Origin: Candidatus Nitrosocosmicus sp.
GTDB taxonomy: Archaea; Thermoproteota; Nitrososphaeria; Nitrososphaerales; Nitrososphaeraceae
Assembly: GCA_025934495.1 (NCBI GenBank)
Contig: JAICXY010000020.1
Coordinates: forward strand, 1 to 40,318
Reading direction: 5' to 3'
DNA: 40,318 bases
The notes beneath the pieces were generated by a model. The model made no database searches and was not told the origin of the DNA. It was given only the letters and a program-made list of their open reading frames with translations. Position numbers and translations under genes: made by a program. The first letter of the stretch is position 1. Every line of letters starts with the position of its first letter. This document shows positions 1 to 40,318 of this stretch, piece after piece.

Positions 1-15
1 AATGTTTTGAACATA

Positions 16-372
16 ATGATTTCAGTAACAAAAAAACAAGCATCTTTAGCATTTGTTGTAGTCGCATTTGCAACAATAATGATTGCAGGAACTATCGCAG
101 CAAGTACAGGTAGTGTTTTTGCATGGAGAGATCGACATCATTCCGATCACTTCAACAGCTTTGAATTCAATCACTTTAACCACTCCAAACACAACGGCAA
201 AAGATCTCACACTGACCAAAGCATAAGCCAAGGATGTGTCCAACCAACCAGTTCATTTGATTCAACTTCTGGTGCAGCTTCATTGGTTACAGGCTCAGGT
301 AATAACATCCCAATCTGTGCAAACCTCAATCTTGCAGGCAATGCAGCAGCAACTGACCAAAGCGGCCATTAA
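16..372 (+). CDS. Small secreted His-rich protein (paralogue of 2670-2990)
   Basis: About 118 residues. The N-terminus (MISVTKKQASLAFVVVAF) is a basic head followed by a hydrophobic core and a plausible signal-peptidase site after SVFA near residue 37. The mature part begins with a His/Asn/Phe-rich stretch and ends with a motif of the form SGNNIPICANLNLAGN. Two cysteines (GCVQ and ICAN) are shared with the paralogue and could form a disulphide. I chose the ATG at 16 rather than the in-frame TTG at 7 because the paralogue starts at the equivalent position. Function is unknown; the His-rich segment could bind metal (inference). A T-rich hairpin follows the stop. Confidence 0.75.
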   Translation: MISVTKKQASLAFVVVAFATIMIAGTIAASTGSVFAWRDRHHSDHFNSFEFNHFNHSKHNGKRSHTDQSISQGCVQPTSSFDSTSGAASLVTGSGNNIPICANLNLAGNAAATDQSGH

Positions 373-408
373 ACAAAAACAACACTAATTAAAACACAAA
401 AAATATCT

Positions 409-435
409 AAAAAAGATATCTTTTTTTATTTTTAT
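409..435 (+). terminator. T-rich palindromic terminator after the secreted protein gene
   Basis: A perfect palindrome, AAAAAAGATATCTTTTTT (409-426), runs straight into a T-rich tract about 40 bases after the stop codon at 372. Archaeal transcription often ends at T-runs, so this fits a 3' end. It is inferred, not proven. Confidence 0.45.
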
Positions 436-570
436 TCTGTCATATAAAAAAATTTAAATATAAATTTATATTAATTCAAAATAGTAATTAAAAACTATGC
501 TAATGCTGAGAAATTTAAGTCGTTACATGACTACCGCAATATTGAAACATTCCTAATTGTCCTTTTAAAA

Positions 571-730
571 GGTTCCGTTCGATTAAGGGTTTTCTATAAA
601 GTTAAGGAAAAAGATATGGAATTCTTTTTTTATTATTCAGGATATTCCAATTAAGAAAGAGCACCGATCTTACTGGGAATATTTTGCTTATTCTTCCTAT
701 CTATACTTTATTGGCTTCTCGTAAAGAAAT
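571..730 (+). pseudogene. Probable 5' fragment of an IS6-like element
   Basis: The sequence at 571-587 (GGTTCCGTTCGATTAAG) resembles the left end of the IS6-like element at 26867, matching about 13 of 17 positions. About 25 bases further on, 612-665 resembles the stretch of that transposase encoding YHGLYLYFSGLSLRRTS, but with frame changes and with the preceding segment missing. No right end was found. This is probably an old, internally deleted copy; confidence is low. Confidence 0.3.
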
Positions 731-1703
731 ACTTCTAAAGCCATATTGAGTTAAAGAAGGTCATAGTGCATTAAGAGAATGGATACAAAAATTACAAACC
801 AAATCTGTTAACTTAGGATTAACTTTCCGATCAAACGAATTAGCGATCTAAATTTGATGTGGGCTCGTATTTCATTATATGAAAACAAATAACCTCATTG
901 TCGTCGTCAATATCATCCATATTTATAGAATGTTAATTCACATTCTTCTTTCATATACTGCAATAGTAATCATCAAAGCCTTCTGCGGTTCTATCATTTA
1001 TATTGCATTACTCTTTCCACAACTCTCTTTTCATTCTATGAATGTAACCGATATCCAAGAGATAGAGAACTACATGCTTTAGGACCAAGTACCGTCATAC
1101 AGAATTTACTGTATATATGTATATACATATGTGTCTCTGCCATGCCGCTCCCTATTAACGATTTAAAAAAAGATTCTACTACTTCTACTAGCATATTCCT
1201 TTCTGTGAATGGAGATAAACCTCCCTTCCAAAACTACTATGAACAGGTTCTATCGCACTTATATCCATGCTTCAGTACCACCTATTTTTGTATATGTTCC
1301 ATCAATCAAAAATGCAGATATCCTATTCTAACATGGATAGACCTGTTTTGAATCAAACTTTTGTACTCGTTCTCAAATTGCTACATGGCTATTTTTCTGC
1401 AAGCGACTGTAAATCTTTAGATAGACGTATTTGAAACAACCCTAGGAAAAAGTATAAAGAAGGCATACATATAATTATCTTAGTCGATTTCCTTTGGCCT
1501 TCAACTATGACCATAGAGCTTATTGGTATCTTCATATCTATAGTTCTATCACCTTAAAATAACACGTCTAACTAATGTGTATGTAAATATATTAGAACAT
1601 TAATAAATCGAGTTTCTTTGATAGAGATTTTCTATAATGATGAATATATAATACTTTGCTCACAGGGAAGAAAGAAAAAGAGAAATGATATAAAATTAGA
1701 TTG
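731..1703. other. Long intergenic stretch without a supportable gene
   Basis: Only short open frames with no recognisable domain occur here (for example 879-1082 and 1142-1351 on the plus strand). Their composition is biased and they have no clear promoter or ribosome site. An alternating TATA/GTATATAC-rich palindromic stretch lies near 1109-1130. It may be old transposon debris continuing from 571. Confidence 0.5.
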
Positions 1704-1952
1704 TTAGTGATTGTTAGTGGCTACCTGGGTGGCATTAGTGAAAATGGTGGCATGGGAAACATGGGCGGCAAGGGCGGCAGTGACAGCAATAATGGCCAAA
1801 ACAGCAATGGCGGTGATAACATGATGGCTGGGTGCGGCAAATGCTGAATTATCAGAGTTTAAAGATATTGGTTCTGTAAACATCATTGTTCCAAATATTA
1901 TCATAAAAGCGACTGTGATTTTTTGTGTTTTATTCATAATATTCTTATACAT
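1704..1952 (-). CDS. Small exported or membrane-anchored hypothetical protein
   Basis: 82 residues. The N-terminus is a signal peptide: basic head MNKTQK, a hydrophobic stretch to about residue 26, and a likely cleavage site after SAFA near residue 39. A second hydrophobic Ala/Ile/Val-rich helix (ITAIAVLAIIAVTAALAA) follows, then a short Thr/Asn/His tail. It therefore probably sits in or on the outside of the membrane. The second ATG at 1937 would give a more typical signal peptide and may be the real start. No family recognised. Confidence 0.55.
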   Translation of the reverse strand: MYKNIMNKTQKITVAFMIIFGTMMFTEPISLNSDNSAFAAPSHHVITAIAVLAIIAVTAALAAHVSHATIFTNATQVATNNH

Positions 1953-2230
1953 TAGTTTTATGTAATAGTCGATATTTTTAAAGTATTTAATCTAATAATG
2001 ATTTGTGGATTATTTTTTATTTTGTGATAAAAATGGTTGAAAATAGTCTATTAAATATATAAACAAGACGTTAACGAGTGCCGTTATTCATGCATTATCC
2101 ATTGATTAGAATTTTCTAGTCTGTTAATATGGTCATTTAACAGTTCGATAGACAATTCACAATATGAATATCCAATGGTCTTTTTAGATTTTCTGTTTGA
2201 AACAGCCTTTACTTATTTTTTAGAAAATAG

Positions 2231-2259
2231 TTGTTTATCCTTATCGGAAGGATAAACAA
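2231..2259. other. Perfect 12-bp stem, 5-nt loop hairpin in an intergenic region
   Basis: TTGTTTATCCTT (2231-2242) and its exact complement AAGGATAAACAA (2248-2259) flank the loop ATCGG. The structure lies alone in a 717-base gap (1953-2669) that holds no other recognisable feature. It could be a bidirectional terminator, an operator, or part of a small RNA. The sequence does not decide between these. Confidence 0.6.
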
Positions 2260-2596
2260 TTAATAAATTCACTGTAATGTTTTTATTCTTTTATACAATT
2301 AATCTTCCTTTAGATCCATGGACACAGAGGTTGGATTACTAAAATAAGCAGAATCAAAATTTACCTTATTGATTATTTTATATATTATTATCTGGAGTAA
2401 GGAAAAATCATAAAAAATAGAAACTTTTGGAGATCATAAAATTATCTATTTGAAATGATGGAAATTGGATTTCAAATTATACATCATCTACTAAAATAAA
2501 TTGCATATTTTAATAATTTATTTCAACTATTTAATAAAATCATCCAAAGAACTGAAAACCTTTTGATTTGATATTATTATAAAATATAATGCAAAA

Positions 2597-2640
2597 GTAA
2601 ATAAAAAAATGGTATTTTATTCGGAATACTTTTTTGCGTT
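2597..2640 (-). terminator. Possible hairpin terminator downstream of the 2670-2990 gene
   Basis: Read on the minus strand, AAAAAAGTATT and a nearly complementary AATACCATTTTTT flank a short AT-rich loop, followed by more T residues. It lies 30-70 bases past the stop codon of the minus-strand secreted protein gene. The stem is imperfect, so this is a moderate call. Confidence 0.35.
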
Positions 2641-2669
2641 TAGATTATTTATTTATTAATTAATTGCTT

Positions 2670-2990
2670 TTAGTTAATTGCTGCTACATTACCACCGGCA
2701 TTAAAGTTTGCACATGTTGCAATGTTATTGCCTGAACCAAGAATTGGTGAACCTGCACCCCCAGTTAAAACGGTTGATTGTTGATTTTGGTTGCAGGATT
2801 GGCTAATACTTTGGTGTATACTAGAATGTCTGCCGTTATTATCATTGAAGTGATTGAAGTGGAAGAAATGGCCTCTATGTGCAAAAACTGAATTGTCTGC
2901 AACGAAGGAAATGGTGCCTATAATCATAACTGTTGCAAATGCTACTACAACAAATGCTAAGGATGATTGTTTTTTAGTTATATGTATCAT
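2670..2990 (-). CDS. Small secreted His-rich protein (paralogue of 16-372)
   Basis: 106 residues starting MIHITKKQSSLAFVVVAF, closely matching the first gene of the window through the signal peptide (predicted cleavage after SVFA near residue 36). The mature part has a His/Phe/Asn-rich segment (HRGHFFHFNHFN), the motif QSCNQ, and the C-terminal motif SGNNIATCANFNAGGN. Cys, Asn and Gly positions in the tail match the paralogue, while the middle differs in length. The two genes lie on opposite strands about 2.3 kb apart. Function unknown; secretion is well supported and metal binding by the His-rich part is a guess. Confidence 0.75.
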   Translation of the reverse strand: MIHITKKQSSLAFVVVAFATVMIIGTISFVADNSVFAHRGHFFHFNHFNDNNGRHSSIHQSISQSCNQNQQSTVLTGGAGSPILGSGNNIATCANFNAGGNVAAIN

Positions 2991-3211
2991 GTGTATATGT
3001 ATGTATAGATTATGTGTATATTTGTAATATTAAACTATATAGTATAACAATATCGTGATACTTTATACTGTAATTTAACCCTGAAAAGTTTATAGAACAT
3101 TTATTTTCAATATAATTTTTGTCATAATTTGTATAAAAAAATAGAAATTATCTGTCTGTAAATAGATACTTTAAATTCTTTTTCCATTAAATTTAGAATT
3201 TGCACTAGCCT

Positions 3212-3361
3212 CTACTTAATATTAAACAATACTTTTTGCTCATTATCTTCATTCGGTAAAATATCAATGAATTCATCCCAATTGCTGATGATTTTATCAT
3301 AAGTTTCCTTTAAATGCGACAATAAGTAGAATTGATGAATATCGAATAAGCCTAAATTAAA
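3212..3361 (-). pseudogene. Unidentified coding fragment without a start codon
   Basis: An open minus-strand frame of about 49 codons reads as credible protein (GLFDIHQFYLLSHLKETYDK and on to a C-terminus ending VLFNIK and a stop). It has no in-frame ATG, GTG or TTG near its 5' end and is closed upstream by a TAA at 3362-3364. It looks like the 3' remnant of a gene. The family was not recognised, and the surrounding 2991-3846 gap has no other gene. Confidence 0.3.
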
Positions 3362-3665
3362 TTATTTGTTGATCTTTCTTGTATCTATTAATAAATAAAG
3401 TAAATATGCTACCATACATGATAAATAAACTATAAAAAAAATCATCTAGAGGACTAAATCAAATCAGAAAAGAAATAAATGGTGAAAAATCTTTTCGATA
3501 CGAGATTTGGTTAGCGGAAGTCCCCTGCATATCATTCATAGATCTCGTTCCTATTTGATTGCTCTTTCCAAAACAATGCTCAAATCCGAGTCCTCTACGT
3601 GCTTGTTATTATACGGTTTAAAGTACGTTGAAAAAGTTCATTACTGGTTTCGACATTTGTATAAA

Positions 3666-3689
3666 ACACTATTCATATTTGAATAGTGT
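3666..3689. other. Perfect 10-bp inverted repeat with 4-nt loop
   Basis: ACACTATTCA, loop TATT, then TGAATAGTGT. It lies about 160 bases beyond the 3' end of the cyclase-like gene and could be a terminator for that minus-strand transcript or a protein-binding palindrome. Confidence 0.5.
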
Positions 3690-3846
3690 CCATTATTATT
3701 AATTAGAGTTATAGTTGATAGACGTATTATCTAATCATACCTTTCATTAACATTGCACAAATTATAATAATTGCAGAGGCAATTACTACTAATAATATTT
3801 TATAGATAATAAAAACAAGTTTTATTTATATTCATTGATGGTTAAT

Positions 3847-4656
3847 TCACATATTTGTATAAACATGGTATACATCTTTCTCGGTATTGTTACTAGTATA
3901 ACTCCATATTGCTGGACTAAAATCTAGTTGTTGGAATAAAGACTTTTGACTGTCATCCAATACATCATAAATTAATTGACCTATTACCATATGATTTGGA
4001 TTAGCAAGTGTAGTCATTTTTACTGCAATACTTGTGCTGTAACCTAAGATGTCATAAACGGGTTTCTTTATAGAAATTTGTTCTTTTTTGGTAATGGTAT
4101 TGTCCCCATTTTCTTCCACATCAATCATGTTATGGTGAATGTCCCAACCACTTTGTATAATGGCATTTTCACCAATATCGATTCCTATTCTTAAATTCAT
4201 ATCGGGACAATTGTATTGATTCAAAATTGGATTTATTCCATTATTGGCCACCTGAAACATGCACCTTGCACAATTTATTGCACTGATGCACTCGACTTTT
4301 GCTTGAGGTTGTTGGCTAGAAACAACAAAAAATGCAAGGACCGCATCTCCAACATATTTTAGAACAAATCCTCCAAATTCCTTAACTATAAGAGACATTT
4401 CCTGATTAAAGGTTTGAATCATCTTTGTCATTCTATCTAAAGGGAGTGTCATAGATATCTTTGTAGATCCAACAAGATCTACATTCAAAATCACAAATTT
4501 CATTTTTGATTTAGCAAATTTATCCAAAACATTTTGAGTTTCAGCAACAGAAATAATAAACCCGGGTTCCCCACCTAATGTATTTCCGATTCTACTTTGA
4601 GATTTCTTCATTATAGAATGTACATCAACCAAAGAAGATGACTCAGGTTTATCCAT
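3847..4656 (-). CDS. Class III adenylate/guanylate cyclase-like protein (possibly degenerate)
   Basis: 269 residues from the ATG at 4656 (an in-frame TTG lies three codons upstream). The class III cyclase domain covers roughly residues 52-230. Visible core residues are the first metal Asp (VILNVDLVGSTKIS, D60), the second (KYVGDAVLAFF, D104) and the Lys of the KxxGD motif typical of adenine specificity (K100). In the later ILGYSTSIAVKM segment, where family members have a GDxVNxAxR pattern, Asp is Tyr206, the transition-state Asn is Ser209 and Arg is Lys213. Activity is therefore doubtful. The gene follows the cyclic-nucleotide-binding reductase on the same strand after about 100 bases, so co-transcription is likely. 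The homologue at 28406-29476 keeps the Asn. No membrane segment is visible. Confidence 0.85.
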   Translation of the reverse strand: MDKPESSSLVDVHSIMKKSQSRIGNTLGGEPGFIISVAETQNVLDKFAKSKMKFVILNVDLVGSTKISMTLPLDRMTKMIQTFNQEMSLIVKEFGGFVLKYVGDAVLAFFVVSSQQPQAKVECISAINCARCMFQVANNGINPILNQYNCPDMNLRIGIDIGENAIIQSGWDIHHNMIDVEENGDNTITKKEQISIKKPVYDILGYSTSIAVKMTTLANPNHMVIGQLIYDVLDDSQKSLFQQLDFSPAIWSYTSNNTEKDVYHVYTNM

Positions 4657-4758
4657 ACTCTTCAACAGAATATGATTGCAGCATAATTATAAAAGATCAA
4701 CATATTCTTGTACCGATTATTTTTACTAACCTCTTCTAATATTTGATCTTTTTTCTTC

Positions 4759-6438
4759 TTATTCCTGGAGCACTTGATGAACAAATGAGATTGCAATTGA
4801 TCCTTCACCCACTGCAGACGCAACACGCTTGATACTGTCAGCTCGTACGTCACCCACAGCAAAAACGCCAGGCAAACTGGTTTCAAGTAAGTAGGGCTGA
4901 CGGGCGAGTGGCCATCCTGCCGAACTAAGATCTTCTTTCAAAAGATCGCGACCGGTTTTGATGAAACCTTTACTATTGAGGGCTATGCAGTCATCAAGCC
5001 AACGAGTGTTCGGATCAGCACCTGTCATTATGAAAACGTGATTAATATCATGAGCCTCAGACCGACCCGTTTGATTGTTTCGCAATATAGCAGATTGTAG
5101 ATGATTTTCTCCTTCAAGTGATATGATTTCAGTATTAGTTCGTAATAAAATATTAGGAGTCTCTTCTATCCGGCGTATCAGATAACGGGACATGCTCTGT
5201 GCCAAACCGCCGGATCTAACGAGCATATGCACGCGATTTGTTGTCTGGGATAGAAAGACGGCCGCCTGTCCTGCGGAATTTCCTCCCCCGACCACAATTA
5301 CTTCTTCTCCCGAACATAACTGAGCTTCCATAAAGGTTGCCCCGTAATATACTCCTGCACCTTCAAAGCGTGACAAGTTTTTTAATTGTGGCTTTCTATA
5401 TTCAGCACCAGTTGCAATCACTATTGTATTGGTTGGAATTTGAACATCATTTTCTAATTCAACTATATATGGTTTCCTATTGCAGAGAAGTCGTGTACTC
5501 TTGGAAATAAGGATTTGTGCACCGAACTTCTGTGCCTGATGATATGCCCTAGCTGCTAGTTCTTGACCTGAGATACCGGTAGGAAATCCCAAGTAATTTT
5601 CAATTTTCGAGCTTGAACCTGCCTGGCCACCAGGTGAATATGCATCAAGTACTAGGACATCAAGCCCTTCGGAAGCGCCATATACTGCTGCAGCCAATCC
5701 TGATGGTCCTGCTCCTATAATTACAAGATCTCGCACCTGTGTTTGGTTAACAGGTTCATTGAAGCCAAGACACTCTGTAATTTGCTGGTTAGTTGGATTG
5801 CGAAGTACAACTTTGCCCTGACATATCATTACAGGTATCTCTTTTGCATCAATATGAAAATTATCCAGGAGATTCTGAACATCTTGATCGCGATCAAGAT
5901 CTATATATGAATAGGGATGTCCATTGCGCATCAGAAACTCTTTGATACGAAAAGTACCCGATGAATGCATAGAACCAATAAGAACAACATCGCCTGTACC
6001 AGAAGCTACCAGCTCAACTCTACGAAGAATAAAAGCCCGCATAATAATTTCACCAAGTTCTGAATCGCTCTGTAATAAACTCATCATGTTTTGACGGTCA
6101 AGGCATATCACTTTGCTTGGTTTGATAGACCGTATTCGAACCATAGATCGGCGTCCAGAAAGCATGTTGACCTCTCCTGTGAATTCACCAAAGCCATGCG
6201 TGGTAATAAGAGTCTCTACTTTACCACCAGATGGATGCACAACCTCAAGCTCGCCAGAAACCACAACAAAAAATGGGATAGCACTATCTCCCTGTTCAAC
6301 TAAAACTTCTCCAACATCAACTGTACGCATTTTCCCACGTGCTTCAATGCGACTAATTTGTGAAGGAGTTAATTTTGGGAACATCTGCTCTACACGAGAT
6401 CTTGTTATCGGAATTTTCTCTTTAGGTGTATTATTCAT
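4759..6438 (-). CDS. Cyclic-nucleotide-binding domain fused to thioredoxin-reductase-like flavoprotein
   Basis: 559 residues in three parts. Residues about 20-140 are a CNB domain with a phosphate-binding cassette (GEVNMLSGRRSMV, Glu89 and Arg97). Residues about 148-225 have a glutaredoxin-like fold pattern but Ser/Gly/Thr where the CxxC should be. From about 236 comes a FAD/NAD(P)H reductase of the thioredoxin-reductase family (VIIGAGPSGLAAA; NAD(P) motif VVGGGNSAG; C-terminal VFAVGDVRADSIKRVASAVG). The redox CxxC of true thioredoxin reductases (CATC) is replaced by GATF (366-369), so classical thioredoxin reduction is unlikely; electrons may go to another acceptor. The ATG at 6438 is preceded by an AGGGGGG ribosome site, preferred over the ATG at 6483. 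Base composition is more GC-rich than its neighbours, suggesting transfer from bacteria. It is probably co-transcribed with the cyclase-like gene downstream. Confidence 0.9.
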   Translation of the reverse strand: MNNTPKEKIPITRSRVEQMFPKLTPSQISRIEARGKMRTVDVGEVLVEQGDSAIPFFVVVSGELEVVHPSGGKVETLITTHGFGEFTGEVNMLSGRRSMVRIRSIKPSKVICLDRQNMMSLLQSDSELGEIIMRAFILRRVELVASGTGDVVLIGSMHSSGTFRIKEFLMRNGHPYSYIDLDRDQDVQNLLDNFHIDAKEIPVMICQGKVVLRNPTNQQITECLGFNEPVNQTQVRDLVIIGAGPSGLAAAVYGASEGLDVLVLDAYSPGGQAGSSSKIENYLGFPTGISGQELAARAYHQAQKFGAQILISKSTRLLCNRKPYIVELENDVQIPTNTIVIATGAEYRKPQLKNLSRFEGAGVYYGATFMEAQLCSGEEVIVVGGGNSAGQAAVFLSQTTNRVHMLVRSGGLAQSMSRYLIRRIEETPNILLRTNTEIISLEGENHLQSAILRNNQTGRSEAHDINHVFIMTGADPNTRWLDDCIALNSKGFIKTGRDLLKEDLSSAGWPLARQPYLLETSLPGVFAVGDVRADSIKRVASAVGEGSIAISFVHQVLQE

Positions 6439-6448
6439 GAATCTAGTT

Positions 6449-6455
6449 CCCCCCT
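6449..6455 (-). promoter_or_regulatory. G-rich ribosome binding site deciding the reductase start
   Basis: On the minus strand AGGGGGG ends 10 bases before the ATG at 6438 and lies inside the longer alternative frame. This favours the start MNNTPKEK over the upstream ATG at 6483. Confidence 0.5.
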
Positions 6456-6603
6456 GCAACTGCAACTGCTTTTCCCAAACCATCGCTTTGATCTCAAATC
6501 AATTGACTCAAACAAATATGAATTCACCAAATATATTCATTGTCAATCAGTACTTTTATCTTATCGGTCTCTAGAATCGCATCATCCGGAAAAACCAGAG
6601 AAT

Positions 6604-6649
6604 ATAAATATTTGTTATGTAACAGATTTAGAATAAATATTTGTTATCT
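6604..6649. repeat. Direct repeat with 30-base period
   Basis: ATAAATATTTGTTAT occurs twice, at about 6605 and 6635, in the gap upstream of the reductase gene. The 30-base spacing is close to three helical turns, so a pair of operator or promoter elements is possible. The sequence is AT-rich and could be incidental. The rest of 6484-6979 holds only a dispersed repeat copy (6676-6720). Confidence 0.35.
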
Positions 6650-6675
6650 TCAGATCTATAATATTGTTATTTGAT

Positions 6676-6720
6676 GTTACTAAAAATAACTGGTTCAGTT
6701 GAAACAACTAAAAATTTGTT
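6676..6720 (+). repeat. Dispersed intergenic repeat, copy 1
   Basis: GTTACTAAAAATAACTGGTT followed by CAGTTGAAACAACTAAAAA and TTTGTT. It shares the layout of the copies at 13827, 19071, 21177 and 39806: a GTTAC(T/C)AA head, a GTTCGGTG-like centre and an AACTA-AAATTTG tail. It lies about 240 bases upstream of the reductase start. Confidence 0.55.
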
Positions 6721-6979
6721 CCTATTTCAACTAATATGGATATTAAGCATTATTGTAATTTTTGTATGTTCATAAGCATTCAATAGTATATAGATTAAAG
6801 CTGATTGTGTGATTTTGGATACTCTTCTTAAAGGAGAAGGAAATAAAAATACAAATCTTAACATACACAATCAAGATAATTTTGTTTATTTAATAATAAT
6901 CAAAATAGAATATCTTCATTTATAAATTTATCATTAAATAAAGAACTTGTGATTATTATTAATTATTAAGTATTAATTA

Positions 6980-7162
6980 TTAATGACCACAGCTGCAATC
7001 ATCATCATGAATATGTTGCTGTTCTTGTTGGCTTTTGGATTGACTTTTTGCGTTTTGAATTTCAATTTCTCTATCGTCACTATTATATTCTTTCAAGTTG
7101 CGTTCTCTATTATTTGGCTCTAATTCTTTATTTTTTTTGTTGCTATCGTTAACTTCATTCAT
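6980..7162 (-). CDS. Small charged protein with Cys/His C-terminus
   Basis: 60 residues, almost entirely polar (Asn, Lys, Glu, Gln), probably disordered, ending in HIHDDDCSCGH. That ending, with three His, two Cys and three Asp, could coordinate a metal ion (inference). There is no signal peptide or membrane segment. It has an ATG start and stands alone between the reductase and an insertion-sequence relic. Family not recognised; the distinctive C-terminus makes a chance frame less likely. Confidence 0.5.
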   Translation of the reverse strand: MNEVNDSNKKNKELEPNNRERNLKEYNSDDREIEIQNAKSQSKSQQEQQHIHDDDCSCGH

Positions 7163-7519
7163 ATATATTATATGATAACAATGTATATAACTTTAATATA
7201 TTCAAAAATCTGTCATATCTGTTTTATTGCATGAATCTTAAAATCTCGTTTTACTATCTATTTTGCCTAAATGGGAATCATTTTGTTATACAATGATGCT
7301 TTCAACATCATTTCCTATATCATATTCTTTAACCTATCTCCCAAATATACAAACTCTTTCAAAGGTTCTGTCAACTCTTCTTTTGATAAGATGAATACAA
7401 ATTAATAAAATCTATTTATCATTATACCTATTGAAAATTTAACTGACATGTTTTTATCAAGTTATAAAAAATTATAATATAAAAATTTTGTTTCCTTGCC
7501 AAACTGCTTTTTACAATTA

Positions 7520-8160
7520 TAGACTAATGAACCACCAAACGAAAAGTTGACAGAACTCTTTCAAACATTCTTTTTATATAGGAAAACACTATTTCTACAA
7601 ACAATTCGTCTCTGTCCATAGCTAACGACTCTATCCTTCCACTTTTGTAAATCATTTCTTTGTGCCCGAACTGACAGGTAGGTTTCTAAGGAAATTCCCT
7701 TTTTTTAATCCATCTAACTCCAGCATTCTTTTTCCCTTTATTGCATGACAAAATTCCATTATTTGACAGATATTTAAAAATCTCATTACATTTATAGGCG
7801 CCATCATCATCATCATCATCATCGAATAGTTTGTATGTTGTTGTTGTTACTGTTACCTGTCATCTAATTTTATAATATTTTCAACCAATTCTGGTACCGC
7901 TTTGTTGTCATGAACGTGCTTGTCCGTGAGATTTATTGAAAGAATTTTCTTGGTCTTCACATTAACTGCTACTACAATATGCATTTTTAAACATCCTTTC
8001 TTTTTCTATATGTCATTTATTGGTATGACTGGATCCCATATCGCCTTACATCTGTATTGATGCCGGAACGAGGTACTATTCCTTTCTCTCATACGGATGA
8101 TTTGTGTCATACATATTCTTCTTTTAAAAGAGTACTATCTGTTACGGTTATAGAATGGTC
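7520..8160 (-). pseudogene. Decayed IS5/IS4-type DDE transposase
   Basis: Reading the minus strand in shifting frames gives successive pieces of a DDE transposase. Around 8107-8160 is SITVTDSTLLKEEY with the first catalytic Asp, then a TGA at 8107-8109. Around 7855-7984 is KMHIVVAVNVKTKKILSINL continuing to TDKHVHDNKAVPELVENI, the hallmark of the second Asp region. Then come GAYKCNEIFKYLSNNGI (about 7750-7803) and finally VEIVFSYIKRMFER (about 7560-7600) with the catalytic Glu context. Several frameshifts and stops separate the pieces, and a CAT-repeat tract at 7802-7823 falls in one break. An inverted pair, GTTCTGTCAACT at 7365 and its complement at 7546, may mark old ends. Not functional. 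Confidence 0.7.
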
Positions 8161-8216
8161 TGATGCACTTCTTTACCTCCGTAATTTATAAATACTATTG
8201 TTTATCACAGGCCGCA

Positions 8217-9338
8217 TTGAAATATCAACTATTAGGTAAAAGTGGGCTGAGGGTATCTGAACTCTGCCTTGGATCTATGACCTTTGGTGAAGAATGGGGA
8301 TGGGGCGCATCAAAAGAAGAATCTCACAAAATCTTTAATGCATATGTAGATGCGGGCGGTAATTTTATTGATACTGCTAATAAGTATACAGAAGGAACAA
8401 GTGAAAAATATATTGGTGAATTTATTGCCTCTGACAGAGATAGATTTGTTTTAGCAACCAAATATACTTCAAATACAAGAAAAGGAGATCCTAATGCTGG
8501 TGGGAACCACCGTAAGAATATGATGCAATCTTTAGAGGCAAGTCTACAAAGACTAAATACAGATTACATAGACCTATACTGGGTTCATGCATGGGATCAA
8601 ATGACGCCAGTAGAAGAGATGATGCGTACTCTAGATGACATGGTGAGAGCAGGGAAAATTCTATATGCGGGTATATCTGATGCTCCTGCATGGATAGTTT
8701 CACAGGCTAACACTCTTGCAAATCTAAGAGGGTGGACAGAATTTACTGGTTTACAGATTGAATATAGTCTAATAGAACGGACTCCAGAACGAGAATTACT
8801 ACCTATGGCGGGTGCATTAGATATTGGAGTAACAGCATGGTCGCCATTAGGTGGTGGTGTACTTACAGGCAAATATAACAAGATCAACAAAGATCAACAG
8901 CAGCAAGGACAGCAACCAGATAGATCATCATCATCATCAAAGGTAGGATCAGAAAACAATAATAGTAGATTAAACTCTCAAAATGATTTAGCAAACAGGT
9001 TTCTAAATGATAGAAATATCTTAATTGCTCAAGAAGTTAGCAACATAGCTAAAGAGATAAATTGCACTGCATCACAGGTTGCATTAAATTGGATAAGACA
9101 GCAAATGATGCTGCCACGACAAAACAAAATAATCCCAATCGTTGGAGCAAGGAAAGAATCTCAGATAAAGGATAATCTAGCCTGTCTTGAATTTGAATTA
9201 TCAAATGAACAAGTTCAAAGACTAAATGAAATAAGCAAGATAGAATTGGGTTTTCCTCATGATTTTCTCAATTCTGAAATGATAAAGGAGATCATTCACG
9301 GTGGGACTTACTCATTAATACATAATCATAGTGATTAA
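8217..9338 (+). CDS. Aldo/keto reductase
   Basis: About 373 residues from the TTG at 8217, which gives the family-typical start KYQLLGKSGLRVSELCLGSM; the ATG at 8163 would add 18 atypical residues. The (beta/alpha)8 aldo/keto reductase fold is shown by the catalytic tetrad: Asp52 (FIDTANKY), Tyr57, Lys82 (LATKY) and His124 (LYWVHAWD). The C-terminal NADPH-binding pattern is present (IIPIVGARKESQIKDNL). It should reduce aldehydes or ketones with NADPH in the cytoplasm; the substrate is unknown. A Gln/Ser/Asn-rich insertion near residues 225-260 looks like expanded low-complexity sequence. Transposon relics flank the gene on both sides, and the upstream one ends within about 60 bases of the start, so its original promoter may be lost. 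Confidence 0.9.
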   Translation: MKYQLLGKSGLRVSELCLGSMTFGEEWGWGASKEESHKIFNAYVDAGGNFIDTANKYTEGTSEKYIGEFIASDRDRFVLATKYTSNTRKGDPNAGGNHRKNMMQSLEASLQRLNTDYIDLYWVHAWDQMTPVEEMMRTLDDMVRAGKILYAGISDAPAWIVSQANTLANLRGWTEFTGLQIEYSLIERTPERELLPMAGALDIGVTAWSPLGGGVLTGKYNKINKDQQQQGQQPDRSSSSSKVGSENNNSRLNSQNDLANRFLNDRNILIAQEVSNIAKEINCTASQVALNWIRQQMMLPRQNKIIPIVGARKESQIKDNLACLEFELSNEQVQRLNEISKIELGFPHDFLNSEMIKEIIHGGTYSLIHNHSD

Positions 9339-9349
9339 AAACATCTTTG

Positions 9350-9956
9350 AATATAAAAAGCATTTATGTTTCTATTTTTCAGGATCATATTTAAGAAAAG
9401 CAGAGCAGACAGATTATCACATTGCTTTATCAAAAGAAATCATGCTATTTGGACCTGGATTCAAAAGTAATCCTCAGAAAATATCCTAATTAAGAAAAAG
9501 AAAATCTCGGAGTATTCTTATATACAAAAAGATGAGACTGCTGTAAAAGCAGGCTCCGAATTAATATGACTTTGTGGGGTTGCCATCAAACCAAAAGATA
9601 GAAAAATTCTTTCAGTTGAGATATCAAAAGAACAGAATCTGTTTGTAGTAGCAGAACGATTTTTGTCAAACATTGTAAGTGAATATGGGCTGCACTCGGT
9701 TTTTACAGGCGGTGGCACATGGTATCCGCAAGCCTGTAGTTTCTTGAAACTAGATCATCATTTGCATTGTTCTTTCAAAAAAAGCATTATTGAAAGAACA
9801 ATACAGCAGTACATAAAGGATAGAACCGAAACCTTTGATGACTACTTTCCTTGTAGAAAAAAGAACAAATGTAAATTAAACCATGTAAAACAGTGGCTCA
9901 ATATGTTTATTGATCAACATAATTATGAAATAAGACCTTGAGATAACAAAGCCGAA
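9350..9956 (+). pseudogene. Decayed IS6-like transposase, copy 2
   Basis: The pieces run in order and match the copy at 26867-27554. CFYFSGSYLRK is near 9370-9400; DETAVKAGSELI with the first Asp is near 9530-9567; ILSVEISKEQNLFVVAERFL is near 9600-9665; and the intact 3' half (GTWYPQACSFLKLDHHLH, then IIERTIQQYIKDRTETFDDY with the catalytic Glu) runs to the stop at 9941. Frameshifts and stops lie at about 9490 and 9567. The 5' end is missing; a degenerate right end (GATAACAAAGCC) follows at about 9944. Inactive. Confidence 0.75.
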
Positions 9957-10100
9957 AAGTCTAACGAAAAAATAATATAATTCTGTAAAATTTAAGATGA
10001 ATTTAGTCCAGAATAAATTTTAAAAATTATAAAATTAACTTATTGTAAAATAAAATGTCCTGATAAAATCCTTAAGTGAAGAGCCCACAGTTCATCTATG

Positions 10101-10110
10101 CTTATATAAT
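10101..10110 (+). promoter_or_regulatory. TATA box of the cupredoxin-PQQ propeller gene
   Basis: CTTATATAAT lies about 30 bases before the ATG at 10138, the distance expected for an archaeal TATA element with a transcript starting near the start codon. No Shine-Dalgarno sequence is visible, consistent with a leaderless or short-leader message. Confidence 0.45.
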
Positions 10111-10137
10111 AGTAAAAATATTAATTGTTGAATTATA

Positions 10138-12480
10138 ATGGGACCGAATAGAAATATCGTTATTTTAAGCATTTTAATTATTGGAATTGGACTTTATTTG
10201 TCAATTCATATTGATACTGCAATAGCCCAACAACAATACCCAAACAACATTAATAATAACAATGGAGCACCTCCACAACAACAACCGCAACAACAAATTC
10301 AGAAACAAAATTTGCCAAGTATAACAATTTCTGTACCTGCAGGTGCAGGCCTCAAGACATTGGACAATTATTATCAACCAATGGTTATTACAGTACCAGT
10401 CGGAAGCAAAATAACTTGGAAGAATGATGATGTATCACCACATACGGCAACATCTCTCGCAAATGGTTCTAATCCAACTGGAAATGGAAAGTTATTTGAT
10501 ACAGGTATAATTCCTCCTAGTTCGTCAAAATCTGTTACAGTGGATAGAGTTGGTACCATAAATTACTTTTGTTCTATTCATCCTTGGATGCATGGGATTC
10601 TAAATGTTGTGCAGACGTCTAATCTGGAATTAAAAGGAAATCCATCTCAAACACAAAAATCATCTACACAACAACAACAACAACGTCAACAAGAATTACC
10701 ATTGCAACAACCATTAGATAAAATGCTGTCAGAAAACAAACCAATAGTTACATACTTTAAGGCAAAAAATATGTCTTTTAATAATTTAAACAATTCTGCA
10801 ATACCAAATCATTCTAACACCAAAAACAATTCTGTTACTTCTGAAACCGCTACTACTACCTCCATCCTAGCCGCTGCCACTAACACAGGAACAGAGTCAC
10901 AGAACAAAGATAACTGGATAACCGCAAGTCATGATATATTCGGTACAAGATCAAGTAACCAAACAGCAATCGATAAACAAAATGTAGGTTCCCTTCAGGT
11001 AAAATGGATTTTGAATACTCAAAATATGATAGAAGATTCGCCATTAATAATAGGTGATAGGGGATTTGCACAAGATAATGATGGTAATATATTTGCATTC
11101 AATGCAACCACTGGAGAAAACCTATGGAAAGTAGCCACAGGAAATGGAGGTCTTGTACATGGATTGACTTTTGATAATGGTGTTGTCTATGCTGGTACAG
11201 ACAAGAATGCCACTGTGTTGGCTCTAAATGCAACAAATGGTAAAAAGATTTGGCAATCTCAAACTCTTGGACCCAATCAAATAGGTTATTCAGTATCTAC
11301 TCCGCCGATAGTTTGGAAGAATTTTGTTGTAGTAGGATCTGCAGGTGGAGATTATCCTCCTTATCCAGGGGTCATCCAAGGAAATATAACAGCACTTGAT
11401 AAAAATAATGGCCAAATAATATGGAATTTGCGCACTACTACTGGAGATTGGGTAACTTCTAAGAATGTGCCACCAAACGGTGGTGCAACTGCTTGGACTG
11501 GCGGTTCATTCGACCCTAAAACTGGACTTTTGTATATACCGCTAGGAAATCCTTCACCTGATTTCAATCCCTCAACACGACAAAATTCAACCAATTACTT
11601 TGCAAACAGTGTAATTGCTGTCAATATTACCAACGGCAAACCGGTATGGGTAACGCCGTTTTTTGGAAAAGATAGTATATTCAAAATAAATTCTCCAGAA
11701 ACACACGATGACGATGTATCATGGGGTGTTGTTATAACCAAAGCAACATATGATAATGGAACCCAAAAGAAAATGATAATAGGTCATGATAAATTTGGAA
11801 GCATAATTGCTATGGATGCAAATACTGGTAAACCTATATGGTGGAACAGAGTTGGCTTTTATTCAAATAAATCAATAGATTTACCATTACCTGGTGAATT
11901 TCCTAAAGGTAGTGGTTTAATCTGGGGTGATACGCATAGCGGTATTCAAGCATATGCTGCAGCAGATAAAGATACCTTGTATGTATCAACAAGCAATGTG
12001 CCAGAAAACTGGTTTAAAACAGGGAATGCTGGTTACTTGGAACCCCAGTTTAATGCAATAAAAAATGGAATCGGAAACGGAACCATAACTGCTGTAGATA
12101 TCAAGACAGGAAAAATAAAGTGGATACACCCAACAGAATTTCCAACTTGGGTCTCGCCTGTTGTAAGTAATGGAGTGGTATTTGCAGGTCAAATTACAAA
12201 TATTGGAACGCCCTACAAGTTTGATGTATTTGGAACTCCTGCAAAAACACCGTTGCTGCCAAATGGAATAGTCATGGCATTGGATAAAGACACAGGTAAA
12301 ACATTGTGGCAATTTAGAGTTGGTGCACCAATAGGAATTGGAGGACCATCTTTAGGCAACAAAATGTTATATGTTCCAACCGGATCACATGAAATACCTG
12401 CACTTAAAGCAGGTGCCATAGTTGCTTTTGGACCTCCTACAGGAACAGTTGTAGTAAATGGTGGAAATACAACAAAGTAG
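10138..12480 (+). CDS. Secreted cupredoxin fused to PQQ-dependent dehydrogenase-like beta-propeller
   Basis: 780 residues. A signal peptide ends near residue 30 (TAIA), followed by an Asn/Gln/Pro-rich linker. Residues about 60-158 are a plastocyanin-like cupredoxin with a complete type 1 copper site: His102 (SPHTAT), Cys145, His148 and Met151 (YFCSIHPWMHG). After a second Gln/Ser/Thr linker (about 160-255) comes an eight-bladed PQQ-type propeller with repeated tryptophan-dock blades. Features of the active site are visible: GGATAWTGGSFDP, GNPSPDFN (candidate calcium ligand Asn471) and HDDDVSWG (candidate catalytic Asp in 524-526). No haem c motif and no vicinal disulphide are present. A likely role is oxidation of an alcohol, aldehyde or sugar outside the membrane, with electrons passed to the built-in copper domain (inference). 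PQQ binding and substrate remain unproven. No PQQ synthesis genes lie in the window. Confidence 0.88.
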   Translation: MGPNRNIVILSILIIGIGLYLSIHIDTAIAQQQYPNNINNNNGAPPQQQPQQQIQKQNLPSITISVPAGAGLKTLDNYYQPMVITVPVGSKITWKNDDVSPHTATSLANGSNPTGNGKLFDTGIIPPSSSKSVTVDRVGTINYFCSIHPWMHGILNVVQTSNLELKGNPSQTQKSSTQQQQQRQQELPLQQPLDKMLSENKPIVTYFKAKNMSFNNLNNSAIPNHSNTKNNSVTSETATTTSILAAATNTGTESQNKDNWITASHDIFGTRSSNQTAIDKQNVGSLQVKWILNTQNMIEDSPLIIGDRGFAQDNDGNIFAFNATTGENLWKVATGNGGLVHGLTFDNGVVYAGTDKNATVLALNATNGKKIWQSQTLGPNQIGYSVSTPPIVWKNFVVVGSAGGDYPPYPGVIQGNITALDKNNGQIIWNLRTTTGDWVTSKNVPPNGGATAWTGGSFDPKTGLLYIPLGNPSPDFNPSTRQNSTNYFANSVIAVNITNGKPVWVTPFFGKDSIFKINSPETHDDDVSWGVVITKATYDNGTQKKMIIGHDKFGSIIAMDANTGKPIWWNRVGFYSNKSIDLPLPGEFPKGSGLIWGDTHSGIQAYAAADKDTLYVSTSNVPENWFKTGNAGYLEPQFNAIKNGIGNGTITAVDIKTGKIKWIHPTEFPTWVSPVVSNGVVFAGQITNIGTPYKFDVFGTPAKTPLLPNGIVMALDKDTGKTLWQFRVGAPIGIGGPSLGNKMLYVPTGSHEIPALKAGAIVAFGPPTGTVVVNGGNTTK

Positions 12481-12735
12481 TAAAAAAAGAAACAACACAA
12501 ATTATACGCACTAAAAAATCCTTTTTATTATCTTTATTTAATTACAATTTTACGTTCTCAATGATGTTTTTGTGTTCGATCAGAGGATGATATATTATTT
12601 AGATCGCCTTATGTTCAAAAAGATAAATTAAAAAATTAAATGAATTTATTCTATGTAATAGTAGAAGATATATTTATCGAATATGCTTTATAATACCATA
12701 TATCATCCTTTAATGTTTCCAATTAATTAAAAAAA

Positions 12736-13725
12736 TTATTGGAAAGGTCGCATTAAAAGAACAACCCAATTTGTAGTATTCAACTTCACAGGTTGATAAG
12801 TTATCAACATTCTTTTACCATGATAATCTTCCACTAGAGAACCTGTTTTTCCGCCTTCGCCATTTTTAAAGCTTTGAAGAGTAACAAAAGATTCATTCTG
12901 ATTGCTAGATAATGTTTTATCAGAGTCAGCAACTTTTTTTCCATTCTGATCAACAAATACAACGCGTTCTTGAAGGTTAGATGCATTACTATTGCTGCTA
13001 CCTATGTTAAGTGCTTGGAGTGAGTTCTCAATCGCTTTTAGACTTATATCTCCGCCCCATATTCCAACCAGTTTTTTGGTTTCAGAATAGATGGGAACTG
13101 AAATTACAGCTTGTTTCTTACCAGTGGCTGTTGATATTATTACTCCGCCAAGATATGTATTGTTTGTTACGATAGCACCCTTATAATAGTCTCTAAATGC
13201 ATAATTGTTTTTTGTAAGATGAGCCTGTTGTGAATAAGGTTCCATCAAATACATATCACCATTCGGCATCAGAAAAAAGACTATGTCAAAATCATGATAC
13301 TTTGCCAATATTTGTTGAGCAATTGCTCTTTTTGCAGAATCAAGATTTTGTGGTATCCCGTGATAGGTAGGATTAATGGAATTAGCATAAGATGCATTTT
13401 TCACTTGAGGTAGTAGGCTTGTAACTTCTAGTATTGCAGCTGTTTTATTAAGTATATTTCCCAAATTATCAGCTAAAAGTTTTATTGTGATAGTATCGTT
13501 TGATACCATTTGTTTTGTTTGATTCTGAGAAGCCAAATTGATAGAAGATAATGATGTGTTTTGTGCCATTGCTATGTACGATCGCTGATGTAGATCAACT
13601 AAAGTATTAAGCAAGAGTACTGGGATTAATCCTAACATTAATCCAAACAAAAGAATTTTCAATGTAATAGACAAAGTAATGGCCGTAATTCTACTTTTTG
13701 ACAAAAGCAATTCAAAAGTGACCAT
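12736..13725 (-). CDS. Exported dCache-type sensor protein lacking an output domain
   Basis: 329 residues. One membrane helix near residues 19-41 (ITLKILLFGLMLGLIPVLLL) is followed by an external double-Cache domain (about 75-325) with typical signatures: FDIVFFLMPNGDMYLMEPY, FRDYYKGAI, VISVPIYSETKKLVGIWGGDIS and a C-terminal TNWVVLLMRPF. Normally a second helix and a HAMP, kinase or methyl-accepting domain would follow; here the protein simply ends. It may act as a ligand-binding partner of another sensor (inference). The ATG at 13725 has no ribosome site of its own. A strong AAGGAGG instead precedes an ATG at 13745 in another frame, separated by a run of eight T (coding strand); see the regulatory entry. 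Convergent with the PQQ gene. Confidence 0.8.
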   Translation of the reverse strand: MVTFELLLSKSRITAITLSITLKILLFGLMLGLIPVLLLNTLVDLHQRSYIAMAQNTSLSSINLASQNQTKQMVSNDTITIKLLADNLGNILNKTAAILEVTSLLPQVKNASYANSINPTYHGIPQNLDSAKRAIAQQILAKYHDFDIVFFLMPNGDMYLMEPYSQQAHLTKNNYAFRDYYKGAIVTNNTYLGGVIISTATGKKQAVISVPIYSETKKLVGIWGGDISLKAIENSLQALNIGSSNSNASNLQERVVFVDQNGKKVADSDKTLSSNQNESFVTLQSFKNGEGGKTGSLVEDYHGKRMLITYQPVKLNTTNWVVLLMRPFQ

Positions 13726-13760
13726 TAGACGGCCAAAAAAAACATAGTAAACCCCTCCTT
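13725..13760 (-). promoter_or_regulatory. Strong ribosome site and six-codon upstream frame overlapping the Cache start
   Basis: On the minus strand AAGGAGGGG (13760-13752) stands 7-8 bases before an ATG at 13745. That frame reads MFFLAV and stops with TAA overlapping the Cache ATG (TAATG). It contains eight consecutive T (13742-13735). Adding one T would join it in frame to the Cache gene, giving MFFFGRLMVTF. It is either a coupled leader peptide, a slippage or phase-variation site, or a recent frameshift. Confidence 0.5.
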
Positions 13761-13826
13761 AGGAATGGTTGTTTTATTAATACTTCAAATGACAACTCAT
13801 TAAGCATGATTACAACTTAATAGAAA

Positions 13827-13872
13827 CAAATTTGTAGTTGTTTCCACCGAAATATATATCTGCATTGGTAAC
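13827..13872 (-). repeat. Dispersed intergenic repeat, copy 2
   Basis: Minus-strand copy: GTTACCAATGCAGATATATA, then TTTCGGTGGAAACAACTAC and AAATTTG. It aligns over its whole length with the copy at 19071-19116. It sits between the divergent Cache and epimerase-like genes. Confidence 0.6.
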
Positions 13873-13974
13873 TGCCTTATTGCAGATTACTAAAGTTCAA
13901 AGTAGAGGCATCATATTTCGTTTTTACACTGCATATTATATACACTTTGTTATTGAACAAATAAGGTAGGCAAA

Positions 13975-14909
13975 ATGCGAGTTTTGGTAACAGGCGCAAC
14001 AGGCTTTGTTGGAAGCAATTTACTCTCAAGACTACAGTCTACAAGAAAAGACTTGGACGTTAGAGCCATGTCAATAATTGCTGACAAATTAAAAAAGAAA
14101 ATCGGAGATTTGGATATAAAGATTGTTAAAGCTGATGTAATGGATTATTCAAGTTTAACAAAAGCCCTTGATTGATGTGATGTAGCCTATTATCTTATTC
14201 ATTCCATGGAAGGTTCTTCTCCAAAGCAATGGAAAATATTTGCTGAAAGAGATAGGAAAGCAGCTGAAAATTTTTCAAAGGCGGCAACCGAATGTAACGT
14301 GGATAGAATTATTTATTTAGGTGGCCTGATTCATGCAAATGATGAATCAAGTAATAGTAACATATCTGAACATATGCAAAGCAGAATTGAAGTAGGTAAG
14401 ATACTTTCAACATCATCCTCGAAAGTCACGATTTTCAGAGCCGCCGTTATACTAGGAGCTGGAGGGGCCTCTTATAAGATGTTAAGATCTTTGGTTAAGA
14501 GACTGTGGATTATGGTATGTCCGAAATGGGTTTTAACAAAATGTCAACCAATTGTATTAGATGATGTATCACCTATTTGGCCAAAGCATTAGAAGTAGAA
14601 CAAACAAAAGGAAAGACTTTTGATATTGGAGGTCTAGACAAATTGAACTATAAAGAAATGATGTTACAATATTCCAAAATAATAAATAAAAGGTTCTTGA
14701 AAATAATTATACTTCCTTTTCTTACTCCGAGACTTTCTTCATATTGGGTAGAACTTATTACACCAGTTAAAGCCTCACTGGCAAGACCATTAATAGAAAG
14801 TCTTAAGTCTGAATCTGTAATCAAGGATAATCAAATAAAAAAATTAATCCCAATTCAGTTAAAGGCATTTAAGGAAGCAATGAGTATGACTCAAAATCAA
14901 AATGAATAA
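13975..14909 (+). pseudogene. Broken NAD(P)-binding epimerase/SDR-like gene (NDUFA9-type atypical SDR)
   Basis: The start MRVLVTGATGFVGSNLL is a classical Rossmann GxxGxxG motif with AGGTAGG upstream. The frame is cut by TGA at 14173-14175, where relatives have a small residue in a phrase like LDGCDVAYYLIHSM; reading continues in the same frame with CDVAYYLIHSMEGSSPKQW. It continues with IIYLGGLIHAND and VTIFRAAVILGAGGASY. Near 14570 one base appears lost: the frame moves by one and resumes as YLAKALEVEQTKGKTFDIGG to the stop at 14909. Two independent lesions make it inactive. The intact protein would have been about 310 residues, probably a cytoplasmic NAD(P)H-dependent oxidoreductase or epimerase-like protein. 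Confidence 0.8.
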
Positions 14910-14984
14910 AAAGAAAAACAGTTTTTTAAGTGATGCAATTCTGCGCTACCATCTAGTGATATATAACCATCTGAGTAAATGTAT

Positions 14985-15040
14985 CTACTGAACTCGTGTA
15001 GATTTCCAAACGATTTCCACCGAACCCGTAGTGTTATTAC
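14985..15040 (-). repeat. Dispersed intergenic repeat, copy 3 (double-core form)
   Basis: Minus strand: GGGTTCGGTGGAAATCG and, about 32 bases later, CGAGTTCAGTAGAT. Two GTTC-(G/A)GT cores at this spacing also occur in the copies at 21177 and 39806. It lies upstream of the carboxypeptidase gene. Confidence 0.5.
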
Positions 15041-15192
15041 TCCTTTATTAGGATTCCAGGGTTATAAAAAGGAGATATAAAAAAGAGTGATAGAAATCGA
15101 ATATCGAGAAATAAACTATATTAATTAGTTATATGTTATTGGGTTATATTGACCATAATAAAAAATAACATGAATAATAATCGATATCTTCA

Positions 15193-15198
15193 CGGAGG
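15193..15198 (+). promoter_or_regulatory. Ribosome binding site of the S10 peptidase gene
   Basis: The stretch CACGGAGGAAAAG contains GGAGG about 12 bases before the ATG at 15210. Such sites are scarce in the window and occur mainly before bacterial-looking genes. Confidence 0.5.
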
Positions 15199-15209
15199 AA
15201 AAGCAGGAC

Positions 15210-16871
15210 ATGGATAAATCAGTTCCGATTCAATCGGAATTATCGGCAGACCAACCTTTTTTCGATAATACACAATACGGACCAGGCCCAAATGATTCAA
15301 TAAATGATGCAACCGAGGACCGTGCAGTTACTCAGAAAAGTATCATGCTCAATGGCACAACCATCTCATATACCGCGAGCGCGGGCCATCTTGTGGCATA
15401 TGATCAAGACAGCGCGCTACCTTACGCCAAGATCTTTTATATATCGTTCACCAAGAACGACGTCGCAGCGTCGAGTCGTCCTGTGACTTTCTTTTATAAT
15501 GGGGGCCCAGGATCGTCTTCTGTATTTCTACTTTTAGGTTCATTTGGACCACGGCGTATCAAGACTAGTATGCCTCATTTTACCCCTCCTGCACCTTATC
15601 AGCTGGAAAACAATCCTGAGAGTCTGCTGGACCGCACCGACCTTGTTTTCATTAACCCTGTAGGAACAGGATATTCAGCGGCAATATCGCCTAAGAAAAA
15701 CAGTGATTTCTGGGGTGTAGATCAGGATGCAAAATCGATTAAGCAATTTATAAAGCGATATCTGACCGTGTACGGTCGCTGGAATTCGCCAAAATATCTA
15801 TTTGGAGAATCATATGGAACACCGCGAACCTGCGTATTGACTTGGTTGCTTCATGAAGATGGTATAGATCTAAACGGAGTGGTTCTACAGTCTTCAATAC
15901 TCGACTACACTCAACCAGATGGTTCTGTTGGTATCCTTCCAACTTTTGCTGCGGACGCTTGGTATCACAAGAAGATTACAGTGTCGCCTCATCCAACCAA
16001 TCTAGCTAGTTTTATGAATCAGGTAGAGGAATTCGCCCAAAAATCATATGCCGATGCAAAGGAGAAATATCCAAAGGTCGATCAAGCCACAGTTCAATAT
16101 CTGAGTGAGATTCTCGGGATCCCAGCCGAAGTACTCAAGTACTGGAAACTCGATCCCACCATTCCGAACGCTATCGGTGGTCCGACTTTTCTGACCAGCA
16201 TTTTGCAGGACAAAGGCAAAGCATTGGGTTCATACGATGGCCGTGTCGAGGCAGATGAAGTGGGAATCGCTGGATCGGTAGATCCGAGTTCTGGAACAAA
16301 TGATCCTACCTTGACTGCAGTAGGTGGGGTTTATACAGCTATGTGGAACGTGTATCTTAATGAAGAGCTAAAGTATACAGCGACATCTCCGTTTATAGAC
16401 ATTAACGATGAAGCTTTTAAAAACTGGGATTTCAGCCATATCGATCCAACCGGTGCACATAAACCCTCTATAAATCCATCAACCCATGGACAAATTACTT
16501 TATACACGGCTGGCGATTTAGCTGCATCTATAGAGTTAAATCCCTATCTTCGAGTTTTTTGTGCAAATGGATATTATGACGCGGTTACACCATTCTTTCA
16601 AACCAAGTTGGATTTAGAAAATATGCAGCTAGGCAATCCAAAGAGCCACCATAAAATTGTTCATAAACACATAGTCTTTCGCAATTATGAGTCAGGTCAT
16701 ATGATTTATCTGGACAATAAGTCAAGAAAAGCAATGAAAAAGGACCTTGACAAATTCTATGACGAGATGCCTGCTCATTGTGACGCCATTAGGACCGAGC
16801 TAGAGAGTAATACAGAGATGCAAATCAGATCTTCTAGATACCGTAGACGCTTCAGTAGAACGCCGTATTAA
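15210..16871 (+). CDS. Serine carboxypeptidase, peptidase family S10
   Basis: 553 residues. The alpha/beta-hydrolase fold of S10 is clear: substrate-binding FFYNGGPGSSSVFLLLGSFG (94-113), DLVFINPVGTGYS, nucleophile Ser201 in GESYG, Asp457 (NGYYDAVTPF) and His497 (YESGHMIYL). It should remove C-terminal amino acids from peptides. The family is usually secreted, yet the N-terminus here (MDKSVPIQSELSADQPFF) has no hydrophobic leader, so it is either cytoplasmic or has lost its signal peptide. Composition is more GC-rich than surrounding genes and a ribosome site is present, both suggesting acquisition from bacteria. Just after the stop, an AAGGAGGATC sequence precedes a five-codon frame, possibly the stub of a lost downstream operon gene. 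Confidence 0.9.
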   Translation: MDKSVPIQSELSADQPFFDNTQYGPGPNDSINDATEDRAVTQKSIMLNGTTISYTASAGHLVAYDQDSALPYAKIFYISFTKNDVAASSRPVTFFYNGGPGSSSVFLLLGSFGPRRIKTSMPHFTPPAPYQLENNPESLLDRTDLVFINPVGTGYSAAISPKKNSDFWGVDQDAKSIKQFIKRYLTVYGRWNSPKYLFGESYGTPRTCVLTWLLHEDGIDLNGVVLQSSILDYTQPDGSVGILPTFAADAWYHKKITVSPHPTNLASFMNQVEEFAQKSYADAKEKYPKVDQATVQYLSEILGIPAEVLKYWKLDPTIPNAIGGPTFLTSILQDKGKALGSYDGRVEADEVGIAGSVDPSSGTNDPTLTAVGGVYTAMWNVYLNEELKYTATSPFIDINDEAFKNWDFSHIDPTGAHKPSINPSTHGQITLYTAGDLAASIELNPYLRVFCANGYYDAVTPFFQTKLDLENMQLGNPKSHHKIVHKHIVFRNYESGHMIYLDNKSRKAMKKDLDKFYDEMPAHCDAIRTELESNTEMQIRSSRYRRRFSRTPY

Positions 16872-17068
16872 GAGTAAGGCAAACTCTCCGAAGGAGGATC
16901 ATGGAACCCTTCTTTTAACAGAGGGTCAAGAAAAACTAGCACTAGGAGAAGCATAGATGACAATATTTTTTTAAATTCAAACAGTGATACCAACATTCCA
17001 TATAACTAAATGGTGTAATCATTAGCAATTAAATAAGCAAAGTAGTATTTTTAGACTTTTAGTAAAAG

Positions 17069-17191
17069 ATGCATATATGCCAGCAATCATATGGAAGACT
17101 GAACTCAGAAACAAGCGAATATAATTATCGGATGGTTGAAAGACAAGGCGTCTGTGTATTCGATAAGCAGGATTTATTCAAACTGTTATAA
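17069..17191 (+). CDS. Possible short protein of 40 residues
   Basis: ATG-started frame reading MHICQQSYGRLN through YRMVERQGVCVFDKQDLFKL to a TAA. The composition looks protein-like rather than random. There is no ribosome site, no recognised domain and no neighbour relationship. It could equally be the 3' end of a lost gene. Low confidence. Confidence 0.2.
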   Translation: MHICQQSYGRLNSETSEYNYRMVERQGVCVFDKQDLFKLL

Positions 17192-17494
17192 TAATTATTT
17201 TTTATAAATTGTAATCAATTCCATGACATATATCTATATCTTCTTAATGTAGTTTCGATATGGTTTATTCCTCTTTATAATTGCTGTGTGTTTCTCATAC
17301 TCTTCGTTGGAGGTCCTACTCTTAACATCTCTATAAAACAACTGTTCCAAACCGCCAAACTGTACAAACTGATAAGTTAAACTTTAGGATTAATTAACAA
17401 AATTGAATCTCTTTAAGTTAATCAAGTTAATTAATAGTTTTAATAATTAAATTTAATATATACATAAATTGAGAACGAATTTGTAGTTATTCCT

Positions 17495-17626
17495 GCTTTG
17501 TTGCATAACTCTTTTCGTAATAGTATGAATAATCTATTAAGTTTAGGGAATCGGATATCCATAATTCATTTTGTTATTGCAAATTTCAGTCAACAAAAAA
17601 CGAATTTCATAGTTATTCGACAAAGC
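17495..17626. mobile_element. MITE-like element of about 132 bp, CTTTGTTGC family
   Basis: The left end GCTTTGTTGCATAACT (17495-17510) and the right end AGTTATTCGACAAAGC (17611-17626) are inverted repeats matching at about 14 of 16 positions. Ends and length resemble the better-preserved element at 35097-35221. No transposase is encoded and no clear target duplication is seen. Confidence 0.45.
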
Positions 17627-17722
17627 ACTTTCGAATAACTCAACAAATTTAGCTGGATTACCATCCTTAATCCTTTATGGTGGGTTGGCCTTCTTACAAT
17701 AGGTACTTCCTTGGTTCGACAT
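17543..17722 (-). pseudogene. Small coding relic with an internal stop
   Basis: The minus-strand frame from the ATG at 17722 reads MSNQGSTYCKKANPP, a TAA, then RIKDGNPAKFVELFESALSN and NYEIRFLLTEICNNK to a stop at 17543. The uninterrupted protein-like text after the stop suggests a former gene of about 60 codons. It overlaps the right part of the MITE-like element, so one of the two readings may be coincidental. Family not recognised. Confidence 0.35.
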
Positions 17723-18045
17723 GGTGAGATCCTTTTTTCATATGATTTTCTTGATAGATTGGACTGACCTAGAAAGAATGAATAAAAACAAGAATGAAGC
17801 TATTCATATTTTTAGATTCTTTCATACTCATTATTGTAGATTACATCTGTATATCATTTCATCTGCCATATAGACAAATTGAGGGAATAATCAAGGCTAC
17901 AGGAAAAAAAACGTCTACCGGCTAATCCAAAGTTATGGTCATACTTTTAACCCTACCATTTATTAACAACAATTATATTTAAAAATTGTAATAAAAGGTA
18001 TTTACGACCATTTAAATCTCGAAATCATTTGAAAGAACGTTGTTT

Positions 18046-18792
18046 CTATTTATTAATTAAAGGCAACAACAGTTGAGACAATTCTTTTGGTGCTGTAATT
18101 ATTGCATCATGACCTTTTCTAAGCTCATAGTAATCCCAATCTGATGATGATGCTTCTTCTTCTGTTTTTTCTTCTACAGTTCTCTTAAACATCGACTCCC
18201 CAAAATCAGTGAATGTGATAAATGTTTTTGGTATTTCACTAAATTTGATATTTTTTATAATCAAAGGTTCATCATGGGTATGAAAAGGCATTGGGCATAG
18301 ACGACTTTTCATCCAATTTATGTCGTCTGGAGCAGTAACCCCAAATTCTTGTGGTGTGTAAGAGGCAACGAGCCATTCTTTATCTTTTTCTTTTAAGGAT
18401 CTTTGTTCATAGACACCCTTTAATCCAAGAACTAGATCAAAGGCACTTTTGCCATCTTGAGGAATATATGCATCAAGAAAGATCATGGATTTAATCCGAT
18501 GAGGTAAAGTATTGGCTACTCCTCCAATGACCATACCACCATAGCTATGACCTATTAAGACAACGTCATCAAGGTCTTGAAATTCAAATAGCTGAACAAC
18601 GTCTTTTACATGAGTAGATAAATTTATCTTTTGGCATAGTAAATGACTCCTTTCCCCCAAACCCGTAAGAGTAGGAGTATATATTTCGTTATTGTCTCTC
18701 TTTAGAAAGGGAACAAGTTTTTTCCAACACCATCCTCCATGGCAAGATCCATGAACTAGAACAATTGTATTAGGTATAGAAAACATAGTCAT
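18046..18792 (-). CDS. Alpha/beta hydrolase of the esterase / hydroxynitrile-lyase-like family
   Basis: 248 residues. The N-terminal VLVHGSCHGGWCWKKLVPFL oxyanion segment, nucleophile Ser83 in GHSYGG and a C-terminal ELRKGHDAIITAP with the catalytic His are the pattern of the salicylate-esterase, methylesterase and hydroxynitrile-lyase-like group. An Asp in the TFTDFGESM region is the likely third member of the triad. The length is normal for the family (about 240-270). It is cytoplasmic and probably hydrolyses a small ester; the substrate is unknown. A Glu-rich patch (EEKTEEEASSSDWDYY) before the catalytic His is unusual. The gene stands alone, with a MITE about 85 bases upstream of its start. 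Confidence 0.88.
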   Translation of the reverse strand: MTMFSIPNTIVLVHGSCHGGWCWKKLVPFLKRDNNEIYTPTLTGLGERSHLLCQKINLSTHVKDVVQLFEFQDLDDVVLIGHSYGGMVIGGVANTLPHRIKSMIFLDAYIPQDGKSAFDLVLGLKGVYEQRSLKEKDKEWLVASYTPQEFGVTAPDDINWMKSRLCPMPFHTHDEPLIIKNIKFSEIPKTFITFTDFGESMFKRTVEEKTEEEASSSDWDYYELRKGHDAIITAPKELSQLLLPLINK

Positions 18793-18875
18793 TACTCTTG
18801 ATTCTAAATATTAAAGACATTGCAAGTAAAATGGATGACCAAAACACAATCTTATTTCTTGACCATGCACTTTAT

Positions 18876-19062
18876 GGCTCGGTTAACTTAAGGATTTTTT
18901 CCATCATACTTGCTATCAATGATAAAATAAATTTATACAAATTTTTGTAAATTAATTTATACTTTATTATGCTCAAAATATCATGATTTTATTGAAATTG
19001 GGTGGAAATAGATATTTTGAATAGACTAACTATTCTAAAAAAAACCTTAAGTTAACAGAGCC
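18876..19062. mobile_element. 187-bp MITE with IS6-like ends
   Basis: GGCTCGGTTAACTTAAGG (18876-18893) and CCTTAAGTTAACAGAGCC (19045-19062) are inverted repeats matching at 17 of 18 positions. The interior is AT-rich and non-coding. The ends resemble those of the IS6-like element at 26867-27554 (GGCTCGGTTCATTTAAC), so that family probably mobilised it. No 8-bp target duplication is visible. Confidence 0.7.
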
Positions 19063-19070
19063 CAACCATT

Positions 19071-19116
19071 GTTACTAATTTATATATCTAGTTCGGTGAG
19101 AATAACTATAAATTTG
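19071..19116 (+). repeat. Dispersed intergenic repeat, copy 4
   Basis: GTTACTAATTTATATATCTA, then GTTCGGTGAGAATAACTATA and AATTTG. It aligns end to end with the minus-strand copy at 13827-13872 and begins only a few bases after the MITE. Confidence 0.6.
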
Positions 19117-19323
19117 ATTATATTTCAAATATTTTTAGTGGTAATTTATTAATTATACACTTGCAGTTATTTATCCAATACTATCGTAACTCTATTACAT
19201 CCATGTAATGGGGAAACTATTGGAATTAATATCTTATTAATTCTTTAGTATATACCACTTCCACTTTAAACAATAACTAATCTTAATACGTTGTTAAAAA
19301 AATGATGCAATTTTAAAAATACC

Positions 19324-21054
19324 TTATTCAATAATGGGTAAACTAAAACCAAATGTGGCGCCCTTTCCATCTTTATTATTGTTAGCATATATCTGTCCAT
19401 CATGCGCCTCTATGATGTTTTTGGAGATGTATAGTCCTAAACCGGTTCCCCCTTTTGATTTGGTAGCAAATTTTGAGAAAAGTTTTGGAAGAATAATCTG
19501 ATCTATTCCACATCCTGTATCCTTAACACTGATGTTTACTTTATTCTCGTTATATTTTTTTTCTATTATAATGTATATGAAACCTTTATTTGTGAACTTG
19601 ATAGCATTATTTAGTAAATTAGAAATAACTTGGTTTATCCTAGTTCTGTCTGCAAATACCGATATATTATATTTATTTTTATTTTCTCCATCTTCTTCTT
19701 CTTTTTTTTCATTAGGTTTACTCAAGTATATAAACTTGGATATTATTTTTACATTTTCATTGTCAAGTTGATTATTATAATCGTCAATTAAATCGTATAT
19801 TAGATCACTTAAATTAAACAATTCTTTATTTAGGTTCAGATTATTAGTTTCGATTTTTGTAACATCTAAAATATCGTTTGTTAGTTGATTTAGTTTTTTT
19901 GCATTTCTATTAATTGTTTTTATTATATTGTAAAATTCATTTTCATCAGGTTTATACTTCAATAAAATACCCGATAATCCTAATATTGGTTGTATAGGAT
20001 TTTTAAGTTCATGAGCTGCTATATGAACAAAATCTTTTTGTAATTCTTCAGATTCTTTTAATTTCTTTACCAGTTCTGATTGTTTCCAGAAACTTTCAAA
20101 TATTGATGTATAGGATAATACGGTTGCCCTGCTGTTAGAATAGGTTGCAAATCCTATCGACTCACTAAAAGTATCTTTTGAATCATCTTTTAATTCTATA
20201 ACTAGAGATTCTTTTCTATCTATTATTATAATGGTAGATGTGGTTGTCGAATCTGTTTCAATATATCTAACCTGAGTATGAAAGGAATCTAATAAAGTCT
20301 TTATTTTCTGTTGTTCTGCAATATGATAATCATTTATTGAAGAGGTCAAAATTCTAATATTTAAATCATTGTTGTTGTTGTTGTTGCTGCAGTGGTTTGC
20401 CGTTACTTCTTTTATTAGATATGATATCCCAATTTTTATTTGACGATATATTGCATTGATTGTAGGAATAATTAGCATTATTTCGGTTACAGCTGATTTT
20501 ACCAATTTTAGATAGAGATTTTGTATTTTAATAGGATCTATTATAGTTTCTATAATATCAGGTTTAATTCCTTGTTCTATTTCTCGTATTTTTTGTTCTG
20601 CAGGAATTGCTTTGTTCCATAGATTTTCAAACATATACTGTTGCGCATCTACAATCCCCTTTACGCTAGTTACAATGGCGTGTGATAATGGATCTGCTTC
20701 CTGTGAGACACCATGAAGCATTACCGCTTTTCCATCAGCTATTGCAAAATTGGTTCTAACTCCGTCTAGATGGCGAAGCCCACCAACTTCCATCAACTTT
20801 TTACAATATTGGATATTGTCAACTGTGACCTCGGTCACACCTCTTAATTTTATGCCTCTTTTTTTAAGCGATATGTAACCAGTCCAAATTGGTTCGTAAA
20901 GTACATTGAGAGCAGGACCGTCTTTATCAATTGATCCATCCAAACTTTCCTCTATCCATAAAAAAGTTTCTAATGTCTTTTTGATAATGTTATCATTACC
21001 AATCAATATTTCTGTCTTTTCGGGTTCTGATATTTCATTATCTGGAAAAACCAT
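19324..21054 (-). CDS. Sensor histidine kinase with TrmB/PLD-like sensor region
   Basis: 576 residues, no membrane segment. Residues about 25-335 form a two-part sensor region. The phrases RGVTEVTVDNIQYCKKLMEV, LRHLDGVRTNFAIADGKAVM and later IIIIDRKESLVIEL resemble the effector-binding, phospholipase-D-like domain of archaeal TrmB regulators. The kinase core follows: H-box His348 (HIAAHELKNPIQPI), N-box VISNLLNNAIKFT, G1 DTGCGI, F-box region and G2 GTGLGLYISKNIIEAHDG. It should autophosphorylate on His348 in the cytoplasm; no response regulator is adjacent. An acidic, Lys/Asn-rich insertion (NEKKEEEDGENKNKY) lies in the ATPase part. The ATG at 21054 lies 30 bases from the centre of a perfect TATA palindrome, suggesting a leaderless message. 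Confidence 0.9.
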   Translation of the reverse strand: MVFPDNEISEPEKTEILIGNDNIIKKTLETFLWIEESLDGSIDKDGPALNVLYEPIWTGYISLKKRGIKLRGVTEVTVDNIQYCKKLMEVGGLRHLDGVRTNFAIADGKAVMLHGVSQEADPLSHAIVTSVKGIVDAQQYMFENLWNKAIPAEQKIREIEQGIKPDIIETIIDPIKIQNLYLKLVKSAVTEIMLIIPTINAIYRQIKIGISYLIKEVTANHCSNNNNNNDLNIRILTSSINDYHIAEQQKIKTLLDSFHTQVRYIETDSTTTSTIIIIDRKESLVIELKDDSKDTFSESIGFATYSNSRATVLSYTSIFESFWKQSELVKKLKESEELQKDFVHIAAHELKNPIQPILGLSGILLKYKPDENEFYNIIKTINRNAKKLNQLTNDILDVTKIETNNLNLNKELFNLSDLIYDLIDDYNNQLDNENVKIISKFIYLSKPNEKKEEEDGENKNKYNISVFADRTRINQVISNLLNNAIKFTNKGFIYIIIEKKYNENKVNISVKDTGCGIDQIILPKLFSKFATKSKGGTGLGLYISKNIIEAHDGQIYANNNKDGKGATFGFSLPIIE

Positions 21055-21074
21055 TAGGGATTATAGATTTTTAA

Positions 21075-21094
21075 TTTGCTTATATATAAGCAAA
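21075..21094 (-). promoter_or_regulatory. Perfect 20-bp palindrome containing the kinase TATA box
   Basis: TTTGCTTATATATAAGCAAA is a perfect palindrome centred 30 bases upstream of the kinase ATG. Its middle is a canonical TATA element. A regulator binding this palindrome would block TBP access, so it is a good operator candidate. Confidence 0.55.
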
Positions 21095-21176
21095 ATATCA
21101 AAAATTTTGGATAAAAACTAGTCAAAATAAGATCTTTGCGTATGCCATCATAATTAAATGATAATGTTATTATAAT

Positions 21177-21247
21177 GTTACTAAAAATAATAACTAGTTC
21201 GGTGGGATTTAGTTCTGGATGGTATATAGGTTCGGTTAAATTTAGAA
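21177..21247 (+). repeat. Dispersed intergenic repeat, copy 5 (double-core form)
   Basis: GTTACTAAAAATAATAACTA, then GTTCGGTGGGATTTAGTTC and, 34 bases after the first core, GTTCGGTTAAATTTAGAAC. The first part matches copy 1 (6676) and the double-core part matches copy 7 (39806). It lies about 120 bases upstream of the kinase start. Confidence 0.6.
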
Positions 21248-21318
21248 CATTTACTTAAAGTAAAATTACATAATTATCAAAAAATTATAATATATTAGAA
21301 AAAATAATTGTTGTTTCT

Positions 21319-22278
21319 TTATGAATTGATCTCTAAAACAACCTTACCTCTTGGGTGCACATCTTTAACATAATCAAGTGCCTCTGCAGTCTCATCAAGT
21401 GAAAATGTTTTATCGATGTTTATCTTTATATTGTTTTGATCAACCCATTTTGCTAATTGAGTTAACCTCTCTCTATTAACTTGAGTTAGCAGAAATATAG
21501 CTTTTACACCAAAGTGTTGCATAAGATCAGTATTTGGTTGCTCTAGCATTGACACAATTATACCACCTTTCTTTAAAACATTAAAAGATTTTGTATAAGT
21601 CTGACCTCCTACTGTATCGTAAACTGCATCATAATCATTGACCATCTTCTCAAAGTCCTGTTTTTTGTAGTCTATTGTTTCATCTGCCCCTAGGCTTTGG
21701 ACATAATCTGCATCGTCCGAATTTACTGTTGTTGCAACAAAAGCACCCAATTTCTTTGCAAATTGTATTGCTACCGAGCCAATTCCACCAGCACCCCCAT
21801 GAATCAGTATTTTCTGACCTTGCGATAAATTCATATTTTCTACCAAAGCTTGCCATGCACTAACACCTACCAAAGGTAAAGCTGCTGCCTCTTCAAAGCT
21901 CAAGTTCTTTGGTTTGAGAGCAATATTATCTGCATTTGTAACAGCCACTTCTGCAAATGCGCCTGACCCTCCTTTTGTTACTGAAGCCTGTCCATATACT
22001 TCATCTCCTTGTTTTAAATCAGATGTAGAAATATCTTGACCGCTACCAACATCTTTGATAATTCCAGATAAGTCCATTCCCAATGTTGCTGGAAATTGAA
22101 GTGGTGTCATTTGTTGCATGTAGCCTTCACGAATTTTCCAATCTACTGGATTTACACCTGATGCCTTTACATCAACCAAAATCTTTCCTGAGGATGTAGG
22201 TAGAGAAGCAGCAGATGTATTTTGATTTATTTCTATCACATCACTACTTCCATATCTGTTGATTTGAGCTGATTTCAT
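21319..22278 (-). CDS. NADP-dependent quinone-oxidoreductase-like MDR protein
   Basis: 319 residues, the normal size for zinc-free medium-chain dehydrogenases. The N-terminal catalytic domain shows KASGVNPVDWKIREG and PATLGMDLSGIIKDVG. The Rossmann part has HGGAGGIGSVAIQFAKKLGA with the nucleotide-binding GxGxxG-type motif, then YDAVYDTVGG and a C-terminal HPRGKVVLEI. No structural or catalytic zinc Cys ligands are seen. It should reduce quinones or enones with NADPH in the cytoplasm, a typical detoxification role; the substrate is unassigned. It is on the same strand as the kinase but starts 610 bases beyond the symporter, with its own gap upstream. Confidence 0.9.
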   Translation of the reverse strand: MKSAQINRYGSSDVIEINQNTSAASLPTSSGKILVDVKASGVNPVDWKIREGYMQQMTPLQFPATLGMDLSGIIKDVGSGQDISTSDLKQGDEVYGQASVTKGGSGAFAEVAVTNADNIALKPKNLSFEEAAALPLVGVSAWQALVENMNLSQGQKILIHGGAGGIGSVAIQFAKKLGAFVATTVNSDDADYVQSLGADETIDYKKQDFEKMVNDYDAVYDTVGGQTYTKSFNVLKKGGIIVSMLEQPNTDLMQHFGVKAIFLLTQVNRERLTQLAKWVDQNNIKINIDKTFSLDETAEALDYVKDVHPRGKVVLEINS

Positions 22279-22893
22279 AATAAACTCTCAAAATCCATAT
22301 ATAAAAGAATGGTGAATAACTTAAGAAATTATTTTCAATCATAATCTTCATTTAATCTCAATTAATCATCAGTTTGCAACATTAAATCTAACTACAAGAT
22401 GCTGTTCAGTAAGTAAAGTAGGGCCAATAACAGATGCAGTAAAGAATGAAAACAACTTTCAATAACACAATGTTAAGATCAGTCCCTACTTTTGATAGCA
22501 AATGTGACTCAATAAGCAACTAGAATCTAATTGCGTGTATATGTTGGGTCCGGTGGAAATCATTTAAGTCTACATTATTCCATTATAAGAAATGATCTGA
22601 CTTGTTTTAAAAATCTTTATCATAATAGAGTAAATCAATAGTTATTATTTATTTTTCTATATCGATAATAATTATATATATACCTTAGAGAATATTTTGA
22701 ATCATTAATTATATTGTACTTATTCCTATCCATATTTACACCGACCACTATAAAAGCAGCATCGTGATATTTTGAAATCAAAATAACTATTTTTCAATCT
22801 TAGATTGTGAAGATAACAATTGAAAATAAAAAAATAGTATAAAAATAGTTTTAATTATAGGATATCAATAGTTAAAACGCTAGATAAAATATA
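22279..22893. other. Intergenic region with one short repeat copy
   Basis: No coding sequence recognised in 615 bases. A GGGTCCGGTGGAAATCATTT segment at 22546-22565 resembles the core of the dispersed repeat copy at 14985. The AT-rich rest includes likely promoter sequence for the MDR gene near 22290-22330. Confidence 0.5.
22545..22570 (+). repeat. Dispersed intergenic repeat, copy 6 (core only)
   Basis: TGGGTCCGGTGGAAATCATT matches the core of copy 3 (GGGTTCGGTGGAAATCG) with few differences. The outer parts of the repeat are not conserved, so this copy is uncertain. Confidence 0.35.
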
Positions 22894-24405
22894 TCATCGA
22901 TTTTTTACTTTTTTTGAAAGCATAACTTTTTTATGGATTAAAGCACTTAAACCAAAAGATATTACCAAATTAAATACAAGTGAGATTATTGCAATATACA
23001 ATGGGCCAAAAGGAGTATTGAAAACCGATGATGTAAGTACTCCAAAATTATTTGCATATTCAAGCATAAAAATACCAGAAAAAACGCCCACAAGCAAACC
23101 GGCAATCAAAGGTTGTTTTCTTAAAGACTTTATATAAAGACCAAAGAACACTGCAGGTAAAATTTGAACGATGATGATAGTTCCCAAAAGTTGAAGAGAT
23201 ATAGCATATGTTGCTGGTACTATAAAAACAAAACCAAGTGCTATAAACTTGAAAATAGTGGAAAATATTTTTGTAATTTTAATTTCAGATTGAGGTGACA
23301 TATTTGGTTTAATTTCTTTTATAATATTTCGAGTAAGAAGATTTGCTTGTGCCATTGCCATAATCGCTGCAGGCACTAAGCCCCCTATGAAAATTCCAAG
23401 TAGAGCTATTCCTGAAAACCACCCTGGCATTGAATAGACAATCAAAGATGGAACAACAAGTATACCCCGAGAGCTTTCAGGAAATTCAGACAAATAATGC
23501 ATTGCAGAAGGGACTGCAAAAACAAGAATTCCCATAAGCGCGAAAATAGCAAGTCCCACACCATAAAGTGGTAGTAACGCAGTACTTAATCTAAGATTAT
23601 GAACACTTTTGGAACTTAATACAGCATTTATAGCATGAGGATAAAGGTAGAGGGCAAGTGCGCTACCTAACACTAGAGTGGAATACGCTGGAACCATTGA
23701 ATTTGACAGAGTAACATAATTTGCTTTTTTAATTTCTTTAAATGCAGTATCAAAACCACCGACTATACTCATTGGAACTACTATAATAACGGCAATTACG
23801 GTTATCCAAATAAGAATATCTTTAAAGATAGAAGTAAGTGTAGCACCACGTAATCCACTAGTATATGTAAATGCAGCTAAAATCACAAATGCAATCAACA
23901 GCGATAACTCCTCAGCTATCTTAGAGTTACCTATACCTGAAAGCATTACAGTAAGAACTGATTGCATCCCTACTATTTGTAATGCAATATATGGCAGTAG
24001 AGATACGATTCCGGTAATTGCAATTAAAATAGATAAAACATTACTGCCAAACCTATCCTTTACAAAATCAGAAGCAGTGATATAGCCTTTTTCTTTTGAC
24101 AAAGACCACAACCTAGGCATAGTAATGAGGGCAATAGCAAAAGTCAATGCAACATATGGAATTGCAAAAAAGTAAAGTGAGCCCTTTGCAAATACTCCTG
24201 AAGGAATTGCAATAAAACTATATGCAGTATAAAGATCTGCCCCAACTAAAAAAAATACAAGAGCAGTTCCCAGCTTTCTTCCTGCCAAAGCCCATTCATG
24301 GACATTATCTAGATTACCTCTACGCCAATATTTTCCATAAAATCCTAGACATACAAATAAAACAAATAAACCAATGAAAGGAATCAGACCATCAAAGCCG
24401 ATCAA
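22894..24405 (-). CDS. Sodium:solute symporter (SSS family), monocarboxylate-permease-like
   Basis: 503 residues with about 13 hydrophobic helices. SSS features include the N-terminal [26 protein letters not shown] segment, the [16 protein letters not shown] loop and the Gly/Ala-rich transport helices (for example [20 protein letters not shown]). It overlaps the upstream DUF3311 gene by four bases (ATGA), so the two are translationally coupled. A DUF3311 protein directly before an SSS permease is characteristic of MctP-like monocarboxylate uptake systems. Import of acetate, pyruvate or lactate with sodium is therefore the best guess, but other small solutes cannot be excluded. It acts in the cytoplasmic membrane. 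Confidence 0.88.
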
Positions 24406-24650
24406 TTGGATTTGGGCACTCCAGTTGCTGTTGTAGATGGATTTTTTTCTTCTTCTTCTTTATTCATCGAATAGGCAAAAGCCAAATAAAATCCAGAACA
24501 AACTACAAGCCAAACCGTTTGAAACCAGTAAAAAAAAGGAATTCCAAACATAGATGGCATTTCTTTATTGTAAATGGGAACTACGAGGTTAACTGAAGAT
24601 GGAATTAATAGTAAGAGAGCCAAAACTATATACATTGGTTTAATTTTCAT
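24402..24650 (-). CDS. DUF3311 small membrane subunit of the symporter
   Basis: 82 residues with two hydrophobic helices ([20 protein letters not shown] and [20 protein letters not shown]). The signature P-Y-N ... P[12 protein letters not shown] of DUF3311 is present. The tail is charged and cytoplasmic (NKEEEEKN). The stop overlaps the start of the symporter by four bases. It probably assists folding or function of the transporter; the exact role of the family is not established. Confidence 0.85.
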
Positions 24651-25095
24651 AAGTTTTGGATAATATTGTCAAAATATAAATATTTGGATTTATTTAGGAA
24701 TCTCCAATAGATATCTTTAATTACCATAAAAATCTTGAAATAGATTGGCAAATTATTTAGACATATTTTGATGGAAGATGAAATGTTGATAACCAAAATA
24801 TACTGCAAGTATCTTCATAGGTACAGATTTTGAAAGAATAAAAGAAATGCAGGTATGACAACTATGGTATTTACAGATATAGCAACTGAGATTGGTGTAA
24901 AATCAAGTGCCAGATATACACCTAACAGAGACTTTTATCATGGTATAGTTTCAGACGCAGTATCTTCATCAGAAAAGATGCACACACTCGCTCTTTACAG
25001 AATATGGGGAGGTTTCTAACGGTTGCATCTACAAATGAGATTATGGATATATGGCATCCAGTTAGATCATAAATAAAAAGAACTTGAAGTAAAAG
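24651..25095. other. Intergenic region with possible decayed HTH-like fragment
   Basis: Near 24865-24915 the plus strand reads VFTDIATEIGVKSSARYT, similar to the VALEIDIKSNAV stretch of the HTH-like relic at 34291. It is followed by several stops. Nothing intact is seen. Confidence 0.3.
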
Positions 25096-25547
25096 ATGAT
25101 TTGTTGTTATTATATACACGTAATACCTCAATATGATCTTGTCCATTATAACAAAGTAAAGGAAGGATTAGGACGTGGTCTTTCTCATCTCATAGAGATT
25201 TTAATGATAATCTAAAATCTGTGGTAGGAGAAAAAGTGGTAATTAAAAAAGACGGAACTGAAAAGAGAGGATCTAAAGTATATTATATATTATCAGAACA
25301 AGCAAAGAAAAAATATCAATTAAAACTACTTGGAATAGGTTATGAATTTGAAAGGAGAAAAAGTATTTACCAGCTGTTGCTTTATTATGATGTTTTTAAA
25401 AGAAGCAATCCACTAACCAAGATGCATCTTGATAGATTTCTAAAGAAAATAGGTACAAGTGCTGATAGTATAAAAAACCTTGAAAATACTTATGAGAAAG
25501 TACTTTATTCATTTAAGATTTTTTTGCAAAATCTCCCATATCAGTAA
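25096..25547 (+). pseudogene. Winged-helix transcriptional regulator broken by a 5-base duplication
   Basis: From the ATG at 25096 the frame reads through YNKVKEGLGRGLSH. At 25184-25193 the sequence CTCATCTCAT carries a tandem copy of CTCAT. Removing one copy joins the text smoothly into SHRDFNDNLKSVVGEKVVIK and on through KRGSKVYYILSEQAKKKYQL to the stop at 25547. This is a winged-helix DNA-binding domain (recognition helix near SHRDFNDNLK, wing near KKDGTEKRGSKVYY) with a helical C-terminus of about 75 residues. As it stands only the downstream part (GTG at 25221, 108 residues) is open, lacking the recognition helix. It is probably inactive unless the duplication is a sequencing error. Confidence 0.65.
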
Positions 25548-25584
25548 AATCAATTGAAATACATGGTTCATCTCCAACTACCCA

Positions 25585-25722
25585 TGCATCATGTGCGGTT
25601 CAGCATGCGTTTACATGATTCTACCGCAGCAAAGAAAATATGAAAAAAAGATAATAATAATAATAATTACTACAACAACAAAATATAAAGAAAAACCTGA
25701 TATTTTAAATTCATGTAGATAA
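25585..25722 (+). pseudogene. Fragment of a small CxxC protein, related to 26361-26564
   Basis: The frame reads CIMCGSACVYMILPQQRKYE and onward through an Ile/Thr-rich tail. The VYMILPQQRK stretch matches VYTMLPQQRK at 26461-26490, and the following AT-rich DNA is similar too. There is no start codon, so it looks like a decayed duplicate. Confidence 0.35.
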
Positions 25723-25735
25723 AGATGATTATTAG

Positions 25736-26128
25736 TTGAATGCTAAAGATTTAATGACTTTAAAGGTTGATGTAGCAAATGAAAATACCACTGTTCAGGA
25801 GATTAGTGCCAAGTTATTTGCAGGAGAGTTCAATGGTCTGCCAATAGTAGACGATAATAACCTTGTAGTTGGTATTGTTACTGCTATCGATGTGCTAAAA
25901 GCCATACAGAAGGGCAAGGCTCTTTACAAGTTTAGAGCCAAAGATATAATGACACCTAATCCCTCTGTAGTAAAAAAAGATACATCAATAGATAAAATAA
26001 TTGATATAATGATTGAAAAAGGAATTATAATGGTTCCTGTTGTAGAAGACCATACTAACAAAATTTTAGGCATTGTTACAAGACTTGATATTATTACAGA
26101 AAAATTGAAAGAAGAGCTGACTCCATAG
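25736..26128 (+). CDS. Protein of two CBS domains
   Basis: 130 residues made of a single tandem CBS pair (about 1-60 and 67-126): GEFNGLPIVDDNNLVVGIVTA, KDIMTPNPSVVKKDTSIDKI and IMVPVVEDHTNKILGIVTRL. CBS pairs (Bateman modules) bind adenosyl compounds such as AMP, ATP or SAM and regulate partner proteins; here no catalytic domain is attached. A stop codon lies directly before the TTG at 25736, so this TTG is the only start that keeps the first CBS motif whole (MNAKDLM). No operon partner. Confidence 0.88.
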   Translation: MNAKDLMTLKVDVANENTTVQEISAKLFAGEFNGLPIVDDNNLVVGIVTAIDVLKAIQKGKALYKFRAKDIMTPNPSVVKKDTSIDKIIDIMIEKGIIMVPVVEDHTNKILGIVTRLDIITEKLKEELTP

Positions 26129-26360
26129 AAAGATATGGAAATTGTAAAATTTTAAATTTGTTTTCTTACTGATTCTAGAATTTTTATTCTTTTGGTGTTT
26201 CAGTATTTCTTTATTTTCCAATTAACTACCGAATAATATAGAAAACAAAGATTTAGCGAAATCAAATTCATTTTTTTATGTCTTTGGAAACAGAAAAACG
26301 GATCTCCAAAAATCCTTTAATTGATACACCAGCTAAATATTGATACCAATAAGCAAAACA

Positions 26361-26564
26361 ATGAGCATTATGTATTGCCACAACTGCAAAGATGTATCTT
26401 CAAAATACCCTGCTTTGTTGACATACTCAAGGTGGAGAAGCGGCTCAACTCACCTTTGAGTTTATACAATGCTACCACAACAAAGAAAAGACGGAAAAAA
26501 TGATAATAACTACTATTGCATCTACAGTATAAAAAAAGAAGAATTACTTGATACAATATTCTAA
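26361..26564 (+). pseudogene. Small zinc-finger-like gene with in-frame TGA
   Basis: From the ATG at 26361: MSIMYCHNCKDVSSKYPALL, TYSRWRSGSTHL, a TGA at 26457-26459, then VYTMLPQQRKDGKN and a tail ending ELLDTIF with TAA. The N-terminal CxxC plus a later His could form half a zinc site. The conserved VYTMLPQQRK after the stop shows that the frame was once continuous. Either it is truncated to 32 residues or it is dead. Confidence 0.45.
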
Positions 26565-26866
26565 AAGATCTATTCACAAATCAAAAATTCTATTTTCACA
26601 AACAGGGCATTTTTTGCCGTAGTCTACTAATATCATTTATAGAATGCATAGTCGACGTCATTCAAAAACAACTTTCACACATTAAAAAATACTTTTTATA
26701 ATTAAATGTAAGAAGTATGCCATATATATCACTTTTATAATATTTTCTATATATTTCTTATAACCAAATAGTAGCAAAAGACATCTGTTATTATGATAGA
26801 AATGCAATTTATGGATTTTGAAATGACATTTAAACAACATATATAAAGATAAAACACCTTTTAATC

Positions 26867-27554
26867 GACTCTGTTCAATTAAGAAAATCTTTTAGCTCGA
26901 AGACGTCTTATTTCCTTTGTGCTTATCAGAAATAAAACGCCTCCAGAATACATATATCATGGTCTGTATTTGTATTTTTCAGGTCTTTCTTTAAGAAGAA
27001 CATCTCAACAATTGTCTTGTTCTATAAAACGAAACCACGTTTCTATCTGGAACTGGATTCAAAAGTATCATCCTCAAAAGATATCATCTAAAAGCAAAAG
27101 GATATCTGAATTTATCATTGATGAAACCTTGATTAAAGTTGAGTTAGAACTAGTATGGCTTTGGGTTGCAATAATTGAGCCATCAGGAAACAAGCAAGCA
27201 AATTCTCGCATTATCAATCTCGAAAGAGAGAAACATGTTTGTTGTTGCTATTGAAAGATTTATTTCAAAATTAGTGATAACTTATGGATCACATCCAGTT
27301 TCTGCAGACGGCGATGGTACATGGTATCCGCAGGCCTGCAGATTCCTAAAACTACAACATCACCTTCACAACTCTTTTGAAAAAAGCTTGGTTGAAAGAA
27401 CAATGCAATACATAAAGGACAGAACTAAAGAAAGTTTCGATGACTACTTTCCGTGTAGACTTGATAAGTGCAAACTAAAACATGTGAAAAACTGGTTGAA
27501 TTTATTTATCCATTACCACAATAAGGAGTTAGGAATCGTTAAATGAACCGAGCC
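26867..27554 (+). mobile_element. IS6-like insertion sequence, 688 bp, with near-perfect 8-bp target duplication
   Basis: The left end GACTCTGTTCAATTAAG (26867-26883) and the right end GTTAAATGAACCGAGCC (27538-27554) are inverted repeats matching at 13 of 17 positions. The flanks are TTTTAATC on the left and TTTTAATA on the right, an 8-bp duplication with one mismatch, the length made by IS6 elements. The short total size also fits the family. The transposase inside is frameshifted. Confidence 0.75.
26883..27546 (+). pseudogene. Frameshifted IS6-like DDE transposase
   Basis: The first frame reads ARRRLISFVLIRNKTPPEYI, GLYLYFSGLSLRRTSQQL, the helix-turn-helix part NHVSIWNWIQKYHPQKISSK and FIIDETLIKVELELVWLWVA with the first catalytic Asp, then drifts into a stop at 27254. 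The second frame, overlapping by about 80 bases, gives SISKERNMFVVAIERFISKL, then VSADGDGTWYPQACRFLKLQ with the second Asp, and SLVERTMQYIKDRTKESFDD with the catalytic Glu, to the stop at 27546. An indel near 27185-27230 splits the protein. All DDE residues survive, so inactivation may be recent. Confidence 0.75.
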
Positions 27555-27872
27555 TTTTAATATGATGGATAATTATTTACTATTAATAAAAGTTTAATCA
27601 ACAATATAATAGTAATTTTATGTTTGTATTTTAAAATAGATTTATCACTCATTAGAATAAAAGGTTTGACTATTTTAAAAAACATCTTCTGTTTGATTTA
27701 CTTTTTTTTAAGGAAAAAGACTTAATAATTTTATCAATAATTTTTTCTTCATTTCTTTGGATTTTTCTTTAGTTTATGGTTGTGAATTAGGATTTGTTGA
27801 GTTTTATTATTTTACTAATGTTTGAGGATCGTTTACAATCATAAATAGTATAATAACAACATCATAATAATA
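27555..27872. other. AT-rich intergenic region, nothing recognised
   Basis: About 318 bases between the insertion sequence and the acidic small protein. T-rich stretches (27700-27770) could end transcription. No coding text seen. Confidence 0.5.
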
Positions 27873-28082
27873 ATGACAGTTATGCCTGAGCAACAGAAAG
27901 TAGATGATACAATAGAATCAACATCCTTAACAACAGATAAAAAATTGTCAAAAAAGATAGAAAACTCATCTACTGCTTTAGAAAAAGAAGTAGGAGAAGA
28001 GGAAAACTCCACTATAGAAGCAGAAGCTGATATTAACGATAGTATTTTAGAGTCTGATGCAGAAGATGTAAAAGAATTATAA
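27873..28082 (+). CDS. Small acidic hypothetical protein
   Basis: 69 residues, strongly acidic (Glu/Asp with Ser/Thr), for example EKEVGEEENSTIEAEADIND; no hydrophobic segment, cysteine or recognised motif. Probably intrinsically disordered and cytoplasmic. The ATG follows ATAATA-rich sequence with no ribosome site. The gene is flanked by gaps of more than 300 bases. The consistently acidic composition supports a real gene, but no function can be named. Confidence 0.45.
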   Translation: MTVMPEQQKVDDTIESTSLTTDKKLSKKIENSSTALEKEVGEEENSTIEAEADINDSILESDAEDVKEL

Positions 28083-28405
28083 TGGAGATAAATTGAATTA
28101 GTTTTCGTAGTTTAATATATAATATTAACATCTGAAAGATATTTATTTAGTTATACCAAACTCATCATTTTCATATTTTAACTATAACAATAATAATGAT
28201 TTTTTATGAAAAAATCTTTCAATAACTCAACAATTACAAATGATTTTGTAATGGTATCATAATAAGTTAAAGTCAGAATGATAGATGAATATACATTAAA
28301 GAATAATTTAGAAAATATTAAATCTATTTAAGAACAAAATTTTTTATTCTTTTTATATGTTACTTTTAGCTCCATTCAATATCCATGTAAAAAGATATAA
28401 AAACA
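28083..28405. other. AT-rich intergenic region, nothing recognised
   Basis: About 320 bases with no coding text, ahead of the second cyclase-like gene. A TTTTTATATG stretch about 60 bases before its ATG may hold the promoter. Confidence 0.4.
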
Positions 28406-29476
28406 ATGAAAACAAAGTTTCTTTTTATGGATATTAACGGTAGTATTAATGATGACGATGATGATGATAGATATCCATATCAATCTATTCTTAACCTTTA
28501 CGAATCTAATATATCAACAGATGTTATTGCATCTCAATTAGATATTAACCAAATAGATGTGGTTAATACATTAGAAAATATTCATAAAGATAAACAAAAT
28601 AAAGAGAAAAACATTATCGATGCATCTTTTAAACCAAAGAACGAGATGATAAATTCAGTTTCTGAGTTCGATATAGAAAACTCTATAAAAGATATACAAA
28701 AAAGAGTATGGACCAGATTAAAAGCAAAACCTATTTTTAATATAGATTTAAAAGATATTCATCCGATACTAGAAAAGATTGTTAATACTAATGTCTATCT
28801 TGTTATCCTGTATGTAGATTTAGTTAGTTCAACAAAGTTATCCATGAATCTGCCTCTAAAAAGGCTTACTCCAATAATACAAATGTTTACTCAAGAGATG
28901 TCTTTAATAGTTGATGCATATGGAGGATATGTCTTTAAATTTGTGGGAGATGGCATATTGTCATTCTTTTTTGTTGCAGATAAAGATAATCTGTATCTAC
29001 CGTGTTCCAAAGCAGTAGATTGTGCTTATTCTATGATAAACGTTATAGAAAAAGGAATAAATGACATTTTAGAAGGAAATGGCTATCCTGAATTAAATAT
29101 AAGAGTTGGTATTGATGTTGGCGAAAATGCAGTTGTCCAATATAACATAAAAACAAACTGCAACAAAAACAATAAGCAAGGAAGAGAAATTATTTATAAA
29201 AAAAATAGCAATAATCAAAGATATGCAGATAAAAAAGCAAATATACAACAAAAGTCACAATTGGATATATTAGGTTATACCATTAATACTGCATCAAAAA
29301 TGACCCAATATGCAAAGCCAAATCAAATTATTATAGGATCTGCAGTATATGATAAAATAGATAAAGATAAGAAAAAGCATTTTAAGAAAATACATCTTGT
29401 TAATGAATCTTGGGATTATATAGACAATTCAAATGGAAATATTTATGGAATATATGGAAATCAACTAATAATTTAA
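28406..29476 (+). CDS. Class III nucleotidyl cyclase-like protein with N-terminal helix-turn-helix-like segment
   Basis: 356 residues. Residues about 25-60 (ILNLYESNISTDVIASQLDI) resemble a helix-turn-helix. The cyclase domain runs from about 128 to 325: first metal Asp138 (LYVDLVSSTKLS), Lys178 and second metal Asp182 (FKFVGDGILSFFFV), and the later LDILGYTINTASKM. There the transition-state Asn is kept (Asn294), but Arg is Lys298 and the specificity Asp is Tyr291. It is a clear homologue of 3847-4656 (MSLIV and VGD contexts shared), with a Lys/Asn-rich insertion (about 246-282) before the Y-containing motif. Likely cytoplasmic. It may make cAMP, or may be a nucleotide-binding sensor that has lost catalysis. 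Confidence 0.85.
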   Translation: MKTKFLFMDINGSINDDDDDDRYPYQSILNLYESNISTDVIASQLDINQIDVVNTLENIHKDKQNKEKNIIDASFKPKNEMINSVSEFDIENSIKDIQKRVWTRLKAKPIFNIDLKDIHPILEKIVNTNVYLVILYVDLVSSTKLSMNLPLKRLTPIIQMFTQEMSLIVDAYGGYVFKFVGDGILSFFFVADKDNLYLPCSKAVDCAYSMINVIEKGINDILEGNGYPELNIRVGIDVGENAVVQYNIKTNCNKNNKQGREIIYKKNSNNQRYADKKANIQQKSQLDILGYTINTASKMTQYAKPNQIIIGSAVYDKIDKDKKKHFKKIHLVNESWDYIDNSNGNIYGIYGNQLII

Positions 29477-29525
29477 GAATATTCTATTTATGATTTGTTA
29501 ATAAAATGGGTTATGTCAAATAATA

Positions 29526-29771
29526 ATGATAAATACCAAGGAAAAGAGAAATCAGGTCATGTTGCAGATTCAAAGGAACTTCGCTTCTGTAGCCAAAGTA
29601 TTAAAAGGTATTGATTTTCCAGCAAATAAAAATGATCTAGTAAAACACACCCAGCAAAATAAAGGACAAACAGAAAATACAAATGAAGTTATAGATACTA
29701 TTAATCAATGACCAGATAAAGAATATAATTCAATGGCATATGTCGAGCAAGAAGTAGGACAAGTAAAATAA
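29526..29771 (+). pseudogene. DUF2795-like small protein with in-frame TGA
   Basis: The open part (61 codons from the ATG at 29526) contains KGIDFPANKNDLVKH and NEVIDTINQ. It is followed by TGA at 29709-29711 and, in the same frame, PDKEYNSMAYVEQEVGQVK and TAA at 29769-29771. DUF2795 proteins have the pattern FPAxKxxL ... LPDxEYxSxxDV, so the TGA replaces the expected Leu codon just before PDKEY. The truncated product lacks the conserved C-terminus. The N-terminal 15 residues are atypical, and a second frame starting MSNNNDK at 29516 may be the original N-terminus, implying another indel. Confidence 0.6.
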
Positions 29772-29821
29772 AAATAATTTTGAAATACTATCCTTTGATC
29801 AATCGAGTTTCCTAAAGAAGA

Positions 29822-31132
29822 TCAAGATTCAATTTGCTTTATTGTTCCAGTTGAAAATAGTGATTGTGGAACAGAATTAACATGTTTTTGGTCTTTGGTT
29901 TCAGACAATCCTTTGACAAGTCGATTGAGCATGTCCTTCATAGATGAGAATCATCTGTTAAAGACTTAAACTGTTCATCTTTCTCTTGTAAATTACCTTT
30001 TATGATATAATCCGTGTTTTTATTTTGTTCCTCCAAATCCTTTACTTTTTTGTTCAATGTCTCACTATTTGCAGAAAAAGTCAATAGATCAACTGTCCTC
30101 AGATAATCATCTAAAACTTCTATTTCAGTAGGCTTGTAGTAATGCTTTGATAAGACCATAGAGCTGGAGTGACCCATCATTATCTTGACATTATTATGTT
30201 TCATCTACTGCTGAATTCTAGTTTAAGAATTTGTGAAACCATGGGCTATTTTAAATTCATGTCTCTTTTCCTTTCCGTTTAGATGATTCCAAACACCTCG
30301 ATGATGCCAAGCACGAGATAGCATAATTTTTACACCAGTACTTTTGGATATAGTCGGGTTACAATCTGTATATTTAGATCACCATATCTTTTGTTTCGTG
30401 TTTCCAAAATGTCTCGTAAAAGCCGTGATTCCCTGTAATATTTTCACCATGACGTATTCTTAAATCCATCCATTGCTCTAATGCATTAAATTCTTCAAAA
30501 GCTATGAAAATATAATACTGCTATGGTTCACCAGTATATACTACAAGTTTTGCAGCTTTGATTACATAAGGATCATTTTCATCTCTTATTGGAATAAATG
30601 CTTCCACTTGAGGTATTTCCAAGCACCCAGCCTGATGCCTGAGGAAGCCATTGTGTAAACTATGGGCTTTATTCTAATGTCGTCATATTATACCAATTTG
30701 CGAATTTCATCTATGGTAGGAGGAGCTTTGTCATCAGCAAACTCTGACTTTGGGAATGCTAATCTTTATTTTATTCCAATGAGTGGTCTTCAATATCATT
30801 CATTCTGCAGAAAAGTCTCCTGATTTTCAAATAGTTTTTCAAAGTGCCAGCAACAATTTCCTTGTTTTCTACCTTTTGTTTGTTATAGATAACATGACTA
30901 AAGATCTGAGATTCAAACCATCGTCTGTCCTCTTTAGCCTTTATACGATATTAGCTCGCTCTTCAATAGGTTTTGTCATCTCAACATTCAAAAAATAAAA
31001 AACATTTTGAGGAGTTTGGGATACTGACTGTCTTGTTGTCTCTTTGGGTTTTAAAGCAAATAAAAAATTCTCATAAGGTGTTAGATAATCCAGTCTACCG
31101 TCAGAACTGAAAACGTCTAGATTTTTCTGCAT
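29822..31132 (-). pseudogene. Degenerate thaumarchaeal-type tyrosine integrase
   Basis: Following the minus strand from the ATG at 31132, frames switch repeatedly but the order is that of a phage/plasmid-type tyrosine recombinase. The N-terminal part reads FLNVEMTKPIEERANIV (about 30941-31132), followed by core-binding text LLLALKNYLKIRRLFCRMND (about 30800-30860). Then come IKAAKLVVYTGEP and ALEQWMDLRIRHGENITGN. RGVWNHLNGKEKRHEFKIAH with the HxxK/R-type region is near 30250-30310. Last comes VKIMMGHSSSMVLSKHYYKP with the active-site Tyr (about 30130-30200) and a coiled-coil tail ending near 29822. At least five frameshifts or stops are present. Element boundaries and att sites were not identified. 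Confidence 0.75.
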
Positions 31133-31283
31133 TATGGATTATTTCCTTCGTAAGTGTATAAGTATTGGTTGTATATTCGTTACGTATTGGTTGAAATCGT
31201 TTAGATTTCTATAGGGGTCATCTATTTTTTTTAATCATTATTAGAATAACAAAGTTCTATTCTTCAAATAAATTTTATCACTA

Positions 31284-31299
31284 TCATGCAACAAAGCAT
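31284..31299 (-). repeat. Solo end of the CTTTGTTGC MITE family
   Basis: CTATCATGCAACAAAGC matches the right end of the element at 35097-35221 (AATCAAGCAACAAAGC). No partner end lies within 200 bases. The surrounding 31133-31406 has no gene. At 31184-31216, TATTGGTTGAAATCG and the bases after it loosely resemble dispersed repeat copy 3. Confidence 0.35.
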
Positions 31300-31406
31300 A
31301 TGGAAAGGGCCATCTAGATCAAAGTAAAAAGGTTTACTTCAATTCATTCCACATCTTCCAATAGATAAACCACGTATTCATGTTATATAATTAAGATTTT
31401 CAATAA

Positions 31407-31620
31407 AATGTTTATGGTCGATTCTATCGTCAAGTTCAAGTAATTCAATACATAAAAGATTTGAAGAACAATAAGGGTATCACTTTAAATGATATTGATA
31501 TTAAAGATGATATTATTAGAACCACCGTTCACAGGACAAAAATCGTAGGTATAATCGTAGTTAGTTCCAATAATCCTATACCTATAGGCATTGTAAGGCA
31601 TCAAGTTTTTATATTTGCAT
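31407..31620 (+). pseudogene. Unidentified open frame without start, upstream of the GMC gene
   Basis: About 70 codons of protein-like text: NVYGRFYRQVQVIQYIKDLK, NNKGITLNDIDIKDDIIRTT, then VGIIVVSSNNPIPIGIVRHQ, ending in TAA at 31618-31620, overlapping the GMC start by a few bases in another frame. A stop lies immediately upstream and no ATG, GTG or TTG is well placed. It may be the 3' remnant of an upstream gene. Family not recognised. Confidence 0.3.
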
Positions 31621-34122
31621 AAATTTAGATATATATTGTCTTTCACGATAAAGGGAATACTTACAAATACCGCGAATGAACCGTTGTCTTCCCACACTAT
31701 AAAAGCATTTGATAAAGAACCCATATTTGATGTTTTTGGAGATGAGCATCTAGGGTATTCTGTGACAAATGATGATGGAACATTTAGAATCGACCTTACA
31801 AAAGAAAGTTTCAAAAAGCCATTAGAATTTTGGGTGCATGATAATCAACCCAAATTATATCTCAAAGTTTTTGATCCGGATGGAAATTTCATTTATGAGA
31901 CATCAGTTATCGATAAACCTTTTGTACCATTTGATAATCCAAATGAAATAGGCCAGTGCGAAGCTATTGTAATTGGGTCTGGATTTGGTGGGACAATTAT
32001 AGCCTCATCTCTAGTAAATCAAATTGTAGCAGATGATCAGGTAAAGCCTGATCAGGATAAACGAAAAGTAGTATTGTTAGAAAGAGGGCAGTGGTGGGTG
32101 AGTCATGAATTACCTTCAAGTCTTGGAGCTGATGAATTTAAAAAGAAAATAAATCCGGATAAAGGAATGAGGGAGTATTTAGAAGCAAATGATATCCCAT
32201 ATAGAACATGGGCATATCCAGATAATGTAAACGGATTAAGTCAGTTTCTAAATAGTACGCGTATAATTGATAGACGTGGATTATACGATTATCGAATTTC
32301 AAAAAAAGTTCATACAATTGCAGGTAGCGGAATAGGCGGTGGTTCACTAGTTTATACAAATGTTACTGAAGAGCCAGATGAAAATGTGATAGACTCTTGG
32401 GATTCATTGTTAAATTTAGGAATCAACTACAATAATTTAACTACTTATTTTGATATGGCAAGAGCATTTATTGGCGTCAACAAAATCGCCACTACAGCCC
32501 CTATTGGTAATAGTAAACTTTTAAAAACTGCTGCTTTTCAAGAAGCTGCTGAGAAAATAAGAAAAGAAACACCTGGAATTATTAAAAATAAATCGGTTTT
32601 TGATCTCAATAATCCAGACCAAAAAGATTTTGTAGAAGATATCTTTGCAGTCAACCTAGCTATAACCGATATTCCATATCGAAAAGATGAGAAAACTCTT
32701 TTCCAAAATAAAAATTCATTTTCATCTATTTTAAATTCAATTAAAACCGATCCAAATATGCAGAATAAATTAGCAGTTTTATTAAAAAAGTATTCTGCAG
32801 AACAAAACGTATGTGAACGCCAAGGTCGATGTGCTCTAGGCTGTATTCCAGGTGCACGCCATACATTCAGTAAAAAAATATATGATATAATTAAAGACCC
32901 AAATAAAGCAAAGCAATTTGAAGTACGGGTATTAAGTGAAGTTTATGATATAGAACCACTATCATCAAACAATAACAATAATACGAATACGTTAAACTAT
33001 AAAATTTATTATACGGACTATAGTGCAAGAGAATGGCAACAAGCAAGTTTTACCTGGAATCATGGGCCGGATTCATTTAACCTTAATATCAAAATATTTA
33101 AAACAATTGATGGTGGAAAGAAAAAGACAATACAATCTAAAAAACTTGTTCTTGCTGCCGGTGCAATAGGTAGCACAGAGATCTTGATAAAATCAATAAA
33201 CACTACACGTACATCAGGTCAAAAACTCAATGTCAGTAATAAATTAGGTATGGGCTATTCAACTAATGGAGACTTGCTTGGTGTTGTTACTCCAACAAAA
33301 AAAGATATTCAGGCAACACGAGGACCTATTGTTACTTCTGCAATAAGATTCAATGAAGGCGCGGACCTAATATATACAATAGAAGATAGTAGCATTCCCA
33401 AAATGTTTTCAGGTATCTCTGGATTAATATCACAAGGTCCTTTATTTAGGCGCATTCTTGGTTTCGTAGGATTAGGATCGGTACAGGATATAATAAAAAT
33501 GATTAATCCAATACCCATTTCTATTCCTTTTTCAAATTCATCTATTCCTATTCAAATCTCTGATCAAGACTTGTCAAAAACTATGTTACTGGCTGGTATG
33601 GGTACCGATACATCTGATGGTACAATAAAAGCTCAAGATTCATGGAAAAACGATCCAAATAGAGATATGAACGCATTAAATGTGTTGGATGTTGAATTTG
33701 ATCTTAATAACTTAGTTCCTTTATTTACAAAAATGAGAAATTCCATGCAACGCATTTCAAATGAGATAGGGGAAAATGGCTCTTCAAGCTTTTCTACTCC
33801 GCTATGGGATCCAAACGATGTTAATTCTAGCTCCACCATTGTGCTTCATAATTTAGGGGGATGTTCTATGGGAAAAGATAGAGATCATGGTGTAGTTGAT
33901 AATTTTGGAAGGGTTTTCAAAGGTAATGGTAATACTTTAAATGATCTTTATCCTGATTTCTATATAGTAGATGGAGGAATTGTTCCATCATCTTTAGGAG
34001 TTAATTCATCACTAACTATTTCAGCTTTAGCATTTAGAATTGCAGAAAACATGGTTGGACCGTCAAATCTTCCAGTTGAAGCGGTAGCCGATGGAACTCA
34101 AACTATATATTTTCCAAAATAA
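31615..34122 (+). CDS. GMC-family FAD oxidoreductase with N-terminal transthyretin-like domain
   Basis: 835 residues from TTG at 31615 (a second TTG at 31636 is possible; no ATG is well placed). Residues about 8-105 resemble a transthyretin/prealbumin-like beta-sandwich (IKGILTNTANEPLSSHTIKA, TNDDGTFRIDL). The FAD domain starts with CEAIVIGSGFGGTIIASSL (115-133) and VVLLERGQWW. A GMC substrate loop carries AGSGIGGGSLVYTNV, then the Cys-rich CERQGRCALGCIPG seen in cholesterol-oxidase-like members. The C-terminus has HNLGGCSMG (His745) and the GMC-C motif DGGIVPSSLGVNSSLTISAL (Asn797). It should oxidise an alcohol group using FAD; sterol, sugar or aliphatic substrates are all possible. Longer than usual (500-600) because of the added domain and loops. 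No signal peptide is visible. Confidence 0.85.
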   Translation: MHKFRYILSFTIKGILTNTANEPLSSHTIKAFDKEPIFDVFGDEHLGYSVTNDDGTFRIDLTKESFKKPLEFWVHDNQPKLYLKVFDPDGNFIYETSVIDKPFVPFDNPNEIGQCEAIVIGSGFGGTIIASSLVNQIVADDQVKPDQDKRKVVLLERGQWWVSHELPSSLGADEFKKKINPDKGMREYLEANDIPYRTWAYPDNVNGLSQFLNSTRIIDRRGLYDYRISKKVHTIAGSGIGGGSLVYTNVTEEPDENVIDSWDSLLNLGINYNNLTTYFDMARAFIGVNKIATTAPIGNSKLLKTAAFQEAAEKIRKETPGIIKNKSVFDLNNPDQKDFVEDIFAVNLAITDIPYRKDEKTLFQNKNSFSSILNSIKTDPNMQNKLAVLLKKYSAEQNVCERQGRCALGCIPGARHTFSKKIYDIIKDPNKAKQFEVRVLSEVYDIEPLSSNNNNNTNTLNYKIYYTDYSAREWQQASFTWNHGPDSFNLNIKIFKTIDGGKKKTIQSKKLVLAAGAIGSTEILIKSINTTRTSGQKLNVSNKLGMGYSTNGDLLGVVTPTKKDIQATRGPIVTSAIRFNEGADLIYTIEDSSIPKMFSGISGLISQGPLFRRILGFVGLGSVQDIIKMINPIPISIPFSNSSIPIQISDQDLSKTMLLAGMGTDTSDGTIKAQDSWKNDPNRDMNALNVLDVEFDLNNLVPLFTKMRNSMQRISNEIGENGSSSFSTPLWDPNDVNSSSTIVLHNLGGCSMGKDRDHGVVDNFGRVFKGNGNTLNDLYPDFYIVDGGIVPSSLGVNSSLTISALAFRIAENMVGPSNLPVEAVADGTQTIYFPK

Positions 34123-34290
34123 TTCATTTATTTAAAATAATTATATTTATTTTTTGCACTTACAATAATTATAAAGATAGTAACAGAATAATTATTTTAT
34201 AATTGTTGATTAATCTTTTCACAATTTAAAAGAGAACAAATTAAAAGTAGAGAAATAACTTTTTAATATTTAGATTTAATTAATAGGGCA

Positions 34291-34540
34291 TTTCAAATGT
34301 TTAATGATAAGAACCCACTTGCATATGTTGCTTTAGAGATTGATATAAAATCAAATGCAGTTATGGATTTCTACAATGATTATTGGAGTTTAACGAGGAT
34401 GGATTAGCTTGTTAAAATAATCAAAGAATTTATGCAAGATTTTCCTTTGATTATATATTTTTTCAAACGAATAAAAAAAGAGAGATGGATAAACAAGATA
34501 TTACAGATCTACAACAAATAGAAATAAGCTAAAAGATAAG
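34291..34540 (+). pseudogene. Relic of a small HTH-like protein
   Basis: The plus-strand frame reads FQMFNDKNPLAYVALEIDIK, SNAVMDFYNDYWSLTRMD, a TAG, then LVKIIKEFMQDFPLIIYFFK and KKERWINK. A frame change leads to KQDITDLQQIE before further stops. The pattern (a helix-turn-helix-like ALEIDIKSNAV followed by a helical region) resembles small thaumarchaeal DNA-binding-like proteins (memory, not searched). No start codon and two or more lesions. Confidence 0.45.
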
Positions 34541-34770
34541 TGAAGAAGTATAGTGTTTTACTATATTCATATCTGAATTAAAAACTAGAAAATCAGCCCT
34601 TTAACAAGATGTCAATAGTATTCGGCAAAGGAGAGATATTTGCGACGGAATTAATCCAATATAAAATTTGGAAGGTATTGTCAAATTATATTTTACCCAA
34701 GGCCACTTAATTAAAATAAAACCAAAAATTATATCAAAATGACATTAATTATCATATATGCGATTACTTT

Positions 34771-35070
34771 TTGATTACCATACGTGAAGATTTAGATGCA
34801 ATAGTATCTATATTATATCAGGTTTTTGAAATAACTCCATTTAAAAGGGACTATGATAATGCATTTGGAAAGATTGCTGACATCATTCGCCTATATGGAA
34901 TAATAGAAAATCCACGTAATTTACGGTTTAGATTCACACTATGCATGCAAGAGTTTTTTGATTCTATTCCCCAAGAACAATGGAGACTAAAAGATTCTAC
35001 ATTTATCAAACAATCAGAAGTATTTGCCATTACAAAGTTTAAAGAATGGATAATAGAGCAAATTACATAA
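34771..35070 (+). CDS. Hypothetical protein of about 99 residues
   Basis: TTG-started frame, soluble and mostly helical, with text such as VSILYQVFEITPFKRDYDNA and RFTLCMQEFFDSIPQEQWRL. No known domain is recognised. The open frame extends about 17 codons upstream of the TTG without an ATG, so the 5' end may be truncated or the start unusual. A MITE lies 27 bases past the stop. The well-formed protein text supports a real or recently real gene. Confidence 0.45.
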   Translation: MITIREDLDAIVSILYQVFEITPFKRDYDNAFGKIADIIRLYGIIENPRNLRFRFTLCMQEFFDSIPQEQWRLKDSTFIKQSEVFAITKFKEWIIEQIT

Positions 35071-35096
35071 TTTAGTTTTAAATTACGACAACTATT

Positions 35097-35221
35097 GCTT
35101 TGTTGCATGATTATTTTAATCGGTATTTGTTGATAGATTATAACGGAAATAATCAAATCCGATAGATATTGTTATACCCAAATCACGTTTTTAACTGATT
35201 TTCCAAATCAAGCAACAAAGC
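35097..35221. mobile_element. 125-bp MITE, CTTTGTTGC family
   Basis: GCTTTGTTGCATGATT (35097-35112) and AATCAAGCAACAAAGC (35206-35221) are inverted repeats matching at 15 of 16 positions. The interior is non-coding and AT-rich. Related ends occur at 17495-17626 and alone at 31284. The mobilising transposase is not in the window unless it is the IS5-like relic at 7520. Confidence 0.65.
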
Positions 35222-35240
35222 AGGGTTTATACCCTTTTAT

Positions 35241-35459
35241 TTAACTATTGTCAGATGATTTGCCGCTGTCAGATGATTTGTGGCTGGTATGTCCGTTATG
35301 ATTGTGATGACTGTGATGTGAGCTTGAATCTGTATCAGAAACATCATGGGGAATAGTATCAGAAGTTGTGGTAGGTGTAGAAGTTGTAGAGAGGGTATTA
35401 TCAGAAGTTGTGGTGACGCTCTGGATTACTGAGGCATGTTTTCGGATTTTATGGATTTC
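35241..35459 (-). pseudogene. 3' part of a Ser/Thr/His-rich, probably secreted protein gene
   Basis: The minus-strand frame reads SVIQSVTTTSDNTLSTTSTP, then a His-rich part SSSHHSHHNHNGHTSHKSSD and the repeat KSSDSGKSSDNS before TAA at 35241. The composition (Thr/Ser stalk, His cluster) is typical of surface proteins and echoes the His-rich secreted genes at the left of the window. The frame is closed upstream by TGA at 35460-35462 with no start codon, so the signal peptide end is missing. Confidence 0.5.
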
Positions 35460-35510
35460 TCAATTACTATTACTGTATTCATGCAATGTAAAAGTATTAA
35501 TTTGTAATTA

Positions 35511-35843
35511 TTGCAATACTTATTTGTGCCCTTTAGCCTATATAAGGCGATAAAGAATACTCATAGAAACCCTGTTAATAGAATTTTACATCTTATAGGT
35601 ATACCCATCTATGCTACTGGAATCATGTTAATATTGGATTATTTTTTCGGTCAGCATACTAATCCCATCAATGGAATAGCTTTGTGGTCAATAGCAATTT
35701 GTTTGTTCTTGACCGGTCATAAAATAGAAGGAAATTTAAGAGCAATGACATTAATTATAATTTTCAAATATTTGAAATCAAGGAAAGTGATATTGGCTAA
35801 TCACCAGGATCATTTTGACAGAAACTTGAGCATGGAGCCTTGA
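35511..35843 (+). CDS. DUF962/Mpo1-like membrane protein
   Basis: About 110 residues. The N-terminal pattern YKAIKNTHRNPVNRILHLIG matches the DUF962/Mpo1 signature (H-x-x-P-x-N ... H-x-x-G-x-P). Hydrophobic helices follow (IPIYATGIMLILDYF and ALWSIAICLFLTGHKIEG), with a later His-containing ANHQDHF. Yeast Mpo1 is an iron-dependent dioxygenase acting on 2-hydroxy fatty acids; a lipid-related role here is only inferred. Starts are TTG at 35511 or GTG at 35526; the latter places the motif at a normal distance from the N-terminus. Confidence 0.6.
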   Translation: MQYLFVPFSLYKAIKNTHRNPVNRILHLIGIPIYATGIMLILDYFFGQHTNPINGIALWSIAICLFLTGHKIEGNLRAMTLIIIFKYLKSRKVILANHQDHFDRNLSMEP

Positions 35844-35849
35844 ATCTTC

Positions 35850-36210
35850 TACATGCCAACAGAATTTATATTCTGTATACTCTATCATTTGGTTCTTTGG
35901 ACAGATAAGGAAGTGTAATACTACATCTATCTTTTACAATTAGATTCCAAACAAGTATGGCCTTAACACCTCTACTACCAAAAAGCCACAGACCCACTTA
36001 TGAATTTCCAACAGACTAATAGACTTTTGTTCACAATCATTTCCCAATTATCATATTACCCTGAGGAACATCAGGTACCTAATAAGTAGTGAATTTCTCT
36101 AAATCAATCAACCACTTTTCATATATCTAGCAAATCTATCTCTTTGGCCATTTCATAAGCCTCAAGTTTCAGAATCCAGATAACCTATCAAATGTGGGCC
36201 GGATCGTTTG
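35850..36210 (-). pseudogene. Unidentified decayed coding stretch
   Basis: The minus strand in alternating frames yields protein-like text: EAYEMAKEIDLLDI near 36125-36170, then DVPQGNMI and LLVCWKFISGSVAFW, with many stops. No family can be named. The following 36211-36445 is AT-rich with nothing recognised. Confidence 0.25.
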
Positions 36211-36445
36211 TAGGACATTTTTGCCCGTATTCTTAAAATTAGTAAAATATAAAATATCAAGGTTTTTGTATTATTTGCTTTGAAAATATTTTATTAATAC
36301 AATAATATTTAAAAAATATTAAATATCACTACGACGTATTAAAAAAAATTATAAAAGGTATTAAAGACGACTATAACATAAATAGCAGATTTAGCAAGAC
36401 GGAAGTAGAAAAATGGAAAATGATTTTGTTTATGCGTGGTTGTAG

Positions 36446-36667
36446 TCACCTTAAATCCTTTGCTCTTATTGGGAATCTTATAACAAAGTAGCCAAGTCAT
36501 ATTAAAAATGCGCCTATAATGATATAGATGATTCCAGATATTAACGCATGATATAGGGCAAGTTCAGCAATACCATAAAAAAGCAGTATTATGCCCACTA
36601 TTGCTACTGCGATCCTATCAATATTTGACAAATGTAACCTAGTAGATATTTTACGATTGATGACCAC
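36446..36667 (-). pseudogene. Small two-helix membrane protein with in-frame TGA
   Basis: From GTG at 36667 the frame reads RLHLSNIDRIAVAIVGIILL, FYGIAELALYHALISGIIYI, IIGAFLI, a TGA at 36497-36499, then LGYFVIRFPIRAKDLR and TGA at 36446. Protein-like Glu/Gln-rich text (EDQEHQQEEQVISE) also precedes the GTG in the same frame after another TGA, so the original gene may have been longer. Two hydrophobic helices indicate a membrane protein. Confidence 0.45.
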
Positions 36668-36812
36668 TCGTCACTCACTTATAACTTGTTCTTCTTGTTG
36701 ATGTTCTTGATCCTCTCTAACTTCACATATACATACCTACACGGTATCCAAAAAGAAGAAAATGGCCACTCTCCTTTGTATTCTATTTGGAAAGTCTATC
36801 GGTTAAGTAAAA

Positions 36813-36820
36813 AAAGGAGG
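36813..36820 (+). promoter_or_regulatory. Shine-Dalgarno sequence of the FMN reductase gene
   Basis: AAAGGAGG is a perfect ribosome site. Its distance of 9 bases to the ATG at 36830 is ideal; the ATG at 36824 is only 3 bases away. It rules against the far upstream ATG at 36686. Confidence 0.65.
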
Positions 36821-36829
36821 AAAATGCAT

Positions 36830-37381
36830 ATGTATGCAGGGACTATGAAAAACGTTGTAGCCTTGATCGGAAGTGCAGCGACTTCATCGGCCAACCACAT
36901 AGTGATAGAGTATATCCGATCAGAAGCTAGAGATATTTTCCAGGTAACTGTTTACGACAGACTGAAAACATTGCCTCACTTTAACCCAGAGAAGTCTCTG
37001 GAACATGCGCCATCTGAAATTACGGAGTTACGCAACCTTATCCAGGATGCGGATGGAGTCATAATCAGCACTCCGGAGTATGTGTTCAGCATACCCTCGG
37101 GATTAAAGAATGTCATAGAATGGTGCGTGGCCACTACCGTCTTTTCCGAAAAGCCCTTAGGGATCATCACCGCTTCCACAAGCGGGCTTAAAGGTCATGA
37201 AGAATTGAAATTGATTATGCATACTCTTATGGCAAACTTTACATCTGAGACCACTTTGCTGATCCAGGGTGTTAAGGGAAAAATTGATGCACATGGGGCA
37301 ATTATTGATATCCAAACAAGGGAAAACCTGCAACGGTTCACAAAAGCCTTGTTTACATTAATTTGTAACAGAGCATTGTAG
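36830..37381 (+). CDS. NAD(P)H-dependent FMN reductase (flavodoxin-like fold)
   Basis: About 183 residues starting MYAGTMKNVVALIGSAATSS, chosen from the AAAGGAGG site 9 bases upstream. The FMN phosphate loop GSAATSSAN, the flavin-binding STPEYVFSIPSGLKNVIEWC and the GIITASTSGLKGHEEL segment are characteristic of the NADPH-dependent FMN reductase / chromate- or quinone-reductase-like family. It reduces FMN or small electrophiles in the cytoplasm. Base composition is more GC-rich than surrounding DNA and a strong Shine-Dalgarno sequence is present, suggesting bacterial origin. It stands alone between relics. Confidence 0.88.
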   Translation: MYAGTMKNVVALIGSAATSSANHIVIEYIRSEARDIFQVTVYDRLKTLPHFNPEKSLEHAPSEITELRNLIQDADGVIISTPEYVFSIPSGLKNVIEWCVATTVFSEKPLGIITASTSGLKGHEELKLIMHTLMANFTSETTLLIQGVKGKIDAHGAIIDIQTRENLQRFTKALFTLICNRAL

Positions 37382-37552
37382 AATGGTAAAATCAGCCAAC
37401 TTCTGGCAATAGTTTGGCTAAAAATTGGTAGATAAATCTAGAGGTTTGACTCAGAGTGTGCCAAAATTCCTAGACTAGCTTTTGAATTCTTTTAGGTCGA
37501 GTAAGTAGTATTGAAATATCAAGGATTTCAAAAATACAATAATTATCATCTT

Positions 37553-38075
37553 TTAAAATACTCGGAAGATCTTCGCATTGTATAGGTGGTCCTTCATCAT
37601 CCAATTTAAGAAGGAATCCATTTTCAATATTTTTTTCAGATGTTTTATTCTTTCTATCTCTTCATTACCCTTGTTTTTCCGATAATTAAAATAATTCTTG
37701 GAAATTACACTTTTTATATAGGATATTATTGGGGGGTCATTACCAAAATCTACCAATACTTTAGAGTTTCCTGCTATAGTTTTTTGCTATATGGTTAATT
37801 ATGGACTTGTCTTTCTTATCTTCTGGTTTTTCTTTTTCTACTATTAGTGCTTTTATCAATGTTCTGGATAAACTCGAGCTCTTCCATTCTCTTTCTATGA
37901 TAATCTATATATTGACAGGGTCTTTATCATGACCTGTACCTAGATCTAATATCTTTTTTACACGTTTGTTTGTTTTTATATAGTTAAAACAAAACAAGGC
38001 AAAGTTGCTTGATTCGTCTCCAAAGAAAGCATTGTCGGATTTGTACACTTTGTCCTAGATTTCCGCTTCATTCAT
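37553..38075 (-). pseudogene. Broken SAM-dependent methyltransferase-like gene fused to unknown sequence
   Basis: From the ATG at 38075 the frame reads MNEAEI, TAG at 38055-38057, then DKVYKSDNAFFGDESSNFAL and VKKILDLGTGHDKDPVNI, the SAM-binding motif I region of class I methyltransferases (usually of the form LELGxGxGRD). A TAG follows, and the same frame continues SLSRTLIKALIVEKEKPEDK to a TAA near 37770. A frame shift then opens a 67-codon frame (37553-37756, MVDFGNDPPIISYIKSV) of unknown relation. The later methyltransferase motifs are not seen, so this is a truncated or rearranged remnant. Confidence 0.55.
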
Positions 38076-38369
38076 TATTGTAATTTAACTGTAGACGTGT
38101 ACTCATCAGAGAATTTAAGATTTATTCATCTATTAATTGGATAAATATAGAAATAGCATCACTAAATACAAATTCGATGAGTCAGAGGTATAATTTATAG
38201 AAACAATATGTATATAATATCATAGTTATTACTATTTAGTAGAGTCAATTAGTGAGGTTACTAGCATAGAAATCGGGTTCGTGGTTTCCGTCGTGCTTGC
38301 ACTCTAAAATTAGTATTCATACGAGTATGCTCAACTCGATTATAAAGTTTTATAGGTATACCATTACGC
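38076..38369. other. Intergenic region, nothing recognised
   Basis: About 290 bases. A GGGTTCGTGGTTTCCGTCG segment at 38275 weakly recalls the dispersed repeat core but does not align beyond it. The promoter of the following hydrolase gene is presumably here. Confidence 0.35.
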
Positions 38370-38576
38370 ATGAACAGTATAAGCATCATTTATGTAAGTC
38401 TTTTTTATATACTACGTAGAGTGAATAGGATCGTGTATAGTAACAGACAGATAAAAAAGGATTATCTTTTTATTATAGCAGTATTATCAACGCTCATAGT
38501 TTCAAGCTCATCAATTAGTAACTATAGTTATTTTGATGTTACAAAAGTAGTGTATGGTCAATCAGATTCAAGTTAA
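38370..38576 (+). pseudogene. Signal-peptide part of the secreted hydrolase gene, cut off by TAA
   Basis: 68 codons from the ATG at 38370. A basic head (RRVNRIVYSNRQIKKD) is followed by a hydrophobic core (YLFIIAVLSTLIVSSSS) and a likely cleavage site after VVYG near residue 63. The frame ends at TAA (38574-38576) but continues in the same frame through TNSTNTTNLVNMPQSK into the hydrolase. Such a Thr/Ser/Asn linker after a signal peptide is typical, so the TAA looks like a point mutation in one gene spanning 38370-39491. Confidence 0.65.
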
Positions 38577-38600
38577 ACCAATTCCACCAATACTACTAAT

Positions 38601-39491
38601 TTGGTAAATATGCCGCAATCCAAATTAGAAAAAGTTCGTGTTGGAGATATAGATATTGCATATAAAGTCTTTGGTAAAGGTGACCGCATAATACTTTTCA
38701 ATGGTGCAAATGATGGTATAGATGCATGGGATCGTTCCTTTATAAATAGTGTTTCTTCAAATCACACTGTAATCGTGTTTGATCAACGCAGAATTGGAAA
38801 TACAACAGTTGGTTCGAAACCATACACTTATCAGCAAATAGCAAACGATACTGCTGGTTTGCTTGATGCTCTAGAAATACCAAAAGCAAATATTTTTGGA
38901 TATTCTCTTGGATCATATTTAGCGCAACAGCTCACAATGATGTATCCAGATAAGGCTAATAGTCTTGTACTTGTTGCTTCATCATGTGGTGGAAAAGATC
39001 ATACTCCTAAACCACCCGAGTTCATAAAATTGCAGTCTGATATTGTAAACAAATCTCTAAATAATGTACCTATTCCTCCACAGGAATTGAAATCGCTTTC
39101 AACCGCCTCATTAGGACATGGATGGATAAAACTACATCCTGAATCGGATAACATTCCAGAAAATATCACATCATTACAACAATTAAAGCCTGGTTTGCCT
39201 CTTGAAATAGCAAATAACCAGAACATAGTAGGAAAGCATTGGGAGGATAATCCAAATTGGGTTGGGGCTTGTGAAAAACTTGCGAAATTGGATAAACCCA
39301 CTTTGGTCATAACTGGAACCGATGATAACATGTACCAGCCGTATGTCAATTCTTTAAAGATTGTAGAAAAGATTCCAGGGGCATGGCTTGTACAGATAAA
39401 AAATGCTGGTCATGCCGTAATGGATCAATATCCGGCGGAAGTAGGCAAGATAGTAAATACATTTCTATCGACTACTACCCCAAATAATTGA
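38601..39491 (+). CDS. Alpha/beta hydrolase, separated from its signal peptide
   Basis: About 294-296 residues from TTG at 38601 or ATG at 38610. Alpha/beta-hydrolase motifs: strand and oxyanion region IILFNGANDGIDAW, VIVFDQRRIGNT, nucleophile Ser in FGYSLGSYLAQQL, acid in VITGTDDNMYQPY and His in KNAGHAVMDQYP. It resembles the haloperoxidase/esterase-like group; the substrate is unknown. The upstream frame 38370-38576 supplies a signal peptide in the same reading frame but ends in TAA. The surviving product would therefore be cytoplasmic, or not made at all, unless the stop is read through. Confidence 0.8.
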   Translation: MVNMPQSKLEKVRVGDIDIAYKVFGKGDRIILFNGANDGIDAWDRSFINSVSSNHTVIVFDQRRIGNTTVGSKPYTYQQIANDTAGLLDALEIPKANIFGYSLGSYLAQQLTMMYPDKANSLVLVASSCGGKDHTPKPPEFIKLQSDIVNKSLNNVPIPPQELKSLSTASLGHGWIKLHPESDNIPENITSLQQLKPGLPLEIANNQNIVGKHWEDNPNWVGACEKLAKLDKPTLVITGTDDNMYQPYVNSLKIVEKIPGAWLVQIKNAGHAVMDQYPAEVGKIVNTFLSTTTPNN

Positions 39492-40104
39492 ATCATTCAT
39501 TGAATGAAGTATGAAATGATTTCGGCATCTAACTACCACATGATTTTACAAATGACATACCAAACAATGTAAAACAACTAGGCAGATCACAGAGACGCTT
39601 CACATTAATACCGATTTAAATTTTTCAATTATATAAGACATAAAGGTTTAAGAAGTGAAATGTTCATGGTTGACGTTGTCTCCAACACATAAAATAACAA
39701 AGAAACAAGAGAATCAATTCTTAAAGAAATTGTAACATATACTATTATAACTTTCTTTAGAAGGAATGACTTTAAAAATTATTAATTAAATTATGCACTA
39801 ATACTGATACTAATCATGGTATCGAGTTCAGTGGGATTTAGTTCCGTATGATATACGAGTTCGGTGAAACAACTACAAATTTGTTTTTAATTCGAGGTTA
39901 AAGGATGGTAAAATAGTAAAAGATAATGCTGCAATTTTATTAGAGGGAAACAATTGCAAACACTGCAACAATAATAAAAATATGTAGAAAGAATAAAGCA
40001 AATATTGATAATTTATATCACCAATTAGAAAAAATACAATATCTATATCTTTTTTATCCATCGTCTTTGATATATTAAAATTTGTAAGATGATTCTTGGT
40101 AGTA
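39492..40104. other. Intergenic region of about 610 bases with one long repeat copy
   Basis: No coding text recognised. It contains dispersed repeat copy 7 (39806-39883). The bases directly after the hydrolase stop (AATCATTCATTGAATGAAGT) hold a short inverted repeat, TTCATTGAATGAA, that may help end transcription. Confidence 0.5.
39806..39883 (+). repeat. Dispersed intergenic repeat, copy 7 (longest, double-core form)
   Basis: GATACTAATCATGGTATCGA, then GTTCAGTGGGATTTAGTTC and, 34 bases after the first core, GTTCGGTGAAACAACTACAA ending ATTTG. It joins the double-core arrangement of copy 5 to the tail of copies 1, 2 and 4, showing that they belong to one family. Confidence 0.6.
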
Positions 40105-40318
40105 TTAACTTAGACCAGGAGTTGTATGAATTTTACTTTCACTATGTTTAGCTAAATTTTGTACTCCTGTGAGATGTAACATTACAAATCCAAGGTTACC
40201 CATGTCAGCATCTTTTGAATCACAACTACACAATAATACTACACCTATTTGTTTGGCAGGGGTAAATCCAACAAAAGCATTCCAACCATTGATTGCACCT
40301 GTATGAGTTAACGTCTCT
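40105..40318 (-). CDS. Beta-lactamase-like serine hydrolase, C-terminal part (runs off the window)
   Basis: The minus-strand frame, open from the window edge, reads TLTHTGAINGWNAFVGFTPA, then KQIGVVLLCSCDSKDADMGN and LGFVMLHLTGVQNLAKH, ending with TAA at 40105-40107. The HTG motif followed by a GW-type loop and a GVVLLCS strand is the C-terminal signature of the class C beta-lactamase / penicillin-binding-protein-like family (the HTG corresponds to the KTG-type triad). The nucleophile SxxK region lies outside. It probably acts on ester or peptide bonds; whether the protein is exported cannot be judged. Confidence 0.75.
   Translation of the reverse strand, partial: ETLTHTGAINGWNAFVGFTPAKQIGVVLLCSCDSKDADMGNLGFVMLHLTGVQNLAKHSESKIHTTPGLS

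Follow-up and report, generated by a model that had tools for sequence, protein, structure and literature searches.

The window, by which we mean the whole 40,318-nucleotide stretch of DNA analysed here, encodes a flavoprotein with a CNB domain, a thioredoxin (Trx)-like domain and a thioredoxin reductase (TrxR)-like module, accompanied by a class III cyclase-like gene. The flavoprotein, referred to below as the reductase, belongs, as an archaeal representative, to a family of fused flavoproteins that is widespread, is found mostly in bacteria and has lost both CxxC motifs, and the gene pair is not conserved; we are highly confident of these two points taken jointly. As an overall explanation we favour, with good though lesser confidence, a bacterial-type CxxC-less CNB-flavoreductase with a neighbouring cyclase that is not dedicated to it. 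New is the archaeal occurrence of the reductase; the kind itself is already known and little studied. In the draft genome of this soil archaeon (G000; 3.56 Mb in 200 contigs) the window makes up contig 33, and the relatives compared with it are Nitrososphaeraceae. The features discussed are listed in Table 1.

Table 1 Window coordinates of the reductase, the cyclase and associated features
Feature	Position	Strand	Remarks
CNB / Trx-like / TrxR-like flavoprotein (reductase)	4759..6438	-	559 aa from ATG 6438; in-frame ORF to 6483 gives 574 aa
CNB domain, PF00027	6064..6324	-	
Phosphate-binding-cassette-like GEFTGEVNMLSGRRS with Glu89 and Arg97	6145..6189	-	Family-conserved; Arg out of register against PKA cassettes
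Thioredoxin/glutaredoxin-like domain without CxxC	5764..5991	-	Contains Cys206 and Cys223, kept in most family members
TrxR-like FAD/NAD(P)H domains, PF07992 / TIGR01292-like	4801..5730	-	
GATF replacing the CATC of TrxR	5332..5343	-	Residues 366-369, 559-aa numbering
Cys375 in EAQLC	5314..5316	-	Invariant among 67/67 CNB-type members
TATA-box-like TTTATAATTA	4684..4693	-	Lies 37 nt before the ATG of the cyclase; also kept where the genes are divergent (G067)
Class III cyclase-like gene	3847..4656	-	ATG 4656; alternative TTG start 4665
Decayed N-terminus left over from a second copy of the CNB-reductase	3484..3581	-	Downstream of the cyclase
Paralogous cyclase	28406..29476	+	40% identical to the window cyclase

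The reductase ORF was searched with Pfam profiles and gave a match to the cNMP-binding domain PF00027 above the cut-off (E 1.8e-12); the spans obtained were 54-140 for the CNB domain and 252-561 for the pyridine-nucleotide-disulfide oxidoreductase, and PF07992 was matched with E 2.5e-29. The thioredoxin reductase equivalog model TIGR01292 was matched with E 3.8e-66 but at 222.9 bits, against an equivalog cut-off of 343.45, and the redox-active CxxC that marks this equivalog is missing from the window reductase. The AhpF equivalog model scored 136 bits, below its cut-off of 502.9, and both domains are without CxxC, the thioredoxin/glutaredoxin-like stretch reading SMHSSGTF. The order of domains in the single chain (N-terminal CNB, Trx-like, TrxR-like) is that of the ATII-TrxR-type family. 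An AlphaFold model, made from an alignment without plasmid sequences, has a mean pLDDT of 80, and its best Foldseek match was AhpF over 441 columns, followed by TrxRs over about 330 columns. A canonical TrxR with CATC is encoded at another site in G000. The initial annotation had described a glutaredoxin-like domain lacking CxxC and a change of CATC to GATF, both of which are in the sequence, and had read the protein as a CNB-coupled NAD(P)H flavoenzyme without a thioredoxin-type CxxC, which is a fair reading of an architecture conserved as such.

The same annotation called the reductase "without its redox cysteines". This stands in that there is no CxxC here, but the loss is family-wide and not specific to this copy: at the CATC site the CxxC is absent from 69 of 69 aligned members, with Cys at neither position (G, A, S, N or W at residue 381 and F, P, M or L at residue 384, 574-residue numbering). 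Pseudogenisation, or any other copy-specific loss of redox cysteines, was rejected because the whole family shares the loss. The window reductase has both the [GASN]AT[FPM]-type motif in place of CxxC and the conserved Cys in EAQLC. Besides this invariant Cys375, the CNB-type members conserve Cys319 (65/67), Cys206 (58/67) and Cys223 (56/67; all in 559-residue numbering).

A scan of a genome collection with the reductase returned 49 loci, of which 45 were bacterial (Acidobacteriota, Gemmatimonadota, Pseudomonadota and others). Most of the bacterial loci, from several phyla, have the full CNB/Trx-like/TrxR-like architecture and are 53-67% identical to the window reductase. With tblastn, 129 plasmid records were found, mostly annotated as FAD-dependent oxidoreductase where annotated. 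The CxxC-less family, which is bacterial, plasmid-borne and either CNB- or receiver-fused, is widespread, and it is almost uncharacterised. The reductase is present in 29 of the 70 Nitrososphaeraceae genomes; a 300-genome sample of the phylum contained it only in the window's own genus. In a maximum-likelihood tree (single model, midpoint root), the 23 archaeal CNB-reductases form a single 100/100 clade nested inside bacterial sequences. The reductase was probably acquired from bacteria by an ancestor of the Nitrososphaeraceae copies, to judge from this nesting; because the root is a midpoint root, we infer the direction of transfer. The GC content of the gene (42.8%, against 32.4% for the window and 27-37% for most neighbours) lends the transfer weak support, because two further window genes are comparably GC-rich.

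Both Glu89 and Arg97, which the initial annotation had named as the cassette of the CNB domain, are present, but the motif either does not keep the register of the canonical cassette or has one residue fewer. In gapless HMMER alignments of PKA regulatory subunits with the window CNB domain, the Glu is in register, Arg97 lies opposite Pro, and Ser98 lies opposite the canonical phosphate-binding Arg. The cassette Glu occurs in 62 and Arg97 in 57 of the 67 CNB-type members, the latter aligning one residue before the PKA Arg, and the consensus across the reductase family is FTGEVxMLSGRR[SAT]. The reading as a clearly cAMP-competent cassette was not adopted, on account of the Arg register. Because of the family consensus and the shifted Arg, binding of cAMP or cGMP by the window CNB domain is possible, yet not implied.

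The cyclase ORF, 3847-4665(-), matches PF00211 with E 8.8e-9; G000 contains 18 PF00211 matches, and relatives of the window cyclase occur in 68 of the 70 Nitrososphaeraceae genomes. Its catalytic positions were checked against CyaB and the structures 1wc0/1wc1. As in class III adenylate cyclases, the metal Asp63 and Asp107 and the base-specifying Lys103 and Asp205 are retained, but the transition-state residues are replaced, the catalytic Arg by Lys216 and the Asn by Ser212 (TTG-start numbering throughout). Lys takes the place of this Arg in 40 of 40 aligned family members, where the Asn is either Ser or Asn. The window cyclase scores 88 bits against the PADLOC PycC model and 36 bits against Pfam Guanylate_cyc (PF00211), and two Arg-type cyclases in G000 score about equally against the two models. 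Lys is also found at the catalytic-Arg position in the aligned Pycsar cyclase structures 8jsf and 7r65; their base-pocket residues differ from Lys103/Asp205. The product of the window cyclase would most likely be cAMP, although this is uncertain because the PycC-type score and the Lys stand against the retained ATP-type Lys/Asp pair. A literature search on archaeal cAMP signalling found nothing direct. Cyclases with Lys for the catalytic Arg and a retained ATP-type Lys/Asp pair form a multicopy family in Nitrososphaeraceae (window 3850-4665 and 28406-29476; L010-L026 and L057-L084).

The cyclase-like gene had been placed downstream of the reductase on the same strand within about 100 bases, and this is correct: the gap is 93 nt to the TTG start and 102 nt to the ATG. 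Conservation of the pair in archaeal genomes, on the other hand, failed. Among the reductase loci compared, the co-directional arrangement occurs only in the window and in G001:C161; the two pairs of proteins are 98% and 96% identical and the DNA is 97.2% identical over 3 kb. The G000 and G001 loci, being about 97% identical, were therefore counted as one case. The nearest cyclase homologue (67%), on G067:C399, points away from a CNB-reductase whose start is about 0.9 kb from its own. Eighteen other archaeal reductase loci, taken with several kb on either side as far as their contigs reached, have no cyclase within 5 kb; nor does one occur in the flanking sequence available for 45 bacterial reductase loci, which extends to 4 kb at most. 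The cyclase subtype itself (at least 65% identity) adjoins a CNB-reductase in three of the three genomes that carry it, which amounts to two independent cases; that every carrier has the two side by side hints at some linkage.

Upstream of the cyclase, a block, GATnnTTTATAATTAnnCnGCAATCATATTC, that ends just before the cyclase start is common to the co-directional and divergent arrangements; sequence further upstream is not conserved. A conserved block with unconserved upstream sequence fits an archaeal TATA box and an independent cyclase promoter, and the TATA box is likely to be the cyclase's own. Scans for sigma-70 promoters and intrinsic terminators were uninformative for archaea. A co-transcribed conserved operon was rejected on the non-conservation of the pair and the conserved TATA box. 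The dedicated cyclase-reductase module initially proposed does not hold up either, since the pair is not conserved, the cyclase apparently has its own promoter, and 42 of 70 genomes are without a Pfam CNB match as against 68 of 70 with a cyclase of this type. The adjacent cyclase is probably a lineage-specific neighbour, one of many paralogues rather than a dedicated partner, and the two genes ordinary neighbours.

The decayed CNB-reductase N-terminus downstream of the window cyclase is also present downstream of the cyclase in G001 (L085:5438-5596), in a region that is rearranged. Window positions 3485-6492 and L085 (G001:C161) share a 3-kb block of 97% DNA identity across genomes assigned to different genera, explained either by a transfer not long ago or by faulty binning of one draft; a ribosomal S4 comparison of G000 and G001 gave no match in either. 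Elsewhere in the window, the region is flanked by 7-372(+) and 2670-2990(-), which lie on opposite strands and encode two small proteins that are related to each other and look secreted. Two related short ORFs at 9663-9941(+) and 27175-27546(+) resemble transposase fragments and have the common motif WYPQAC...HHLH...IKDRT; Pfam gave no clear match for these two, and a sub-threshold SEFIR match for 27175-27546(+) only. A cupredoxin-like domain fused to a PQQ-type beta-propeller is encoded at 10138-12480(+) and is probably an exported copper protein or quinoprotein.

In G000, with its 18 PF00211 cyclases, PF00027 is found only on the two CNB-reductases. Any Pfam CNB match occurs in 28 of the 70 Nitrososphaeraceae genomes and none in the other 42, and nearly all of the listed family matches are CNB-reductases or a CNB-histidine kinase beside the response regulator (RR)-fused reductase. 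That cyclases are widespread without CNB receptors argues against a strict cyclase-reductase pair. Where a CNB-reductase exists, it is the main candidate for a cyclic-nucleotide receptor. Should the CNB domain sense such a nucleotide, an archaeon with 18 cyclase-domain genes would have its only recognisable cyclic-nucleotide receptors in these reductases, and they would give a handle on the role of archaeal cyclic nucleotides.

Several functional readings were weighed against each other. A module in which the cyclase product, once bound by the CNB domain, controls how the reductase oxidises NADPH and supplies an acceptor other than thioredoxin would agree with the presence of the two genes side by side in all three subtype carriers (co-directional in the window and G001:C161, divergent in G067:C399), with the CNB-reductases being the sole PF00027 proteins of G000, and with the intact metal Asp and Lys/Asp base residues of the cyclase. 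We nevertheless consider it improbable, as no cyclase lies near the other archaeal and bacterial reductase loci examined, the conserved TATA box is specific to the cyclase, CNB matches are missing from 42 of 70 family genomes against 68 of 70 with the cyclase type, the 97% identical G000 and G001 loci are one case, and the cassette Arg is out of register. Signalling in trans with no module involved is rather unlikely; here the nucleotide could come from any of the 18 cyclases, and the two CNB-reductases would sense it, making the reductase a general effector in those Nitrososphaeraceae that have it. The confinement of PF00027 to these proteins in G000, and to them or to the CNB-histidine kinase beside the RR-fused reductase in nearly all matches of the relatives, speaks for it; cyclases are, however, equally common in genomes without CNB proteins, and it is common for a CNB domain to bind a different ligand or no ligand at all. 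Doubtful, but with a somewhat better claim, is an oxidative-stress or iron-linked flavoreductase whose electrons go not to thioredoxin but to ferric iron or to a thiol system damaged by peroxide, the CNB serving as a stress-signal or assembly domain. Among the 45 bacterial loci, eight have a Dps/ferritin gene next to the reductase, as does one plasmid, and five of these genes are co-directional and immediately upstream; moreover, some TrxR-like proteins without CxxC are FNRs that reduce iron (PMC10294844). The recurrent Dps neighbour together with the TrxR/AhpF-like fold would point to oxidative or iron stress, yet no Dps gene lies near the archaeal reductase copies and the majority of the bacterial loci are without one. 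The Dps/ferritin-like neighbours were seen upstream on the same strand in L095, L102, L103, L105 and L106, and also in L093, L130, L133 and L156, with PF00210 in the three that were checked.

A Pycsar-like unit, in which the cyclase is of the pyrimidine (PycC-like) type and the CNB-flavoenzyme is an effector that depletes NAD(P)H on infection, is extremely improbable. The better score of the window cyclase against PycC than against PF00211, with the Arg-type cyclases of G000 about equal, and the Lys for the catalytic Arg shared with both aligned PycC structures would agree with it, but the purine-type Lys103/Asp205 pair is kept, unlike in both aligned PycCs, such cyclases are near-universal and multicopy in Nitrososphaeraceae, no cyclase lies near the bacterial reductases, and there was no further PADLOC match among 10 other window proteins. 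Pycsar membership was not accepted, because the base pocket and the lack of conserved adjacency do not fit it, and a defence-island context was rejected on the same PADLOC result. More broadly framed, a two-gene signalling or defence unit of ammonia-oxidising archaea, in which a Lys-type (PycC-like) cyclase makes a cyclic nucleotide that turns on NAD(P)H consumption by a CNB-gated TrxR-like flavoenzyme without CxxC, is very improbable as well.

For the CxxC-less CNB-flavoreductase that we prefer, a mechanism can be put forward tentatively, at a little under even confidence: NAD(P)H would give its electrons to FAD, and non-CxxC cysteines would relay them to an acceptor of the disulfide or stress type, under CNB regulation. 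The reductase most likely oxidises NAD(P)H through its FAD. Electrons would then reach a disulfide or another stress-related acceptor by a non-canonical route, perhaps via two conserved cysteines in the Trx-like domain (Cys206/Cys223) and two in the flavoprotein (Cys319/Cys375), although these cysteines could be structural. The CNB domain would be the regulatory input.

Our literature search on CNB-TrxR fusions gave nothing relevant beyond ATII-TrxR from the Atlantis II brine pool, in which a CNB (Crp) domain is fused to a TrxR module (PLoS One 2019, PMC6544261). With NADPH this enzyme is reported to reduce thioredoxin (Km 1.0 uM, kcat 28 per s) as well as DTNB, for which the Km is 98 uM, and it also uses NADH; its authors give Cys206-Cys223 and Cys376-Cys467 as redox centres, neither of them a CxxC (PMC6544261). 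ATII-TrxR matches WP_011516654.1 at 87%. The initial view that loss of CxxC excludes reduction of thioredoxin or disulfides is therefore off the mark, an enzyme of the same architecture with no CxxC listed being reported as active on DTNB and thioredoxin (PMC6544261). The window reductase resembles ATII-TrxR in domain order (CNB, then TrxR-like) and length (559 against 552 aa), and Cys206, Cys223 and Cys376 of ATII-TrxR fall at or beside Cys206, Cys223 and Cys375 of the window protein, as compared by Cys number and domain layout. As these first three Cys numbers fit cysteines conserved here, a disulfide-reducing role of the window reductase via a non-CxxC route is credible. ATII-TrxR differs in its bacterial origin and measured activity, and its Cys467 has no counterpart in the window reductase. 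The kinship is a lead and not proof, because the cysteine spacing of the Cupriavidus metallidurans homologue is different and ATII-TrxR was matched by Cys numbers and domain layout.

The CNB "FAD-dependent oxidoreductases" of Cupriavidus, Rhizobium and Acidobacteriota are 43-67% identical to the window reductase and have the GATF-type CxxC loss in common with it. Low-Mr thioredoxin reductases (TIGR01292) share the two-domain FAD/NADPH fold and are the nearest sequence and structural matches; the window reductase differs from them in its lack of CxxC, its sub-cut-off score and its additional CNB and Trx-like domains. As in AhpF, a Trx-fold domain is fused N-terminally to a TrxR-like module, but both AhpF CxxC centres are absent, a CNB domain is added, and no AhpC gene was seen adjoining. 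The window cyclase is like PycC (7r65, 8jsf, 8jsz) in its Lys for the catalytic Arg (7r65 and 8jsf alignments) and in fitting the PycC model better than Pfam Guanylate_cyc; it differs in keeping the base-specifying Lys/Asp of ATP-type cyclases, in belonging to multicopy, core-like genes, and in that no TIR or TM effector was seen. In Nitrososphaeraceae we also observed a paralogous pair, an RR-fused CxxC-less TrxR-like protein followed by a CNB-histidine kinase (L053:697-4097, L052:421-3676); the G000:C54 copy (L003) runs over two frames, perhaps because it is broken or because of misassembly. This RR-fused protein shares with the window reductase a Trx-like/TrxR-like core of 43-47% identity, the lack of CxxC and, through the neighbouring histidine kinase, a tie to a CNB domain, and it differs in having a receiver rather than a CNB as input domain and in that the equivalent of Cys375 is not conserved.
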